NCBI GenBank assembly: GCA_018399015.1
Contig: CP073761.1
Span: forward strand, 1,426,001 to 1,490,000
Length of the DNA: 64,000 nucleotides
Reading direction: 5' to 3'
Source of the DNA: Cyanobium sp. M30B3
GTDB lineage: Bacteria > Cyanobacteriota > Cyanobacteriia > PCC-6307 > Cyanobiaceae
The position numbers and the translations under genes are program-made. Positions 1-64,000 of this stretch are shown one piece after another. Within the stretch, counting starts at the first letter, position 1; each line of letters starts with the position of its first letter. The notes below the pieces were generated by a model. That model made no database searches. It was not told the origin of the DNA and saw nothing but the letters and a program-made list of their open reading frames with translations.

Positions 1-1943
1 TCGGCCTCGATCACGTTGAGCACGTCCTCGAGGGTGAGGGGTTCGAAATAGAGGCGGTCGGAGGTGTCGTAGTCGGTGGACACCGTTTCCGGGTTGCTGT
101 TCACCATCACCGTGGCGAAACCCGCCTCGCGCAGGGCAAAGGAGGCGTGCACGCAGCAGTAGTCGAACTCGATCCCCTGGCCGATGCGGTTGGGGCCTCC
201 ACCGAGGATCATCACCTTGCGGCGCGCTTCGGGCTGCACCTCGTTCTCCGGCGGCACAGGCTCCAGGGCGCCGGCCGCGCTGATCCGCTCCAGGGGCCGC
301 TCATAGGTGGAGTAGTGGTAGGGCGTGCGCGAGGCGAATTCGGCCGCGCAGGTGTCCACGGTCTTGAACACCGCCCGGATGCCCAGGGCCTGGCGGTGGC
401 GGCGCACGGCCAGCTCGTCGCTGGCGGTGGCCCAGGCGATCTGGCGGTCGGAGAAGCCGAGCTGCTTGAGTTCCAGCAGCGCGGCGGCATCCAGATCGGC
501 GAGGCTGCGGCCGCGCAGCAGGCGCACCTCAGCCTCCAGGATCCCGCGCAGCTTGGCCAGGAACCAGGGATCAATGGCGCTGCATTGGTGGATCTCCCCA
601 TCGCTGCGGCCGGCCACCATCGCCTCGCGCACGGCGAAGATGCGCTCGGGGGTGGGGGTGCGCAGGGCCCGGTCGAGATCGGCGGCGGCGATCCCACCGT
701 CGGGGCGGTCGCAGCCCCAGCCGGCGTGGCCCGTTTCCAGGGAGCGCAGCGCCTTCTGGAACGACTCCTCAAAGCAGCGGCCGATGGCCATCGCCTCGCC
801 CACCGACTTCATCGAGGTGGTGAGCACCGCCGGGCTGCCCTGGAACTTCTCGAAGGCGAAGCGCGGAATCTTGGTGACCACGTAGTCGATCGTGGGCTCG
901 AAACAGGCCGGCGTCGCCCCGGTGATGTCGTTGACGATCTCATCGAGGGTGTAGCCCACCGCCAGGCGGGCGGCGATCTTGGCAATCGGAAAGCCTGTGG
1001 CCTTGGAGGCCAGCGCCGAGCTGCGCGACACGCGCGGATTCATCTCGATCACGATCACGTCGCCGTTGGCGGGGTTGATCGCGAACTGGATGTTGCTGCC
1101 GCCCGTATCCACGCCGATCTCGCGGATGATGGCGATCGCCTGATCCCGCAGGCGCTGGTATTCCCGGTCGGTGAGGGTCTGGGCCGGGGCCACGGTGATC
1201 GAGTCGCCGGTGTGCACCCCCATCGGGTCGAGGTTCTCGATCGAGCACACGATCACCACGTTGTCGGCGGTGTCGCGCATCACCTCCAGCTCGAATTCCT
1301 TCCAGCCGATCAGCGACTGTTCGATCAGGATCTGGCTCACGGGGCTGGCCTCCAGGCCGCTCTTGCAGATCGCCTCGAATTCCTCGGGGTTGTAGGCGAT
1401 GCCGCCACCGCTGCCCCCGAGGGTGAAGGCGGGCCGGATGATGCGCGGGTAACTGCCGATCGCCTCCCCCACCGCCAGGGCTTCCTCCATCGAACTAGCA
1501 ATGCCGGAGGGGCACACGGCCACGCCGATGCGCTCCATCGCCTCCTTGAACAGCAGCCGGTCCTCCGCCTTCTGGATCGCCGCCAGATCGGCGCCGATCA
1601 GCTCCACCCCGTGGCGCTCCAGGGTGCCGTTTTCGGCCAGGGTCACCGCCAGGTTGAGGGCGGTCTGGCCGCCCATGGTGGGCAGCAGGGCGTCGGGCTT
1701 CTCGATCTGGATCACCCGGGCCACCACCTCGGGGGTGAGCGGCTCGATGTAGGTGCGATCCGCCATGTCCGGATCGGTCATGATCGAGGCCGGGTTGCTG
1801 TTCACCAGCACCACCTCAAACCCTTCGGCCCGCAGGGCCTTGCAGGCCTGGGTGCCGGAGTAATCAAACTCGCAGGCCTGGCCGATCACGATTGGCCCCG
1901 ACCCCAGCAGCAGGATGCGACGCAGGTCCGTGCGGCGGGGCAT
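1..1943 (-). CDS. carB: Carbamoyl-phosphate synthase large subunit, 3' end outside the window
   Basis: Makes carbamoyl phosphate from bicarbonate, ammonia (from CarA) and two ATP, feeding pyrimidine and arginine synthesis in the cytoplasm. Reading leftwards from ATG at 1943 the protein starts [20 protein letters not shown] and continues into [14 protein letters not shown], the classic CarB N-terminus; near the window edge it reads [16 protein letters not shown], also diagnostic of CarB. About 647 of the usual ~1,100 residues are present: the carboxyphosphate ATP-grasp half, the oligomerisation region and the start of the carbamoyl-phosphate half. The gene is divergent from the DUF3318 gene, with a 79-bp gap between starts. 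A long open frame on the opposite strand is only its high-GC shadow. Confidence 0.96.
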
Positions 1944-2022
1944 GGGCGAGGGCGGCAGGCCAAACCCGTCAAGCCTCTCACGGGGCATGGCTAACCTGTG
2001 TCTTGACGTGAACGCCCGTTCC

Positions 2023-2658
2023 ATGAGTGAACTCCAGCGCCTCAAGGGGCTGCTGCCACCTGAAATGCAGAGCTGGGTGTTCGTGGAAGCCGCGGCCTCG
2101 ATCGATCCACCCCTGATCGCCATTGAGGAGATCGGCAGGGATGAGATCGAGATCCAGGTGGACCTGGAGAAGTGGGATGCCCTGGCGATCGACCACCGCA
2201 ACCTGCTGTTCTGGCACGAGGTGGGCCGGATCCAGAACGACGCCGTGCCCCGGGATGGCTGGGAGATGGCGGCCCTGGCCATCGGTCTGGGTGGCGCCAT
2301 CGGCGAGCTCTGGGTGCAGGACGGCCTGCTGCTGCTGATGGCGCTGGGCCTGTCCGGCTTCGCCGGCTATCGCCTCTACCTCAAGAACAACAGCGAGAAG
2401 CGCCTGGCCGATGCCATCGCCGCCGACGAGCGGGCTATCGATCTGGCCTGCCGCTTCGGCTACACCCTGCCCAACGCCTACAAGAGCCTGGGTGGGGCCC
2501 TCAAGGACCTGGCGGAGCAGACCCGCAAGAAGAAGAAACGTTCCTTCTACGACGACCGCCTGGAGGCCCTGCGCAAGAGTGCAGGTAAGGCCCGGGCCGA
2601 AATGGCCCAGCAACAGGGCTCCCGCCAATCCGTCACCAGCGAGAACGTCTATGGCTGA
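2023..2658 (+). CDS. DUF3318 family protein
   Basis: A 211-residue protein of the cyanobacterial DUF3318 family, function unknown. The start [14 protein letters not shown] is chosen at ATG 2023; an ATG at 1987 would add 12 less typical residues. The first 90 residues are soluble and acidic and include the stretch [11 protein letters not shown]; they are followed by two closely spaced hydrophobic segments (around residues 85-130), then a charged C-terminal region with a run of lysines (TRKKKKRS). It therefore looks like a membrane-anchored protein with both ends on one side. The 3' end overlaps the rsfS start by 8 bp, which indicates co-transcription. Assignment is from overall resemblance to the family. 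Confidence 0.75.
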
Positions 2659-3106
2659 GGCCCCCCTGGGCACCGCCGCTGCCGGCACTTCAGCGGTCGA
2701 TCCGGTCCACATCCAGCCGGTTGCCAACCCCGCGGATCCGGAAACCGAGGCGATGGCCCGGCTGGCCGCCGAGGCCTGCGACGATCGCAAGGCGGTGGAC
2801 ATCCGCCTGATCCGGGTGGATGAGGTGAGTTCCCTGGCCGACTGGTTCGTGATCTGCAGTGGCCTCTCGGATGTGCAGGTGCGGGCCATCGCTCGCTCCG
2901 TGGAAGATCGGTTGGAGCAGGACCTGGGCCGCCTGCCCCTGCGCCGCGAGGGTCAGAGCGCCGGCAGCTGGCTGCTGCTCGACTACGGCGAGGTGATCGT
3001 GCACGTGCTCACCCCCAGCGAGCGGGACTACTACGACCTGGAGTCGTTCTGGGGCCACGGCGAACAGGTGCGCTATCTAAGCTCCAGTTCCGCCAGTAAC
3101 GCTTGA
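2651..3106 (+). CDS. rsfS: Ribosome silencing factor RsfS
   Basis: RsfS (Iojap/RsfA) binds ribosomal protein L14 on the 50S subunit and blocks joining with 30S when nutrients are low. The 151-residue product carries the family signature in order: a helix with RLAAEACDDRKAVDIRLI, the core strand SLADWFVICSGLSDVQVRAI, then GSWLLLDYGEVIVHVL and the C-terminal ERDYYDLESFWG. The first ~35 residues are low-complexity and not conserved. The ATG at 2651 lies inside the end of the DUF3318 gene (8-bp overlap), so translation is probably coupled, and the CGLD27 gene follows after 4 bp. Confidence 0.93.
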   Translation: MAEAPLGTAAAGTSAVDPVHIQPVANPADPETEAMARLAAEACDDRKAVDIRLIRVDEVSSLADWFVICSGLSDVQVRAIARSVEDRLEQDLGRLPLRREGQSAGSWLLLDYGEVIVHVLTPSERDYYDLESFWGHGEQVRYLSSSSASNA

Positions 3107-3110
3107 GGCC

Positions 3111-3656
3111 ATGGGGGACACCCGCGGCGCCACCGGTGATCCCCCAGGTCGCTCCAACCCTGGCCAGTTCCTTGAGGCGTGCCCTGTTCCCCCTGAGCAG
3201 CGCCCCCTCCAGCAGTACGAGGAACTGCGCGATTCCTGGTTCTTTGCCTGGCCCAGCCGGGGCAACCGGGGGTTGACCCGGGCTTTGGTGGGCAGCTGGC
3301 TGCTGGCCTTTCCCCCCAGCCTGCTGGTGGCCAGCGGCAGCTGGGTGTTGCGCCACCGGCCGCTGGAACTGGTGCTGGCAGGGGCGGTGGCGGCCATCCT
3401 GTTGCCCGTGTTGCTGCTGCTGCGCCAATGGCTGGGCTGGCGCTCGATTCACCGCCGACTGGTGAGCGAACGGGTGGAATACGAGGAATCGGGCTGGTAC
3501 GACGGGCAGGTGTGGGAAAAACCCCTCAGCTGGCGCCAGCAGGATCTGCTGGTGGCCCAGCACCAGGTGCGGCCGATGCTCACCCGCCTGGAGCGCGCCC
3601 TGGTGATCAGCGCCGCGCTGATGCTGGCGGGCACCGGGCTCTGTCAGGCTTTCTGA
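3111..3656 (+). CDS. CGLD27/DUF1230 family membrane protein
   Basis: A 181-residue protein of the CGLD27 (DUF1230) family, conserved in cyanobacteria and green plastids; the name comes from the GreenCut set, and no biochemical role is established. The family hallmark CPVPPEQRPLQQYEELRDSWF lies at about residues 24-44. It is followed by WPSRGNRG, two membrane segments (about 65-85 and 90-108), a soluble stretch with VEYEESGWYDGQVWEKP, and a last hydrophobic helix at the C-terminus. It follows rsfS at a distance of 4 bp and is probably in the same transcript. A function in photosystem upkeep is a guess from phylogenetic distribution only. Confidence 0.85.
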   Translation: MGDTRGATGDPPGRSNPGQFLEACPVPPEQRPLQQYEELRDSWFFAWPSRGNRGLTRALVGSWLLAFPPSLLVASGSWVLRHRPLELVLAGAVAAILLPVLLLLRQWLGWRSIHRRLVSERVEYEESGWYDGQVWEKPLSWRQQDLLVAQHQVRPMLTRLERALVISAALMLAGTGLCQAF

Positions 3657-3690
3657 ACCGTCACCGCCCTCCCACCAGCGCGCTGCCTTC

Positions 3691-4662
3691 ATGAGCCTCC
3701 CCGCGAGTTTCGGCGCCCCGGCCCGCACCGGCATCCCGCCGCTGGAGGTGCGGCTGCTGCGCAACGGCATCGCCGAATCCAGACACCGGGTGCACGCCGT
3801 GGTGTGCGATGCCCGCGGCCGGGTGCTGATGCGCGCTGGCGATCCCCAGCAGCTGAGCTTCATCCGCTCGGCCCACAAGCCCTTCCAGGCCACGGTGTTC
3901 GTGGCCAGCGGCAGCGCTGACCAATCGGACAGCGGCGACCGGGGGCTGGCGATCGCCTGTGCCTCCCACGCCGGCACGGCCATGCATGCCCGCGAGGCCT
4001 TCCGCCTGCTCTGGGGTGCGGAGCTGGAGGCCGATCAGCTGCAGTGCCCGGTGCCCAGCGGTGGCACCAGCCCCCTGGAGCACAACTGCTCGGGCAAACA
4101 CGCCGCCTTTCTGGCCACCTGCCGCCGGATGGGCTGGAGCAGCGAGGGCTACCTGCAGAGCGACCACCCCCTGCAGCGGGAGGTGCTCAAGCGCACCGGC
4201 GAACTGCTGGGCCTGCCGGCCGCCGAGCTGGTCACCGCCCGCGACGACTGCGGCGCCCCCACCGTGCAGCTGCAGCTGGCCCAGATGGCCCTGCTCTACG
4301 CCCATCTCGGGGCCGGTGAGCAGCCCGATCTCGAGCGGCTCAGCCGGGCCATGCTCAGCCACCCGGATCTGGTGGCCGGAGAGGGGCGCTTCGACACCCA
4401 GCTGATGCGCCTGGGCCACGGCCAGGTGCTGAGCAAGGGCGGAGCCGAGGGCATCCAGTGCCTCAGCCGGGTCGGCGAGGGCATGGGGGTGGCGATCAAG
4501 GTGGAGGACGGCGCCTCCCGCGCCAAGCATGCCGTGGCCCTGCACCTGCTGGAGCAGCTCGACTGGCTGACGCCGATGACCCTGGAGGAGCTGCGCCAGC
4601 AGTTCCTCCAGCCGGCTCCGCACCTGCAGCTGGAGGTGCGGGGCGAACTGCGCTTCGACTGA
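3691..4662 (+). CDS. Asparaginase, PF06089 type
   Basis: Predicted cytoplasmic asparaginase of the family typified by the thermolabile Rhizobium etli enzyme, releasing ammonia from L-asparagine; it is unrelated to E. coli AnsA/AnsB. The 323-residue protein shows the family landmarks: IRSAHKPFQA near residue 55, ACASHAGT near 90, the Ser/Lys/His-containing HNCSGKHAAFLATCR near 130, and a glycine-rich STKGGAEG-like stretch (here LSKGGAEGIQ) near 250. Length is normal. It is the last gene in the run that starts with DUF3318, 34 bp after the CGLD27 gene. A carbamoyl/amide nitrogen block begins just downstream, but the tRNA terminator separates the two. Confidence 0.85.
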   Translation: MSLPASFGAPARTGIPPLEVRLLRNGIAESRHRVHAVVCDARGRVLMRAGDPQQLSFIRSAHKPFQATVFVASGSADQSDSGDRGLAIACASHAGTAMHAREAFRLLWGAELEADQLQCPVPSGGTSPLEHNCSGKHAAFLATCRRMGWSSEGYLQSDHPLQREVLKRTGELLGLPAAELVTARDDCGAPTVQLQLAQMALLYAHLGAGEQPDLERLSRAMLSHPDLVAGEGRFDTQLMRLGHGQVLSKGGAEGIQCLSRVGEGMGVAIKVEDGASRAKHAVALHLLEQLDWLTPMTLEELRQQFLQPAPHLQLEVRGELRFD

Positions 4663-4677
4663 GCGCCCCTGCGTCCC

Positions 4678-4708
4678 TTGGTAGCGGGGGACACCTGACT
4701 GGTACACT
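4678..4708 (+). promoter_or_regulatory. Possible promoter of the initiator tRNA gene
   Basis: TTGGTA at 4678-4683 and TACACT at 4703-4708 with a 19-bp spacer sit directly upstream of the tRNA. The spacer is long for a sigma-70 promoter, so this is tentative. Confidence 0.35.
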
Positions 4709-4719
4709 TCAGAAGGCGC

Positions 4720-4796
<77 letters not shown>

Positions 4797-4805
4797 CATC
4801 ACAAG

Positions 4806-4834
4806 GCCCCGGCAGCCCAGCTGCCGGGGCTTTT
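4806..4834 (+). terminator. Rho-independent terminator after tRNA-fMet
   Basis: Perfect 10-bp GC-rich stem (GCCCCGGCAG / CTGCCGGGGC) with a 5-nt loop CCCAG, followed by TTTTG. It closes the tRNA unit and separates it from the symporter block. Confidence 0.9.
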
Positions 4835-4910
4835 GTCTGGGCCCTCGTCCCTGAATGGGCGGGCCCTTCTCTGGGGCGGGTTGGCAAACGCGTCGCCCAT
4901 GGCTAGCGGT

Positions 4911-4934
4911 ATGGAACACGCACCCAGCCCGTGA
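4911..4934 (+). other. Possible seven-codon leader ORF overlapping the next start
   Basis: ATG GAA CAC GCA CCC AGC CCG TGA encodes MEHAPSP. Its TGA stop is interlocked with the GTG start of the following 48-codon gene in the string CCCGTGAGC. Such an arrangement could couple translation of the weak GTG start to a leader. It may also be chance, since no clear ribosome binding site is visible before the ATG. Confidence 0.25.
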
Positions 4935-5077
4935 GCGAACTGCAAGGGGCCGTGCTGGTTTTCGCCATCGGCGCCCTGGTCACCCTGGCCACCGTGGTGA
5001 TGATCGCGCGGGGACACGCCCGCTGGCACGGCCGCAATCCCTACGACGATCCAACCCAGGCCAGTGCCCATGACTGA
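4931..5077 (+). CDS. Small single-span membrane protein upstream of the symporter
   Basis: A 48-residue protein starting at GTG 4931: one membrane helix (about residues 5-26, LQGAVLVFAIGALVTLATVV), then a basic turn RGHARWHGRNPYDD and a short polar tail. No family is recognised. It overlaps the start of the sodium/solute symporter gene by 8 bp, so the two are almost certainly translated together. Small one-helix partners are known for several transporters (for example KdpF with KdpABC); by analogy, and only by inference, this may be a subunit or stability factor of the symporter. Confidence 0.6.
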   Translation: MSELQGAVLVFAIGALVTLATVVMIARGHARWHGRNPYDDPTQASAHD

Positions 5078-6497
5078 CGCCGCTGCGCCCCTGCTGAATC
5101 CCGGCACCGCCTGGTTTCTGCTGGTGGCCTTCTCCGGGTTGTGGATCGCCCTCGGGGTGTGGTGGGGTCGCCGCGGCACGGGGGATGCTGACGACTACCT
5201 CCTGGCCGGCCGCAACATCGGCCTGGCCCTGAGCACCGCCACCCTGATGGCCAGCTGGGTGACGGGCAACACCACCCTGGCGGCCCCGGAAGTGGGCTAC
5301 ACCCTGGGGCTCTGGGGGATGCTGGGCTACTCCCTGGCGGGCCTGGGGCTGTTTCTGTTCGCGCCGCTGGCCATCCGGATCAAGCGACTGATGCCCCGGG
5401 GCCGCACCAGCGGCGACTTCGTGCGCCTGCGCTACGGCCGGCTGTGCTGGGGGATTTTCCTGCTGATCACCATGGCCTACACCCTGGGGTTCCTGATCAC
5501 CCAGGGCATGGGGGCCGGACTGGTGCTGCAGGCCCTCTCCGGCTTCGACTACCGGCTGGGGATGGTGGCCGTGATCGCCGTGTCGACCATCTACACCCTG
5601 TTCGGCGGCATGCGGGCGGTGGTGGGCACCGATTTCATCCAGTCGCTGCTGATCATGGCGCTGCTGGCCCTGGTGGCGGTGCTGGGCTACAGCCGCTTCA
5701 GCGTGGATGCCGTGTACGTCGCCCTTGCCAGCGACCACCCCTCGCGGCTCAACCTGCTGCTGCCCACCGGCCTGCTGTTCGCCTGGAACACCGGCCTGTT
5801 CAGCATGGGCGAGGTGTTTCACAACAACATCTGGTGGAGCCGGGTGTTCGCCAGCCGGCCCTCGGTGGTGTTCCGCTCCTTCGTGCTGGGCGGCCTGGCC
5901 TGGACCGCCGTCCCGATCGTCACCGGCGCGATCGCCCTGATGGCCCTGGCCCAGCAGCTGGAGATCCCCCAGGTGAACATGGTGTTCCCGCTCGTCACCG
6001 CCCAGCTGCTGGGCAGTGGCGGCGCGGCTGTGGTGTTCGTGATCATCTTCGCCTCACTCACCTCCACCCTCGATTCCCTGCTGGCCGCCAGCGCCGATCT
6101 GATCGCCGAGGACGTGGTGGCCCACTGGCTCCTGCCCGGGGCCAGCGACGCCCAGATCCGCCAGGCCGCCCGCCTGGTGGTGGTGGGGCTGGGGCTGCTC
6201 ACCATGGCCCTCTCCTGGCGGTACGTCACCTCGATGTACCAGCTGTTGCTGTTCACCGGGGCGCTGGTGGCCTCCACCATCTGGCCGATCGCCATGGGGC
6301 TCTACTGGCCCCAGGCCAACCGCCATGGGGCCAGTGCAGCCATGGCGGTTGGATCGATCACCGGCCTGCTCGCCTATTGGCTGATCGCGCCCTACTGCGC
6401 TGCCCTGGTGTCTGCCGCGGTGTCGGCTGTGGTGATGGGGCTGAGCAGCCTCTGGCGGCCGGAACGCTTCAACTGGCGGCTGCTGGCAGAGCGCTGA
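5070..6497 (+). CDS. Sodium/solute symporter, urea-type (Dur3-like)
   Basis: A 475-residue transporter of the SSS family with about 13 membrane helices, using the sodium gradient to import a small solute. Features visible: DDYLLAGRNIG after the first helix, the sodium-site region ASWVTGNTTLAAPEVGY, and the loop IKRLMPRGRTSGDFVRLRYG. That loop resembles the corresponding IK..AP.AHT...I..RYG segment of urea/polyamine (Dur3) symporters more than those of proline or glucose carriers. GGMRAVVGTDFIQ and SLTSTLDSLLAASADLI are general SSS signatures. ATG 5070 (MTDAAAP) is preferred over an in-frame GTG at 5064. Two small membrane proteins flank it, and a carbamoyltransferase/amidotransferase pair follows. 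The substrate is inferred (urea, ureide or amide), not shown. Confidence 0.85.
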   Translation: MTDAAAPLLNPGTAWFLLVAFSGLWIALGVWWGRRGTGDADDYLLAGRNIGLALSTATLMASWVTGNTTLAAPEVGYTLGLWGMLGYSLAGLGLFLFAPLAIRIKRLMPRGRTSGDFVRLRYGRLCWGIFLLITMAYTLGFLITQGMGAGLVLQALSGFDYRLGMVAVIAVSTIYTLFGGMRAVVGTDFIQSLLIMALLALVAVLGYSRFSVDAVYVALASDHPSRLNLLLPTGLLFAWNTGLFSMGEVFHNNIWWSRVFASRPSVVFRSFVLGGLAWTAVPIVTGAIALMALAQQLEIPQVNMVFPLVTAQLLGSGGAAVVFVIIFASLTSTLDSLLAASADLIAEDVVAHWLLPGASDAQIRQAARLVVVGLGLLTMALSWRYVTSMYQLLLFTGALVASTIWPIAMGLYWPQANRHGASAAMAVGSITGLLAYWLIAPYCAALVSAAVSAVVMGLSSLWRPERFNWRLLAER

Positions 6498-6534
6498 ATC
6501 CCCCGTGTTCCCATTCCCATCGCCGCAACACGCC

Positions 6535-6717
6535 ATGGTCCACCACCCCCTGCCCCCCTGGCACGCCATCGCCGCAGCCCAGCCGTCCAGCCAGTGGCTG
6601 CTACCGGCCCCTCTGTTTCGCCTGCTCGTGCTGGGCGGAGTGGTGGGCCTGGTGTTGGCAACCCTGGTGATCGTGGCGATCTGGGTGGTGGAATGGCGCC
6701 GCGGCCAGGCGTGGTGA
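6535..6717 (+). CDS. Small single-span membrane protein downstream of the symporter
   Basis: A 60-residue protein starting at ATG 6535; a GTG at 6505 would add ten residues. A proline-rich N-terminus (PLPPWHAIA) is followed by one strong membrane helix (about residues 28-52, LVLGGVVGLVLATLVIVAIWVV) and a short basic end EWRRGQAW. It is not recognised as a known family. Same strand and 37 bp after the symporter stop, it is likely in that operon. The order is tiny membrane protein, symporter, tiny membrane protein. Function unknown; transporter accessory is a reasonable guess. Confidence 0.55.
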   Translation: MVHHPLPPWHAIAAAQPSSQWLLPAPLFRLLVLGGVVGLVLATLVIVAIWVVEWRRGQAW

Positions 6718-6738
6718 TCAGCGCCAGCCCCACGAATG

Positions 6739-6752
6739 GTTCGTTTCGCTAC
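6739..6752 (+). promoter_or_regulatory. Weak NtcA-like motif upstream of the carbamoyltransferase
   Basis: GTT-N8-TAC matches the cyanobacterial nitrogen regulator NtcA consensus GTA-N8-TAC with one mismatch, 124 bp before the chosen start. No convincing -10 box lies ~22 bp downstream, as would be expected in an NtcA-activated promoter. Listed because the neighbouring genes look nitrogen-related. Confidence 0.2.
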
Positions 6753-6875
6753 ACATAGTCGGGCCGATCTTGAAGAAACCCCAGATCTGCTGCAGCAATC
6801 AAGCGTTGCGCTTACAGATAGACAGGCGGCTGATCAGAGCATCCTGCTGCCGCCCTGTCTCTTCACTCCAGCCAG

Positions 6876-7982
6876 GTGTCCGTCTGCCAGCCCGTGTCCC
6901 GCCAGCCAACCATCCGTTTCGACCGCCTGGGCCCTGATGTCTACGGCAATGCGCACCCCCAGGCCCTGTTGCAGGCCATCCAGGAGGAGGGGGAAGCGCT
7001 GCTCGATCTGGCCAACCAGCACGTGATCTCCACGCTGCAGTACAGCCCGGCAACCCTGCTGCAGCTGTTCCGGCTGGCGGCCAAGTACGAGAGCAATCCC
7101 AACCGCTACATCCGCCACAACAGCCCGCTGCGGGGCAAGATCCTGATCAACGCCTTCTACGAGCCGAGCACCCGCACGCGACTGTCCTTCGACAGCGCCT
7201 GGCACCGGCTCGGCGGCGACACGATCACCATCACCGACCGCAGCACCACGGGCCTGGCCAAGGGGGAATCGCTGCAGGACGTGGCCGAGATGTTCAACAA
7301 CTATGGCGACTGCGTGGTGCTGCGCGACACCCACGCCGAGGCCATCCACGCGATGACCAGCTCGCTGCACATCCCGATCATCAATGCCGGCAATGGCATC
7401 GATGAACATCCCACCCAGGCCATGGCCGACCTGTACACGATCTTCAAGTGGCGGCCCCAACTGGTGAAGGCGATCGTGAACCCGGAGGAGCGGATCCGCA
7501 TCGGCGTGGTGGGTGTTCCAGGCCGGATGCGAACGGTGCGCTCGCTGCTGCGCATCCTCGCCAAGTTCCCGGCCATGGTGGAGGAGCTGGTGCTCTTCCA
7601 CGAGCCCGGCGTGGACCCCGCCGAGGGCTATTGGGATCCAGGGCAGCGGGAGGAACTGGAGGCCGCGGGCCTGAAGCTGAGCACCAGCGACAACCTGCAG
7701 GCTGCCATCCCCCACCTCGATGTGATCTACATCAATGCGATCGCCTGGGTGGGCGACAGCTACGAGGTGCACGGCGGAGGCTTCCGGCTCACCGCCGACC
7801 TGCCCTACAAGCGTGGTGCGATCGTGCTCCACCCCCTTGCACGGGGCCGGGAGCTGGACACCAGCCTGGATCGCACCGATCACAACTGGTACTTCTCCCA
7901 GGCCCGCGGAGCTGTGTTCGTGCGCATGGCCCTGCTCACCTGCATGGTGGAACGCACCGCCCAGGTGATGGACATCATCTAG
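6876..7982 (+). CDS. Aspartate/ornithine carbamoyltransferase superfamily protein, substrate unknown
   Basis: A 368-residue homologue of aspartate carbamoyltransferase catalytic chains. The carbamoyl-phosphate site is intact: EPSTRTRLSF near residue 96, GLAKGESLQD near 128, and HPTQAMADLYTI near 178. In the second domain, however, the aspartate-binding motif RVQKER is absent: the matching strand reads DVIYINAIAWVGD (about residues 281-293). The HPLPR loop is HPLARGREL. The enzyme therefore probably moves a carbamoyl group to or from something other than aspartate. It is also longer than PyrB (~310). The start is GTG at 6876; GTG at 6894 is an alternative. An AsnB-like gene follows 132 bp later on the same strand. 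Confidence 0.8.
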   Translation: MSVCQPVSRQPTIRFDRLGPDVYGNAHPQALLQAIQEEGEALLDLANQHVISTLQYSPATLLQLFRLAAKYESNPNRYIRHNSPLRGKILINAFYEPSTRTRLSFDSAWHRLGGDTITITDRSTTGLAKGESLQDVAEMFNNYGDCVVLRDTHAEAIHAMTSSLHIPIINAGNGIDEHPTQAMADLYTIFKWRPQLVKAIVNPEERIRIGVVGVPGRMRTVRSLLRILAKFPAMVEELVLFHEPGVDPAEGYWDPGQREELEAAGLKLSTSDNLQAAIPHLDVIYINAIAWVGDSYEVHGGGFRLTADLPYKRGAIVLHPLARGRELDTSLDRTDHNWYFSQARGAVFVRMALLTCMVERTAQVMDII

Positions 7983-8016
7983 GGCGGCCGAGGACAGGAG
8001 GGCGGCCGAGGACAGG
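7981..8016. repeat. Tandem repeat, 2 x 18 bp
   Basis: Two exact copies of AGGGCGGCCGAGGACAGG begin at the stop codon of the carbamoyltransferase gene. Such fresh duplications recur through the window, often at gene ends. Confidence 0.9.
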
Positions 8017-8076
8017 ACGCCACTCCTGAACAGGCCTCCAGGACAGCCCCAGGCACTGCCCTGGAGAACAGGTCCC

Positions 8077-8108
8077 AGACCAACTGACCAACAGACCAAC
8101 TGACGAAC
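8077..8108. repeat. Tandem repeat, 2 x 16 bp, ahead of the AsnB-like gene
   Basis: Two copies of AGACCAACTGACCAAC (one mismatch, C to G) end 6 bp before the ATG at 8115. They occupy the place where a ribosome binding site would be expected, and no Shine-Dalgarno sequence is visible. Changes in copy number would alter the 5' untranslated region. Confidence 0.85.
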
Positions 8109-8114
8109 AGACCC

Positions 8115-10184
8115 ATGTGTGGAATCGGCGGCATCTTCCATCGCCAGGCCGAGCGGCCGATCGATGAACAGCTGCTGGTGAACATGGCGGCCATCCAGGT
8201 ACACCGCGGCCCCGACGGCTTCGGCGTGCGCAGCCTGCCGGGGCAGGGCGTGGGCTTCTGCCATGCCCGCCTGTCGATCATCGACCTGGACGCCAACCGC
8301 GGCCGCCAGCCGTTCGTGTCCGAGGACGGCGAGCTGCTGATGGCCCACAACGGCGAGTTCTACGACTTCCAGCGCATCCGCGCCGATCTCACCGCCCGGG
8401 GGGTGCGCTTCAGCAGCAAGAGTGATTCCGAGATCCTGCTGCGCCTCTACCAGGAGCAGGGGCTGGAGGCCACCCTGCCCCTGCTGCGCGGCGAGTTCGC
8501 CTTCGCCCTGTTCAACCGCCAGAGCGACACGCTGGTGCTGGTGCGCGACCGCTTCGGCGTCAAACCCCAGTACTGGACCCTCACCGACGAGGGCCTGGTG
8601 TTCGGCTCCGAACTCAAGGTGCTGTTCGCCCACCCCGGCGTGCCGCGCCGCTTCAGCTCCCAGGGGCTGTTCCACCAGCTGATGCAGACGGTGGTGCCGG
8701 GCACCACCGCCTTCGAGGGGGTGCACCAGCTGCTGCCGGGCCACGTGCTCACGGTGCGCCGCCGGGGCGGCGCGTTCGAGATCAGTGATCGGGCCTACTG
8801 GGACGTGAACTTCCCCCGCCAGGGGGAGCGCGACGGCAACCTCAGCGAGAGCGACCACATCGAGGCCGTGCGCGCCGCCCTGCTGGAGGCGGTGGAGGTG
8901 CGCATGGTGGCCGACGTGCCGGTGGGCTGCTACCTCTCCGGCGGCATCGACTCCTGCTCGATCCTGGGGCTGGCGGCGGCGGTGAGCCAGAACCCGGTGC
9001 GGGCGTTCACGATCGGCTTCGACGACGCCCGCTACGACGAGACGCCGATCGCCACCGAGATGGCCGAGGCCACCGGCGCCGAGCAACTGGTGATGCGGCT
9101 CTCCGGCGACGAGCTCTACGGCCACCTGGAGGACACCATCTGGCACACCGAGCGCAGCATCTACAACACCCTGGCGGTGGCCAAGTTCCTGATGAGCCGG
9201 GAGGTGAACCGCGCCCACTACAAGGTGGTGATGACCGGCGAGGGCTCCGACGAACTGTTCGGCGGCTACCCGGCCTTCCGCCGCGACATGTTCCTGCACG
9301 GCCTCGACGACCTGCCGGCGGCCGAGCGCCAGGAGTGGGAGCAGCTGCTGCAGCAGGCCAACGCCCTGGTGCAGGGGGCGATGCTGGCCGAGGAGCAGGT
9401 GCACGACCCTGCCCTGGAGGCGGTGGTGGGCTTCACCCCCAGCTGCCTGCAGCCCTGGCTGGCCTGCGCGCCGCTGGTGCCCGATCTGCTGGCCCCCGAA
9501 CACCGCCGGGCCTGCGCCGGCTACGCCCCCGGCGCCGCCATCGCCGCCAGCCTCGATCCGCAACAGCTGGAGGGCCGTCACGCCCTCGACCGGGCCCAGT
9601 ACGTGTGGATCAAGACCATGCTCGAGGGCCAGATCCTCACCTGGGGCGGCGACCGGGTGGACATGGCCCACGCCATGGAGGCCCGCCCCGCCTTCCTCGA
9701 CCACCACCTGGCCGCGGTGGCGGTGCAGGTGCCGCCGGAGCTGCGCATCAAGGGCAAAACCGAGAAGTACGTGCTGCGCGAGGCCATGCGCGGCCTGCTG
9801 CCGGAGGTGCTCTACAAGCGGGAGAAGTTCGCCTTCATGGCACCGCCTGCCCACGCCGATGCCGAGAAGCGCTCCGCCATGCAGGCCCTGGCGGACCGCT
9901 ACCTCAGCCCGGAGACGATCGCCGCGGCCGGGCTGCTCGATCCGGCCGGGGTGGCCGCTCTGTTCGAGCGCCACGACCACCCGGACACCAGCGCCGCCCA
10001 GCGGGTGCAGCTGGACGCCATCATCAACCACCTGATCTGCGTGCAGATCATGCACAGGCTGTTCGTGGCTGCCGACATCCCCAGCCAGGCCCGGCGCAGG
10101 GCCGATGCCCTGGGCTGGCAGCTGCACCACGAGAACGAGGCCGAGCCGGCCTACGCCCGGATCGGCATGTCCCCTGTGGCGTGA
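8115..10184 (+). CDS. Asparagine synthetase-like glutamine amidotransferase
   Basis: A 689-residue AsnB-family enzyme. The N-terminal class II glutaminase domain begins MCGIGGIF with the catalytic Cys2, then RLSIIDL, NGEFYDF and KSDSEILL. The synthetase domain has the PP-loop SGGIDSCS near residue 280 and GEGSDELFGGY near 376. Such enzymes adenylate a carboxylate and transfer glutamine-derived ammonia to it. At 689 residues it is ~130 longer than E. coli AsnB, like the members that act in secondary or modified amino acid pathways, so the acceptor need not be aspartate. It sits between a divergent carbamoyltransferase and a DUF1028 gene, whose 3' end it overlaps by 34 bp. Confidence 0.87.
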   Translation: MCGIGGIFHRQAERPIDEQLLVNMAAIQVHRGPDGFGVRSLPGQGVGFCHARLSIIDLDANRGRQPFVSEDGELLMAHNGEFYDFQRIRADLTARGVRFSSKSDSEILLRLYQEQGLEATLPLLRGEFAFALFNRQSDTLVLVRDRFGVKPQYWTLTDEGLVFGSELKVLFAHPGVPRRFSSQGLFHQLMQTVVPGTTAFEGVHQLLPGHVLTVRRRGGAFEISDRAYWDVNFPRQGERDGNLSESDHIEAVRAALLEAVEVRMVADVPVGCYLSGGIDSCSILGLAAAVSQNPVRAFTIGFDDARYDETPIATEMAEATGAEQLVMRLSGDELYGHLEDTIWHTERSIYNTLAVAKFLMSREVNRAHYKVVMTGEGSDELFGGYPAFRRDMFLHGLDDLPAAERQEWEQLLQQANALVQGAMLAEEQVHDPALEAVVGFTPSCLQPWLACAPLVPDLLAPEHRRACAGYAPGAAIAASLDPQQLEGRHALDRAQYVWIKTMLEGQILTWGGDRVDMAHAMEARPAFLDHHLAAVAVQVPPELRIKGKTEKYVLREAMRGLLPEVLYKREKFAFMAPPAHADAEKRSAMQALADRYLSPETIAAAGLLDPAGVAALFERHDHPDTSAAQRVQLDAIINHLICVQIMHRLFVAADIPSQARRRADALGWQLHHENEAEPAYARIGMSPVA

Positions 10185-10876
10185 GGGCTCACCGGATGGG
10201 CGGCGCCAAAGCTGGAGGGCAGGCCGGCTCGGAAGTCGGTGTAGTAGGGGCGGCTGGTCTCGGCCAGGATCTCCCGCAGGGCCACCAGGGGTTCGGGGTG
10301 GTGGTCCACGCGGAAGTCGATCTGGGGATAGACCTCCCGGTCCATCACCAGCAGGGCGGCCGACTGGCGGCCGCGGTGATCGCCTCCGTGGGCCTCACCG
10401 GCTTCCAGGGCCCGCAGCAGGCGCTCCTCGAGGGCCAACCCCTCCCGCTCGGCGGCCATGTAGGCCTCCGCCATGGCCAGCAGCACCAGATCGGAAGCCA
10501 GGAAGTTGCCGGCCACCGAGAAGCCGGGATAGCAGCGGTGGGCGGCGATCCCGGCACAGTTCACGCCGGTCCATGCGGCGCTGCGTCCCTGGGCGTCCAC
10601 CAGATGCACCTGGCGGCCATCCCGGCCAGGATCGTCGCGCAGCAGCGAGGCCAGCACCTGCTCGGCCCCCTGCTCCCCGGCACTCTGGCGCTGCAGCTGT
10701 TCCAGACGATCCAGGCCCCAGGGGCCGAAATAGGGATTGGTGTTGGCCTGGGTGGCCACCGCTCCCACCCCAGCCCGGGCGTGGGGCACGAGTGAACCAA
10801 CGGCCAGATGCTTGGTGGCCACTGCAACACCGGTCTGGGCAGTCTGCCGATCCCAGGCCACGATCGAGTAGGTCAT
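10151..10876 (-). CDS. DUF1028 family protein (Ntn-hydrolase fold)
   Basis: A 241-residue DUF1028 protein, a family with the N-terminal-nucleophile hydrolase fold. The start MTYSIVAWD followed by TGVAVATKHLAVGSLVPHARAG is typical, as is TQANTNPYFGPWGLD. Family members occur near hydantoinase and amino-acid-amidohydrolase genes, but no reaction is firmly assigned. Here it is divergent from a carbamoylase-type hydrolase, sharing a 157-bp promoter region with a palindrome, and its 3' end overlaps that of the AsnB-like gene by 34 bp. The context supports a role in breaking or editing an amide or carbamoyl compound; this is inference. Confidence 0.85.
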   Translation of the reverse strand: MTYSIVAWDRQTAQTGVAVATKHLAVGSLVPHARAGVGAVATQANTNPYFGPWGLDRLEQLQRQSAGEQGAEQVLASLLRDDPGRDGRQVHLVDAQGRSAAWTGVNCAGIAAHRCYPGFSVAGNFLASDLVLLAMAEAYMAAEREGLALEERLLRALEAGEAHGGDHRGRQSAALLVMDREVYPQIDFRVDHHPEPLVALREILAETSRPYYTDFRAGLPSSFGAAHPVSPHATGDMPIRA

Positions 10877-10933
10877 CAGATCCCCAGCTCACGCATCGGT
10901 TCAGCGATGATTCCCTATGTCGCTCGTCCGAAC

Positions 10934-10949
10934 TGTGACCCTGGTCACT
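10934..10949. promoter_or_regulatory. CRP-type palindrome between divergent hydrolase genes
   Basis: TGTGACCCTGGTCACT contains GTGACC-CT-GGTCAC, a perfect 6-bp inverted repeat, and fits the CRP/SyCRP1 consensus TGTGA-N6-TCACA except for the last base. It lies 58 bp upstream of the DUF1028 start and 85 bp upstream of the carbamoylase start, so one bound dimer could control both. Confidence 0.5.
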
Positions 10950-11033
10950 GCTGACAACACAAACCACCTGCATCTGCAGCGCCAGGGGCCCCGGGCGGCG
11001 GAGTCTGGAACCGGCTGAAGCGATGATCGCCCC

Positions 11034-12338
11034 ATGACCCAGCCCGAAGCCCGCACCAGCACCCCATCGGCAGTTGCGGCCCTGGCCTCAGCTGGGGGCG
11101 CTGAGCCATTGCTGGCCGATGCCCAGCGCCTGGAGAGCCAGCTCGAGGCCCTCTCCCGGATCGGCCGTCTGGCCTCGGGCGCCGTCCGGCGCCTCGCTTT
11201 CAGCGACGAGGACCGGGCCGCCCGCGCCCAGGTGCGCCAGTGGATGGAGGAGCTGGGCATGGCAGTGCGCATCGATGCCGCCGGCAACCTGATCGGTCGC
11301 TACGAGGGCCTGAACCCGACCTTGCCGGTGCTGGCCACCGGCTCCCACATCGACACCGTGCCCGAGGGGGGGCGCTACGACGGAGCCCTGGGGGTTGTGG
11401 GGGCACTGGAGGGGGTGCGCCTTCTGGCCGAGAGGGGACTGCGGCTGCGCCACCCCCTGGAGGTGATCGTGTTCGCCGATGAGGAGAGCACGATGGTGGG
11501 CTGCAAGAGCATGGTGGGCCGGGCCGATCCCGATCCCACCAGCTACACCACCGCCGGTGGCCGGCCGATCCAGGAGTGCCTGGCCAGCATCGGCGGTGAC
11601 TGGGAACGGCGCGCCAGCGCCCAGCGCCGGCCCGAGGAGATTGCCGCCTTCCTGGAGCTGCACGTGGAACAGGGGGGAGTGCTGGAGGCGGTGGACCGGC
11701 AGATCGGGGTGGTGGAGGGGGTGGTGGGCCAGCAGCGCTACAGCCTGAGTGTGAGCGGTCAGGCCAACCACGCTGGCACCACGCCGATGGCCATGCGCCG
11801 CGACGCCCTCACCACCGCAGCCCGGATCATCCTGGCGATCGAGGATCTGGCCCAGCATTTCCCAGGGGATCCAGTGGCCACAGTGGGCAAGCTGCAGCTG
11901 TGGCCCAATGCGGCCAACATCGTGCCCGGACGGGTGGAATTCACCCTCGATATGCGCGATCTGTCCCATGCCGTGATCGACCAGATGCGCGCCCAGCTGG
12001 AACGGAAAATGGAAACCATTGCCGTCGCCAGCCGCAACCGCATCACCATCACGCCCCAGTTCGTGGTGGATCCCAGTCCCGCTGATCCACGCCTGCAAGC
12101 AGTGATCAGCGACGTCTGCCTGCAGCTGGGGCTCACTGCCACGCACCTCCCGAGCCGTGCCAGCCATGACGCCCAGGAGATGGGGCGGCTCACCGCCATG
12201 GGCATGATTTTCGTGCCGAGCCGAGGTGGCGTCTCGCACTCGGCCGACGAGTACACCTCCCCGGCGGAGTGCGCCCAGGGGGTGTCCGTGCTGCTCCACA
12301 GTCTGCTGCGGCTGGATGACCAGTTCGCCACCAGCTGA
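11034..12338 (+). CDS. Zn-dependent hydrolase of the carbamoylase / allantoate amidohydrolase family
   Basis: A 434-residue M20-type metallo-enzyme of the HyuC/AllC/PydC group, which cleaves N-carbamoyl amino acids, allantoate or ureidoglycolate to ammonia, CO2 and the free acid. Metal ligands and signatures are visible: TGSHIDTVPEGGRYDG (His, Asp) near residues 102-117, FADEESTMVGCKSM (Glu pair) near 148, ELHVEQGGVLE near 205, NHAGTTPMAMRRDAL near 244, and the C-terminal RASHDAQEM and GGVSHSADEY near 382-404. The unconserved first ~25 residues suggest the true start could be internal, but ATG 11034 has no strong rival. A receiver gene follows after 9 bp. The natural substrate is not determinable from sequence. 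Confidence 0.88.
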   Translation: MTQPEARTSTPSAVAALASAGGAEPLLADAQRLESQLEALSRIGRLASGAVRRLAFSDEDRAARAQVRQWMEELGMAVRIDAAGNLIGRYEGLNPTLPVLATGSHIDTVPEGGRYDGALGVVGALEGVRLLAERGLRLRHPLEVIVFADEESTMVGCKSMVGRADPDPTSYTTAGGRPIQECLASIGGDWERRASAQRRPEEIAAFLELHVEQGGVLEAVDRQIGVVEGVVGQQRYSLSVSGQANHAGTTPMAMRRDALTTAARIILAIEDLAQHFPGDPVATVGKLQLWPNAANIVPGRVEFTLDMRDLSHAVIDQMRAQLERKMETIAVASRNRITITPQFVVDPSPADPRLQAVISDVCLQLGLTATHLPSRASHDAQEMGRLTAMGMIFVPSRGGVSHSADEYTSPAECAQGVSVLLHSLLRLDDQFATS

Positions 12339-12347
12339 GGTGTTGCC

Positions 12348-12722
12348 ATGCTGAGCTGCGTGCTGGTTGAGGATGAACCCCTGTTGCGCGACCTGCTCAC
12401 GGAAGTGCTGCAGACCCATCCCGCCACCCGCATGCTCGGCAGTGTGGGCACCGTGGCCGAAGCCATCGCCCTGTGTGGCCAGCAAGCCCCGGACCTGCTG
12501 GTGCTGGACCTGAACCTGCCGGATGGCAACGGACTGGATGTGGCCCTGGCGGTGACGGCCCAGCGGGCTGACACCCAGGTGATCGTGCTCTCCGCCGAGG
12601 CCGGCTGTTTTGTCTGTCCGCAGGAACTGAGGCCGCTGCTGCGCGGGGTGATCGACAAGATCCACGCCTACGAGGCCCTGCCGGCGGAGATCGATGAAAT
12701 CCTGGCGGGGGCTCGGCCATGA
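12348..12722 (+). CDS. Single-domain response regulator (receiver only)
   Basis: A 124-residue receiver (REC) domain with no output domain. The acidic pocket E8-D9, phospho-acceptor D54 (LVLDLNLPDG), S82 and K104 are all in place. Start MLSCVLVEDEP. It follows the carbamoylase gene by 9 bp and overlaps the next gene (exported binding protein) in ATGA, so it is part of the same operon as that protein and the histidine kinase. Without a DNA-binding domain it may act by protein contact or as a phosphate relay, with transcription handled by another partner. Confidence 0.88.
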   Translation: MLSCVLVEDEPLLRDLLTEVLQTHPATRMLGSVGTVAEAIALCGQQAPDLLVLDLNLPDGNGLDVALAVTAQRADTQVIVLSAEAGCFVCPQELRPLLRGVIDKIHAYEALPAEIDEILAGARP

Positions 12723-13879
12723 GCTCCGCGCCCCCAGGCCAACAACCCACCATGCCCCCTGCTGGCGATCGCCACCTGATGCCAGGGCTGCCCCTGGCGC
12801 TGCGCTCCCGTCGCCGCCTGGCCCTGGGGCTCAGTGCCCTGGCCGCCACCGGCCTGGGCCTGGGGATCTGGCAGCGGCTGCAACCGGTGAAGGTGGCTGT
12901 TGGCGTGGATCGACCCCTGGTGTACGGGGCGGCCATCGATCCCACCGACCTCAACACCGCCCAGCACTACCTGGAGCAGAACCAGGACAGCCCGATCCGG
13001 CTGGAGACGATGTTCAACAGTGCCGATCCTCGCCAGGGCCGCGCCGATCTCAAGGCCGTGCGGGATCAGGGGGTGCGCTTCATCATCAACACCCAGACCT
13101 CCAGCCATGCCATACCAACCCTCGATCTCTACGACGACGGCCAGGTGCTGGCCATCAACGTGTCCGCCACCAGCACGGCGCTGAGTGGACGTGATGACCA
13201 CTTCCTGCGCATCATTCCCGACCTGGCCCAGGAGCAACGGGCCATCGCCACCCGCATCAACCAGATGGCGGGCAAGCGCCTGCTGGTGATGCGCGACACC
13301 CGCAATTTTCGTTACACCGAACCGGCGCTTGCCCAATTCCTCCAAGCCCTGCAGGCTGAGCGCGATTGGCAGGTCACGGTGCGCAGCTTTCGGACGGATC
13401 GCTTCGACCCCAGAAGGGAACAGGCTGTGCTCAGCCAGCCCTATGATGTTCTCTACATCTTAGGTGGTGACTTTCTGCCCACCATGGGCAACCTTGCCCA
13501 GCAGTTTCACCTGGCCAATCCCACGGCGCCGATCATGCTCACCCCCTGGGCCAATTCGCCGGCTGTGCTGGAAAATGCCGGCGATGCCCGGCAGATGGTC
13601 CTGATCGCCAGCCCCTATCCCGACCGCCGCACCAAACCGGCCCTGGCTCGTTACTTCAGCAGCCATGAGGAGCGCTTCGGCTATCAGCCCTATGCCATGG
13701 GCGTCGGCACCCGTCAGGCGATGGAGCTGCTGGATCAGGCCTTTCGCAGGGGCCACCGCACCCCATCCGCCGTCAGGCGCTACCTGCTCGCAGGCCAGCC
13801 GCACCGCACCAGCCTGGGCCCGATTCAGTTCAGCAGCAGCGGCGATGTGAACAGCACCTATCACTTCCTGAGGCCTTGA
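12719..13879 (+). CDS. Exported periplasmic ligand-binding protein, sensor partner
   Basis: A 386-residue protein with an N-terminal export signal: RSRRRLALGLSALAATGLGLG at about residues 30-50, with an arginine cluster that could serve Sec or Tat. The mature part has the layout of type I periplasmic binding proteins (LivJ/UrtA-like): VAVGVDRPLVYGAAIDP near 56, alternating strand-helix units, AVRDQGVRFIINTQTSSHA, and LYILGGDFLPTM. Several internal ATGs (12751, 12779) could be the true start. It lies between a receiver and a histidine kinase with 4-bp overlaps or less and no permease genes, so it probably presents a ligand to the kinase rather than to a transporter, as TorT does for TorS. Confidence 0.75.
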   Translation: MSSAPPGQQPTMPPAGDRHLMPGLPLALRSRRRLALGLSALAATGLGLGIWQRLQPVKVAVGVDRPLVYGAAIDPTDLNTAQHYLEQNQDSPIRLETMFNSADPRQGRADLKAVRDQGVRFIINTQTSSHAIPTLDLYDDGQVLAINVSATSTALSGRDDHFLRIIPDLAQEQRAIATRINQMAGKRLLVMRDTRNFRYTEPALAQFLQALQAERDWQVTVRSFRTDRFDPRREQAVLSQPYDVLYILGGDFLPTMGNLAQQFHLANPTAPIMLTPWANSPAVLENAGDARQMVLIASPYPDRRTKPALARYFSSHEERFGYQPYAMGVGTRQAMELLDQAFRRGHRTPSAVRRYLLAGQPHRTSLGPIQFSSSGDVNSTYHFLRP

Positions 13880-13881
13880 GG

Positions 13882-15765
13882 GTGAAGCGGCCGATCAGCT
13901 TCTGGCGCTACTGCCTCGGCCAGGAGCTGGTGGCCTTGTCGGTGGCCCTGGGCGTGCTGGGCAGCGTCAGCTGGCTGGCCCTCAGGGAGGTGAACCGCCG
14001 TTACATCAACCTGCACCGTGCCGATGCCGACCGCGTGCAGCTGCTGCTGCAGGAGCATGTGGGCGAAGCGATGGAGCGGTTCCGGTTGTTCCGCAACCTG
14101 GACGAAGAGGCGCACACCGAGGCGGCCAGCTATTTGATGGAGAGCTTTTCCGATATCTATCACCTGGACCACGAGCTGAGAGTGGTGAAGATCCATAAGC
14201 AAATACCTGGCAGCCGTGTTTTCGAGGGTTTTTCCTTCTCCGGTAGCAAAGTTGCCAGCCACCTGCAGCGCACTCAACTGCAGCACACTCATCTGCAGCA
14301 CAGCCACCTGCAGCACAGCCACCGACAGGACCTGCTCGCCAACAACAGCGCACAGGGCGATTCGGCCTTCCAGCCTTCACCCATCATCCGTGCCGCAGAG
14401 GACGAAGTCGCCAGCATCTATCTTGGCCTTTCCGGCCAATCGGAAAACACCATCTTACTGGGACGGCTAAATCTTTCCTACATTCAGGATTTCCTGCATC
14501 GGTTCGCCGCGATCAGCGGCACTCCCCTGCTGTTGGTGAACAACGACGGCCAGGTGATGCTCTCCAGCAATCGCGACCTGCCGATTGCAACCATTGATCT
14601 GGGAGCGGCGCTCAAGGAGGACCTGCCCAGGCCGATCCAGCTGGGGCCAACGCGCTGGTTACCGGTTGCGGGCAGCAGTGGTGAACTGGGCAGCTCCTTC
14701 ATCACCCTGGTGCCGACGCGTCCGATGGAGCAATACCAGCAGGTGCTGGGGATCGCATCGCTGGCGGTGTCTCTGTTGCTGGTGCTGATCTTCATCCTCA
14801 AGGCCCAGCGGCTGCACACCAATCTGTTCAACCCCGTGCGCACCTTCGCCGACCAGCTGCGCCTGGTGGAGAGCGGCCACGCCCCCGGCGAGGGACCGGA
14901 AACGCCCCAGCAGCAGCACCTGGCCGTCGCCGGAGAACGGTTCCTGGAAATCCGCCTGATCCAGGAGCGCTTTGCGGCGATGGTGGCGGCCATCCAGCAA
15001 CGGGAGAGCGAACTGCGTCAGGCCCTGCGCGCCAGCCTGGCTGCCGCCGCCGTGGGGCACGAGATCAAACAGCCCCTGAGCACCATCCGGCTGCTCTGCC
15101 AGCAGGCCAACCGCAGCGACCACGCTGCGGGACTGCGGCCCCTGCTCTCCCAGCTCGACAGGGAGTCGGGCCGGGTGGCCACCACCGTGGAGAGCATGCG
15201 CATGCTGCTCAGCAACGTGCAGAGCAACCAGGAGCCGCTCAATCTGGCGGACGCGGCCAGCAATGCCATCGCCTTCACCCACCACCAGCGCCGCTCACTC
15301 GGCGTTGTGTTCCGGGCCGAGGGGGTGAACGGTCTGCCCCTGGACGACTCCCCCCTGCCGGTGATCGGTGATCCCGTGCAGTTGCAGATCGCCATCGGCA
15401 ACCTGCTGCGCAATGGGGCGGAGGCGGCCGCCACCATGGCGCCGGAGCGGCGGCTGCTGCGGCTGCGGCTGCAGCGACTGCCAGCCAGCGCCGAACATCC
15501 CCATGGCCTGGCCGGCCTGGAAGTGGCGGACAGCGGTCCTGGCCTTCCCGGGCTGGATGGCAGCGGGGGCGGCGACCATCCCGGCAGGGAGCTGGGCCGC
15601 CAACCCCTGCACACCACCAAGGCCCACGGCAGCGGCCTGGGGCTGTTCGTGGTGCGCACCACCCTGGAGCAGCACGGCGGCTGGCTGCAGGCCGGGCGCT
15701 CCGCCGAGCTGGGTGGTGCGGCGGTGAGCCTGTGGTTGCCGCTGCGGCCGCCGCACGAGGCCTAG
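13882..15765 (+). CDS. Membrane sensor histidine kinase
   Basis: A 627-residue two-transmembrane sensor kinase. An N-terminal helix (about residues 12-34) and a second one near 288-308 (SLAVSLLLVLIFIL) enclose a ~250-residue periplasmic sensor domain. A HAMP-like linker, the phospho-acceptor box GHEIKQPLSTI (His ~393), the N box GNLLRNGAEAA (~505) and GSGLGLF (~584) follow. The periplasmic domain contains a 4 x 5-residue repeat (LQHTH/LQHSH) encoded by a 15-bp tandem duplication. The start is GTG 13882, with GAGG eight bases upstream; a TTG at 13876 overlapping the previous stop is possible. Partners are presumably the two preceding genes. Confidence 0.88.
   Translation: MKRPISFWRYCLGQELVALSVALGVLGSVSWLALREVNRRYINLHRADADRVQLLLQEHVGEAMERFRLFRNLDEEAHTEAASYLMESFSDIYHLDHELRVVKIHKQIPGSRVFEGFSFSGSKVASHLQRTQLQHTHLQHSHLQHSHRQDLLANNSAQGDSAFQPSPIIRAAEDEVASIYLGLSGQSENTILLGRLNLSYIQDFLHRFAAISGTPLLLVNNDGQVMLSSNRDLPIATIDLGAALKEDLPRPIQLGPTRWLPVAGSSGELGSSFITLVPTRPMEQYQQVLGIASLAVSLLLVLIFILKAQRLHTNLFNPVRTFADQLRLVESGHAPGEGPETPQQQHLAVAGERFLEIRLIQERFAAMVAAIQQRESELRQALRASLAAAAVGHEIKQPLSTIRLLCQQANRSDHAAGLRPLLSQLDRESGRVATTVESMRMLLSNVQSNQEPLNLADAASNAIAFTHHQRRSLGVVFRAEGVNGLPLDDSPLPVIGDPVQLQIAIGNLLRNGAEAAATMAPERRLLRLRLQRLPASAEHPHGLAGLEVADSGPGLPGLDGSGGGDHPGRELGRQPLHTTKAHGSGLGLFVVRTTLEQHGGWLQAGRSAELGGAAVSLWLPLRPPHEA
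14263..14322. repeat. In-frame tandem repeat, 4 x 15 bp, in the kinase sensor domain
   Basis: Four 15-bp units starting CTGCAGC; the last two are identical (CTGCAGCACAGCCAC). They encode LQRTQ-LQHTH-LQHSH-LQHSH, placing six histidines in 20 residues of the periplasmic domain. Copy-number change would keep the frame. Confidence 0.92.
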
Positions 15766-15787
15766 CGTTCGGCGTTTGCGCTCTGCC

Positions 15788-17461
15788 ATGCCGCCAGCCG
15801 TGGATGCGATCGTGGTGGGGTCCGGCGCCACCGGAGGCGTGGCGGCCATGGTGCTGGCCGAGGCCGGGCTGCGGGTGCTGGTGCTGGAGGCCGGTGCCGA
15901 GCTGCAGGCCGAGCGGGCCTTCGGCAGCGAACCGGCCAACAGCCTGCGCCGCCTGGTGAATCTCAGCAGTGGCAAGCAGGCCCTGCAACGCCACCACCCC
16001 GGCTACTGGAAACAGAACCCCGAGCTGTTCATCGACGAGCGGCGCAACCCCTACTCCACCCCAGCCGGCCAGCCCTTCCTCTGGACCCGCGGCCGCCAGG
16101 TGGGGGGCAAGAGCCTCACCTGGGGCGGCATCACCCTGCGCCTCAGCGACTACGAATTCAAGGCCGCCCAGCGGGAGGGCTCAGGCCCGGGCTGGCCGAT
16201 CGGCAGCGCCGATCTGGCCCCCTACTACGACCGGCTGGAACAGTGGCTGGGAGTGCGGGGCCAGCGGGACGGGCTGCCCCAGCTCCCCGATGGCTGCTTC
16301 GCGCCACCGCTGCCCTTCACCCCCGCCGAGTCCCAGCTGGGCCAGGTGGTGCAGGAGCAGCTGGGGCTGCCCTTCATCCACTCCCGCGGCTTCAGCCTGG
16401 CGCGGCAGCCCGGCTGGCCGGTGAGCAGCAGCCCCGGCAGCAGCCTGGCCCGGGCCCTGGCCACCGGCCGCACCACCCTGCGCAGCCAGGCGATCGTGAG
16501 CCATGTGCTGATGGATGCCCACCAGAGCCAGGCCCGGGGCGTGGTGCTGGTGGATGGGCGCAGCGGCGCCCGGGAGGTGGTGGAAGCTCCGCTGGTGGTG
16601 CTCTGTGCCTCCACGATCGAGAGTGTGCGGCTGCTGCTGCACTCCAGCGAACAGGTGCGCAGCGGGGGCCTGATCGACCCATCCGGCTGCCTGGGCCAGG
16701 GGCTGATGGACCACATCTCCTGCTGCCGCTTCTTCTCCCTGCCCGGCGTGCCAGCCGCGCCGGAGCCGGCAGAACTCTCCGGCGCCGGCAGCTGCTTCAT
16801 CCCCAACACCGTCAACCTCAGCGACCCCGGCGCCGAGAGCTTCCGGCGCGGGTATGGCATCTGGGCGGCACTGCAACGCTTTGATCCGCCGCGACTGCTG
16901 CAGCGCCACCCGGATCAGGCCAGCGGTTTCCTGATCGGCCACGGCGAGGTGCTGGCCGATCGGCGCAACCGGGTGACGCTCAACCAGGCCCTGCTGGATG
17001 CCTGGGGTCTGCCCACCCCCCAGATCGCCATGGCCTGGGGGGAGAACGAGCGGGCGATGGTGGCCCACATGCAGGCGCGCATGCAGGCGATTGTGGCGGC
17101 GGCCGGGGGCACCATCCGGCCCTTGGAGGACCTGTTCGTGCTGCCGCTGCTGGAGCCCTGGGTCCGCCAGGGCTGGGCCGTGCGGGCCGATGCCGCGCCT
17201 CCCGGCTACTACATCCACGAGTTGGGTGGGGCTGCCATGGCCGCCACGGAGAGCCACGGGGTGGTGAATGCCTGGAACCAGTGCTGGCGCGCCCCCAACC
17301 TGCTGGTGGTGGATGGCGCCTGCTGGAGCTCGGCCGGCTGGCAGAGCCCCACCCTCACCGAGATGGCGATCAGCTGGCGGGCCTGTGCGGCGGCCGCGGA
17401 ACGGCTCAAGCGGGGTGATGCTGCCCGGCTGGAGCAGCGGCAGGTGTGCGCTCCCGGATGA
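15788..17461 (+). CDS. GMC family FAD-dependent oxidoreductase
   Basis: A 557-residue glucose-methanol-choline oxidoreductase. The Rossmann FAD motif VGSGATGGVAAMVLAEAG is at residues ~8-25, with the ribose-binding acid in VLVLEAG. Further on are the flavin-contact GGKSLTWGGITLR (~108), the substrate domain, and the C-terminal HELGGAAMA and DGACWSSAGWQSPTLTEMA. No export signal is seen, so it is probably cytoplasmic or membrane-associated. ATG 15788 is chosen over an in-frame TTG at 15776. It starts 22 bp after the kinase stop and may be co-transcribed. The oxidised alcohol is unknown; a link to the carbamoyl/amide genes rests on position only. Confidence 0.87.
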   Translation: MPPAVDAIVVGSGATGGVAAMVLAEAGLRVLVLEAGAELQAERAFGSEPANSLRRLVNLSSGKQALQRHHPGYWKQNPELFIDERRNPYSTPAGQPFLWTRGRQVGGKSLTWGGITLRLSDYEFKAAQREGSGPGWPIGSADLAPYYDRLEQWLGVRGQRDGLPQLPDGCFAPPLPFTPAESQLGQVVQEQLGLPFIHSRGFSLARQPGWPVSSSPGSSLARALATGRTTLRSQAIVSHVLMDAHQSQARGVVLVDGRSGAREVVEAPLVVLCASTIESVRLLLHSSEQVRSGGLIDPSGCLGQGLMDHISCCRFFSLPGVPAAPEPAELSGAGSCFIPNTVNLSDPGAESFRRGYGIWAALQRFDPPRLLQRHPDQASGFLIGHGEVLADRRNRVTLNQALLDAWGLPTPQIAMAWGENERAMVAHMQARMQAIVAAAGGTIRPLEDLFVLPLLEPWVRQGWAVRADAAPPGYYIHELGGAAMAATESHGVVNAWNQCWRAPNLLVVDGACWSSAGWQSPTLTEMAISWRACAAAAERLKRGDAARLEQRQVCAPG

Positions 17462-17521
17462 AGGGGCCGATCTGGTGTCATCGGCCACAAACCGCCCGGG
17501 GCGAGATCTGCACAATCTCTG

Positions 17522-17585
17522 GGCGACCTGTAACGGGTCGGGCAAGGGAGAACACAGGCGGGGGATGGCTCCCCCGCCTTTTTTT
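17522..17585 (+). ncRNA. Candidate small RNA, Yfr2-like architecture
   Basis: A possible ~64-nt transcript: a 5' hairpin (CGACC-TGTAAC-GGGTCG), a single-stranded purine-rich linker (GGCAAGGGAGAACACA) and a strong intrinsic terminator with seven Ts. A CACAAT box at 17511-17516 could be the -10. Size and the order hairpin, unpaired GGGA.AACAC-like segment, terminator resemble the cyanobacterial Yfr2 RNA family, recalled from memory. Alternatively it is only the 3' end of the GMC gene's transcript. Confidence 0.4.
17557..17585 (+). terminator. Rho-independent terminator
   Basis: Nine-bp perfect stem GGCGGGGGA / TCCCCCGCC with a 4-nt loop (TGGC) and a run of seven T. It ends transcription from the GMC gene and/or the small RNA, just before the convergent DUF2811 gene. 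Confidence 0.92.
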
Positions 17586-17591
17586 CGCCCC

Positions 17592-17807
17592 TCAGCGCAG
17601 AAACAGCCCGTTGAGGTAGTGCTGGTTCACGCAGGGGTCCTTGCAGCCGTGCTGGAACAGGAAACTGGCCAGGGCCGAGGTGATCAGCCGGTACTGATCC
17701 CAGTGGGGGTTGGCCTGAATGAACTGGCGCATGCCCTCGAACAGCACCTCCGGCACCTCGGTTTCCAGGCTGATGGCAGGACCGGCGGCGGCGGGCTCGG
17801 GGGACAT
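17592..17807 (-). CDS. DUF2811 family protein
   Basis: A 71-residue cyanobacterial protein of the DUF2811 family, function unknown. Recognisable stretches are ISLETEVPEVLFEGMRQFI and HWDQYRLITSALASFLFQHG, ending with the cysteine-containing GCKDPCVNQHYLNGLF. ATG 17807 (MSPEPAAAG) is taken as the start; upstream frames are open but not conserved-looking. It is predicted soluble and helical. It converges on the small RNA terminator. No operon partner is evident. Confidence 0.75.
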   Translation of the reverse strand: MSPEPAAAGPAISLETEVPEVLFEGMRQFIQANPHWDQYRLITSALASFLFQHGCKDPCVNQHYLNGLFLR

Positions 17808-18193
17808 GGGAGGCGAACGGGCGGCTGAGCGCCCAGTACGCCACAGCCAGGCCGCCGGCGTCAAAGCGGTGGCGCCAGGTCGAACTCATCCCACGCCGGG
17901 CTGAGACAGCGTATCAGCACTGGCGGCCGATCCGGGATGGGCTGCGCGCCTGCCCCGGCGGCCCCGGATCGGGTTGGAGTCAAGGGGCCCACCGGCGGTC
18001 GATCCGCTGATGCAAACATTCCCCAGCCTGACCACTGCAGCGGGCCGGAACGCCCGGCGACTGGGGAAAAACATGGCGTGCCATGGGGAAAAGCACCAGC
18101 CCCAGGGGAGAGCCGGAAAAGATCAGCAGTGCTGATCATTCACCGATTCGCTGCACCACGTTCTCGGCGAGACGCCTGAGCGCGGCATCCAGC
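17808..18193. other. Intergenic region with two palindromes, no gene seen
   Basis: 386 bp without a convincing gene. It holds CATGGC-GT-GCCATG (18072-18085) and the 17-bp GATCAGCA-G-TGCTGATC (18121-18137), a perfect 8-bp inverted repeat about 57 bp beyond the CbiX stop. Neither is followed by a T-run, so they are more likely protein sites or transcript-end hairpins than classical terminators. Confidence 0.55.
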
Positions 18194-19291
18194 TCAGGCC
18201 CCGGCGGGACGCCGCAGGCTGCGGGGGCCCAGGGGATGGTCGGCCTGGGGATAGGGCGGATGATGGCTGTGACCGTGGCCATGGTCATGGTCATGGCTGT
18301 GGCCGTGCCCGAGGGGAATCGGCACGCCATCGGGCTGGCAGGCCCCGGTGCATTCGCGCTCGCAGAGGCTGCAGCTCTCGGTGAGCCCCTCCACGTGGTG
18401 GTGGTGGCTGTGCTGGGGGGCGCCCACCTCGGTTTCAAAGCCCAGCACCTGGGCCCGGTATTTGCACAGGGAACAGTTCATCTGGGTGTCGCCACGCACC
18501 ACCTCAGCCACCCGCTCGGCGAAGGTGTCCAGCACCTGGGGATGGTCGCCCAGGTAGGGCACCGGCAGGAACTGCAGCTCGGGATGGTCGGCCGCCACCA
18601 GCTCGGTGTGCTGGCGGATGCGGCTCACCAGCACCCCTGAAAACAGAAAGTAAGGAAACACGAGAATGCGGCGGAAGCCCAGGCGCACCGCGTGGCGCAG
18701 GCCGGGTTCCACCAGCGGGAAGGTGACGCCGGAGTACACCGTCTCCCCCCAGCCGAAGCCCATGCCCTCCACCAGCATGCGGGTGACCTTGGCCACGTTG
18801 GAGTTGGCGTCCGGGTCGGACGAGCCCCGGCCCACCACCACCAGCAGGGTGTCGTGCAGGGGCACGGCTGCCTGCCGGTCGGCCTGCTCCAGGGTCTGGC
18901 GGATCCGGGCCCCCGCTGCCTGGATCATCTTGAGATCCACCCCCAGCTCCCGGCCGTAGTCCACCCGCAGGCCGGTCTCGGCGGCGTAGGTGTTGAGCAC
19001 CGAGGGGATGTCGTTCTTGGCGTGACCGGCGGCGAACAGCATCGCCGGAATCGCCAGGATGTGACGCACGCCCCGCTGGCGCAGGGCCTCCAGCCCATCG
19101 CGCAGGATCGGCCGGGCGAATTCCAGGTAGCCGTGCTCCACCGGCAGGGGGGCGAGGCGCTGTCGCAGGGCCGCCGACAGCTGGGCGAACTCCTCCACCG
19201 CCAGGCGGTTGCGGCTGCCGTGGCCGCAGATCAACACGCCGATCGGCCCATGGTCCCCAAGCAGCGGAGCGGGAGTGACTGAGGTCTGCAT
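18194..19291 (-). CDS. cbiX: Sirohydrochlorin chelatase, CbiX/SirB type, with His-rich tail
   Basis: Inserts cobalt (or iron) into sirohydrochlorin for cobalamin or siroheme synthesis. The 365-residue protein has the duplicated chelatase fold: ICGHGSRN near residue 22, HILAIPAMLFAAGHAKNDIP with the metal-site His, and in the second half VVGRGSSDPDANSN and RRILVFPYFLFSGVL. The C-terminus adds the MXCXXC motif (MNCSLCKYR), a second cysteine group CSLCERECTGAC and a tail with many HGH/HDHD repeats. In long CbiX proteins such an MXCXXC segment carries an Fe-S cluster, and His-rich regions are thought to hold metal. ATG 19291 is preferred over TTG 19297. Single gene, divergent from the ParB-like gene. 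Confidence 0.87.
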   Translation of the reverse strand: MQTSVTPAPLLGDHGPIGVLICGHGSRNRLAVEEFAQLSAALRQRLAPLPVEHGYLEFARPILRDGLEALRQRGVRHILAIPAMLFAAGHAKNDIPSVLNTYAAETGLRVDYGRELGVDLKMIQAAGARIRQTLEQADRQAAVPLHDTLLVVVGRGSSDPDANSNVAKVTRMLVEGMGFGWGETVYSGVTFPLVEPGLRHAVRLGFRRILVFPYFLFSGVLVSRIRQHTELVAADHPELQFLPVPYLGDHPQVLDTFAERVAEVVRGDTQMNCSLCKYRAQVLGFETEVGAPQHSHHHHVEGLTESCSLCERECTGACQPDGVPIPLGHGHSHDHDHGHGHSHHPPYPQADHPLGPRSLRRPAGA

Positions 19292-19356
19292 GGGCAACGG
19301 CTGACCACCCGACCCTATCTGCCGCGACCCATGCCGCTCCGGGCGAGGATGGATGT

Positions 19357-20013
19357 ATGGCTCTGCGCCTCCCCCCCTTTCAGGAACTGCCCCCTCCCCC
19401 GCGCTCCGAGGCGCTGCTGGAGGTGCCGATCGCCAGCCTGCGGCCCACCCAGATGTGCGTGGGCCTGGCCGAAGTGCGCAGCCGCCAGAGTGACTTCCGG
19501 GCCGAGAGCAGCCGGGAGCGGCGCGACTACCTCGGCAGCAAGCCCGTGCCGCTGGTGCGCAGCGGCGATGGCCTGGTGTGGATGGTGGACCGTCACCACC
19601 GGCTGCGCGCCCTGCTGGAACTGATGCCCGAGGCCATCGCCTTCGGCTACGTGGCGCTGGAGCTGGACACGACGGACCCGAACGCGGTGCTGGCCGACCT
19701 GCGTCAGCGGGGCTGGCTTTACCTCTACAACGGCCGTGGTCTGGGCCCCCAGGCGCCCGCCGCCCTGCCCACCAGCCTGCTGGGCCTGGAGGACGACCCC
19801 TACCGCAGCCTGGTGTGGAAGCTGAAACGGGAGGGGGTGATCAAGGCCGCCCCGCTGATTCCCTTCCACGAATTCCGCTGGGGAGCCTGGCTGCGCAGCC
19901 GCTCCCTGCCCCCCTTCAGCTCCCTGCATCTCACCCCGGCCCTGCCGGCGGCCCGGGCCCTGGCCCGCTCCGAGGCCGCCTCCCACCTGGCCGGCTGGCA
20001 GGGGAGTCACTGA
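19357..20013 (+). CDS. ParB-like nuclease family protein (PF08857 type)
   Basis: A 218-residue protein with a ParB/sulfiredoxin-like fold: VPIASLRPTQMCVGLAEV at residues ~22-39, KPVPLVRSGDGLVWMVDRHHRLRALLEL near 60-87 with the catalytic-type DRHHR motif, and GWLYLYNGRGLG. This matches the 'putative ParB-like nuclease' family found widely in proteobacteria and cyanobacteria, not chromosome-partitioning ParB (no DNA-binding HTH and no ParA nearby). Function unknown. It is divergent from cbiX with a 65-bp gap and 89 bp upstream of the antiporter gene. Confidence 0.8.
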   Translation: MALRLPPFQELPPPPRSEALLEVPIASLRPTQMCVGLAEVRSRQSDFRAESSRERRDYLGSKPVPLVRSGDGLVWMVDRHHRLRALLELMPEAIAFGYVALELDTTDPNAVLADLRQRGWLYLYNGRGLGPQAPAALPTSLLGLEDDPYRSLVWKLKREGVIKAAPLIPFHEFRWGAWLRSRSLPPFSSLHLTPALPAARALARSEAASHLAGWQGSH

Positions 20014-20102
20014 GCGTTTCGGATCAGTCCGGATCGGGGTTGGCTGGGCGGCGCGGCAGGCAGGAGCTCGCCATGCTGAGCCTCCACTGAACGCGGCTGC
20101 CC

Positions 20103-22178
20103 TTGTCTGCCTTCCTGGCCCACAACCCGATGGCGACCTTCGCCCTGGTGCTCGGGTTGAGTGTGCTGGTGCCGCCGCTGGTGCGCCGGCTGCGGCTGCC
20201 CGACCTGGTGGGTCTGTTGCTGGCGGGGGTGTTGATCGGCCCCCATGGACTGGGCTGGCTCAGGAGCGAGAGCGAAACCATCCGCCTGCTCTCCGATGTG
20301 GGCGTGATCTATCTGCTGTTCATCGCCGGGCTGGAGATCGACCTGGTCGAGTTCGCCCGCATCCGCCAGCGCTCCTTCCGCTTCGGCCTGCTCACCTTCA
20401 GCCTGCCGATGGTCGGCGGCCTGCTGCTGGGCCTGGGCTTCGGGTACTCCCTGTTGAGCAGCGTGCTGCTGGGCTCGATGCTCTCCTCCCATACCCCGCT
20501 CGGCTATCCGATCGTGCGCAGCTATGGCGCCGTGCGGGAGGAGTCGGTGGTGGTGGCCATCGGCGGCACGATCTTCACCGACATCGCCGCCCTGGTGGTG
20601 CTGGCCCTCACGGTGGGCCTGGCCCGTGGCGGCATGGGGCCCCTGGGGGCAGTGGGCCTGCTGCTGCGGGTGGCGGCCTATGCCGCCCTGGTGCTGGTGC
20701 TGATCCAGCGGCTGGGCCGCCCGCTGGTGCGCCGCAACGTGAACAACGACAGCCAGCTGTTCGTGCTGGTGCTGCTGGCCGTGTTCCTGGCCGCCCTGGC
20801 TGCCGAACTGTCCGGGGTGGAGAAGATCGTCGGGGCCTTCCTGGCCGGGCTGGCGGTGAACGGCGTGCTGCCCGAAGGCCGCGTCAAGGAACAGGTGATC
20901 TTCGTGGGGGCCAGCCTGTTCATCCCGATCTTCTTCATCGACCTCGGCCTGCTGCTCAACCTGCCCGCGTTTCTCACCACCCTCCAGGGTTCCCTGTTCG
21001 CCGTGGGCCTGATTGCCACCCTGCTGGGCACCAAGGGGCTGGCCTCCTGGTGGGCCGGCCGGCTCTATCGCTACGACGGCGCCCAGATGCTCACCCTGTG
21101 GTCGCTGTCGCTGCCGCAGGTGGCGGCCACCCTGGCGGCCACTTTCGTGGGTTTTCGGGCCGGTCTGCTCGACGAGCAGGTGCTCAACAGCGTGCTGGCG
21201 CTGATGGTGGTCACCGCCACGCTGGGACCCTCGCTCACCGCCCTGGCCATGCCACGGCTGGGGAGGGCCGCGACCAGCGGGCTCAAAGCCACGGCCAGCG
21301 GCAGCCTGGCCCTGGCGCGCCGCTCGCTCACCGTGCTCGTGCCCGTGGCCAATCCGGAGAACGAACGGCCGTTGCTGAGCCTGGCCCGGCTGTTGATCGG
21401 CGGCGATGCCGACCACCCCGGCCGGGTGCTTCCCCTGGCCGTGGTCTCCCCCAACCAGCCCGAAGCCGGCGGCGCCGGTGCCGCCGCCCTCACTGCCCAG
21501 CTGGGCAGGAGCCGCCAGTTGCTGGACCAGGCGCGCAGGATCAGTGCGGAGCAGGCCATCCCCTGCCATGCCCTGTTGCGGGTGGACACTGACGTGGCCG
21601 CCGGCATCGCCCGGGTGGCGATGGAGCAGGGCAGCGACCTGGTGCTGATGGGGCTGGCCGCCCCCAGCCGCCTGGGCCGCTGGCTGTTCGGGGATCTGGT
21701 GGAGGCCACCTGCCGGCAGGTGCCCTGCCCTGTGGTGGTCGCCCGGCTGGCGAGTGAACCCAGCCAGTGGCAGCGGTTGCTGGTGCCGATCAAGGACCTC
21801 ACGGCCGGTGCCCTGGAGCAGTTTCAGCTGGCGGAGCGCCTGGCCGCCGCCCTAGGCGCCAGTGTCACCCTGCTGCACCTGCACGACCCCCGCCTGAGCG
21901 CCGCAGCGCTGAGCGCACTGCGCCGCGACCTGAAGCGCTGGGGCCCCGGATCAGAACGCGTGGCCAACGGCAATGGCATGTCCGTGAACGTGGAGCTGCA
22001 TCCGAACCACGGCGTGGAAACGACGATCCTGCGCCGGGGCGTGGACCACGACCTGGTGATCCTGCGTTCCCAGCGGCGGCTGGTGGCGGGTCTGCCGATT
22101 CCCGCCAGCGATCTCACCACCAGGTTGCTGCAGCGCCTCAGCGGCACCACCCTGGTGATCAGCGACCCCCTGCACTGA
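20103..22178 (+). CDS. CPA2 cation/proton antiporter fused to universal-stress domains
   Basis: A 691-residue membrane protein. The first ~400 residues form a monovalent cation/proton antiporter-2 domain with about 12 helices: LPDLVGLLLAGVLIGPHGLG, LLFIAGLEIDL, and the conserved FLAGLAVNG and FFIDLGLLLNL stretches. The cytoplasmic rest carries universal stress protein (Usp) domains, with the nucleotide-type motif GSDLVLMGLAAPSRLGRWLFGD near residue 510-530 and a second divergent Usp-like unit after it. The start is TTG 20103, since no earlier start is in frame; ATG 20130 is equally possible. It presumably exchanges Na+ or K+ for protons, gated by adenine nucleotides. Confidence 0.88.
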   Translation: MSAFLAHNPMATFALVLGLSVLVPPLVRRLRLPDLVGLLLAGVLIGPHGLGWLRSESETIRLLSDVGVIYLLFIAGLEIDLVEFARIRQRSFRFGLLTFSLPMVGGLLLGLGFGYSLLSSVLLGSMLSSHTPLGYPIVRSYGAVREESVVVAIGGTIFTDIAALVVLALTVGLARGGMGPLGAVGLLLRVAAYAALVLVLIQRLGRPLVRRNVNNDSQLFVLVLLAVFLAALAAELSGVEKIVGAFLAGLAVNGVLPEGRVKEQVIFVGASLFIPIFFIDLGLLLNLPAFLTTLQGSLFAVGLIATLLGTKGLASWWAGRLYRYDGAQMLTLWSLSLPQVAATLAATFVGFRAGLLDEQVLNSVLALMVVTATLGPSLTALAMPRLGRAATSGLKATASGSLALARRSLTVLVPVANPENERPLLSLARLLIGGDADHPGRVLPLAVVSPNQPEAGGAGAAALTAQLGRSRQLLDQARRISAEQAIPCHALLRVDTDVAAGIARVAMEQGSDLVLMGLAAPSRLGRWLFGDLVEATCRQVPCPVVVARLASEPSQWQRLLVPIKDLTAGALEQFQLAERLAAALGASVTLLHLHDPRLSAAALSALRRDLKRWGPGSERVANGNGMSVNVELHPNHGVETTILRRGVDHDLVILRSQRRLVAGLPIPASDLTTRLLQRLSGTTLVISDPLH

Positions 22179-22198
22179 CACGCCGGGGCGGGCCGGCC

Positions 22199-22226
22199 AC
22201 GGCCACAACAACACGGCCACAACAAC
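22199..22226. repeat. Tandem repeat, 2 x 14 bp
   Basis: Two exact copies of ACGGCCACAACAAC, followed by a degenerate CACACAAC stretch, lie between the antiporter and the uspA gene. Confidence 0.88.
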
Positions 22227-22302
22227 ACCCACACAACAAAGGGGGCCTCCTGCGCAACGGGCCTGAACCGGCGCCATCCTCTAGGCATGCGCTTCCGATG
22301 GC

Positions 22303-22749
22303 ATGACCTACCGCCACCTGCTCGTTCCGACCGATGGCTCCGAGATCTCCGAGCGGGCCGTGGACCAGGCCGTGTCCCTGGCCGGCGCCCTCGGTGCCCG
22401 GCTGCGGATCCTGCACGTGCAGGTGAGCTTCCCGATCAGCCTGGTGGGGGTGGGGGAGCTGGTGGAGCCGAGCACCGTGGATGCGCTGATGGCCGCCACC
22501 CAGCAGCGCGCCGAGGCGATCCTGCACCAGGCGATGGCCCAGGCGGCGGCGGCGGGGGTGGAGGCCGAGCAGTCCCTGCTGGTCAACCCCCAGCCCCACC
22601 AGGCCATCCTCGAGGAGGCCAGGGCCCACGGCTGCGACCTGATCGTGATGGCCTCCCACGGCCGCCGCGGCCTGGAGGGACTGCTGATCGGCAGCGAGAC
22701 CCAGCGGGTGCTCAGCCAGAGCAGCTGTCCGGTGCTGGTGGTGCGCTGA
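22303..22749 (+). CDS. Universal stress protein, UspA family
   Basis: A 148-residue single-domain UspA-type protein: MTYRHLLVPTDGSEISERAV with the Asp that closes the nucleotide pocket, and the C-terminal ATP-binding motif GCDLIVMASHGRRGLEGLLIGSETQRVLSQSSCPVLVV (pattern G-x2-G-x9-GS). It is therefore probably an ATP-binding Usp. It lies 124 bp after an antiporter that itself ends in Usp-like domains, suggesting a shared stress or ion-homeostasis role. ATG 22303 fits the family start exactly. Confidence 0.92.
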   Translation: MTYRHLLVPTDGSEISERAVDQAVSLAGALGARLRILHVQVSFPISLVGVGELVEPSTVDALMAATQQRAEAILHQAMAQAAAAGVEAEQSLLVNPQPHQAILEEARAHGCDLIVMASHGRRGLEGLLIGSETQRVLSQSSCPVLVVR

Positions 22750-22800
22750 GCCAGGCCCGGGGCTGACCTTTACGCTGCCTGCATCGCGACCGGATGGACG

Positions 22801-23454
22801 TTGGCCAAGGACGAGATCAGCAGAGCCGATGAACTGCAGGCCCTGGGCTGGCCCGCAGAGGATGTGCGCCGCTACGCCGACCTCTGGGACTACCGCCACC
22901 GCTGGGGGGCGATCAACCTCGAACCGGAGGACCGGGCCTTCCTGCGCAAGGCCGAGGCGGCCCTGCCCAAGCGCGTCACCGGCAAGGCGGCGCTGAAGAA
23001 AGCGCTGCAGGACAAGTCCCACTACCGCTGGCTGGCGTTCTACCGCGAGGCGATGCTGGCCCATGAGGCCACCCAGCAGCTCCATGACGGTGAACAGGGG
23101 GCCTGGCCGGTGCTGCTGGCCGCGGAACTGGCCCTGCTCGACGAGCTGCAACCGGTGCTGGGGTTGCCGGACACCCTCAAGGCCCGGGAGCTGGTGGCGG
23201 TGCGGGAGGCGCTGGTGGCCCAGGCAGCACAGCAGGCCGCAGCCGGTGGCCGCAGCCTCAGCTTCGACGACGTCGCCCCTCTGGAGGAGCTCAAACAGAA
23301 GGAGCGCACCAACTGGAAACCGCTGCGTGGGGAGGCCAGTGGGGCCGGCACCTATCCGCTGCTGAGCGCCGAGGCGGTGGAGCCGTTCCGTGCCGAAGCC
23401 AGCCGCGTGCTGGGCGAATGGATGCGCAGCCATCTGCCCTCCCTGCAACATTGA
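22801..23454 (+). CDS. Hypothetical protein, helical, cyanobacterial
   Basis: A 217-residue protein of no family I recognise. It begins at TTG 22801 (MAKDEISRADELQALGWPAED) with no better start downstream until after the conserved-looking N-terminus. It is rich in Ala, Glu and Leu and predicted mostly alpha-helical and soluble. Notable stretches are RYADLWDYRHRWGAINLEP and SHYRWLAFYREAML; both are rich in aromatic and charged residues. No membrane helix, signal or cysteine cluster is seen. It follows uspA by 51 bp on the same strand and may be co-transcribed. Confidence 0.65.
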   Translation: MAKDEISRADELQALGWPAEDVRRYADLWDYRHRWGAINLEPEDRAFLRKAEAALPKRVTGKAALKKALQDKSHYRWLAFYREAMLAHEATQQLHDGEQGAWPVLLAAELALLDELQPVLGLPDTLKARELVAVREALVAQAAQQAAAGGRSLSFDDVAPLEELKQKERTNWKPLRGEASGAGTYPLLSAEAVEPFRAEASRVLGEWMRSHLPSLQH

Positions 23455-23510
23455 CGGTTTTCGCATTCCTTGACCAGGATCGTTAGGCTGATACCAACGA
23501 CCTGGCTCGG

Positions 23511-24272
23511 ATGCCGAACAGCAACGACTCCAGGTTCCGGGCACTGGAGAAGCCCCTGATTCTTGGCAATTACGAAGCCATCATCACCGAAGATATCGAC
23601 CAGCTGGCCGAGCACATCTCCCTGGCTGTCCCCGTGCGCGACATCGCTCCGGTGGGCCCTTCGCAACAGTTCCGTCACCGCTCGAGCTATCGCATCGCCG
23701 GTGACATGGGACTGGCGGCCGCCACCGCCACGCCCACGCGCATGTGGGTGGATGAGAGCAGCGATTGTGCCGTGGTGCTGCTGAACCAGGGCCATGCCCG
23801 CTATGTGCTCGATGGTCACGACTACCTGGCCAGTGCAGGCTCCAGTGGCATGTTCCTGCCAGGCATGGACTACCTCCAGGAGACGAGCCTGGCCAGTGGG
23901 CTGATCTACAACCTCTCACCCCAGTTGCTCGCCCGCTATCTCTGTGAAGCCAGCGGCGGCACCCTTCACCTGGACGAGGCACTTCACCAGCTCAACCGCC
24001 CCACAACCATCGACCTGGAGCACCCGGCGATGCAGCAGGTGTTGTTCGGCCTGCAGGTGCTGATCTGCACGGTCGACAGCATTGGCGTGGTGCAGCAACC
24101 CGACAGCCAGCCCCTGGTGCGGCTGCAGGAGGGGATCTACGCCCTTTCAGCGGCGCTGCTGATGCCGGAGTATGCGCCAAAAGCCCTCAACTGCTGGAAA
24201 CCGATGCCCCTCACAACCCCGGGCGGCTCCCTGGGCGGTGACGATCTCGACAACGGCGTGAGCCTGGATTAA
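23511..24272 (+). CDS. AraC-type sensor (cupin-like) domain protein lacking DNA-binding domain
   Basis: A 253-residue protein resembling the N-terminal ligand-binding half of AraC-family 'AraC-binding-like' regulators: [47 protein letters not shown] is followed by a helical segment, as in those proteins. The expected C-terminal pair of helix-turn-helix motifs is missing; the protein ends soon after the helical part with a Gly/Asp-rich tail. An AraC-type HTH protein without a sensor domain is encoded 7.4 kb downstream (31630-32088). The stop overlaps the convergent phosphoribosyltransferase stop by 4 bp. It may be a degenerate regulator or a two-part one. Confidence 0.6.
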
Positions 24273-24946
24273 CGCCGGCGTGCTTCGGCCAGCAGATCCA
24301 GCACCTCGGCGTCCGTGAGCTGCTCGAAGTGGCGGTACCACAGGCCCACGGCCTGGAGATCGGCTACGGCCGCCAGCACCGTGGTCCGGTCCACCAGCGC
24401 GGCCAGTGCCGCCAGCACCTGGCGGTCGGCCACCGGCACCGCCAGCTGCAGGGACGCTGGCCCGCAGCGCCGCAGCGACACCAGGGCGGCCTGAAGCGTC
24501 ATGCCGGTGGCCACACCGTCATCCACCACCACCAGGGGCCGGCCGAGCAGGCTGGCGGGATCGGGATCGCCGAACAGCTCACCCCGGCGCGCCAGTTCCC
24601 GGCGCTGGGCCTGCAGCCAGCCCCCCCGGCGGGCTGCCGCTTCATGGCGGCTGGCCGAGGCACCATTGCGCCACACCGTGACATCCCCGGGGGCCACGGC
24701 CCCGATGGCCAGTTCGGGATTGGCGGGGTCGGCCACCTTGCGCACACACCAGGTGGCCAGGGGCAAGGCCAGCTGATCGGCCATCACCGCGGCCACCGCC
24801 ACCCCGCCCCGGGGCAGGGCCAGCAGCAGGGTGTCGGGCCCCAGGTCCCGGAGCCGCGCCGCCAGGGCCCGGCCGGCCTGGCGGCGGTCGTCCCAGAGGG
24901 GGGGCAGCAGGATTGGTGGGGATTCGCCCACAGAGGTGTCGAGCAT
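24269..24946 (-). CDS. Phosphoribosyltransferase domain protein
   Basis: A 225-residue protein of the type I phosphoribosyltransferase fold, of the group often annotated 'predicted phosphoribosyltransferase' (YxkI/Rv0571-like). The PRPP-binding loop is [18 protein letters not shown] (about residues 138-155), with the two Asp before the flexible GVATGMT. The N-terminal [13 protein letters not shown] and [21 protein letters not shown] are characteristic. No purine/pyrimidine specificity can be assigned. ATG 24946, with AGGA eight bases upstream, is preferred over TTG 24976. It diverges from the ferredoxin gene with a 66-bp gap. Confidence 0.85.
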
Positions 24947-25012
24947 CACAGGAGTCCTAGCCAGCTCCGGGTGCAATGGTCGATGAACCGTTCCGTGCCA
25001 GGAGCCCCCCCG

Positions 25013-25294
25013 ATGGCCACCTTCACCATCACCCTCGAGGACGGCCGCAGCTTCAGCTGCGGCGATGACACCTACATCCTTGACGCCGCCGAGGAGCAGG
25101 GCATCGACCTGCCCTATTCCTGCCGGGCCGGCGCCTGCAGCACCTGCGCCGGCCGCATCCTCTCCGGCAGCGTGGATCAGTCCGACCAGAGCTTCCTGGA
25201 TGACGACCAGATCGAAGCCGGTTTCGCCCTGCTCTGCGTGAGCTACCCGACAGCCGATTGCACGATCAAACCGGAGGTGGAAGAGGAGCTCTGA
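25013..25294 (+). CDS. Plant-type [2Fe-2S] ferredoxin
   Basis: A 93-residue soluble ferredoxin with the C-x4-C-x2-C...C ligand set: C37, C42, C45 ([13 protein letters not shown]) and C75 (ALLCVSYP). The acidic C-terminus EVEEEL is typical of photosynthetic ferredoxins, which take electrons from photosystem I for FNR, nitrate/nitrite reductase, GOGAT and others. It differs from a standard PetF in details (SFSCGDD instead of the usual N-terminal strand), so it could be a minor paralogue. AGGAG is placed nine bases before ATG 25013. It faces the phosphoribosyltransferase gene and is followed by convergent glgP. Confidence 0.92.
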
Positions 25295-25318
25295 GCCCGG
25301 AGCTCCCCCCCCCTCGGA

Positions 25319-27718
25319 TCATTCCGCGAGCAGGGGCTGGCTGGGCACCGGCAGCGGCTGCACCTTCCAGATGCGCTCGGCGTACTCCTGGATGGAGCGG
25401 TCGCTGGAGAAGAAGCCACAGCCCAGGGTGTTGGCCAGCGACATCGCCGCCCAGCGGCTGGGGTCGAGCCAGGCCTGATCCACGGCATCCTGGGCCCGGC
25501 GGTAGTCGGCCAGGTCGGCCATCACCTTGAAGGGATCGTGGCTGGTGAGGCTGGCCAGCAGCGGGTGGTAGAGGTCGCGGTCGCCGTCGCTGAAGTGGCC
25601 CGAGCCGATCAGGGACAGCACATCGCGGGCCATCGGGTCCTGCTCGATCCAGGACATCGGGTGGTAGCCCAGCCGGTCGAGCTCCGCCACCTCTTCGGTG
25701 GTGTGGCCGAACAGGAAGAAGTTGTCCTCGCCCACCCGCTCGCGAATCTCCACGTTGGCACCGTCGAGGGTGCCGATCGTGACGGCGCCATTGAGCGCCA
25801 TCTTCATGTTGCCGGTACCGGAGGCCTCCTTGCCGGCGGTGGAGATCTGCTCGGAGAGATCCACAGCCGGATACACCAGCTGCCCCAGGCTCACGCTGAA
25901 GTTGGGCAGGAACACCACCCGCAGGCGCCCCTGCATCGCCGGATCCAGATTCACGATCTCGGCGATGCCGACCAGGAGGCGGATGATCAGCTTGGCCATC
26001 GCATAGCCGGGTGCCGCCTTGCCCCCGAACAGGAAGGTGCGCGGCGGCAGATCCTCGCCGTTGCGCAGCCGCAGGTAGCGCTCCACGATCAACAGGGCCG
26101 CCAGGTGCTGGCGCTTGTACTCATGGATGCGCTTCACCTGCACATCGAACAGGGAGGTGTGATCCAGCAGCAGGCCGAACTGCTGCTGCACATGGTCGAT
26201 CAGGCGCCGCTTGCCCTGGCCCTTCACCTGCTGCCAGCGCTCCAGGAACGCCGGATCCGCCGCCAGCGGCGCCAGCTCCTGCAGGGCCGCCAGATCCTTG
26301 CGCCAGCGGGCCCCCAGCACCTCGTCGAGCAGGCCGGCCAGGGCGGGATTGGCCACGGCCATCCAGCGGCGCGGGGTGACCCCGTTGGTCACGTTGGTGA
26401 ACCGCTCCGGCCAGAGCTCGGCGAAATCGGCCAGCAGGTGCTCCCGGAGCAGGCGGCTGTGCAGCTCGGCCACCCCGTTGGTGCAGTGGCTGCCCACCAC
26501 GGCCAGGTGGGCCATGCGCACCCGCCGCTGGGGCCCCTCTTCGATCAGTGACAGGCGGGTGAGCTTGTCGGGCTGACCGGCAAAGCGGATCCGGGCCATG
26601 CGCAGGAAGCGGGCGTTGATCTCGTAGATGATCTGCAGGTGCCGCGGCAACAGCTGCTCGAACAGCTCCACGCCCCAGCTCTCCAGCGCCTCCGGCAGCA
26701 GGGTGTGGTTGGTGTAGCTGAGGCTGGCCGTGGTGATGGTCCAGGCCGTATCCCAGTCGATGCCGTGCACATCGATCAACAGCCGCATCAGCTCGGCGAC
26801 CGCGATCGCCGGATGGGTGTCATTCATCTGCACCGCGAACTTGCGGTGGAACTGATCCACCGGCATCCCCTGACCCTGCAGGATCCGGAACATGTCCTGC
26901 AGGGAGCAGCTCACGAAGAAGATCTGCTGGCTGAGCCGCAGCCGTTTGCCCTGGTCGAATTCGTCGTTGGGATAGAGCACCTTGGAGAGGGTTTCCGACT
27001 GCACCTTGCGCAACACGGCCCGGGTGTAGTCGCCGGCGTTGAAGGAGGCGAAGTCGAAGGCATCCGGCGCCGCCGCCGACCACAGCCGCAGGGTGTTGGC
27101 GGTGTTCACGCCATAGCCGAGGATCGGTGTGTCGTAGGCCACGCCGATCACGGTGTGACCGCCGATCTCCACCGGATAGCTCCACTCCGGGCGGATCACC
27201 TCCCAGGGATTGCCCTGGGCCAGCCAGGGATCGGTGCTCTCCAGCTGACCCTGGGGGGTGATCTGCTGGCGGAAGATGCCGAACTCATAGCGGATGCCAT
27301 AGCCGATCGCCGGCAGCTCCAGGCTGGCCATCGACTCCTGGAAACAGGCGGCCAGCCGCCCCAGGCCCCCGTTGCCCAGGCCCGGTTCCGGTTCGAGGGC
27401 CAGCAACTCCTCCAGCTCCAGGCCCAGCTCCCGGCAGGCCAGCTCGGCCTCCTGGCGGATGCCCAGATTCACCAGGTTGTTGTCGAGGTGGGGGCCCAGC
27501 AGGTACTCGGCTGAGAGGTACACCGCCGTGCGCACCTGGGCCTGGGTGTAGGCCTCAGCCGTCTGCACCCAGTTCTGCAGCAGACGGTCGCGCACCGCCA
27601 GGGCGAGAGCCCGGTAGTGGTCGTGACGGGTGGCCAGCGACTCCGACTTGGCCTGGCTGAAGTAGAGATGGCGGTGGATGGCCTGGGCCAGTTCACTGAG
27701 AGCTGTGGTTTGGGCCAT
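25319..27718 (-). CDS. glgP: Glycogen phosphorylase
   Basis: A 799-residue glycogen/starch phosphorylase, releasing glucose-1-phosphate from alpha-1,4-glucan with pyridoxal phosphate. Seen are EPGLGNGGLGRLAACF near residue 115, NDTHPAIAVAELMRLL near 300, RIHEYKRQHL near 530, and the PLP-lysine region EASGTGNMKMALNGA near 630. It is slightly shorter than the ~840 of many relatives, mainly at the N-terminal regulatory end. ATG 27718. It is convergent with ferredoxin and divergent from glnN (215-bp gap). A GH57 glycosidase 6 kb away may be part of the same glycogen metabolism. Confidence 0.96.
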   Translation of the reverse strand: MAQTTALSELAQAIHRHLYFSQAKSESLATRHDHYRALALAVRDRLLQNWVQTAEAYTQAQVRTAVYLSAEYLLGPHLDNNLVNLGIRQEAELACRELGLELEELLALEPEPGLGNGGLGRLAACFQESMASLELPAIGYGIRYEFGIFRQQITPQGQLESTDPWLAQGNPWEVIRPEWSYPVEIGGHTVIGVAYDTPILGYGVNTANTLRLWSAAAPDAFDFASFNAGDYTRAVLRKVQSETLSKVLYPNDEFDQGKRLRLSQQIFFVSCSLQDMFRILQGQGMPVDQFHRKFAVQMNDTHPAIAVAELMRLLIDVHGIDWDTAWTITTASLSYTNHTLLPEALESWGVELFEQLLPRHLQIIYEINARFLRMARIRFAGQPDKLTRLSLIEEGPQRRVRMAHLAVVGSHCTNGVAELHSRLLREHLLADFAELWPERFTNVTNGVTPRRWMAVANPALAGLLDEVLGARWRKDLAALQELAPLAADPAFLERWQQVKGQGKRRLIDHVQQQFGLLLDHTSLFDVQVKRIHEYKRQHLAALLIVERYLRLRNGEDLPPRTFLFGGKAAPGYAMAKLIIRLLVGIAEIVNLDPAMQGRLRVVFLPNFSVSLGQLVYPAVDLSEQISTAGKEASGTGNMKMALNGAVTIGTLDGANVEIRERVGEDNFFLFGHTTEEVAELDRLGYHPMSWIEQDPMARDVLSLIGSGHFSDGDRDLYHPLLASLTSHDPFKVMADLADYRRAQDAVDQAWLDPSRWAAMSLANTLGCGFFSSDRSIQEYAERIWKVQPLPVPSQPLLAE

Positions 27719-27933
27719 GGAGCACCTGCATCGCGATTGCGGTAGGCCAGATCTGCATCAACCCAGCCGCTGGCGGCTGCCTGATCAGCTACAGAAGCCG
27801 AAGGGTTAAGCATCTCTACTCAGGATCGCTGCAGCGGATGGGGGCCAGTTCAACCCCAATCCCGTAACAACGGCAGCAACAGCAGGGGGGGGTGACGGCG
27901 TTGGCTTGGTTCACCGGCATCAACCACCGCCCC

Positions 27934-30102
<2,169 letters not shown>

Positions 30103-30264
30103 GGCACAGCCAGCCGCGCCACCGCAGCGAATCTGCAGCGCCTAGGGTGACGGATTCTCAACAAGCTTCTGAGTTTCACGGTCACCCCCGGCCCTGTCCC
30201 GCGTCCCCGGCAACGCCAGGCCCACCAGCCCTCCCAAGGCCCCTCTGGTTCCACGGAGCCAATC

Positions 30265-30321
30265 CACACGCAACCATCCCACACGCAACCAGCCCAGACT
30301 GAACCAGCCCAGCCGGTTCCC
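30265..30321. repeat. Tandem repeat, 3.8 x 15 bp, upstream of the desaturase
   Basis: Units CACACGCAACCATCC, CACACGCAACCAGCC, CAGACTGAACCAGCC and a partial fourth. In the desaturase reading frame they spell HTQPS-HTQPA-QTEPA-QPVP, immediately before the conserved part of the protein. Confidence 0.9.
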
Positions 30322-30369
30322 ACACTCCGGCGTGTACTTCATGGCCTGGGCCCGCCGTTCATCCTGCTG

Positions 30370-31167
30370 GTGCACCTGGGCTGCGGGTTGCTGCTGTTGG
30401 GGGGCCTGGATCTGATGGCCGGCCTCTGGGCCCTGGCCCTGTATCTGGTGCGCATGCTGGGCACCACGGCGATCTACCACCGGCTGGTGACCCATCGCAG
30501 TTACGAGGCTCCCCGGCTGGTGTGGTGGCTGGGCTGCCTGATCACCGCATCCGCGGGACAGATGGGGCCGAGCTGGTGGAAAGCCCATCACCAGGCCCAC
30601 CATCGCCATGTGGACACCCCTGGGGATGTCCACAGTCCCCTGCTCAGCGCCAGCCGCTGGCGTGGGTTCTGGCATGCCCAGGTGGGCTGGCTGCTCGGGC
30701 CTGGTTTTCACCCCACCAGCCTGCCGGCCGACGTGGAGGCCGATCCGGTGTTGCGACTGATCGACCGCCTGCACATCGTTCCCGCCCTGGCCCTGGCCTG
30801 GCTGTCCTGGCAGCTCGGGGGGCTGCCCTGGCTGGGGGCTTACTGCCTGAGCACCACCCTGTTGTTTCACGGCGTCGCCAGCGTGAATTCCCTGGCCCAT
30901 CTGGCTGGAGGCCAACCCTTCGCCACCGGCGATGGCAGTCGCAACAACGCCTGGGTTGCCCTGATCACCCTGGGGGAGGGCTGGCACAACCTGCACCACG
31001 GCTTTGAGAGCTCGGTGCGCCAGGGCTTCAGCCTGCGCCAGGGCCGGGTGGTGACCCTGCCCGACCCCACCTACCGCTTCATCAGGCTGCTCGAGGGGGT
31101 GGGCTGGGCCCGCAGACTGCGCCTGCCCAGTGAACGGGCCCTGCTGGCCCGGGCCCGGCAGGGTTGA
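30370..31167 (+). CDS. Acyl-lipid/acyl-CoA desaturase, delta-9 (DesC-like), start uncertain
   Basis: A membrane fatty-acid desaturase of the DesC/stearoyl-CoA class, with the three histidine boxes HRLVTH (H-x4-H), HHQAHH and HNLHH that bind the di-iron centre, and four hydrophobic segments. From GTG 30370 it is 265 residues. However, the frame is open upstream to a TGA at 30148, and GLGPPFILLV just before the GTG looks like the rest of the first membrane helix. No ATG, GTG or TTG exists in that extension; ATT 30154 is the only rare-type candidate. Either GTG 30370 is used and the first helix is clipped, or an unusual start is used. Confidence 0.83.
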   Translation: MHLGCGLLLLGGLDLMAGLWALALYLVRMLGTTAIYHRLVTHRSYEAPRLVWWLGCLITASAGQMGPSWWKAHHQAHHRHVDTPGDVHSPLLSASRWRGFWHAQVGWLLGPGFHPTSLPADVEADPVLRLIDRLHIVPALALAWLSWQLGGLPWLGAYCLSTTLLFHGVASVNSLAHLAGGQPFATGDGSRNNAWVALITLGEGWHNLHHGFESSVRQGFSLRQGRVVTLPDPTYRFIRLLEGVGWARRLRLPSERALLARARQG

Positions 31168-31190
31168 ACGCACCAGCTGAACAGCACGGT

Positions 31191-31256
31191 CAAGCAGCAG
31201 AGAACCAAGCAGCAGAGAACCAAGCAGCCAACCAAGCAGCCAACCAAGCAGCAAAA
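31191..31256. repeat. Tandem repeats, 2 x 15 bp then 3 x 12 bp
   Basis: CAAGCAGCAGAGAAC twice, then CAAGCAGCCAAC twice and a variant CAAGCAGCAAAA. The region from the desaturase stop to 31630 (about 460 bp) holds no convincing gene: only this repeat, a hairpin, and a second repeat near 31.5 kb. A reading frame through the repeat gives low-complexity AAENQ/AANQ and is not considered a gene. Confidence 0.9.
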
Positions 31257-31275
31257 AGCGCCGCCGCAGCGGCGC
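31253..31275 (-). terminator. Terminator-like hairpin, minus strand
   Basis: Seven-bp stem GCGCCGC / GCGGCGC with loop CGCA, preceded on the + strand by AAAAA, i.e. followed by TTTTT on the minus strand. The nearest minus-strand gene is the LysR gene almost 900 bp away, so its use is uncertain. Confidence 0.5.
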
Positions 31276-31522
31276 CTGCTCCTCCCTGGATCGCGCGACA
31301 GGAGCATCGAGCGACCCAGCCCACCGTAAGCAACGGCGAAGGCGGACAGCACGGGCACCCAGATCACCACAGGTTTACGAAGCCTGTAAGGATTTGAGTC
31401 AACTGATCACAGAAATGCGTGGTTTGTTTGAGCGATGTGCAGATTTCCAGGGGCTGGCTGGCCTGATCGGCTTTGCCCCATCAAGATGAGTGCAGAGACC
31501 TGGAATCCAGCCCTCCTGCTCT

Positions 31523-31580
31523 ACAGCCCTGCTTCACAGCCCTGCTTCACAGCCCTGCTCCATAGCCCTGCTCCATAGCC
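31523..31580. repeat. Tandem repeat, 4.5 x 13 bp
   Basis: ACAGCCCTGCTTC twice, then ACAGCCCTGCTCC, ATAGCCCTGCTCC and a partial ATAGCC, 50 bp before the AraC-type gene. Point changes shared by neighbouring units show successive duplication. Confidence 0.92.
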
Positions 31581-31629
31581 AGGTGTCCTGCGCTGGGGAA
31601 CCGATATCGAGAACTGCCGAGCTGACGCC

Positions 31630-32088
31630 ATGGGAACCCTGCATCTGATCCCCGATCCAGTCCGGGGTTGCGACAACCCCATGCAGGTTGTATCCCGCGC
31701 CTTGCGTTACTTCTCGATCCATGGCAGTGATCCGTTGCCAATCCCTGACCTGGCCGAGGCGCTGAAGATCAGTGAAGATTGTCTCGAATACAGCTTCGAT
31801 CAGATTCGGGGCATGACCACGGCCCAGGCCTTGCAACTGCACCGCCTGAACCGACTGTTTGCCGTGCTCAGTGCCGAGCCTCGCCAGACCCTGGAGCAGG
31901 CGATCCGCAGCTGCGGTCTGGCTCAGACGCGCGGCGTGGTGCCCCTGTTTGAACAGACCTTCGGCATTGAGATGGCCCTGTTTCTGCTCACCTGCCGCAG
32001 GGCCGCAGAGGACCGCCTGTTCCGTCGCAAGCATCAGGATTCCGAGTCGCTGGTGCTCAGCGGTCCCGGCCCTGCTCCCGCCAGGTAA
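31630..32088 (+). CDS. AraC-type helix-turn-helix protein without sensor domain
   Basis: A 152-residue protein whose middle matches the AraC/XylS DNA-binding domain: a first HTH (IPDLAEALKISEDCLEYSFDQIRGMTTAQALQLHRLNRLFAVL) and a second, less exact one (AIRSCGLAQTRGVVPLFEQTFGIEM). The first ~40 residues and the C-terminal tail are not conserved-looking, and there is no ligand domain. The complementary half, an AraC sensor domain without HTH, is at 23511-24272. It may be a stand-alone regulator or the DNA-binding partner of that protein. ATG 31630 is assumed; ATG 31681 is an alternative. Confidence 0.62.
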   Translation: MGTLHLIPDPVRGCDNPMQVVSRALRYFSIHGSDPLPIPDLAEALKISEDCLEYSFDQIRGMTTAQALQLHRLNRLFAVLSAEPRQTLEQAIRSCGLAQTRGVVPLFEQTFGIEMALFLLTCRRAAEDRLFRRKHQDSESLVLSGPGPAPAR

Positions 32089-32171
32089 CCGGCAAGCGGC
32101 GATGACCGTCCTCCCATCGGAAACGCTCCTCCTTTGATTCCGGTGATCCCTGAGTGGTCGGCTCCTGACGC

Positions 32172-33044
32172 TCAGTTCAGGGCCTGGACATCGGCAAATT
32201 GAGCGGCGATCAGCCGTGACCGCACCTGCAGGCAGGCTGCCAGCTGCTGGATCGCCGGCTGATCAGCCACATCCCGGCGCACCACCAGGGCATCACCGCT
32301 GATCAACTGCAGGTCCCAGTCGAGCCGGATGGTGCAGGGCATCAACCTCTCTGTGAGGCTGTTGCCGTAGAGGAGCGTCACCCCATCCCGGGAACGGCCC
32401 TCCCAGTCGTCCTGGTCGTAGCGCTGGAAATGCACCTCCTGCCGCCAGAGCCCCTGCTGGCGCAGGTGGGTCTCCGTGCGCGGAAACCAGCCCGCCGGCA
32501 GGGCCAGACTGGGAAAACGCTCCAGATCCGACTGGCGCAGCTGCCGCTCGGCCGCCAGCGGGTGATCGGGAGAAGCCAGCAACTGCAGGGGGGCCTCGAG
32601 CAGATCGAGGACCCACCACTCGGGGTCATCGCCTGACGGCAGATCCGGCTGGTAGCTGCACACCCAGGCATCCAGCACCCGCTCCCGCAGGAGCTCGAGC
32701 GGCCGTTGCAGCCCTGGAAGGTCGAAGCGGCCGCTGATCCAACCGTTGGGTACGGGATTGAGCAACCAGGGTCCCGAGGCGTAGTTGGCATCAACGCGCA
32801 GGGGAGCCAGACCCTTCAGTCGCGCCAGCTGTTGCACCACCCGTTCGGCCCGCAGCAGCTCGAGATCACCCTTCAGCCCCAGGGCGCCCGGGCGGCGGAC
32901 CAGGCGCAGTCCCAGCAGTCGCAGCACGGCAGCCTGCTGGCGCGACACCGTGCTCTGGTTCACGCCCAGCTGTTGGGCGGCGGCCGCCCCAGTGCCCATC
33001 CAGAGGGTGAGATCGAGGGCAGCCAGCTGGTCGAGACTGAACAT
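32172..33044 (-). CDS. LysR-type transcriptional regulator
   Basis: A 290-residue LysR-like regulator. The N-terminal winged HTH reads MFSLDQLAALDLTLWMGTGAAAAQQLGVNQSTVSRQQAAVLRLLGL, with the usual recognition helix QSTVSRQ. A ~200-residue periplasmic-binding-type effector domain follows; it is divergent from textbook LysR (WVLDLLEAPLQLLASPDHPLA is the recognisable hinge/core strand). ATG 33044 is selected because the HTH begins there; the frame is open 33 codons further upstream. Neither neighbour is a clear target: the divergent side is the low-GC patch. Confidence 0.75.
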   Translation of the reverse strand: MFSLDQLAALDLTLWMGTGAAAAQQLGVNQSTVSRQQAAVLRLLGLRLVRRPGALGLKGDLELLRAERVVQQLARLKGLAPLRVDANYASGPWLLNPVPNGWISGRFDLPGLQRPLELLRERVLDAWVCSYQPDLPSGDDPEWWVLDLLEAPLQLLASPDHPLAAERQLRQSDLERFPSLALPAGWFPRTETHLRQQGLWRQEVHFQRYDQDDWEGRSRDGVTLLYGNSLTERLMPCTIRLDWDLQLISGDALVVRRDVADQPAIQQLAACLQVRSRLIAAQFADVQALN

Positions 33045-33364
33045 GGCAGCGCATCGTGGTGGCTGGGAGGCGGCCTGCGGGCCGCTGGGGCAGTTGGGGG
33101 GAACGTAGCTGATCACCATGGCAACGAACCGCCCCTCCTGCACAGCTGAAACAGCGAAAACTCCCGCTCCACCGGGGAGCTGCCGGTTCCAGTGCGCCAG
33201 CCAACGGATCGCAGTCGATTCGCTCAGACCCCACTGCGGCCGGTTGCCGCCGAGGTGCGATGGAGCCAGTCGGCCAGCTCGGGTGGCATCTGCATCTCAG
33301 TTCGCTCGGGAAGACGCTCGGAAGCCAAGGACAATCCCTCCAGGTTCGTGCCCGTCACCCAGGG

Positions 33365-33535
33365 TCAGTCGTGATCGCTCCTGGAGCGGATTGCAAGATC
33401 GTAGGCACCCTCATCATGGAGATATTTTTTGATTGCAAGTTCAATCACGGCAACCATCTTCTGGTTCCGTTGCAGTGCCAACAACTTCAAAGCCATGTGC
33501 TCACGCTCAGCGACCGACAATGTTACCCGGGGCAT
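33365..33535 (-). CDS. Small ribbon-helix-helix-like protein, possible orphan antitoxin
   Basis: A 56-residue gene read from ATG 33535 to TGA 33365. The product starts MPRVTLSVAEREHMALKL (short beta strand then helix), continues LALQRNQKMVAVIELAIKKYL (second helix) and ends in a charged tail. This strand-helix-helix layout with a basic N-terminal strand fits CopG/Arc-type DNA-binding antitoxins. No toxin gene is visible on either side. Local base composition is clearly lower in GC than the flanks, a sign of transfer. An inverted repeat CCGCCA-TTCAC-TGGCGG (33581-33597) lies about 46 bp upstream and could be its operator. Confidence 0.5.
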   Translation of the reverse strand: MPRVTLSVAEREHMALKLLALQRNQKMVAVIELAIKKYLHDEGAYDLAIRSRSDHD

Positions 33536-33908
33536 CGCAGAAGAAGTTTAAACATTTGATGGTACCGAATCTGAGACAATCCGCCATTCACTGGCGGAGC
33601 ACTAAAGCATCAAATACGGTCTCTTATGCGGCACATCAGAGGCAATCCACCACAGGGCTGCAGAGTTGTTCAACAGCGCACGGTGGGGAGCAAAGATCCA
33701 GCAGTGTTTGTTGTGCCGCTGACGCCCAGGATGCAGCCTTCGGATTTGAGTGTCTGCAAAGTCTTTTGCAGCCGATCGCGGCAGATGCGGTGGAGGCACC
33801 CTGACTCCCCGTTCCGCACGCCGTTGATCCTGCACACCGCCGGGCAAGGCGAGCTGCTGGCCGCCGTGGGCCTCCACAGCCAGCAGATGCTGAGCCGAGA
33901 ACAGATCC
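33536..33908. other. Non-coding or decayed region, lower GC at its left end
   Basis: 373 bp between the small RHH gene and the GH57 stop. Open frames exist on both strands, but none has a recognisable product. It contains the palindrome CCGCCA-TTCAC-TGGCGG (33581-33597). The boundary sequence GGTACCGAATCTGAGACAAT next to it is reminiscent of insertion-sequence ends, but there is no partner end or transposase. Confidence 0.4.
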
Positions 33909-35393
33909 TCAAGGGGGAGCGGGGATGGCCGCTATGCCGCGGCGGTGAAGCTCGTGGGCATAGTCGGTCCAGGTGCCCTGGCCCCAGTAGCGAAAGCAGC
34001 TGGTCTCCAGCAGCAGCAGGTATAGCAGCGCCTGCTGATAGGTGGGCGAGGCCGTCACGGCCGGATCGGTCGCCACCTGGTGGTCGAAATGCTGATGGAA
34101 GCGGGCGCTGAGCTGCTCCATCGGCTCGAGCACGTTGGCGTAGCCCTCCACCCAGCTGAGGTTGTTGGTCCAGGAGGCGCCGGCCATGGAGAAACCGGCA
34201 GCGTTGGTCTGCAGCTCACGGATCGCCTCCGCCACCGCCGCGGGGCTGTGGCCGCCCGGCCCCGGCTCGCCGAGCCACTGCCACAGGCGGTGCTGGTGCA
34301 CGGCTTGAATCTCCGGCAGATCGACCTCGCGTACACCGGCGGCCTCCAGCAGCTGCAGGTACTCCGTGCCGTTCATCGCCACCGTTGCGGCCTGTTTCCC
34401 GGCTTCGCTTCCGCCCATGCTGGCGATGCGCTGGTGGGTCTGGATGAAGGCTGCGGGAAACTCGTTCATCATCACGCCGCCGTTCTCGCCGTCGGCGATC
34501 TGGCTCACCAGCGGCGGCACCCGCACGGCCCCGAGGGCCCCACGCTCGAGCGTGAGCGCCTCGTGATACGGCTGCATCTGGCCCACCAGCTTGGTGTCGG
34601 AGCCCTGGGTCTTGATCAAGGCGGTGATGCTGGCCACGGCGCCACTGGAACTGCGGGCCACCAGCCGGTTGGGCAGGTGTTTCTGCAGCGGACTGAGTGC
34701 TGAACCGTCGCCGTTCTCCACGCTGTGTTCCTGCACCAGCAGCCAGCGGTAGCCGCAGTCGCGCAGGGCTCGCACCAGGGCATACAGGGTGTCGGGATGG
34801 TTGGGAAGGGCCATCTCCGGCAGGGAGAAGCCCCGCACCCGTTGCAGTGCCGCGTCGCCGAACAGGGCGGCGAAATGGTGCTGCCAGGCCAGGATCTGCA
34901 GCTTCAGATCGGGGATCGGCGTGGAGGGGGCCACCGCGTGGCTCCAGAAGCTGCCGAGCCACTCCACCTGGCTCTGCATGGCTGCATCGCCGCTCAGAAA
35001 GCGCAGGGCATCCAGGATGTCCTGGCGGCCCATCTGCTCAAACCCCCAGAGCAGGGTGCCGGAATAATCCAGCATGATGCGCGGGCTGCAGCCCTCGCGG
35101 TTGAGCTGGGGCAGGATGTCTGCCAGGCGCCTGTAGCACTGGGCGAACGGCTCGGCGTTGTGGTTATCGCCCACGCCGGGATGCTCGACCATCCACTGCA
35201 GATGGCCGATCAGCTCGCCGTGCGCCCCGGCCGGAATCGTGGGCTGGTGCATGTGCAGGGCACAGGCGAAGCCCGAGCGGATCCCCTCCAGCCGCCATGC
35301 GTGCTTCGGTAACGCCACCGTGTCAGGCGCCTGCAGCAGTGCCGTGAGCTCGGCCTCCCGCCCAGCGATCGGCGGCGGCTCCTGATGCTGCAT
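33909..35393 (-). CDS. Glycoside hydrolase family 57 protein
   Basis: A 494-residue GH57-like alpha-glucan-active protein. The first strand has CALHMHQPTIPAG, matching the family's conserved HxHQP at the active site; YRRLADILPQ and SGTLLWGFEQMG follow, and the C-terminal helical part reads SCFRYWGQGTWTDYA. GH57 enzymes include amylases, branching enzymes and alpha-galactosidases; this subgroup is common in cyanobacteria without a defined substrate. No signal peptide is seen, so it is cytoplasmic and plausibly acts on glycogen. ATG 35393. Confidence 0.8.
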   Translation of the reverse strand: MQHQEPPPIAGREAELTALLQAPDTVALPKHAWRLEGIRSGFACALHMHQPTIPAGAHGELIGHLQWMVEHPGVGDNHNAEPFAQCYRRLADILPQLNREGCSPRIMLDYSGTLLWGFEQMGRQDILDALRFLSGDAAMQSQVEWLGSFWSHAVAPSTPIPDLKLQILAWQHHFAALFGDAALQRVRGFSLPEMALPNHPDTLYALVRALRDCGYRWLLVQEHSVENGDGSALSPLQKHLPNRLVARSSSGAVASITALIKTQGSDTKLVGQMQPYHEALTLERGALGAVRVPPLVSQIADGENGGVMMNEFPAAFIQTHQRIASMGGSEAGKQAATVAMNGTEYLQLLEAAGVREVDLPEIQAVHQHRLWQWLGEPGPGGHSPAAVAEAIRELQTNAAGFSMAGASWTNNLSWVEGYANVLEPMEQLSARFHQHFDHQVATDPAVTASPTYQQALLYLLLLETSCFRYWGQGTWTDYAHELHRRGIAAIPAPP

Positions 35394-35425
35394 TCCTGAT
35401 CTGGCGAGGGGACGCGTTGATGCTC

Positions 35426-35632
35426 TCAGCGCGTGTGACCCACGTCCACGTCGCCAGGGCCCAGCTGCTGCTGAATCATCCAGTTGGTGGCCGCTTTCTG
35501 GGTGTGCCAGGCCTGCAGCAGCTGCTTGGCCAGGCGGCGCAGCTGATCGGCGTCGGTGTTGGCATCGATGGCCCGGCTGAAGCGTTCGATTTCGAATTGC
35601 TGACCAACGCTCAGTTCGATCTGGGACGTCAT
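35426..35632 (-). CDS. Small helical cyanobacterial protein, NblA-like N-terminus
   Basis: A 68-residue protein from ATG 35632. The opening IELSVGQQFEIERFSRAID resembles the ELS-x-QQF-x-I start of NblA phycobilisome-degradation adaptors, and the remainder (LRRLAKQLLQAWHTQKAATNWMIQQQ) is a long amphipathic helix, as in NblA, but the NblA C-terminal contact residues are not evident. It may instead be one of the conserved short picocyanobacterial proteins of unknown role. It is upstream of and on the same strand as the GH57 gene, 32 bp away. Confidence 0.6.
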   Translation of the reverse strand: MTSQIELSVGQQFEIERFSRAIDANTDADQLRRLAKQLLQAWHTQKAATNWMIQQQLGPGDVDVGHTR

Positions 35633-35745
35633 GGCCCTAGGCGGATGGCATGCCGCAAGCTATGGCCGGGGTCTGGGCCCGGTCGTAACAGACGTCACCG
35701 GGATCGGCCCGTGTCAGGGTTTGCCGTTGGTGCGGATCGGCGGGC

Positions 35746-35883
35746 TCAATCCGGGCTTTCCAGATCCTGAAGCAACAACAGGAGGGCGATTCCCATCAGG
35801 GCCAGGGCTGTGCCGCTGTTCTGCTGCTGCACCTGACTGATGGTGTGTGCGGCGTGCTGGTGCTGGGCCCAGGTGAAGCGCAT
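35746..35883 (-). CDS. Tiny membrane protein (45 residues)
   Basis: ATG 35883 to TGA 35746 encodes a 45-residue protein: a polar, Gln/His-rich N-terminus (MRFTWAQHQHAAHTISQVQQ) and one membrane helix (about residues 24-39, GTALALMGIALLLLLQ), then LESPD. It is followed on the same strand after 113 bp by the NblA-like gene. One-helix proteins of this size are common in cyanobacterial thylakoids. No family is recognised, and it could be a chance frame. Confidence 0.45.
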   Translation of the reverse strand: MRFTWAQHQHAAHTISQVQQQNSGTALALMGIALLLLLQDLESPD

Positions 35884-36016
35884 GGAGGCCTTCCGATGGC
35901 TTGGTTCTATCCAACGTCACCACCAAAACGCGCTGCCAGGGCAGGCCGACCCACAGCACCGTTACAAATGGTCACGGCGAGCGCCGGCGATCCAGGGGGC
36001 GAGCAGGCAGGAAGCC

Positions 36017-36054
36017 TTGACAGGATCCGGAATTGCACTTAGTACAGGCGTACT
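36017..36054 (+). promoter_or_regulatory. Strong promoter with SOS-box-like palindrome over the -10
   Basis: Consensus -35 TTGACA (36017-36022), a 17-bp spacer and -10 TAGTAC (36040-36045). The palindrome AGTAC-AGGC-GTACT (36041-36054) covers the -10 and probable start point. It matches the proposed cyanobacterial LexA box RGTACNNNDGTWCB in all but one position. Confidence 0.5.
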
Positions 36055-36067
36055 TGCAAGGCCGTCC

Positions 36068-36235
36068 ATGCCCGCATCCTCTCCCTATGCCCTGTTTCGC
36101 GCCGCCGATCTGGGCTGGCCGCCCCTGCCTCGGCCCATGGCTGTCCGGCCGGACCTGCCCCTCTTTCCGGGGGAGGCCCCCCGTGGAACCGTTACACCCC
36201 GTTACAATGCTGCCTCTCGGCCACAGGGGTCGTGA
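36068..36235 (+). CDS. Possible 55-residue protein under the SOS-like promoter
   Basis: The first ATG after the TTGACA/TAGTAC promoter opens a 55-codon frame ending at TGA 36235. The product starts MPASSPYALFRAADLGW and includes the proline-rich MAVRPDLPLFPGEAP. It is unlike any protein I know; PLFPGEAP is faintly reminiscent of the N-terminal part of LexA/UmuD proteins, but there is no peptidase domain. It is supported by the promoter position only, not by codon statistics. It could be a leader of the DUF427 gene that follows, whose repeats begin 26 bp after its stop. Confidence 0.3.
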   Translation: MPASSPYALFRAADLGWPPLPRPMAVRPDLPLFPGEAPRGTVTPRYNAASRPQGS

Positions 36236-36260
36236 TCGGGTCCTGCCGCTTCTCACATCG

Positions 36261-36335
36261 AAGCAAGCCCATTCGATGCAAGCCCACTTGATGCAAGCCC
36301 ACTTGATGCAAGCCCACTTGATGCAAGCCAAATGG
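36261..36335. repeat. Tandem repeat, 5 x 15 bp, duplicating a start codon
   Basis: Units of ATGCAAGCCCACTTG (first unit diverged, last unit running into the gene). Each unit holds an ATG in frame with the DUF427 gene: 36276, 36291, 36306 and 36321, encoding MQAHL-MQAHL-MQAHL-MQAKW. Confidence 0.95.
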
Positions 36336-36605
36336 AATGGCGCGATCATCGCCAGCAGTGATGACATCGTCACCGTGGAGGGCAATGCCTATTTCCCCGC
36401 AGAGGCCCTGCTCTCCGAAGCGTTTCGCCCCTCCAGCCATCGCAGCGTGTGCGGCTGGAAGGGCGAGGCCCACTACTACGACGTGGTGGTGGACGGAGCT
36501 GTGAATGCCAATGCCGCCTGGTTCTACCCCGACCCCAAGCCGGCAGCAGCCCAGATCAGGGGCAGGGTTGCATTCTGGAAGGGTGTGAAGGTGTCTGCCG
36601 ACTGA
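36321..36605 (+). CDS. DUF427 family protein
   Basis: A 94-residue DUF427 (NTP_transf_9) protein, a small beta-rich fold of unknown function, common in bacteria. Typical stretches are KWNGAIIASSDDIVTVEGNAYFP, HRSVCGWKGEAHYYDVVVDG and AAWFYPDPKPAA, ending in RVAFWKGVKV. The conserved part starts right at ATG 36321. Three more in-frame ATGs lie in the upstream 15-bp repeat, so forms with 5, 10 or 15 extra residues are possible. It converges on frp with 2 bp between stops. Confidence 0.88.
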   Translation: MQAKWNGAIIASSDDIVTVEGNAYFPAEALLSEAFRPSSHRSVCGWKGEAHYYDVVVDGAVNANAAWFYPDPKPAAAQIRGRVAFWKGVKVSAD

Positions 36606-36607
36606 GC

Positions 36608-36937
36608 TCAGAAGCGGGACATGGCCGCGATCTTGGCCAGTTTTTCGTCATCCAGCCCCACCAGTTCGTCCATCCGCAGCAGGCTGTCCTTCACCAGGCT
36701 GGCAAACACGAACAGAATGCCATCGAGGCGAAAGTCGAAGCGCCCTTCCATGGTGTGACGCTGGATGCTCAGGTAATCGTGCAGTTGCCAGAGGGTCTCG
36801 GCTGAATGCAGTGACGCCGCCTGGCTCTGCACCTGCTGCACCAGCTGCCCAACGGCTCGTTCATAGGCCCGACTGAAGGCGGATCGGGCAACCCCCTGCT
36901 CGGTCTCGGTCCAGCCCTCGAGCATGGTGTCGATCAC
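36608..36937 (-). CDS. frp: Fluorescence recovery protein
   Basis: FRP speeds the return of red, active orange carotenoid protein to its orange form and detaches it from the phycobilisome. The 109-residue product aligns along its whole length with Synechocystis Slr1964: FSRAYERAVGQLVQQVQSQA, LWQLHDYLSIQRHTMEGRFD, LLFVFASLVK (here ILFVFASLVK) and MDELVGLDDEKLAKI. GTG 36937 is chosen because it gives the same eight residues before the first Trp as Slr1964. It is the last gene of the ocp-crtW-frp run, 44 bp after crtW. Its presence marks the OCP as the FRP-regulated OCP1 type. Confidence 0.93.
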   Translation of the reverse strand: MIDTMLEGWTETEQGVARSAFSRAYERAVGQLVQQVQSQAASLHSAETLWQLHDYLSIQRHTMEGRFDFRLDGILFVFASLVKDSLLRMDELVGLDDEKLAKIAAMSRF

Positions 36938-36981
36938 TGCTGCGCTCCCCGGAGTCCTGTGCTGTGACGCTACCGATATCT

Positions 36982-37716
36982 TCAGGGCAACGCGAGGGTT
37001 TTGTTACGTCGATGGGCCTGAGGCAGTTGAAACCAGGCCAGGCCGGGCTGCTCATGGTGTTCTCGGTGGTAGCCGAAGTGGTAGCAGGCCAGCAGCGAGA
37101 GCCAGCTGGGCCAGGCCAGACTGATCGGGCCGCCGCTCCCATGCCTGCGATGGGGCAGGTAGGTGCCCACGACGAACAACTGCAGTGAACTGAGCAGCAG
37201 CGGCAGGGTGCAACCGAGCAGCACCCGCAGGCCGGCCTGCTGCCAGGGAATGGCCTGGGTCAGCCAGAGACCCGCGGCCAACCCTCCCCATCCGCTCAGC
37301 AACAGGGCCATCTGCCGTGGGGTCAGGTAGCCGGCCATGAACTGCAGATACCAGAGCAGGGCGCCATCGCCAGGATCCCGATGGAAATCCGGATCGCTGG
37401 CCGAGGCCGGACGCTGGTGGTGCAGGTCATGGTTGCGGCGGCAGCGGCCATAGCCCAGGGCGCCATAAAGGGCCAGGGCGATGGCACCGAGCTGGTGGTT
37501 GGCCCGGGGCCGGCGCGGCATCAGCAGCCCGTGCATGGCGTCGTGGGCCACGATGAACAGGCCTGTCTGCAGCAGCGTGCGCACCAGAACGGCCACCAGT
37601 GCCAGTGGAGCGGCCAGGCATGTGAGGTCCACCAGCAGGATGGCCGGAAGCGATCCCAGCCAGAGCAGCAGGATCAGGGCCGCCAGTCCCAGACCCTGCT
37701 CACCCGGCGGGTTCAA
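36982..37716 (-). CDS. crtW: Beta-carotene ketolase, CrtW type
   Basis: A 244-residue membrane di-iron ketolase of the fatty-acid-desaturase superfamily that adds 4-keto groups to beta-carotene, making echinenone/canthaxanthin, the pigments OCP binds. Histidine boxes are HDAMH, HDLHH and HREHH, set among four membrane helices. It begins at TTG 37716, whose last bases overlap the ocp stop (TTGA), so translation is coupled to ocp. This placement between ocp and frp supplies the keto-carotenoid together with its binding protein and its regulator. Confidence 0.92.
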   Translation of the reverse strand: MNPPGEQGLGLAALILLLWLGSLPAILLVDLTCLAAPLALVAVLVRTLLQTGLFIVAHDAMHGLLMPRRPRANHQLGAIALALYGALGYGRCRRNHDLHHQRPASASDPDFHRDPGDGALLWYLQFMAGYLTPRQMALLLSGWGGLAAGLWLTQAIPWQQAGLRVLLGCTLPLLLSSLQLFVVGTYLPHRRHGSGGPISLAWPSWLSLLACYHFGYHREHHEQPGLAWFQLPQAHRRNKTLALP

Positions 37717-38666
37717 CGCTGGAACTTGAGCAGTTCAGCTGGCGAGGCCAGCAGGTCGATGGCCACGAAATAGATCTTGCCCTCGGGGTTGAGCAGAAAA
37801 CGCCAGGCCACGTTCATGCCGATGCCGGCACCGAACCAGGGGGTCTGCACCTTGCCGGTGACCTTGATCTGGGTGAAGTCGCCTTCGGTGGGTTCGGCGT
37901 AGCCGCGCTCGGGCAGCAGCTTCAGGTTCTGGCAGTCCTCACGGAAGAAGCGCAGGATCTTGTCGCTGCCCACGATCGGCTTCTGGAAGGGCGGCTGCAG
38001 GGCGCCGTCGGGCAGGAACAGCTGGATCAGGTTGTCGAAGTCGTTGGCGTTGAGCAGATCCATGTAGCTGTTCACCGTGGGATTGAGCACCCCTTCGATG
38101 AACACCTTCTTGCGCTGCTCCTCGGGGGTGGGGGCCACGATCGGCTCGGCCACCCGCTGACCTTCTCCCTTGGCAGGGTCGAAGCCCATGTCCACCACGA
38201 AGTTGCGCAGCAGGGTGATCTGCTGTCCCTGCTCCACCCCCTTTACCGAACTGAGGACGGAAGAGGCGTTGGCCGACAGCTGGTAGCCCTCGGGGATCGG
38301 TGCCACCAGACCGGCGGCCATCCACTCGCCCAGCTGATACCAGAACCCCAGCTTGATGTTCACCGACCACAGCGCGTAGGTGCGGCCGATCGGGGTGTCG
38401 CTGCGGTTGGCCAGGTCGCACATCACCTGGCTCTGCTGGGCGAAGTCCATCGCCTTGATCTGGTTGAGCACCGGCTCCGCGAACTGCATCCGTGCCGCCC
38501 CCGGGGCTGCCACAGTGATCGTGGAGCCCATCTCGAGATAGGCGTACCAGATCAGGGCCAGCTGGTCCTCAGCGCTGAGCAGGCGGTAGCGCGCGGTGAT
38601 GGCGGGCACCACGTCCGCTGAGAGGGTATCAGGGAAGATCTGGGCAGCCTTCTCGAGCGTGAACAT
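37713..38666 (-). CDS. ocp: Orange carotenoid protein
   Basis: Blue-light-driven photoprotection: on activation OCP binds the phycobilisome core and quenches excess energy as heat. The 317-residue protein matches Synechocystis OCP end to end: N-terminal arm, all-helical domain with LIWYAYLEMG (Trp/Tyr equivalents of W41 and Y44), DLANRSDTPIGRTYALWSVNIKLGFWY (W110 equivalent), GQQITLLRN (R155 equivalent), and a NTF2-like C-terminal domain with NSYMDLLNANDFD (Y201 equivalent) and NVAWRFLLNPEG (W288 equivalent). All key carotenoid and salt-bridge residues are kept. ATG 38666. It is first in the ocp-crtW-frp operon. Confidence 0.97.
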   Translation of the reverse strand: MFTLEKAAQIFPDTLSADVVPAITARYRLLSAEDQLALIWYAYLEMGSTITVAAPGAARMQFAEPVLNQIKAMDFAQQSQVMCDLANRSDTPIGRTYALWSVNIKLGFWYQLGEWMAAGLVAPIPEGYQLSANASSVLSSVKGVEQGQQITLLRNFVVDMGFDPAKGEGQRVAEPIVAPTPEEQRKKVFIEGVLNPTVNSYMDLLNANDFDNLIQLFLPDGALQPPFQKPIVGSDKILRFFREDCQNLKLLPERGYAEPTEGDFTQIKVTGKVQTPWFGAGIGMNVAWRFLLNPEGKIYFVAIDLLASPAELLKFQR

Positions 38667-38812
38667 CGGCAAATGTTTAAGGATCTTTACAGATCTTAGG
38701 TGATTGCCGGGCGTTTCTGGTTGTGCGGTGATTAAATCACCGCCTTTTTGCCGCAGATCGCAGGTGCACGCCTGTCTGGTGCGGGTGGCTCCGCGGGTTG
38801 GTCGGGAGCAGT

Positions 38813-39109
38813 TCAGCCGCTCTGCCGCACCCGCTTCACGGCCACACCCGCTTCCAGCGCGGTCGCACCGGCCAGCAGCAGCAGCCCCGCCAGTCCCACC
38901 AGCTGGTTCTGGCCCAGGCTGGCGGGATCAGCATCCCGACCCAGCACGGCACCGGCCGCAAACCAGGCACTGGCCAGGCCACTGGTGAGCCAGTAAGCCT
39001 TCCAGCGACGCTGGTACAGGTAGCCAGCTCCCAGGCCTGGCAGCACATTCAGCAGCACCGCCACCCATCCGGCCGAGGCCGCCAGGATCTGTTCACGGGT
39101 TGGCGTCAT
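38813..39109 (-). CDS. Small membrane protein, TM2-like
   Basis: A 98-residue protein from ATG 39109 (MTPTREQILAASAG) with two or three hydrophobic helices: WVAVLLNVLPGLGAGYLYQRRW, then YWLTSGLASAWFAAGAVLG, and a last one LVGLAGLLLLAGATAL. The PGLGAGYLYQRRWKAYW pattern resembles TM2-domain and cyanobacterial 'GAGYLY' small membrane proteins of unknown role. It lies between the TspO-like gene and ocp on the same strand, 146 bp upstream of ocp. The frame stays open upstream, but conservation appears to begin here. Confidence 0.68.
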   Translation of the reverse strand: MTPTREQILAASAGWVAVLLNVLPGLGAGYLYQRRWKAYWLTSGLASAWFAAGAVLGRDADPASLGQNQLVGLAGLLLLAGATALEAGVAVKRVRQSG

Positions 39110-39222
39110 CGAGGCTCGAGATGGTGGAGAACCACTGTGGCGTGTCCGCCCAGAGCATGGGCGGCAGAACCGCCACACGGCCGCCCTGCAGGAGCTTCCT
39201 GCCCTCTGCACACCCCATCCGC

Positions 39223-39669
39223 TCAGCGATTCAGGCGCTGCATCTGCCAGGTCACCAGCGTGCCAATGGGGCTCCAGAGCAGATAGGGCAGCAGGAGCAT
39301 GGCCGCCAGAGGCACTCGGCCCGCCAGCACCACCGCCAGGGCCATCCCCCAGATCCAGCCCACGAAACCGATCCAGGTGCCGGCGGCCAGGCTGCGCGTG
39401 CGGCAGATCACCCAGGTGTAGCTCTGCACCAGCAGCACCAATCCCAGAAACGCCAGCATCAGTGCCCAGTTGCCGCGGGCGCGCCAGCTCAGCAGCGCTG
39501 AACACCAGAAACAGGCGTAGATGCTGATCCAGATCAGGGGGATCAGCCGCTCAAAGGTGAGCCAGGCCGGCCGGCGCAGCCGCAGAAACCAGGAGAAGTC
39601 GTCCCGGCTGGGATTCAGCAGCAGCACCACTGCAGCCATCGCCAGCAGGATCAACACAGCGGCAAGCAT
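39223..39669 (-). CDS. TspO/MBR family membrane protein
   Basis: A 148-residue five-helix membrane protein of the TspO/MBR (translocator protein) family: PAWLTFERLIPLIWISIYACFWCSALLSW is the family's conserved W-x-P/W-IY region, followed by LLVQSYTWVICRTRSLAAG and LLLPYLLWSPIGTLVTWQM. TspO proteins bind tetrapyrroles and, in phototrophs, tune pigment-gene expression under oxygen or light stress. It is upstream of ocp on the same strand, with one small gene between, so a role in pigment stress responses fits. ATG 39669. Confidence 0.8.
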   Translation of the reverse strand: MLAAVLILLAMAAVVLLLNPSRDDFSWFLRLRRPAWLTFERLIPLIWISIYACFWCSALLSWRARGNWALMLAFLGLVLLVQSYTWVICRTRSLAAGTWIGFVGWIWGMALAVVLAGRVPLAAMLLLPYLLWSPIGTLVTWQMQRLNR

Positions 39670-39773
39670 GGGCTGGAGGCAGGGCTCAGAGCTGCAGCCT
39701 GCCCCATCCCCACCGGCGTGCCCACCCCTGTAAGCAGCGCCTTCGATAGGGTCTGCACAGCGATTGGCGGCCG

Positions 39774-39986
39774 ATGAACAGAACGCTCAGAGGCGTGGCC
39801 TACGTGAGCGTGTGGGTGCTGTTGTGGGGCACCGCCGCATCCCTGGCCGATGTCGTGCTGCTGGAACGGGAGGCCTACGCCGCTGGAGGCGCTGGCCAGG
39901 CCATCACGTTTGCGTCCTATGGGATGGCAGCGGTGGTGCTGGCTGTGCGCCTTGCGGGCCGCTTCCTCAAGCACGATTCACCTTGA
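39774..39986 (+). CDS. Small two-helix membrane protein
   Basis: A 70-residue protein from ATG 39774 (MNRTLRGVAYVSVWVLLWGT) with two hydrophobic helices (about residues 7-28 and 43-62) and a basic end GRFLKHDSP. It resembles the many short cyanobacterial hypothetical membrane proteins; no family name can be given. It is divergent from the TspO-like gene with 104 bp between starts, so the two share a promoter region. Confidence 0.6.
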   Translation: MNRTLRGVAYVSVWVLLWGTAASLADVVLLEREAYAAGGAGQAITFASYGMAAVVLAVRLAGRFLKHDSP

Positions 39987-40159
39987 GACAGCGCGCAGCC
40001 GTGGTGAGCAGTTGTGCTTAATTTTCGGGCTCTGGCCGTTATTCCGTAGCCACCACGACGCTTTTGCCGTGACAGTTCCCGATCGCCGCCTTCAGCTCCC
40101 TTGACGACTGCCTGGGCTGAACTGGACAGTGATCTGAGATCACCCCGTTGTTCCCCGGC

Positions 40160-40456
40160 ATGACCACCCTGGAGAGGCCGATTGAGGCGAATGCGGCCCA
40201 TCTTCTGGCTGAGCAGTACATAGCCCTGCGCGATGAGCGGGCGCTGTATCGCGGCAAGTGGCTGATCTGCGCCGACTGTGAGGGCCACTTCTGGGCTCTG
40301 CACGATTCAGCCGTGGAAACCGACAAGTCGACAGTGGTGGAGGAGCGGCAGTTCGCAGCCCGCCTCGATGCCTCGCGGTTCATGCGCCATCTCCTGCTGC
40401 ATGGCTGGTCGATCTATGGCCAGAGTGAGGGCGATATCCTCGATCAGCTCTGGTAG
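40160..40456 (+). CDS. Hypothetical protein
   Basis: A 98-residue soluble protein from ATG 40160 (MTTLERPIEANAAHLLAEQY); a TTG at 40148 would add four residues. It contains YRGKWLICADCEGHFWALHDSAVETDKS, with a Cys-x2-Cys that is unlikely to bind metal alone, and ends RFMRHLLLHGWSIYGQSEGDILDQLW. No known family. Its stop is 45 bp from the convergent recQ stop. Confidence 0.55.
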   Translation: MTTLERPIEANAAHLLAEQYIALRDERALYRGKWLICADCEGHFWALHDSAVETDKSTVVEERQFAARLDASRFMRHLLLHGWSIYGQSEGDILDQLW

Positions 40457-40501
40457 CCAAATCGCCTTTCCTGTGGCTGATTGGCCAGCAGTGATTCAGG
40501 T

Positions 40502-42346
40502 TCAGGACGATCTAACCACCGCCAGTACCGCCTCGCCATAGCGCTCCAGCTTGGCGGCGCCGATGCCGTTCACCTGGGCCAGGCTCTCGAGGTCGGTTGG
40601 CCGTCGGGCGGCCACCTCCACCAGGGTGCGGTCGTGGAACACCACATAGGGAGGCACCCCCTGGTGCCGGGCCTGCTCCCGCCGCCACTCCTTGAGCCGG
40701 GCCAGCAGGGAGTCGTCCACCTCGCCATCCCAGGCGGATCCCGCAGCCGTGCCGGCCGACTCCCCGGACTGCGTGGCCTGGCGGCGCCGTTCCCGCCGGG
40801 GTGCCGGCAGGGCCAGCTCCAGCCGCTGCTCGCCTCGCAGCAACGGCCGCACCCGCTCCTCGGCCCCGAAGCACAGTCCGCCCCTGGCCTCGGCCGGGGC
40901 CAGGAGCACCTCCCGGCTGAGCAGCTGGCGCACCAGGGCCCGCCACTGGCCCCGGTCGAGCTCCCGGCCGATGCCGTACACACTCAGCTGGTCGTGGCCC
41001 AGCTGGCGGATCTTCTCGGTGCTGCCCCCCAGCAGCACATCCACCACATGGGCGGCGCCGAAGCGCTGGCCGGTGCGGTACACCGCCGAGAGCAGTTTCT
41101 GCACCGGCAGCGCCACGTCCACCAGGGCCTGGGGCTCCAGGCAGCCATCGCAGTTGCCGCAGGGCTCCGCCAGCTCCTCGCCGAAATGGCGCAGCAGCAC
41201 TTGGCGGCGGCACCCCGTGGCCTCGGTGAAGCCGATCAGCGTGTCGAGCTTGCCGCGTTCGATCCGTTTCTGCTCCTCGCTGGCCGTGGAGTCCTCGATG
41301 AAGCGCCGCAGCTGCGGGATGTCGCCGGGGCCGTGCACCATCCAGGCCACCGCCGGCAGCCCGTCCCGGCCCGCCCTGCCCGTCTCCTGGTAATAGGCCT
41401 CCAGGCTCTTGGGCAGATCCACATGGGCAACAAAGCGCACGTCCGGCTTGTCGATGCCCATGCCGAAGGCGATCGTGGCCACCACCACCACCGCCGCCTC
41501 CTGGCGGAAGCGCTGCAGGGCCCGGCTGCGCTGCTCCCCACTCAGCCCCGCGTGATAGGCCACGGCGTCGTAGCCGGCCCGCTGCAGCTCGCGGCAGAGC
41601 TGGTCCACCCGGTTGCGGGAGCGGGCATACACGATTCCCGCCTCGTGGCGGTGTTCGGCCAGAAAGGCGAGCAGCTGCTGGCTCGCCTGATCCTTGGCGC
41701 GCAGCAGGTAGCGGATGTTGGGCCGGTCGAAGCTGGCCAGGAACACCCGGCCGTCCTCCAGCCGCAGCCGCTCCACGATCTCCGTGCGGGTGCGCGGATC
41801 GGCGGTGGCCGTGAGCGCCAGCCGTGGCACCTGGGGAAAGTGCTCGGCCAGCACCCCCAGCTGGATGTACTCCGGCCGGAAGTCGTGGCCCCACTGCGAG
41901 ACGCAGTGGGCCTCATCGATGGCGAACAGGGCCAGGGGCCCAGGGCCGGGCAGCGCCGCGAGCCGCTCCAGCAGGTCGCCGCCCAGCAGCCGCTCCGGCG
42001 ACACGTAAAGCAGTTGCAGCTCGCCGGCCTGGAGCTGTCGCCACACCGCGGCCGCTTCACTGGCCTCCAGACCCGAGTGCAGTGCCGCCGCCCGCACTCC
42101 CAGTTGCAGCAGAGCCTCCACCTGGTCCTGCATCAGGGCGATCAGCGGCGACACCACCACCGCCAACCCCGGGCGGCACAGCGCCGGCACCTGGTAGCAG
42201 AGCGACTTGCCGCCACCGGTGGGCATCAGCACCAGCCCCGAGCCACCGGAGATCACGTGGCGGACGATCGCCTCCTGGGGGCCGCGGAAGGCCTCGTAGC
42301 CGAACACCCGACGCAGCACGGCCCGGGGATCGGCAGGGGCAGGCAT
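40502..42346 (-). CDS. recQ: ATP-dependent DNA helicase RecQ
   Basis: A 614-residue 3'-5' DNA helicase used in recombination and fork repair. Motifs run in order: FRGPQEAIVRHVI (motif 0), LMPTGGGKSLCYQ (Walker A), IDEAHCVSQWGHDFRPEY (DEAH plus the RecQ aromatic loop), TATADPRTRTEI, VATIAFGMGIDKPDVR and QETGRAGRDGLP. The zinc-binding CRRQ...C-GNCDGC, a winged-helix domain and a C-terminal HRDC domain (HDRTLVEVAARRPTDLESLAQVNGIGAAKLERYG) follow. ATG 42346. The very long open frame upstream on this strand is the shadow of the opposite-strand permease and is not part of the gene. Confidence 0.95.
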   Translation of the reverse strand: MPAPADPRAVLRRVFGYEAFRGPQEAIVRHVISGGSGLVLMPTGGGKSLCYQVPALCRPGLAVVVSPLIALMQDQVEALLQLGVRAAALHSGLEASEAAAVWRQLQAGELQLLYVSPERLLGGDLLERLAALPGPGPLALFAIDEAHCVSQWGHDFRPEYIQLGVLAEHFPQVPRLALTATADPRTRTEIVERLRLEDGRVFLASFDRPNIRYLLRAKDQASQQLLAFLAEHRHEAGIVYARSRNRVDQLCRELQRAGYDAVAYHAGLSGEQRSRALQRFRQEAAVVVVATIAFGMGIDKPDVRFVAHVDLPKSLEAYYQETGRAGRDGLPAVAWMVHGPGDIPQLRRFIEDSTASEEQKRIERGKLDTLIGFTEATGCRRQVLLRHFGEELAEPCGNCDGCLEPQALVDVALPVQKLLSAVYRTGQRFGAAHVVDVLLGGSTEKIRQLGHDQLSVYGIGRELDRGQWRALVRQLLSREVLLAPAEARGGLCFGAEERVRPLLRGEQRLELALPAPRRERRRQATQSGESAGTAAGSAWDGEVDDSLLARLKEWRREQARHQGVPPYVVFHDRTLVEVAARRPTDLESLAQVNGIGAAKLERYGEAVLAVVRSS

Positions 42347-42415
42347 GTGCTGACTGGTCACGCCGATACGACGGCAACGGAGACCCACCACAATGGCGCC
42401 AACCGGTGAGCGCCG

Positions 42416-43300
42416 ATGTCCAGTTCCGCCCCCCGTACAGCCACCGCCTGGGGCTTCCTCACTCCGGGTCTGCTGCTCCTGGGTCTGTCGGTGCTGATCC
42501 CCGCGGCCATGGCCCTGGTGATCAGTTTCACCCAGACCGGCCTGGACGTGCGTGAACCCCTGCGCTTCATCGGCCTGGCGAACATCCGCCGCCTGCTCAC
42601 CGACCCGATGTTTGCCCGGGTGAGTGTCACCACCTTCCTGTATCTGGTTGCGGTGGTGCCGCCGATGGTGCTGGGCTCCCTGGCCCTGGCGGTGCTGGTG
42701 AACCGCAAACTGCCGGGCATCCACTGGTTTCGCGGTGCCCTGTACACCCCGGTGCTGGTGTCGATCGTGGTGGCCGCCATCGCCTTCCGCTGGCTCTACG
42801 CCGAGAACGGGCTGGTGAACGGCTGGCTGGCGGCCCTGCTGGGCGAGGGGTTCAGCCCGATCGGGTTTCTCACCTCGCCGCTGCTGGCCCTGCCGTCCGT
42901 GATGCTGGTGACGCTGTGGAAGGGGCTGGGCTACTACATGGTGATTTTTCTGGCCGGCCTGCAGGGCATCTCCCCCGATCTCTACGAGGCCGCCTCCCTC
43001 GATGGCAGTGATGGCTGGCGCAAGCACCTCGACATCACCCTTCCCCTGCTGCGGCCCTACATCACCCTGGTGGCCGTGATCTCCGCAATCGCCTCCACCA
43101 AGGTGTTCGAGGAGGTGTTCCTGATGACCCAGGGCGGCCCGGCTGACGCCACGCGCACCGTGGTGTACTACGTGTATGACCAGGCCTTTGCCGAACTGGA
43201 AATCAGCTATGCCTGCACCGTGGGGCTGGCCCTGTTCCTGGCGGTGTTGCTGCTCAGCCTGGTGCGTTATGCCTTTGCCGGCGACAAGGGCTTCAGCTGA
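42416..43300 (+). CDS. ABC transporter permease, MalF/UgpA (sugar) type
   Basis: A 294-residue inner-membrane permease of the carbohydrate-uptake-1 class with six helices. The ABC-interaction EAA loop is DLYEAASLDGSDGWRKHLDITLPLLRP (about residues 189-215). N-terminal WGFLTPGLLLLGLSVLIPAAMALVISFTQ is typical of the MalF-like partner of a MalF/MalG pair. No second permease, binding protein or ATPase is in the neighbourhood, as often happens for cyanobacterial glucosylglycerol/sugar (Ggt-like) systems whose genes are scattered. ATG 42416; divergent from recQ with 69 bp between starts. Confidence 0.87.
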   Translation: MSSSAPRTATAWGFLTPGLLLLGLSVLIPAAMALVISFTQTGLDVREPLRFIGLANIRRLLTDPMFARVSVTTFLYLVAVVPPMVLGSLALAVLVNRKLPGIHWFRGALYTPVLVSIVVAAIAFRWLYAENGLVNGWLAALLGEGFSPIGFLTSPLLALPSVMLVTLWKGLGYYMVIFLAGLQGISPDLYEAASLDGSDGWRKHLDITLPLLRPYITLVAVISAIASTKVFEEVFLMTQGGPADATRTVVYYVYDQAFAELEISYACTVGLALFLAVLLLSLVRYAFAGDKGFS

Positions 43301-43368
43301 GCCCGCCGGGGCGATTGCGGGGTTCCTCTTAACCTTGATTCTTGGCTGCTGCCGTGCCGGGACTGTCC

Positions 43369-44655
43369 ATGGTTGAGATTCCAGCCCCGTCCAAGCTTTC
43401 GCAGGGTCCGAATGGCCCATCCCCGGCGGTGATCGGCGTGGTGGGCGGGGGCCAGCTGGCCCGGATGCTGGCGGCCGCCGCCCGGGAGCTGGAGCTGTCG
43501 GTGGTGGTGCAGACGCCCCAGGCCGATGATCCCGCCACCGGCCTGGCCGGCGCTGTGGTGCAGGCGCCCCTGCACGACCTGCAGGCCACCCGCGAACTGG
43601 CGCGGCGCTGCACCGCCGTGACGTTCGAGAATGAATGGCTTGACCTCGAAGGTCTGGCCCAGCTCGCCGCCGATGGGGTGACCTTCCTGCCATCGCTGGC
43701 CGCCCTGCAGCCCCTGGTGAGCAAGCAGCGGCAGCGCCAGCTCCTGCAGCGTCTCGGCATTCCCAGCCCCCCCTGGATGCTGCTGGCCGACCTGCCCTGC
43801 CTGCAGCCGTGCCCGCCCTCGGCGGATGGCCCCCCGGCCTTCCCCCCAGCTGGGGCCGCCGTGTCCCCGGAACTGCCTGGCGGTTGGTCGTATCCGCTGA
43901 TGGCCAAGGCCGCCACCGGCGGCTATGACGGCAAGGGCACCCGGCTCCTGGCCGGCAGCGACGACCTGCAGCGGCTGCTGGCGGAGGTGGATCCACAGAT
44001 GTGGTTGCTGGAGGCCTTTGTGCCCTTTGAGCTGGAGCTCTCCCAGCTGGTGTGCCGTGACCACAGCGGTCGGGTGGTCTGCTACCCGCTGGTGCAGACC
44101 CAGCAGCACCGGCAGGTGTGCGACTGGGTGCTGACGCCTGCCGCTGTGCCCCACGCCGTGCAGGCCTTCGCCCGCAACATGGCCGTCTCCCTGCTCACGG
44201 CCATCGACTACGTGGGCGTGCTCTCGATCGAATTCTTCTATGGACCCGATGGCCTGCAGGTGAATGAGATCGCTCCCCGCACCCACAACTCCGGCCACGT
44301 CACGATCGAGGCCTGTCGCACCAGCCAGTTCGCCCAGCAGGCCCGCATCGTGGCCGGTCTGCCCCTGGGGGATGCGGAGCTCAGGGTGCCGGGTGCCCTG
44401 ATGGTGAACCTGCTGGGCTTTGAGCACGCCAGCGACGACTACGCCGAGCGGCGAGGCCAGTTGGCGGCTCTGCCCGGAGCCAGCGTGCACTGGTACGGCA
44501 AACGGCAGGCCAGTCCCGGGCGCAAGCTGGGCCATGTCACCCTGCTGCTCGACGCCCCTTCCGCCGAGCAACGGCAGGCCCAGGCCAGCAAGCGCCTGGC
44601 CGCCGTGCGTGCGATCTGGCCCCTGCCGCCGCCGGAATCCACCCAGCAGCCGTAA
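43369..44655 (+). CDS. purK: 5-(carboxyamino)imidazole ribonucleotide synthase
   Basis: ATP-dependent carboxylation of AIR to N5-CAIR in purine synthesis. A 428-residue ATP-grasp protein: VIGVVGGGQLARMLAAAA near the N-terminus, VTFENEWLDLEGL, YPLMAKAATGGYDGKGT (ATP-binding), IDYVGVLSIEFFYGPDGLQVNEIAPRTHNSGHVTIEACRTSQF (metal and substrate site), and the C-terminal HWYGKRQASPGRKLGHV. A proline-rich insert around residue 145-165 is unusual and probably an exposed loop. ATG 43369 is preferred over TTG 43342. The 6S RNA candidate follows directly, as reported for other cyanobacteria. Confidence 0.95.
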   Translation: MVEIPAPSKLSQGPNGPSPAVIGVVGGGQLARMLAAAARELELSVVVQTPQADDPATGLAGAVVQAPLHDLQATRELARRCTAVTFENEWLDLEGLAQLAADGVTFLPSLAALQPLVSKQRQRQLLQRLGIPSPPWMLLADLPCLQPCPPSADGPPAFPPAGAAVSPELPGGWSYPLMAKAATGGYDGKGTRLLAGSDDLQRLLAEVDPQMWLLEAFVPFELELSQLVCRDHSGRVVCYPLVQTQQHRQVCDWVLTPAAVPHAVQAFARNMAVSLLTAIDYVGVLSIEFFYGPDGLQVNEIAPRTHNSGHVTIEACRTSQFAQQARIVAGLPLGDAELRVPGALMVNLLGFEHASDDYAERRGQLAALPGASVHWYGKRQASPGRKLGHVTLLLDAPSAEQRQAQASKRLAAVRAIWPLPPPESTQQP

Positions 44656-44701
44656 GCTGTGGGCGGACTGCTGTGTTGGTGACTGCCTTCTACAGTTTTC
44701 T

Positions 44702-44880
44702 GATCTGACTCCCCTTTCGACATGGGGGTCTGCAGCGGAAGCAACGTAGGCCGGCCCTCGAGCTGGAAACGGCGCCCCGCCCTTGACCCCCTTCTGGTTC
44801 CACCAGGTCGAACACTGGGGCAAGACGGCACGGCGGTCCACCCATTTCCCCCCAACCAGTCAGCTGCCTGCCTGGGCTGC
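44702..44880 (+). ncRNA. ssaA: Candidate 6S RNA (cyanobacterial 6Sa)
   Basis: The gap after purK folds into a long, interrupted hairpin. Closing pair CTGACT (44705-44710) / AGTCAG (44858-44863); then an inner pair CATGGG region with CCCAT, CCGCC/GGCGG, and an apical arm CTTG-CCCC / GGGGCAAG around CTGGT-TCC-ACCAG. A TACAGT -10 box lies at 44691-44696. A ~180-nt rod-like RNA just downstream of purK is what is described for 6Sa RNA of Synechococcus PCC 6301 and Prochlorococcus. It should bind RNA polymerase as a promoter mimic. Ends are approximate. Confidence 0.6.
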
Positions 44881-44903
44881 TGATTGTCGCGGCCTCCCTT
44901 GCC

Positions 44904-45398
44904 ATGGTTGCTTCCCCAAACCCTCTGGCCGGCTCGGCCCAGCTGCTCACCCTGCCAGACCCGCTCCTTCTGGCCCTCGTCCCGCTGCTGGAGCGGGCGC
45001 CCGCCGGCCTGTTTCCCCGGGCGCGCCGCCTCTACTTCGACAAGTACCCCCTGGAGGGTCGTCCGCAGGATCTGGATCAGGCCCCTGCCCCCGGGCCCTT
45101 CCGCACCTTCGTCCTGCGCGAGACCCTCGGCCAGGCAGACACCCAGGAGGACTCTGGCCTCGGGGGCCGACCGCAGGGTGCCAAGCTGCATGAGCTGGCG
45201 CTGGTGCACTGGCAGGAGAGGAAGCAGGCGGCACCTGAGCAGGTGCTTGGTTACCTGCGCCAGCGCTGGCAGCTCGAGCCCGCCAACCTGGAGGTGATGC
45301 AGGAGAGCTGGTTCCGCGAGGGGGGAGCCTGGGTGCGCCTCACCCTGCCAGGAGCCGATCCAGTTCCTGTTGAAGCTGATCCCGCGACCACCCCGTAA
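44904..45398 (+). CDS. Hypothetical protein
   Basis: A 164-residue protein from ATG 44904 (MVASPNPLAGSAQLLTLPDP). It is leucine- and proline-rich, with no membrane helix or signal; recognisable segments are LFPRARRLYFDKYPLEGRP and KLHELALVHWQERKQ. It is probably a cyanobacterial family, but I cannot name it. It follows the 6S RNA by about 24 bp, and its 3' end overlaps the convergent DUF2103 gene by 59 bp. Confidence 0.6.
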   Translation: MVASPNPLAGSAQLLTLPDPLLLALVPLLERAPAGLFPRARRLYFDKYPLEGRPQDLDQAPAPGPFRTFVLRETLGQADTQEDSGLGGRPQGAKLHELALVHWQERKQAAPEQVLGYLRQRWQLEPANLEVMQESWFREGGAWVRLTLPGADPVPVEADPATTP

Positions 45399-45618
45399 CC
45401 ACGAACACCTCCTGGGCGCTGGCTCCCCGGCGGGCCACCAGCTTGTGACCGCCGATGATCGGCGTGGACACCCGCAGCCGCAGCGTCGGGCTGCGGCCCC
45501 GCACCCGGCTGATCACCGCCGGAGTCACCGTCTCCACACCCGGGAGTGCGGACAGCCGCTTCAGCAGGGGGATCAGGCCCTCCAGATAGGTGCTGTGCGT
45601 GACCACCAGCCGTCCCAT
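45340..45618 (-). CDS. DUF2103 family protein
   Basis: A 92-residue member of DUF2103, a family described as predicted metal-binding in cyanobacteria and archaea. It starts [22 protein letters not shown], then [46 protein letters not shown] 45618 shares its base with the ClpS stop, so it is read just after clpS in the same transcript. Its last 59 bp overlap the convergent hypothetical gene, an antisense arrangement. Function unknown. Confidence 0.82.
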
Positions 45619-45935
45619 CAGTCCGGTTGCAGGGGCGCCATGGTGAGGCCCTCGGCCGCGAGCTGCTGGTGGTACAGCTCCGCCTGCTCCTGGGGGCCAC
45701 ACCACACCACGGCCGAGCCCTCGCCGTCGATGCAATGGGCCAGGTCCCAGGCCTTGTCCGGTTGCATGCCCGGGATGTAGCGCACCAGGCACTCCACCAC
45801 GTGCTGAAAGGTGTTCACGTCGTCATCCAGCACCACCACCCTGAAGTTGGGGTAAGGCTCTCGCAGACCCTGCCCTTGCTGCACCTGCAGCGGCGCGGTG
45901 ACGGCCATCACCCCCCGGCTCAAGATGCGTTCCAT
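45618..45935 (-). CDS. clpS: ClpS adaptor (N-end rule)
   Basis: Adaptor that delivers proteins with destabilising N-terminal residues to the ClpC/ClpA unfoldase. The 105-residue protein has a flexible N-terminus followed by the core [30 protein letters not shown] (the DDD-xNTF substrate-pocket motif) and [41 protein letters not shown] 45935. DUF2103 follows without a gap; petN is divergent with a 63-bp gap. clpP lies 4 kb away. Confidence 0.93.
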
Positions 45936-45998
45936 CCGATTTCAGCTCGCCTGGCAGCAAGCCTAAGTACACTGCGGGCACAGCTTTTTTCTGCTCCC

Positions 45999-46100
45999 AT
46001 GCTGATCACCCTGGGTTGGGCCTCTCTGGCTGCTCTGTTCAGCTTCTCGATCGCCATGGTGGTGTGGGGACGCCACGGCGACGGCAGCATCAATTTCTGA
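45999..46100 (+). CDS. petN: Cytochrome b6-f complex subunit PetN
   Basis: A 33-residue single-helix subunit VIII of the cytochrome b6-f complex in the thylakoid membrane, needed for complex stability. The sequence [20 protein letters not shown] followed by [10 protein letters not shown] is nearly the picocyanobacterial PetN consensus (W-A-x-L...FSFS...VVWGR). A TACACT box at 45968-45973 may be its -10. It is too short for usual gene-length cutoffs. Confidence 0.92.
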
Positions 46101-46125
46101 GCTCTCCCCAGCTGAGTCCATCCCA

Positions 46126-46302
46126 GTGGACACGATCACAGCCTTCCCGCTGTTCACAGCCAACCAGCTCCTGGGTGCAGTGGCCGCCGCGCTGCTGCTG
46201 TTCGTCAGCGGCGGTGTGATCTACCTCTCCGCCGTGGAGTGGCGGGACCGACGGCGCCGTGCCCGGGCGGAGAGTGCCTCCCGTTCCGGCCGGCGCCCGT
46301 GA
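46126..46302 (+). CDS. Small single-span membrane protein before cofH
   Basis: A 58-residue protein starting at GTG 46126: VDTITAFPLFTANQLLGAV, then one membrane helix (about residues 17-37, AVAAALLLFVSGGVIYLSAV) and a strongly basic tail EWRDRRRRARAES. It is 25 bp after petN and overlaps the cofH start in GTGA. Placement suggests a photosynthetic-membrane or cofH-associated role, but no family is recognised. Confidence 0.6.
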   Translation: MDTITAFPLFTANQLLGAVAAALLLFVSGGVIYLSAVEWRDRRRRARAESASRSGRRP

Positions 46303-47540
46303 GCAGCCCGTCTGTGCACCCCGCCCTGGCCGAGTGGTCCTGGCGTGCCGCCGGTGAGCTGTTGGTCAGTCCTCCAGTCAGCGAGTGGGCCCTTCCCTAC
46401 CGCGGGCTGAGGGCCTGCGAGCTTCTCGATGCCATTCTGGCGGTGCAGCCGCCGGCCCAGCCGGATGCCGGTGTGGCCCTGGCCCTGCTGGAGCACCACT
46501 GGCACGGCTCCGATCTACACCTGCTGCGCAGCCGGGCCGATGCGCTTCGCCGCCGCCTGGTGGGAGACACGGTCACCTACGTGGTGAACCGCAATCTCAA
46601 CGCCTCCAACATCTGCGTTCAGCGCTGTTCCTTCTGCGCCTTCCGCCGGGACGCCGGCCAGCCGGGCGCCTACTGGCTGCCCCTGCCAGAGCTGCAGGCA
46701 CGGGCCCGCCAGGCCCAGGCCGCCGGGGCCACCGAACTGTGCGTGCAGGGTGGACTCAACCCCCTGGCCCGCCTGAACGGCAGTCACCTCGCCGATGCCG
46801 AGCAGTTGCTTGAGGCCCTGCGGGAAGCCGCGCCTGGCATCCATCTGCACGCCTTCTCACCCCAGGAGCTGTTGTATTTCGCCGAGCAGGATGGGGTCCG
46901 GCTCGACCTCGTGCTCCAGCGGCTCCAGCAGGCCGGTCTGGGTTCGGTGCCCGGCACCGCCGCCGAGGTGCTGTCCGAACGCGTGCGCCGCCGCCTCTGC
47001 CCCGAGAAGCTCGGGGCCCGGGCCTGGGTTGCGGTGATGCTGGAGGTGCATCGCGCCGGTCTGGCCAGTACCAGCACCCTGATGGCCGGTCACATCGAGC
47101 AACCGGCCGATCTGGCGGCCCACCTGCTCACCCTGGTGGCGATTCAGGCCCATGCCCGCCGATCGGGATCCCCCGGCTTCAGTGAGTTCGTGTTGCTGCC
47201 GTTCATCGGTGCAGCAGCCCCTGCCGTGCTGCGCCAGCAGGTGGGCCGCGACCAACCCGACCAGCCGGCCATGCTGCGACTCACTGCCCTGGCCCGGCTG
47301 ATTCTGGGGGGCTGGATCCCGGACCACCAACCCAGCTGGGTGAAACTGGGCCTCGACGGCGCCACCGAAGCCCTCACCTGGGGCTGCAATGACCTGGGCG
47401 GAACCCTGATGGAAGAGCACATCACCAGCATGGCCGGGGCCCGGGGAGGATCCTCCCAGTCCGTGCCCAACCTGCGCCGCGCCGCCCGTCAGCTGCACCG
47501 CCCCGTGCGCCAGCGCACCACCCTCTACGGCTGGCTCTGA
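46299..47540 (+). CDS. cofH: FO synthase subunit 2, CofH (radical SAM)
   Basis: With CofG, makes the deazaflavin FO (8-HDF), the antenna chromophore of some cyanobacterial photolyases and precursor of F420. The 413-residue radical SAM enzyme has the C-x3-C-x2-C cluster at C106, C110 and C113 (NICVQRCSFCAF), then ELCVQGGLNP, HLHAFSPQELLYFA, and the C-terminal PSWVKLGLDGATEALTWGCNDLGGTLMEEHI typical of CofH. The start is GTG 46299, overlapping the preceding stop; the DUF3352-like gene begins on its last base (TGATG). CofG is not in the window. Confidence 0.9.
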   Translation: MSSPSVHPALAEWSWRAAGELLVSPPVSEWALPYRGLRACELLDAILAVQPPAQPDAGVALALLEHHWHGSDLHLLRSRADALRRRLVGDTVTYVVNRNLNASNICVQRCSFCAFRRDAGQPGAYWLPLPELQARARQAQAAGATELCVQGGLNPLARLNGSHLADAEQLLEALREAAPGIHLHAFSPQELLYFAEQDGVRLDLVLQRLQQAGLGSVPGTAAEVLSERVRRRLCPEKLGARAWVAVMLEVHRAGLASTSTLMAGHIEQPADLAAHLLTLVAIQAHARRSGSPGFSEFVLLPFIGAAAPAVLRQQVGRDQPDQPAMLRLTALARLILGGWIPDHQPSWVKLGLDGATEALTWGCNDLGGTLMEEHITSMAGARGGSSQSVPNLRRAARQLHRPVRQRTTLYGWL

Positions 47541-49072
47541 TGCCTCTCCGCCTCCCTCCCCTGCCGGCCAGGCTGCGCCTGCCTGTGTGGTCCAGGAGCC
47601 TCTCCACTGGCTCGGCCGGCCCCGCACCGGCCACTCCCCCCAGGCCCTGGACGAAGCGCCTGCCCCTGCGCTGCACCGTGCTGGCCACCGCGGCTCTGTT
47701 GGCAGCGCCCACGGCGGTGCTCCTGCGCCTGCCCAGGCCCCGCGCCGAGGGTCTTGGCCGCCTGCTTCCCCATGCCGCCCTGCTGCAGAGTTTTCCCGGG
47801 GCCCCGGAACGGGCTGCGCCCCAGCTCTGGCAGCAGCGCCTGGCCGGTCCCCTCGCCGACCAGTTCTGGCGGCAGCAGCGGCAGTTGTGGTGGCAGCTCT
47901 GGGGCCAGGACGGCAGCCTGGGGGCCTATCTGGTGATGCCCACGCCGCGGCCGATCCGGACCGGCGCCCAGCGCCGGCCACCCAACAGCCTGGAGGTGGA
48001 TGGTCTGTTGGTTGTGGCGCCCAACCCCCTGTCCCTCAACCTGCTCAGCCAGAAGCTGGGCTCTGCACCGCGCCAGCAGCGGGGTCTGCAACAGCGCTGT
48101 CTGGGGTTGCTGGAGAGCCGTCAGTCCGCCTACTGGAGCCTCGATGGCCTGAACGCCATGGCTGGCGCCCTGGCGCCGCTGCTGCAGGCCTTCCAGGAGG
48201 GTTGTGTCGAGCTGCAACTGGCCGATGGAGCCCTGCAGTTCGAAGGTGAGGCCTCAGCCATCGGCGGCCTGCTCGCCCCCGTCGCACCGGCCGCCGGCGG
48301 CGCCAGCCCTGCCCTTGCGCCAGCCAGCCTGCCGCAAATCCTGCCCAGCAGCCTGCTTCTGCAGGTGAGCGGACGCTCCCTGCAGCCGCTGCTGGCTGGT
48401 TTGCTGGGCCGCGAGCTGATCCGCGAACCACTGGTCACGGCCTACGGCTTCAGCGAAGGGGACATCAAACTGCTCAAGGACAGTCCCTTCCAGCTCAGCC
48501 TGCGGCCCCTGGCCAGCGGCCCCTTCCAGGCCGGCCTCGAGCTGGTGGTGGCTCCCCGCGGCGACCGCAACCAGTGGACCAGGATGCTGGATGGCATTTC
48601 CGAACGGCTCTACGCGCGCGGCCTGCAGAGTGTCGCCGAGACCGCCACCAGCTGGCGCGACGGCGATGAGCGCATCGTGGGCGGCTGGCGCTGGTTGCCC
48701 CCCGCCGGCAAGCAGCCCCTGCTGCAGCTGTTCCTGGGGCCGGAGCCCCCACCGTTCAGAACCCCACTCACCAGTCCCCAGCAGTGGCAGGCCCTGCCCA
48801 CCCTGCAACTCCAGGCCCGACCGGCAGCCCTGGCGGATGCGGCGCTGCTGCCCCTGCAGCTGCCGATGCCGCTGCTGCAGGCCGATCAGCTGCTGGTGCT
48901 GGCCCAGTCACCCAGCACCGGCAAGGCTGGACCCAGCAGCAAGGATGGACCCAGCAAGCTGCTGGGCCGGATGGCGATCACGCCCCGGTCGCCGGATCCC
49001 CAGCCGCCGCTGCCGTCCCCTCGTCCCCAGCAGCTACCACAGCCGCGGCTGGCGCCGCCGCTTGCTCCCTAG
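47540..49072 (+). CDS. DUF3352-like hypothetical membrane-anchored protein
   Basis: A 510-residue protein with a long basic N-terminus, one membrane helix at about residues 48-66 (VLATAALLAAPTAVLLRL) and a large exposed domain. Segments such as AYWSLDGLNAMAGALAPLLQ and LPSSLLLQVSGRSLQPLL resemble cyanobacterial DUF3352 proteins of unknown function. The C-terminus is proline-rich. It begins on the last base of cofH (TGATG), and its last 95 bp overlap the convergent psb29 gene, encoding low-complexity sequence in both. Unusually long overlap; one of the two ends may be over-called. Confidence 0.6.
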   Translation: MPLRLPPLPARLRLPVWSRSLSTGSAGPAPATPPRPWTKRLPLRCTVLATAALLAAPTAVLLRLPRPRAEGLGRLLPHAALLQSFPGAPERAAPQLWQQRLAGPLADQFWRQQRQLWWQLWGQDGSLGAYLVMPTPRPIRTGAQRRPPNSLEVDGLLVVAPNPLSLNLLSQKLGSAPRQQRGLQQRCLGLLESRQSAYWSLDGLNAMAGALAPLLQAFQEGCVELQLADGALQFEGEASAIGGLLAPVAPAAGGASPALAPASLPQILPSSLLLQVSGRSLQPLLAGLLGRELIREPLVTAYGFSEGDIKLLKDSPFQLSLRPLASGPFQAGLELVVAPRGDRNQWTRMLDGISERLYARGLQSVAETATSWRDGDERIVGGWRWLPPAGKQPLLQLFLGPEPPPFRTPLTSPQQWQALPTLQLQARPAALADAALLPLQLPMPLLQADQLLVLAQSPSTGKAGPSSKDGPSKLLGRMAITPRSPDPQPPLPSPRPQQLPQPRLAPPLAP

Positions 49073-49760
49073 CCTCAGCGTCCTGCTCAGTGCTCGCCGC
49101 CGCCTGCTGACGCTCCCGCTTGCGGCGCTCCGCCGCCACCGTCTCCTCCATCAGTTCCACCGCCTGGGCCATCTTCTCCAGGTTGCCGGCGTAGAGGCTG
49201 AGGTCCTTGTCCAGGCGGTCGCGCAGCAGCCCCATGGCCGCGCCCAGGTCGTGGGCGTTGCGGCGCAGGTTGGCCGGGTCCATGCCGTCGGCCCCCTGGG
49301 CCTGCTCCAGCAGGCTGAGCAACCCCACCGCCATCAGGCGCGAATAGTGGAAATCCGGGCGGCGGATGTTGGCGAGGGCCGAGGCCAGCGGCTCCGGAGC
49401 CCCCTGGCCCTGCTCGCGGATCCACTGCTCCACCTCGCCCACGCTGTGCTGGCCGATCGCCGCCACGGCGGCGTCGCGCTGGCTCCGCAGCGCGCTGGCA
49501 TCAAACCCGGAGGCACCGCACAGGGCCGCCAACAGGTCTTCGCGCTGTTGTTCAGGCCGGTAGCCGCGGGCAAAGCTGTCGAACACCTGGATCAGCCCTG
49601 CGGCAAACAGGGGATCGCTCTGGAATCCCCGCTGGCGGCTCAGCAGGTGCAGCTCCACCAGCAGTTCATCGACCAGGCGCCTGTAGAGCGGGGCGATCAC
49701 ATGGGGGAAGGCGCTGTGGAAAGCGCGCTTGCTGTCTGAAACGGTGAGGGCGGCGCTCAC
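48978..49760 (-). CDS. psb29: Photosystem II biogenesis protein Psb29 (Thf1/THF1-like)
   Basis: A thylakoid protein involved in photosystem II assembly and FtsH protease stability. The 260-residue product starts with VSDSKRAFHSAFPHVIAPLYRRLVDELLVELHLLS, near-identical to the Psb29 consensus, then LIQVFDSFARGY and the helical middle HYSRLMAVGLLSLLE, ending in a coiled-coil-like stretch and an Ala/Glu-rich low-complexity tail. ATG 49760. FtsH, its known functional partner, is encoded 0.9 kb away (50661-52604). The tail overlaps the convergent DUF3352-like gene. Confidence 0.92.
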   Translation of the reverse strand: MSAALTVSDSKRAFHSAFPHVIAPLYRRLVDELLVELHLLSRQRGFQSDPLFAAGLIQVFDSFARGYRPEQQREDLLAALCGASGFDASALRSQRDAAVAAIGQHSVGEVEQWIREQGQGAPEPLASALANIRRPDFHYSRLMAVGLLSLLEQAQGADGMDPANLRRNAHDLGAAMGLLRDRLDKDLSLYAGNLEKMAQAVELMEETVAAERRKRERQQAAASTEQDAEAREQAAAPAAAVVAAGDEGTAAAAGDPATGA

Positions 49761-49834
49761 GCTGCACGGTCAGAGGTGGTGCGACCCTAGCGGCCTGAGC
49801 TCAGTAGGATCGCCTCCAGCAACCCATTTGGCCT

Positions 49835-50431
49835 GTGACGACGATCCCGATTGTGATTGAAGAGTCGGGCCGGGGTGAACGTGCGTTCGACATCTATTCC
49901 CGGTTGCTGCGCGAGAGGATCGTGTTCCTCGGTGAAACGGTGACGGCCGAGTCGGCCAACCGCATCGTGGCCCAGTTGCTGTTCCTCGAGGCGGAGGATC
50001 CCGACAAGGACATCTACCTCTACATCAACTCTCCGGGGGGCTCCGTCTACGACGGCCTTGGCATTTTCGACACCATGCAGCACATCAAGCCCGACGTGCA
50101 CACGGTGTGCGTGGGTCTGGCCGCCTCCATGGGCGCCTTCCTGCTCTGTGCCGGCACCAAGGGAAAGCGCAGCAGCCTCACCCACTCGCGCATCATGATC
50201 CACCAGCCCCTGGGTGGGGCCCGCGGCCAGGCCAGCGACATCCGCATCCAGGCCGATGAGATCCTCTATCTCAAGAAGAAACTCAACCAGGAACTCGCCG
50301 ACCGCACCGGCCAGCCGCTGGAGAGGATGGAGGAGGACACCGATCGCGACTTCTTCATGTCACCAGCGGAGGCCGTGGAGTACGGGCTGATCGACAAGGT
50401 GATCGAAAAGCGGCCTGTGCGTCCCGTCTGA
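49835..50431 (+). CDS. clpP: ATP-dependent Clp protease proteolytic subunit
   Basis: A 198-residue serine peptidase subunit of the Clp ring. The catalytic triad is S98 ([11 protein letters not shown]), H123 ([10 protein letters not shown]) and D172 (DRDFFMS). The N-terminal [19 protein letters not shown] and [12 protein letters not shown] are standard. The start is GTG 49835, giving MTTIPIV. Cyanobacteria have several ClpP/ClpR; the intact triad shows this is an active ClpP. DUF2256 follows after 9 bp. Confidence 0.96.
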
Positions 50432-50440
50432 TCCAGCGCC

Positions 50441-50629
50441 ATGGGTCGTCGTGGCCGTGCTGGCGATGCCCGGCCCGGCGGCAAGGGGGTTCCCCCCAGC
50501 CAGCGGGCCAGCAAGATCTGCCCCGTGTGTGGCAGATCTTTTTTATGGCGCCGCAAGTGGGCTGCGGTGTGGGACCAGGTGATCTATTGCTCCGATCGCT
50601 GTCGCCACAACAAAAAGCCCGGGGTCTGA
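50441..50629 (+). CDS. DUF2256 zinc-finger-like protein
   Basis: A 62-residue DUF2256 protein: basic N-terminus, then KICPVCGRSFLWRRKWAAVWDQVIYCSDRCRHNKK with four cysteines (C-x2-C...C-x3-C) that probably bind zinc, plus the family's RRKW and YCS-x-RCR. Often found near cryptochrome/photolyase genes in other bacteria; here it follows clpP by 9 bp. Its last codons overlap the ftsH terminator on the other strand. Confidence 0.88.
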   Translation: MGRRGRAGDARPGGKGVPPSQRASKICPVCGRSFLWRRKWAAVWDQVIYCSDRCRHNKKPGV

Positions 50630-50638
50630 ACCCCGGGC
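50612..50638 (-). terminator. Rho-independent terminator of ftsH
   Basis: Nine-bp perfect stem GCCCGGGGT / ACCCCGGGC with loop CTGA; on the minus strand it is followed by TTTTT. It lies 22 bp past the ftsH stop and inside the 3' end of the DUF2256 gene, so the same bases are coding on one strand and a terminator on the other. Confidence 0.88.
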
Positions 50639-50660
50639 CTGGCTGATCTGGTGGGCTTGC

Positions 50661-52604
50661 TCAGGCCTGGGCCGGTTCAGGCTGGGGCTTGGCGGCTTCG
50701 GTGTTGAGCAGGGGCGAGAAGCGCTCCTTCTCGGGGATGGTGGTGAATTCGCCCACGATGGCGCGGAACTCGTCGCCATCGAGGCTCTCCTTCTCGATCA
50801 GCACCTCCACCACCCGATCCATCGCTTCGCGGTGGGCCGCCACCAGTTTCACGGTGTCGGCATAGCAGCTCTGCACGATCTGGCGCACGGCCTCGTCGAT
50901 GCGGCTGGCCATCTTGTTGGAGGCATCGCTGCGCGTCATCAGATCGCGGCCCAGAAACACCTCCTGGTTGCCGGCTTCCAGGGAGAACTGGCCGATGTCA
51001 CTCATGCCGAAACGGGTCACCATCTGGCGGGCGATCGAGGCCACCTGCTGGATGTCGCCGCCGGCGCCGGTGGTCACCTCAGCATGGCCGAACACCACAT
51101 CCTCGGCGGCCCGTCCGCCCAGGGCACCCATGATGCGGGCACGCAGCTGGGCCCTGCTCACCAGCATCTGCTCCTCATCGGGGGAGAACCAGGTGAGACC
51201 CTGGGCCTGACCGCGGGGGATCAGGGTGACCTTCTGCACCGGGTCGTGGGCCTTCACCAGGGTGCCCACCAGCGCGTGGCCCACCTCGTGGTAGGCGATC
51301 AGCCGCTTGCTGCGGCCGTCGGTGAGGGGCTTGCCCTCCATGCCGGCGATCACCCGGTCGACGGCATCGTCGATCTCGGCCAGGGTGGTGGCCTCCTTGC
51401 GGCGGCGGGCCGTGAGAATGGCCGCCTCGTTGAGCAGGTTGGCCAGGTCGGCGCCGGAGAAGCCCGGGGTGCGTCGGGCAATGCTCTCGAGGCTCACGTC
51501 CTCGGCGAGCGTCTTGTTGCGGCTGTGCACCTTGAGGATCTCCATCCGGCCCTTGATGTCGGGCACATCCACCATCACCTGCCGGTCGAAGCGGCCCGGG
51601 CGCAGCAGGGCTGAATCGAGCACGTCCGCCCGGTTGGTGGCGGCGATGATGATGATGCCGCTGTTGCCCTCGAAGCCGTCCATTTCGGTGAGCAGCTGGT
51701 TGAGGGTCTGCTCGCGCTCGTCGTTACCGCCGCCCACACCGGCACCCCGCTGGCGGCCGACGGCGTCGATCTCGTCAATGAAGATCAGGCAGGGGCTGTT
51801 CTCCTTGGCCCGCTTGAACAGGTCGCGCACGCGGCTGGCGCCGACGCCCACGAACATCTCCACGAACTCGGAGCCCGAGAGGGAGAAGAAGGGCACACCG
51901 GCTTCACCGGCGATGGCCTTGGCCAGCAGGGTCTTGCCGGTGCCGGGAGGGCCCACCAGCAGCACACCCCTGGGAATCTTGGCGCCCACGGAGGTGAAGC
52001 GCTCGGGGGTCTTCAGGAAGGTGACCACCTCCTGCAGGTCCTGCTTGGCCTCTTCCACCCCGGCCACGTCGTTGAACTTCACGCCGGTTTCGGCCTCCAT
52101 GGCGAAGCGGGCCTTGGTCTTGCCGAACTGCATGGCCTGGCCGGGACCACCGGGCATGCCATTGCCGCGGCGGGCCAGAAAGATCAGCGAGCCGATCAGC
52201 AGCAGGGGAAAGAGCAGGTTGCCGAGGATGCCCAGGGCGGGCGGGGTCTGGCGGGGCGGGTGGATGTCGAAGCTGATGCCCTGCTCCTTGAGGTTGTTCA
52301 CCAGCTCGGGTGCCAGGCCAGGGAGGTCCACCCGCAGACGCTGCACCCGGTTGTCGAGATCCGGATCCACCACCTCGATCACGGCATTGCGGCCGCCGTC
52401 GTAGATGTCCACGGCGGTGACCCGGCCCGCCTCCACGTAGTCGAGGAAGCGGCCGTAACTCATCCGGGCCACGGCGGTGTTGCGCGGTGCCGCGGTGGGA
52501 GCGTTGGGGCCGAGGTTGCCACTGCGGAGAACCTGCAGCCCCAGGAATGCGACCACCGCCAACGGCAGCAGCCAGAGAGCCAGAACACGCCAGCGCTGAT
52601 TCAT
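50661..52604 (-). CDS. ftsH: ATP-dependent zinc metalloprotease FtsH
   Basis: A 647-residue membrane AAA+ protease; in cyanobacteria FtsH complexes remove photodamaged D1 from photosystem II. There are two N-terminal membrane helices (about 6-26 and 123-143) with a lumenal/periplasmic domain between, and the AAA domain has [21 protein letters not shown] and the SRH arginines in [20 protein letters not shown]. The zinc motif HEVGH is near residue 429, and a third Zn ligand is expected in the following helical region. ATG 52604. Psb29 nearby is a known FtsH-related factor. Confidence 0.96.
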
Positions 52605-52681
52605 AGCTGAGACACTTTCTTAACAACTGTAACGGGGGCGGGTCTCAATCCAGGACCTCGGCCTGGCCTGTTCAGCCCGTT

Positions 52682-53008
52682 TCAGCCGGCAGCGGCCCAC
52701 GACTCCAGCAGTCCATCCTGAATCAGGCCCTCCACCGCCTCCAGGGGAGGCTGGCTGGCACTGACGTCGATCACCAGATCCCTGGCCGGGATGGTCTCGA
52801 TCAGCTCAGGCCCCCCGAGCCCGTGGGTCCAGATCTCCAGGTCGGCATCCGCCGGGCAGGTGAAGCTGAGCAGCTCAAATGGAAACACCACCCTCTCCAG
52901 GAAGAACGAGTCACCAGCGAAACAACGGGCGATCACCATCCGATCACTGCTGTTCCGATATCCGCATGCCAGCTGGTCCAAAGGGGGAGAAGGCGTAAGT
53001 TTGACCAC
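52682..53008 (-). CDS. DUF1830 family protein
   Basis: A 108-residue DUF1830 protein, a cyanobacterial family of unknown function. The signature is ACGYRNSSDRMVIARC, then FFLERVVFPFELLSFTCPADADLEIWTHGLGGPEL. Start GTG 53008 includes the conserved Cys-x-Tyr-x-Asn; a later ATG (residue 24) would cut it off. It is predicted to be a small soluble beta-rich protein. It lies 77 bp upstream of ftsH on the same strand. Confidence 0.85.
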   Translation of the reverse strand: MVKLTPSPPLDQLACGYRNSSDRMVIARCFAGDSFFLERVVFPFELLSFTCPADADLEIWTHGLGGPELIETIPARDLVIDVSASQPPLEAVEGLIQDGLLESWAAAG

Positions 53009-53118
53009 TTAGGCATCGAGGCCCCATGGCCTTTGGTGCTGTTTGCGACCTTTTGGCCAACTGGCCCTGAGCCTTAAGCCTTTCTTCCGTTTCACGCCTG
53101 CCGCCCTCGGTTTCGGGA

Positions 53119-54348
53119 TCAGAGGCTGCGCAGCGCCACGATCGGATCCAGCTGGGCTGCCCGACGGGCCGGCACCACCCCGAAAAACAGGCCGATCGAG
53201 CCGGAGAGGAGCACCGTGAGCAGGACGGTACCGCTGCCGATCGCCGCCGGCAGGGGCGTCACCACCCCCACCAGGCTGACGGCGCCGATGCCCACGGCGG
53301 TGCCGATGGCGCCTCCCAGGCTGGCCAGCACCAGCGACTCCACCAGGAACTGCAGCAGGACGTCGCCGCTGCGGGCGCCGAGGGCCTTGCGCAGCCCGAT
53401 CTCGGCGGTGCGCTCGCTCACCGATACCAGCATGATGTTCATGATGCCGATGCCGCCCACCAGCAGCGATACGCCGCCGATTGCGGCCAGCATCAGGGTG
53501 AGGCCGCCGGTGATCGTGCTGACGATCGTGAGGGCGTCCTTCTGGGACCGCACGGCGAAGTCGTCCTCCCGCAGGATCCGGTGGCGCTGACGCAGCAGGT
53601 TGGTGATCTGGAAGGCGGCGGCGTTGATGCTGTCGGCATCGCGGGCCTCCACGCTGATGAAATTGAGGCTGATGCCGTAGGTGGGATCCCGGCCCGAGAG
53701 CTGGTTTACCATCGTGCTCAGGGGGATGTAGGCGTTCTCGTCCTGGTTCTGGCCGAACACCGCCCCCTTGGGCGCCAGCACGCCGATCACCTCGAAGGCC
53801 TGGTTGCGGATGCGCAGGGTGCGTCCCAGGGCTTCCTGGGCCGGGAACATCTTGGCGGCCAGGTCCGGACCGATCACCACCAGGCTGCGGGCCCCCTCCA
53901 GATCACTGGCGCTGAAGAAGCGGCCCTGCTCCATCTCGAACTGCCGCACCGGCAGGAACTCCGGCGTCACCCCCAGCACGGAGGCACTGGTGGTGAGGCC
54001 ACCCACCTGGAGCACCTCGCTGAGGGTGATCTGGGGGGCCACCCGGCTCACGCTGGGCACCTGTTCGGCGATCGCCCTGGCGTCCTCCAGCACCAGGGTC
54101 TTGGGGAAGTCGATCCCCTGGCGGCGCGTGTCGTTGTTGCCGGGCACCACGAACAGCACGTTGGCGCCCAGATTGCTGAGCTGGCCCTCGGCCAGGTTCT
54201 GGGCGCCGCGACCCACCCCCACCAGGGTGATCACGGAGGCATTGCCGATCACGATGCCCAGCATGGTGAGCAGGCTGCGCAGCCGGTTGGCGCGCAGGGT
54301 GGAGAGGGCCATCCCCACCGTTTCGCCGACTGGGAGCTTGGGGGCCAT
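53119..54348 (-). CDS. MacB-like ABC transporter permease
   Basis: A 409-residue four-helix permease of the MacB/FtsX type: N-terminal ALSTLRANRLRSLLTMLGIVIGNASVI (first helix), a ~230-residue extracytoplasmic MacB core domain (SVSRVAPQITLSEV...), then the FtsX domain with GGIGIMNIMLVSVSERTAEIGLRKALGA and the last two helices, ending PARRAAQLDPIVALRSL. Such proteins power export or mechanotransmission with a separate ATPase, which is not encoded nearby. ATG 54348; 20 bp downstream of pyruvate kinase on the same strand. Confidence 0.9.
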   Translation of the reverse strand: MAPKLPVGETVGMALSTLRANRLRSLLTMLGIVIGNASVITLVGVGRGAQNLAEGQLSNLGANVLFVVPGNNDTRRQGIDFPKTLVLEDARAIAEQVPSVSRVAPQITLSEVLQVGGLTTSASVLGVTPEFLPVRQFEMEQGRFFSASDLEGARSLVVIGPDLAAKMFPAQEALGRTLRIRNQAFEVIGVLAPKGAVFGQNQDENAYIPLSTMVNQLSGRDPTYGISLNFISVEARDADSINAAAFQITNLLRQRHRILREDDFAVRSQKDALTIVSTITGGLTLMLAAIGGVSLLVGGIGIMNIMLVSVSERTAEIGLRKALGARSGDVLLQFLVESLVLASLGGAIGTAVGIGAVSLVGVVTPLPAAIGSGTVLLTVLLSGSIGLFFGVVPARRAAQLDPIVALRSL

Positions 54349-54368
54349 GGCTGGGGGCGGTTGAATCC

Positions 54369-56153
54369 CTAGACGATGGCGCCCTTGCCGTCGGAATTGT
54401 GGCTGCGGGCGCTGAGATGCACCTCGCCGCGCACCAGATCGAGGGTCACGATCTCGCCCTGCTGCAGGCTGGCGATGGCATCGCTGACACCCACGATCGC
54501 GGGGATGCCGGTGCGCTGGGCGATCTGGGCAGCGCTGCTGTCTTCACCGCCCGCTTCGGCAATCACCGCCTTGGCCTTGCGGAAGGCCTCCACGTAGGCG
54601 GGGCTGGCCTCACGCAGCACCAGGATCTCGCCGGTTTGAATCGCTGCGGCTGCTTCCGGGCTGTCCACCAGCCGCACCCTGCCGCTCACCGAGCCGCTGC
54701 CGATGCCCAGGCCCTTGTTGAGCACGGCCGCCACGATCCCCACCTTGATGAAGTCGGTGGAGCCACTCACCCCCGAGAGGGTGCCGGCGGTCTGCACCAC
54801 CAGGTCACCGTCCTGGAGGAAGCCGAGCTCGCGGGCCATGCCGGTGGCCAGACTGAAGGTGCTGGTGGTGGACGTCTGCTCCTGGACCAACAGGGGATTC
54901 ACCCCCCAGCAGAGCTGCAGCTGGCGCGCCACCTTGGTTTCGCTGGTGATCGCCAGAATCGGCGTGCTGGGGCGGAACTTGCTCACGTTGCGGGCGGTGC
55001 CGCCGCTCTTGGTGAGGGGCAGGATCGCCGCCGCGTTGAGGTTGCGGGCGATGGTGCTCACCGCCTGGCAGATGGCGTTGGGGATGGTGGTGGCCATGCG
55101 GCTGTCGATCACCCGCTGGGGGTAGTCGCGCTCGATCCGCCGCGCGATCGTGGCCATGGTGGCCACCGCCTCCACCGGGAAGTCGCCCACGGCGCTCTCA
55201 TTGGAGAGCATCACGGCATCGGTGCCGTCGAGGATGGCGTTGGCCACGTCGCTCACCTCGGCGCGGGTGGGGCGGGGGCAGCTCACCATCGAGTCGAGCA
55301 TCTGGGTGGCGGTGATCACCGGGATGCCGAGGCTGTTGGCCTTGCGGATCAATTCCTTCTGCAGCAGCGGCACCTCTTCCGCCGGCATCTCCACCCCCAG
55401 GTCTCCCCGGGCCACCATCACCCCGTCGCAGAGCAGCAGGATGTCATCGATCTGGTCGATGGCCTCGAACTTCTCGATCTTGGCCACCACCGGCGTGCTG
55501 GCGCCGTGGCTGGCGATCAGCTCCTTGATCTCCAGCAGATCGGAGGGGTTGCGCACAAAGCTGAGGGCCACCCAGTCCACGTCCTGCTGCAGGCCGAAGG
55601 CCAGATCGATCTTGTCCTTCTCTGTGAGGGCGCGGATCGAGAGCTGCACATCGGGGAAGTTCACCCCTTTGTTGTTGGACAGCACCCCACCCACCGTGAC
55701 GCGGCATTGCAGGGTCTGGCTGGCCTGGTCCACCTCCACCACCACCATCTCCACCCGGCCGTCATCGAGCAGGATGCGGCTGCCGCTCACCACTTCATCG
55801 GCCAGGTTGTCGTAGGTGACGGTGGCGATGCTGCGGTTGCAGGCCACATCCCTGGATGTGAGCGTGAAGGGATCCCCCTTGGCCAGGGTGATCGGCCCAT
55901 CCATAAATCGGCCGAGGCGGATCTTGGGGCCCTGCAGGTCCTGGAGGATGCCGATGTGCACGCCGAGCTCGGCGGAGACCCGGCGGATGGTGGCGATGCG
56001 GGCGGCGTGCTCGCTGTGGTCGCCGTGGGAGAAGTTCAGGCGGAAGGTGGTAGCGCCGGCGGCGATCAATTCCCGCAGGCGTTCGGGTGATTCGGTGGCT
56101 GGCCCGATCGTGGCCACGATCTTGGTGCGACGCATGAGATCGGGCTTGGGCAT
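54369..56153 (-). CDS. pyk: Pyruvate kinase with C-terminal PEP-utiliser domain
   Basis: Converts PEP and ADP to pyruvate and ATP. The 594-residue protein has TKIVATIGPATESPERL, FRLNFSHGDHSEH, KIEKFEAIDQIDDIL (active-site Lys), GVMVARGDLGVEMP, and the ADP/K+ site. After the normal kinase C-domain, an extra ~95 residues (GSVSGRVRLV...GIPAIVGVSDAI...GEVHLSA) form a PEP-utiliser 'mobile' swivelling domain, as in Bacillus and cyanobacterial Pyk. ATG 56153 is preferred over GTG 56159. MacB-like permease follows after 20 bp. Confidence 0.95.
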   Translation of the reverse strand: MPKPDLMRRTKIVATIGPATESPERLRELIAAGATTFRLNFSHGDHSEHAARIATIRRVSAELGVHIGILQDLQGPKIRLGRFMDGPITLAKGDPFTLTSRDVACNRSIATVTYDNLADEVVSGSRILLDDGRVEMVVVEVDQASQTLQCRVTVGGVLSNNKGVNFPDVQLSIRALTEKDKIDLAFGLQQDVDWVALSFVRNPSDLLEIKELIASHGASTPVVAKIEKFEAIDQIDDILLLCDGVMVARGDLGVEMPAEEVPLLQKELIRKANSLGIPVITATQMLDSMVSCPRPTRAEVSDVANAILDGTDAVMLSNESAVGDFPVEAVATMATIARRIERDYPQRVIDSRMATTIPNAICQAVSTIARNLNAAAILPLTKSGGTARNVSKFRPSTPILAITSETKVARQLQLCWGVNPLLVQEQTSTTSTFSLATGMARELGFLQDGDLVVQTAGTLSGVSGSTDFIKVGIVAAVLNKGLGIGSGSVSGRVRLVDSPEAAAAIQTGEILVLREASPAYVEAFRKAKAVIAEAGGEDSSAAQIAQRTGIPAIVGVSDAIASLQQGEIVTLDLVRGEVHLSARSHNSDGKGAIV

Positions 56154-56209
56154 CAGCACCCCTTCGATAGGTCGAAACTACCATCGGCCCTGTCCCAGGG
56201 TAATCCCAC

Positions 56210-56539
56210 TTGGATTTCAGCACCTACCAACAGCGCAGCCGTGAGACAGCCCGCTATCCGGATGTGGGGGCCAATCCCATCTATCCCACCCTGGGTCTGT
56301 GCGGTGAAGCCGGCGAGGTGGCCGACAAGGTGAAGAAGGTGATCCGCGATCAGCGGGGGGCCTTCTCCGCCGAGACCGTGGCAGCCCTGGAGCTGGAGCT
56401 GGGCGATGTGCTCTGGTATGTGGCCCAGCTGGCCAGCGAGCTGGGGCTGGATCTCGAGGGGGTGGCCCAGGCCAACCTGTCCAAACTGGCCAGTCGTGCC
56501 GCCCGTAATGTGATCTCTGGCAGCGGTGACGATCGGTGA
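56210..56539 (+). CDS. MazG-like nucleotide pyrophosphohydrolase
   Basis: A 109-residue all-alpha NTP-PPase of the MazG superfamily, small type. The magnesium-binding motif is GLCGEAGEVADKVKKVIRD (E-x2-E) and LELELGDVLWYVAQLASEL (E-x3-D). It probably hydrolyses a non-canonical or excess NTP/dNTP to the monophosphate. The start is TTG 56210 (MDFSTYQQRS), with no other plausible start. It overlaps the next gene in GTGA. Divergent from pyk with 56 bp between starts. Confidence 0.86.
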   Translation: MDFSTYQQRSRETARYPDVGANPIYPTLGLCGEAGEVADKVKKVIRDQRGAFSAETVAALELELGDVLWYVAQLASELGLDLEGVAQANLSKLASRAARNVISGSGDDR

Positions 56540-57078
56540 GCGCCAGGGCCCGGGTTTGTCATGGTGCCGCGAGGGGGCTGCACTCAACGGCCCCGAAGGC
56601 CCGCCCGTGGTGGGGCCGCTGGCTGGCGGGGCTGCTCCTGGCCGCCTGGCTGCTGCTCGGCGGTCCCGCTGCCGTGGATGCCGCCGAGCTGCGGGTCAGC
56701 GAGGTGACCCTGGAGCCCTGTCCCCGCTCAGATGTGGGGGCCCAGCCCGACGACGGTCGCTCCAGCAGTGCCCGTTGCTATGCCCTACGGGGGATGGTGG
56801 AGAACCCAGGCCGCCAGATGGTGGTGGACACCGACGTGTACGCCCGCATCCTCGATGCCAGTGGTGAGCCTGTTCTGCAGAACCGCACCCGGGTCGGCAG
56901 CATCGGCGACGTGCCACCGGGGCGATCCGCCTTTGCCCTGCGCCTGGCCGTGCCCAGTGGCACTCCGGGACCCCTGGGCGTCACCAGCGTGAAGGCCCGT
57001 GGCTTCAGTTCGCCCGTGCGCACCAGAGCCGCCGAAGACGATGAGCTTCTTCCCCTGGAGCAGGCCCTTCAGCCCTGA
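56536..57078 (+). CDS. Exported/lumenal hypothetical protein
   Basis: A 180-residue protein starting at GTG 56536, overlapping the MazG-like stop. Basic N-terminus, then a signal sequence WWGRWLAGLLLAAWLLLGGPAAVDAAELR with a likely cleavage after VDAA (about residue 50). The mature domain (RVSEVTLEPCP..., CYALRGMVENPGRQMVVDTDVYARILDASGEPVLQNRTRVG, PPGRSAFALRLAVP) looks like a small FN3-type beta sandwich. It carries two cysteines that could form a disulfide. Cyanobacterial; function unknown. Confidence 0.7.
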   Translation: MSARARVCHGAARGLHSTAPKARPWWGRWLAGLLLAAWLLLGGPAAVDAAELRVSEVTLEPCPRSDVGAQPDDGRSSSARCYALRGMVENPGRQMVVDTDVYARILDASGEPVLQNRTRVGSIGDVPPGRSAFALRLAVPSGTPGPLGVTSVKARGFSSPVRTRAAEDDELLPLEQALQP

Positions 57079-57124
57079 TTCCTCCAGACCTGCGGCCAGG
57101 GGATGGGATCCGGCGATGGTCGCC

Positions 57125-57412
57125 TCAGTAGAGGCTCGCCATCACGCTGATGCTGGCCGTACCCAGCAGTTGCTGGCCGAGATTCAGGGCCAGAAACGCC
57201 AGGATCGCCGAGAGGTCGAGGCCGCCGATGGGTGGGATCAGCCCACGAAAGGCATTGAGGTAGGGGTCGGTGATGGAGCTCACGGTGCTCAGCACCGGGT
57301 TGCTCCAGTCCATGTTCGGGAACCAGCTGAGCAGGACGCGCACCAGCAGGATCAGGGAGTAGATCTCGAGAGTGCGGCTGAGCACGCTCAGCAGGGTGGC
57401 AATCACTTCCAT
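57125..57412 (-). CDS. YggT family membrane protein
   Basis: A 95-residue YggT (Ycf19) protein with two repeats of a hydrophobic helix plus amphipathic segment: LEIYSLILLVRVLLSWFPNMDWSNPVLSTVSSITDPYLNAFRGLIPP, then LDLSAILAFLALNLGQQLL. Cyanobacterial and plastid relatives affect thylakoid/nucleoid organisation and cytochrome b6 assembly. ATG 57412 begins the conserved part; the frame is open upstream through repeat DNA but not conserved. It is 103 bp downstream of scpB on the same strand. Confidence 0.9.
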   Translation of the reverse strand: MEVIATLLSVLSRTLEIYSLILLVRVLLSWFPNMDWSNPVLSTVSSITDPYLNAFRGLIPPIGGLDLSAILAFLALNLGQQLLGTASISVMASLY

Positions 57413-57451
57413 GGGGCAGGGTGTTCGGGGTGCAGGGTGTTCGGGGGGACG

Positions 57452-57493
57452 TTTCGGAGCTGGGCTTTCGGAGCTGGGGTTTCGGAGCTGGGG
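57452..57493. repeat. Tandem repeat, 3 x 14 bp
   Basis: TTTCGGAGCTGGGC, then TTTCGGAGCTGGGG twice, in the gap between scpB and yggT. A further imperfect duplication of GGGTGTTCGGGG lies just to the left. Confidence 0.92.
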
Positions 57494-57515
57494 TTGAAAC
57501 GGCGCTGCGGCAACT

Positions 57516-58148
57516 CTATGCAGCCCGCCTGGAGTCGGTCTGGCCTGGGCTGGTGTGGGCTGGTGTGGGCTGCTGGTCGGGCCGAACGGCAAAGGTGCGG
57601 TGGAATTTCTCGCTCAGGCTCAGCCAGTAGGACCTCCCTTCGCTCTGCCGGCGCCGCTCGATGAAGTTCTGGGCCAGCAGTTCCTTGATGTGGTCGTAGG
57701 CGCCGGAGCCACGCAGTTCCACCAGTTCTGATTGCAGGATGCGCTTCTTCAGGGCGATGGTGGCCAGGGTGCGCAGGGATGCCGTGGAAAGATCCACGGG
57801 CAGAAGGTTCTGCACCAGATCGGTGAGGCTCTCGCGCAGTTGCAGGCTGAAGGTGTTGCCCTCTTGGCGGATCTCGAGGGCCGTGTCGCGATGGGCGTAG
57901 TCGGCCATGAGCATGATCAGGGCCAGCTCCGCCTCGTCCCGCTCCACGGCAGCGATGCTGGCCAGATCAGCCAGGCTGAGGGGCTTGCCCTTCAGGTAGA
58001 GAATCGCCTCCAGCCTTGCTGCCAGGGAGATGCCCGCCTGGCTGGAGCCCTCTGCCGGGGGGGCCTGCCTGTTGTCCGGTTGGCGGGGTTCCGGTTGGCC
58101 GGGGTCCTGTTGGCCGGGATCGGGATGCGTGGTCCAGTCGTGCGGCAA
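57516..58148 (-). CDS. scpB: Segregation and condensation protein B
   Basis: ScpB pairs with ScpA and the Smc ATPase in chromosome condensation. The 210-residue protein has two winged-helix domains: LAARLEAILYLKGKPLSLADLASIAAV, then RLRESL..LPVDLSTASLRTLATIALKKRILQSELVELRGSGAYDHIKELLAQNFIERRR. The first ~35 residues are a Gln/Pro/Asp-rich extension built from a 15-bp DNA repeat (DPGQQDPGQPEPRQPDNRQ) and are not conserved. ATG 58148. Gene 29 bp downstream of ilvA on the same strand. Confidence 0.9.
   Translation of the reverse strand: MPHDWTTHPDPGQQDPGQPEPRQPDNRQAPPAEGSSQAGISLAARLEAILYLKGKPLSLADLASIAAVERDEAELALIMLMADYAHRDTALEIRQEGNTFSLQLRESLTDLVQNLLPVDLSTASLRTLATIALKKRILQSELVELRGSGAYDHIKELLAQNFIERRRQSEGRSYWLSLSEKFHRTFAVRPDQQPTPAHTSPGQTDSRRAA
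58075..58119. repeat. In-frame tandem repeat, 3 x 15 bp, at the scpB 5' end
   Basis: Units TCCGGTTGGCGGGGT, TCCGGTTGGCCGGGG and TCCTGTTGGCCGGGA (+ strand) encode, on the minus strand, the pentapeptide-type QQDPG-QPEPR-QPDNR stretch of ScpB. Confidence 0.88.
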
Positions 58149-58177
58149 GCGTGTCTCCCGCGACCGAAGACCGCAAA

Positions 58178-59761
<1,584 letters not shown>

Positions 59762-59833
59762 GCGTCCAGTGTCGCAATCGGCACCAGGCCGCCGCCGGCA
59801 CCTCCTAGATTGCAGGCCACTTCAGGGGCCGTG

Positions 59834-61756
59834 ATGCATCTCAGCGAGCTGACGCACCCGAATCAGTTGCACGGGCTCAGCATCGCCGAGCTGGAGGCGG
59901 TCGGCCGTCAGATCCGGGAACGGCACCTGGAGGTGGTGAGCACCAGCGGCGGTCACCTCGGCCCCGGCCTGGGGGTGGTGGAGCTCACCCTGGCGCTCTA
60001 CCAGACCCTCGATCTCGACCGCGACAAGGTGGTGTGGGATGTGGGCCACCAGGCCTACCCCCACAAGCTGATCACCGGCCGCTACAACCAATTCGACACC
60101 CTGCGCCAGCAGGGCGGCGTGGCCGGCTATCTCAAGCGCTCTGAGAGTCGCTTCGACCACTTCGGCGCCGGCCATGCCAGCACCTCGATCTCGGCGGCCC
60201 TGGGCATGGCCCTGGCCCGCGACCGCCGCGGCGAGGACTTCAAGTGTGTGGCCGTGATCGGCGACGGTTCCCTCACCGGTGGCATGGCCCTCGAGGCGAT
60301 CAACCACGCCGGCCACCTGCCCCACACCCGCCTGTTGGTGGTGCTCAACGACAACGACATGTCGATCAGCCCGCCGGTGGGGGCCCTGAGCACCCACCTC
60401 AACCGCATGCGCCACAGCCGGCCGCTGCAGTTCCTGCAGGACAACGCCGAGGAGGCCATCAAGCACCTGCCGTTCATGCACGGCGAGCTCCCACCGGAGC
60501 TCAAGAACCTCAAGGAGAGCATGAAGCGGCTGGCGGTGCCCAAGTTGGGTGCCGTGTTCGAGGAGCTCGGCTTCACCTACATGGGGCCGGTGGACGGCCA
60601 CGACATCGCCGGCATGATCCGGGTGTTCCACCAGGCCCACGAGCACGACGGCCCGGTGCTGGTGCACGTGGCCACCACCAAGGGCAAGGGCTACCCCTAC
60701 GCCGAAGCCGACCAGGTGGGCTACCACGCCCAGAGCGCCTTCGATCTGGCCACCGGCAAGGCCTACCCCTCCAGCAAGCCCAAGCCCCCGAGCTACAGCA
60801 AGGTGTTCGGCCAGACCCTGGTGAAGCTGTGTGAGCAGGACCCCACGGTGGTGGGCATCACCGCCGCCATGGCCACCGGCACCGGCCTCGATCTGCTGGA
60901 GAAGGCCCTGCCCGATCAGTACTTCGACGTGGGAATCGCCGAGCAGCACGCCGTGACCATGGCGGCCGGCATGGCCTGTGAGGGTCTCAGACCCGTGTGC
61001 GCCATCTACAGCACCTTTCTGCAGCGGGCCTACGACCAACTGATTCACGACGTGGGCATCCAGAACCTGCCCGTGACCTTCGTGCTGGACCGGGCCGGCA
61101 TCGTGGGGGCCGACGGGCCCACCCACCAGGGCCAGTACGACATCAGCTACCTGCGCTGCGTGCCCAACTTCACGGTGATGGCACCGAAGGACGAGGGCGA
61201 GCTGCAGCGCATGCTGGTCACCTCGATCCAGCACGACGGCCCCTGCGCCATCCGCATCCCCCGTGGTGAGGGCGAGGGCGTGCCGCTGATGGAGGAGGGC
61301 TGGCAGCCCCTGGAGATCGGCCGGGGTGAACTGCTCACCGATGGCGACGACCTGCTGATCGTGGCCTATGGCTCGATGGTGGTTCCGGCCCTGGCCACCG
61401 CCGGCCTGCTGCAGGAGCAGGGCGTGCGTGCCGCCGTGGTGAACGCCCGCTTCCTGCGGCCCCTCGATGAAACTCTGATCCTGCCCTTGGCGCGCCGGAT
61501 CGGTCGCGTGGTCACGATGGAGGAGGGCTGCCTGGCCGGCGGGTTTGGTGCCGCCGTGGTGGAAACCCTCAACGACCACGACGTGCTGGTGCCCACCCTG
61601 CGCATCGGCATTCCCGATGTGCTCGTCGACCACGCCAGTCCCGCCCAGAGCAAGCAGGCCCTTGGGCTGACGCCCGCCCAGATGGCCGAACGCGTCCTGG
61701 AACGCTTCCCAGCCCGCCGGACGCTGCAGACCAGCCCCCAGCCACTCGGAGTCTGA
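59834..61756 (+). CDS. dxs: 1-deoxy-D-xylulose-5-phosphate synthase
   Basis: Thiamine-diphosphate enzyme making DXP from pyruvate and glyceraldehyde-3-phosphate, the entry to the MEP isoprenoid pathway (carotenoids, phytol, quinones). The 640-residue protein has [31 protein letters not shown], the TPP motif [15 protein letters not shown]...NDNDMSISP, and the transketolase-like C-terminal part with [13 protein letters not shown] and [18 protein letters not shown] 59834 fits the family start. Upstream gene ilvA is divergent. Confidence 0.97.
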
Positions 61757-61805
61757 ACATCAGCCTTCTGGCTGACGTGCACTGGTCAGGAGTCTTCAGA
61801 CGTCA

Positions 61806-61841
61806 GCTGTTCCCCATTGCCGCGTGGACAGGGGGAACAGC
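61806..61841. terminator. Bidirectional hairpin between dxs and psaK
   Basis: Perfect 10-bp inverted repeat GCTGTTCCCC / GGGGAACAGC with a 16-nt loop in the convergent gap. No T-run on either side, so it may act as a transcript-end stabiliser for both genes rather than as a classical terminator. Confidence 0.5.
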
Positions 61842-61860
61842 CCGCTGATGAGCGCCCGCT

Positions 61861-62130
61861 TCAGACCACCCCGCGGGAGGCCAGGCCGAGGATGGCGCCC
61901 ATGCCGAGCAGGTGACCGAGGCTGAGGGTGCCGAGCATGGCGCCGTGGCTGAGGCCGCCGAACATGGCGGCGTTGGGCAGCTTCAGGCCCACGTTGGGCT
62001 GCTGGATCGTGGCCTTGCCGATGGCGATGGCGATCACATTGCAGATGATCATCACCAGCGCCACTTTGGGCGACCAGGTGATCGTGGCGGGTGCCATGGC
62101 CAGGGGCTGGATCAGAAGGGGCGCAAGCAT
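61861..62130 (-). CDS. psaK: Photosystem I reaction centre subunit PsaK
   Basis: An 89-residue two-helix subunit at the edge of photosystem I, where antenna proteins attach. The sequence contains TWSPKVALVMIICNVIAIAIGKATIQQPNVG (first helix and the conserved stromal loop), then the second helix MFGGLSHGAMLGTLSLGHLLGMGAILGL. Length and the K-ATIQ-PNVG loop are characteristic. ATG 62130. Single gene, convergent with dxs. Confidence 0.93.
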   Translation of the reverse strand: MLAPLLIQPLAMAPATITWSPKVALVMIICNVIAIAIGKATIQQPNVGLKLPNAAMFGGLSHGAMLGTLSLGHLLGMGAILGLASRGVV

Positions 62131-62206
62131 GGAGCACAGGGCGACGCCCCATCTTCCGGGCAGGCGGGCCTCACTCCCACTCCCCTTAAGACTTGTTCAT
62201 CCCCGT

Positions 62207-62536
62207 TCAGCGCCGGGCGGCCTGCGTGAAGCCCACCGCCACCAGCAGGTTGGCCAGGGTGAGGAAGGCCTCGGCGCCGCCGTGCAGGGGGTCGACATCC
62301 GCCAGCTGCCGGCCCGTGGTCTGCAGGGCCACGATCGAGGCGGCGATCGTCACCGCCACGAACACCAGGGTGAGCTGGAAACCCCGCAGGGCCAGGGGCG
62401 GGAACCCCTGCACCCGCCGGGCCAGCCACAGGAAGGCCAGATAGGGCAGCAGCGACAGCACGAACAGGGGCCCCGGGTCGATGGTCCCCAGCCATTGCAG
62501 CAGCTCCAGTACGCCGGGGCCGAGGGTCTCAGCCAT
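62207..62536 (-). CDS. DUF3593 family membrane protein
   Basis: A 109-residue three-helix membrane protein of the cyanobacteria/plastid DUF3593 family: DPGPLFVLSLLPYLAFLWL, a loop, FQLTLVFVAVTIAASIVAL, and the conserved DVDPLHGGAEAFLTLANLLVAVGF. Its start overlaps the end of the DUF2499 gene by 8 bp, and the two families are usually neighbours, suggesting they form one membrane complex. Function unknown. ATG 62536. Confidence 0.85.
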   Translation of the reverse strand: MAETLGPGVLELLQWLGTIDPGPLFVLSLLPYLAFLWLARRVQGFPPLALRGFQLTLVFVAVTIAASIVALQTTGRQLADVDPLHGGAEAFLTLANLLVAVGFTQAARR

Positions 62537-62858
62537 CGCCGGCGCTCTCGTCCGGGTGGGCGATGCCGGCCTGGCGCCGGACCAGCAGCAGACAGGCCAG
62601 GGCCAGCGCCAGGTTGCCGATGGCGGTGAGTCCCGCCTGCAGCACCACCAGGCCGTAGAGGCCCGGGGGATTGTCGTAGAGGTGCCAGGTGCAGGCGCAC
62701 ATGGCGCTCACCAGGGCGGGCAGCATGGCCAGGGCCAGCCAGTTCCAGGCCGGTTCAGCTCGCCGGCGGCCCAGCTGCTGCACCGCCAGCATCGCCACCA
62801 TCCACTCCAGCACCGAGGTGATGTGGATCCACCAGGTGGGCAGGGAGAGGGCATGCAT
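62529..62858 (-). CDS. DUF2499 family membrane protein
   Basis: A 109-residue DUF2499 protein with about three helices: LSLPTWWIHITSVLEWMVAMLAVQQLG (hallmark W-WIHI/V-S-EW), then WNWLALAMLPALVSAMCACTWHLYDN and a last helix LALALACLLLV. Found in cyanobacteria and chloroplasts, next to DUF3593, with which it is translationally coupled here (8-bp overlap). Function unknown; the distribution suggests a thylakoid role. ATG 62858. Confidence 0.86.
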   Translation of the reverse strand: MHALSLPTWWIHITSVLEWMVAMLAVQQLGRRRAEPAWNWLALAMLPALVSAMCACTWHLYDNPPGLYGLVVLQAGLTAIGNLALALACLLLVRRQAGIAHPDESAGDG

Positions 62859-62917
62859 GGCCGCACTCTATGGAGCGGAAAGGACCCGTGCCGCGCCTGG
62901 GTCGATAGGGTGCGGCC

Positions 62918-63910
62918 ATGGCGATCGTGATGGCCAGGGGCCTGCGCAAGACCTTCCGCGTGGCGGACAAGCAGCCTGGCTTCGCCGGCACGATGCGCCA
63001 CCTGCTGCGGCGGCGCTGGATCGATCTCGAGGCGGTACGGGAGGTGAGTTTCCAGATCGAAGCCGGCGAGGTGGTGGGCTTCCTGGGGGGCAACGGTGCC
63101 GGCAAGACCACCACCCTCAAGCTGCTCAGCGGGCTGATCCATCCGAGCGGCGGGGAGCTGCAGGTGGCCGGCCACCGCCCCTTCCGCCGCCAGCGGGCCT
63201 TCCTGGAGGCGATCACCCTGGTGATGGGCCAGAAACAGCAGCTGATCTGGGATCTGCCACCGCTCGACTCCCTGCGGGTGAATGCGGCCGTGTACGGCAT
63301 CGACGACCAGGAGGCCCGCCGCCGCATCGGCGAACTGGCGGAGATGCTGGAACTGGGCGAGGAACTCACCCGGCCGGTGCGCAAGCTCTCCCTCGGGCAG
63401 CGGATGAAGGCCGAGCTGCTGGCGGCCCTGCTGCATCGCCCCCGGGTGCTGTTCCTCGACGAACCCACCCTGGGGCTGGATGTGAATGCCCAGGCGCGGG
63501 TGCGCCAGTTCCTGGCCGACTACAACCGCCGCACCGGTGCCACGGTGCTGCTCACCAGCCACTACATGGCCGACATCACGGCGCTCTGCCCGCGGGTGCT
63601 GCTGATCCACCAGGGCCGGCTCTTCTATGACGGCGCGCTGGCGGCCCTTCGGGAGCGGCTTGCACCCTGGCGGGAGGTGCGCCTGGAACTCGGTCGACCG
63701 ATCGCAGCCGCCGAGTTGCGGCGCTACGGCGAGATCGAGCAGCTCGACGGCGCTGCGGTACGCCTGCTGATCGGTCGCGAGCGGCTGACGGCCAGCCTCA
63801 ACCAGCTCCTGGCCACGTTGCCGGTTCTGGATCTGGAGGTACGCGACCCGCCGATCGAGGAGCTGATCGGCAGGCTGTTCCAGCAGGGCAGGCTCGATCC
63901 GGTGCCATGA
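62918..63910 (+). CDS. ABC transporter ATP-binding protein, ABC-2 export type
   Basis: A 330-residue ATPase of the multidrug/antibiotic-export (NatA/DrrA-like) class. Walker A GGNGAGKTT near residue 58, Q-loop in LVMGQKQQLIWDLPP, signature KLSLGQRMKAEL (LSLGQ) and Walker B VLFLDEPTLGLD, then the H-loop LTSHYM. A ~95-residue C-terminal extension is typical of the group. It overlaps the following permease start in ATGA, so the two make an exporter. ATG 62918; divergent from DUF2499. The substrate is not predictable. Confidence 0.93.
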   Translation: MAIVMARGLRKTFRVADKQPGFAGTMRHLLRRRWIDLEAVREVSFQIEAGEVVGFLGGNGAGKTTTLKLLSGLIHPSGGELQVAGHRPFRRQRAFLEAITLVMGQKQQLIWDLPPLDSLRVNAAVYGIDDQEARRRIGELAEMLELGEELTRPVRKLSLGQRMKAELLAALLHRPRVLFLDEPTLGLDVNAQARVRQFLADYNRRTGATVLLTSHYMADITALCPRVLLIHQGRLFYDGALAALRERLAPWREVRLELGRPIAAAELRRYGEIEQLDGAAVRLLIGRERLTASLNQLLATLPVLDLEVRDPPIEELIGRLFQQGRLDPVP

Positions 63911-64000
63911 ACAGCGGCAGACGCCATGCCTGGAGCGTGCTGGTGGGCTGGCTGCGGCGGCATCGGGTGCTCTGGAGTGTGCAGTTCGCCTACATGGCCG
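63907..64000 (+). CDS. ABC-2 type permease, N-terminal fragment (runs off the window)
   Basis: Starts at ATG 63907, overlapping the ATPase stop in ATGA, and runs open to the window end: MNSGRRHAWSVLVGWLRRHR then VLWSVQFAYMA. The basic N-terminus and the start of a hydrophobic stretch fit an ABC-2 permease (DUF990-like) partner of the ATPase. Only 31 codons are visible, so the assignment rests mainly on position. Confidence 0.6.
   Translation, partial: MNSGRRHAWSVLVGWLRRHRVLWSVQFAYMA

Follow-up and report, generated by a model that had tools for sequence, protein, structure and literature searches.

The carbamoyltransferase (CT) analyzed here is almost certainly a real, conserved enzyme of its kind and not an aspartate carbamoyltransferase (ATCase), and it very likely works together with the amidotransferase encoded beside it in making a compatible solute. 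Our analysis suggests that the two enzymes probably form a pathway that converts glutamine to CGA, a salt-protecting compatible solute composed of glutamine with a carbamoyl group and an amide group added. We infer what the enzymes do, that glutamine is the substrate, which product forms and in which order the steps run from the genes, the active-site residues, the gene order and the distribution of the genes. In a wider form, which on balance we also favor, CGA would be a widespread solute of euryhaline picocyanobacteria, Idiomarinaceae, Kangiella, Alteromonas-type bacteria and Ectothiorhodospiraceae, with a new carbamoyltransferase, a dedicated amidotransferase and two recycling hydrolases, one of them a DUF1028 protein; that cyanobacteria and the other carriers contain it is a prediction. 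The features discussed are collected in Table 1, with positions given in the window, that is, the whole stretch of 64,000 nucleotides that was analyzed.

Table 1. Genes and active-site features of the proposed solute cluster (positions in the window; residue counts are out of 81 sequences)
Feature	Position	Strand	Basis
CT, proposed carbamoyl-phosphate:L-glutamine N-alpha-carbamoyltransferase	6876..7982	+	PF02729/PF00185; residues; AlphaFold2 model with ATCase fold
STRTR, carbamoyl-phosphate site, residues 98-102	7167..7181	+	STRT in 81/81
AKGES loop with Lys84 equivalent K129	7257..7271	+	Lys in 81/81
HPTQ, residues 178-181	7407..7418	+	His and Gln in 81/81
Arg167 equivalent R219, expected alpha-carboxylate ligand	7530..7532	+	81/81; role from PMC4581275 (available part)
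INAIAWVG replacing the ATCase 240s-loop stretch with RVQKER, residues 286-293	7731..7754	+	R229 and Q231 replaced by small residues in 81/81
HPLARG replacing HPLPR, residues 319-324	7830..7847	+	P268 is Ala in 81/81
AsnB-type glutamine-dependent amidotransferase, proposed amidation of the 1-carboxylate of N-carbamoyl-glutamine	8115..10184	+	PF00733 and GATase
Sodium:solute symporter (SSS family), proposed uptake or retrieval of solute or precursor	5064..6497	+	PF00474
M20 hydantoinase/carbamoylase-type hydrolase, proposed carbamoyl-group removal	11034..12338	+	TIGR01879 and NF006771 over cut-off
DUF1028 protein, proposed second hydrolase (1-amide)	10151..10876	-	PF06267
Asparaginase II-type protein, upstream of symporter, doubtful member	3691..4662	+	PF06089; only 5/18 Cyanobiaceae regions

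The CT open reading frame starts with GTG and encodes 368 amino acids. Its match to the carbamoyl-phosphate domain (PF02729, E 5e-41) is stronger than that to the Asp/Orn domain (PF00185, E 1.8e-12), and its score lies under the cut-off of all 17 NCBIfam models that it matched. It reaches 189 bits with the ATCase model TIGR00670 (cut-off 237) and 91.5 bits with the ornithine carbamoyltransferase (OTCase, ArgF) model TIGR00658 (cut-off 281), and at the loop the SMG of the DxxxSMG motif is absent. The putrescine, YgeW and N-acetylornithine carbamoyltransferases have carbamoyl-phosphate chemistry in common with CT, but CT scores far under their cut-offs (71 bits against 500, 26 against 500 for TIGR03316 and 36.5 against 288 for NF003384, respectively), so that the other named carbamoyltransferases were rejected as its identity. 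The source genome, a single contig of 3.18 Mb, has three PF02729 genes, namely CT, an ornithine-type enzyme (ArgF; 37% to E. coli ArgI) and a PyrB that contains the RLQKER motif (31% to E. coli PyrB). Since these two enzymes exist elsewhere in the genome, CT can be regarded as a third paralogue without a housekeeping duty; its residues and the separate PyrB led us to reject it as the housekeeping ATCase. A plasmid collection was of no help here, as the 225 records matched were all below 60% identity and, among the 20 matches listed, the annotated ones were PyrB-like.

Active-site residues were counted in 81 sequences, the window CT and 80 relatives (the best 80 of 149 from a search of GTDB species contigs), with the numbering of E. 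coli PyrB. The alignment with E. coli PyrB shows that CT retains STRTR, the AKGE lysine, Arg105, HPTQ and Arg167, and that RVQKER is changed to AIAWVG and HPLPR to HPLAR. This confirms what an earlier note on this DNA had read from the window, that STRTR, the AKGES loop and HPTQ are kept and that the RVQKER and HPLPR stretches are replaced, and extends it to the whole set. Ser52, Thr53, Arg54, Thr55, Lys84, Arg105, His134, Gln137 and Arg167 are invariant (81/81). The position of Arg229 is occupied by Ala (72), Ser (8) or Thr (1), that of Gln231 by Ala (46), Ser (32), Val (2) or Thr (1), that of Lys232 by Trp (80) or Pro (1), and that of Pro268 by Ala in every sequence. Because all 80 relatives share these losses with the window CT, the loss of the aspartate side-chain residues is a conserved family trait and not decay.

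The transcarbamylase superfamily motif Fx(E/K/N/D/A/Q)xSxRT, as given in the available part of PMC4581275, is found in CT as FYEPSTRT and the superfamily HPxQ motif as HPTQ, while the HxLP motif is replaced by HPLA. The RxQxER motif of the ATCase 240s loop is missing from the family, with R229 and Q231 absent in 81/81. Neither of the putrescine carbamoyltransferase motifs, the loop (Y/W)(G/W)(V/L/I)x and FxQxSxRT, is present, the corresponding CT stretches being NAIAWVG and FYEPSTRT. Ureidoglycine transcarbamylase (UGTCase) resembles CT as an ATCase-branch enzyme with an altered acceptor (PMC4581275, available part), and differs from it by H(T/S)LP, where the CT family has HPLA (81/81).

In ATCase, Arg229 and Gln231 anchor the beta-carboxylate of aspartate (PMC4581275, available part). 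Judging by the residues, CT has lost the half of the aspartate site that binds the side-chain carboxylate and retains the half for the alpha-carboxylate (Arg167 and Lys84). The earlier description of an intact carbamoyl-phosphate site and a lost aspartate site therefore holds for the former and for the side-chain half of the latter, and fails for the alpha-carboxylate half; the absence of R229 and Q231 throughout the family makes a strong case against aspartate as the second substrate. As the alpha-carboxylate ligands are kept and the side-chain-carboxylate ligands are gone, the acceptor is predicted to be an amino acid with a non-acidic side chain.

The structure prediction that the earlier note had asked for gave an AlphaFold2 model of CT (pLDDT 84.6, pTM 0.87) with the ATCase fold. 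In each structural comparison all 50 matches listed were ATCases (for the 50 listed from the PDB, Z 31.5-34.5 and 28-35% identity), and the model also matches 1EZZ, the crystallised P268A mutant of the E. coli enzyme. CT thus shares with PyrB the fold, STRT, Lys84, Arg105, HPTQ and Arg167, and differs from it in having no RxQxER, in HPLA instead of HPLP, in an extra conserved N-terminal stretch of ~45 residues and in its operon. One divergent gammaproteobacterial homologue (L179:3860-4939, genome G321; 42% over the query) has VNRT and NPSQ instead of STRT and HPTQ and no adjoining amidotransferase; from its sequence it is perhaps a catalytically dead or repurposed carbamoyltransferase.

The neighboring amidotransferase was analyzed in a set from which matches shorter than 500 residues were left out and 7 of 95 with stops in the translated stretch were dropped. 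Cys1, R49, N74 and D98, which we take to be the glutaminase residues of AsnB, are kept in 87/87, and glutamine should therefore be the source of the ammonia that the enzyme transfers. In the TTIR stretch of E. coli AsnB, Thr322 and Arg325 are presumably aspartate-binding; the first position is Asn in 87/87 and the second is Gly (64) or Ala (23). The layout of a glutaminase plus a synthetase is common to this protein, AsnB and the N-acetylglutaminylglutamine amidotransferase TIGR03104, which presumably amidates the end of another glutamine-based osmolyte. It differs from AsnB in the replacement of Arg325 in 87/87 neighbors, and from the TIGR03104 enzyme in scoring under that cut-off (309 bits against 570). 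It passes the asparagine synthase model TIGR01536 (417 bits against 267), which may not separate this subfamily, and it is the only strong one of the four PF00733 matches in the genome (the others have 22-33 bits).

The gene order is highly conserved. The symporter, CT and the amidotransferase follow each other in this order on one strand in 80/80 named loci, including L027, in which the amidotransferase is partly masked but begins right after CT. CT and the amidotransferase are adjacent in 19/19 Cyanobiaceae flanks and in 21/24 gammaproteobacterial flanks, the other three being two contig edges and the divergent L130; the named-loci, Cyanobiaceae and gammaproteobacterial sets overlap by a few genomes. 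The symporter, CT, amidotransferase, M20 carbamoylase and DUF1028 genes are all present in 18/18 Cyanobiaceae regions, which represent 18 of the 21 other CT carriers found. Among the named loci an M20 match occurs in 40/80 (called as an open reading frame in 36), with half lacking it, and DUF1028 in 3/80, all three cyanobacteria. The best score of the window M20 protein is with NF058540 (N-carbamyl-L-glutamate amidohydrolase ErtE), but under its cut-off, and NF006771, which it passes, is the allantoate amidohydrolase subfamily model. A search of the open literature found no paper that pairs a carbamoyltransferase with DUF1028 and none that mentions DUF1028.

Several other genes were seen around the cluster. 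A small protein, by eye exported and membrane-anchored, lies just before the symporter in 60 named loci (e.g., L028:7889-8422 and L039:8014-8445); neither Pfam nor NCBIfam had a match for that of L039 or for a similar gene in L102. A MarR regulator is found somewhere within the 21-kb locus in 34 named loci and in a few adjoins the M20 carbamoylase, as in the alphaproteobacterial loci L083 (6022-6567) and L103 (6043-6513). These proteins gave general MarR matches only, and such a regulator may regulate the solute genes. Downstream of the cluster in the window (12348-15765) a stand-alone response regulator, a periplasmic binding protein and a histidine kinase lie in a row; they were left out as a cluster regulator, as they occur in 0/80 named loci and 0/18 Cyanobiaceae regions. 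Further on, the list of open reading frames has one on the minus strand (18194-19297) that resembles a CbiX-type chelatase and carries a run rich in histidine close to its end.

CGA was reportedly described in 1991, from a purple bacterium. It is accumulated by Ectothiorhodospira marismortui, and the charges of the amino and carboxyl groups are hidden by the modifications that it carries (PMC1224877, available part). In 2013 it was listed among the solutes of one organism only, E. marismortui extracts gave no CGA signal by Raman and CGA was called a minor solute (PMC3857566, available part). A survey that looked for osmolyte pathways in phototroph genomes gives CGA, sucrose and N-acetylglutaminylglutamine amide as solutes of other purple sulfur bacteria and as candidates where pathways were unrecognised (PMC7824335, available part). 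The available parts of these three papers (PMC1224877, PMC3857566 and PMC7824335) name no genes for CGA, and no gene assignment was found in the open literature, a search that does not cover most subscription papers.

In a sample of 369 gammaproteobacterial genomes, CT was found in 24, including the central genome of the sample and one divergent homologue. Six of the 369 are phototrophs, four of them without CT, and purple-bacterial reaction-centre genes occur in 2 of the 24 carriers (G480 and G264). These two belong to a genus with 10 genomes, all of which have CT (10/10) with the amidotransferase adjoining it (10/10) and all of which have a HiPIP (10/10). The HiPIP of another member, G533, is identical over 71/71 residues to PDB 1HPI, whose source we take to be Ectothiorhodospira vacuolata. 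Because of the reaction-centre genes and this identity the genus was taken as Ectothiorhodospira; when the reaction-centre M chain was compared with the PDB, the nearest solved chains did not name a genus. In one member (G534, L173:7654-8657) the CT is split over two frames, by either a real mutation or a sequencing error. The Ectothiorhodospira CTs are 59-62% identical to the window CT and fall with it in one family clade of the CT tree. This tree leaves out L024, L034, L107, L128, L129, L130 and rows with stops; as its outgroup branches reach or nearly reach the length limit, we use it solely to show that the family holds together. Since CT is family-wide, being found in 41/47 genomes of the Ectothiorhodospira family, its link to the CGA producer is real but not species-specific.

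The operon order in Ectothiorhodospira is M20 carbamoylase, isochorismatase-like hydrolase (PF00857), CT and amidotransferase, and no symporter was found near CT in the 10 regions (16-18 kb each). PF00857 was present in 17/98 sequences searched, those of Ectothiorhodospira and several others. On one side of the pair there is a sucrose synthase (10/10) and on the other, at a varying distance, a pfkB-type sugar kinase (9/10). Directly after the amidotransferase an MscS-type mechanosensitive channel is intact in 3/10 and left as a remnant of ~60 residues in 2/10. Sucrose is listed among the solutes of such bacteria (PMC7824335, available part) and MscS channels release solutes when salt drops (PMC10893183, available part); the sucrose synthase and the MscS channel near the pair give independent support for an osmotic role.

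A mechanism that fits these data is that CT would first carbamoylate L-glutamine at its alpha-amine, with carbamoyl phosphate as the donor. The small residues at the positions of Arg229 and Gln231 would leave room for a longer neutral side chain, with Arg167 and Lys84 holding the alpha-carboxylate. In the second step the asparagine-synthetase-like enzyme would amidate the 1-carboxylate with ammonia taken from glutamine, at the expense of ATP, and the resulting CGA would have no net charge, as suits a compatible solute. This chemistry, predicted for the pair, is that of the CGA of Ectothiorhodospira, where the pair is found in 10/10 genomes of the genus, with one CT frameshifted. Uptake or retrieval of the solute, or of its precursor, is the probable task of the symporter. 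When salt drops, the M20 carbamoylase and a second hydrolase, which would be DUF1028 in cyanobacteria and PF00857 in Ectothiorhodospira and some others, probably remove both groups. As CGA carries two additions, two hydrolases are needed to undo them, and that the second hydrolase varies while the count stays at two appears to match this prediction. The recycling part is weakened, in our view, by the M20 match missing in half of the named loci and by the window M20 protein passing the allantoate amidohydrolase subfamily model.

Some points speak against CGA as the product. The match to the producer is at the family level (41/47) and could be a coincidence. In E. marismortui CGA is a minor solute without a Raman signal (PMC3857566, available part), and ectoine synthase is present in two of the eight carriers tested, Nitrosomonas halophila and Pseudidiomarina aestuarii (it was not found in the other six). 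The frameshifted CT of G534 and the lack of a symporter near CT in the Ectothiorhodospira regions also count against it. Asparagine synthesis could be the role of the amidotransferase, which scores over the asparagine synthase cut-off in a genome where no other PF00733 match is strong.

Another option is that the acceptor differs, so that the product is a carbamoylated and amidated derivative of glutamate, asparagine, a dipeptide or another amine and still a compatible solute. The residues would allow it, since they specify only an alpha-carboxylate and a non-acidic side chain, and the open literature, as far as the texts were available, gave no record of CGA in cyanobacteria, Idiomarina or Kangiella. 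We consider it unlikely because the recorded solute with such chemistry comes from Ectothiorhodospira, whose CTs belong to the same clade at 59-62% identity. The earlier note had proposed either a new N-carbamoyl product or phosphorolysis to recover carbamoyl phosphate. The first fits our data, and the gene context and the Ectothiorhodospira link point to carbamoyl-glutamine as that product.

The second would make the cluster a catabolic module, in which the symporter imports an N-carbamoyl compound, CT phosphorolysis yields carbamoyl phosphate and the hydrolases finish the degradation. The M20 carbamoylase nearby (40/80 named loci and 18/18 Cyanobiaceae regions) and the existence of catabolic transcarbamylases (PMC4581275, available part) could fit such a process. 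Yet the constant partner of CT is an ATP-using glutamine amidotransferase with intact glutaminase residues, which is a synthetic enzyme; the M20 match is missing in 40/80 loci; no carbamate kinase was evident by inspection, as opposed to a model search, among the conserved neighbors; and the adjoining hydrolytic carbamoylase would compete with phosphorolysis, as it would free the carbamoyl group without making carbamoyl phosphate. We find this quite improbable. That the pair is a drifted extra ATCase and asparagine synthetase of housekeeping nitrogen metabolism is hardly credible, for although the fold is that of ATCases, which are also the nearest sequence relatives, and the neighbor passes the asparagine synthase model as the only strong PF00733 match in the genome, R229 and Q231 are absent in 81/81, PyrB (RLQKER) and ArgF are encoded elsewhere in the genome, AsnB Arg325 is Gly or Ala in 87/87 and CT occurs in only 22/151 Cyanobiaceae.

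If the pathway from glutamine to CGA is correct, it gives genes to an orphan osmolyte described in 1991, adds a new acceptor to the transcarbamylase family and provides a function for a DUF1028 protein. It would also suggest how salt-tolerant groups such as Pseudidiomarina cope with salt, and a nitrogen-rich solute with four nitrogens per molecule may serve as a currency between marine cyanobacteria and heterotrophs. Annotation of CT and the amidotransferase as plain PyrB and AsnB should then be avoided.

The distribution of CT is in line with a role in salt habitats, in that the named carriers are mostly marine or halophilic. Among the best 80 of 149 there are three Cyanobium, Aphanocapsa feldmannii, many Idiomarinaceae, Kangiella, Pleionea, Alteromonas, Pseudoalteromonas, Kordiimonas, Hyphomicrobiales and Nitrosomonas halophila, and named relatives that include Cyanobium sp. 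M55B138 (93%) and ATX 6A2 (82%) put the source genome with the Cyanobium-like picocyanobacteria. In the Cyanobiaceae, glucosylglycerol-phosphate synthase is over its cut-off in 62/151 genomes; counted per genome, it occurs in 20/22 CT carriers against 42/129 others (p 2e-7). Per genus the contrast is not significant (7/9 against 27/50, p 0.28), and the link is therefore given little weight. Pseudidiomarina terrestris, which carries the operon (L067), grows at 0.5-17% salt, no ectoine or betaine synthesis was found in it and its authors could not deduce the osmoadaptation strategy from the genome (PMC10893183, available part). Kangiella, which carries the CT operon as well, was reported without an ectoine operon (PMC6000758, available part). 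In the CT tree the sequence from the ammonia oxidiser Nitrosomonas halophila (L097) groups with Alteromonadaceae, which suggests horizontal transfer of the operon.
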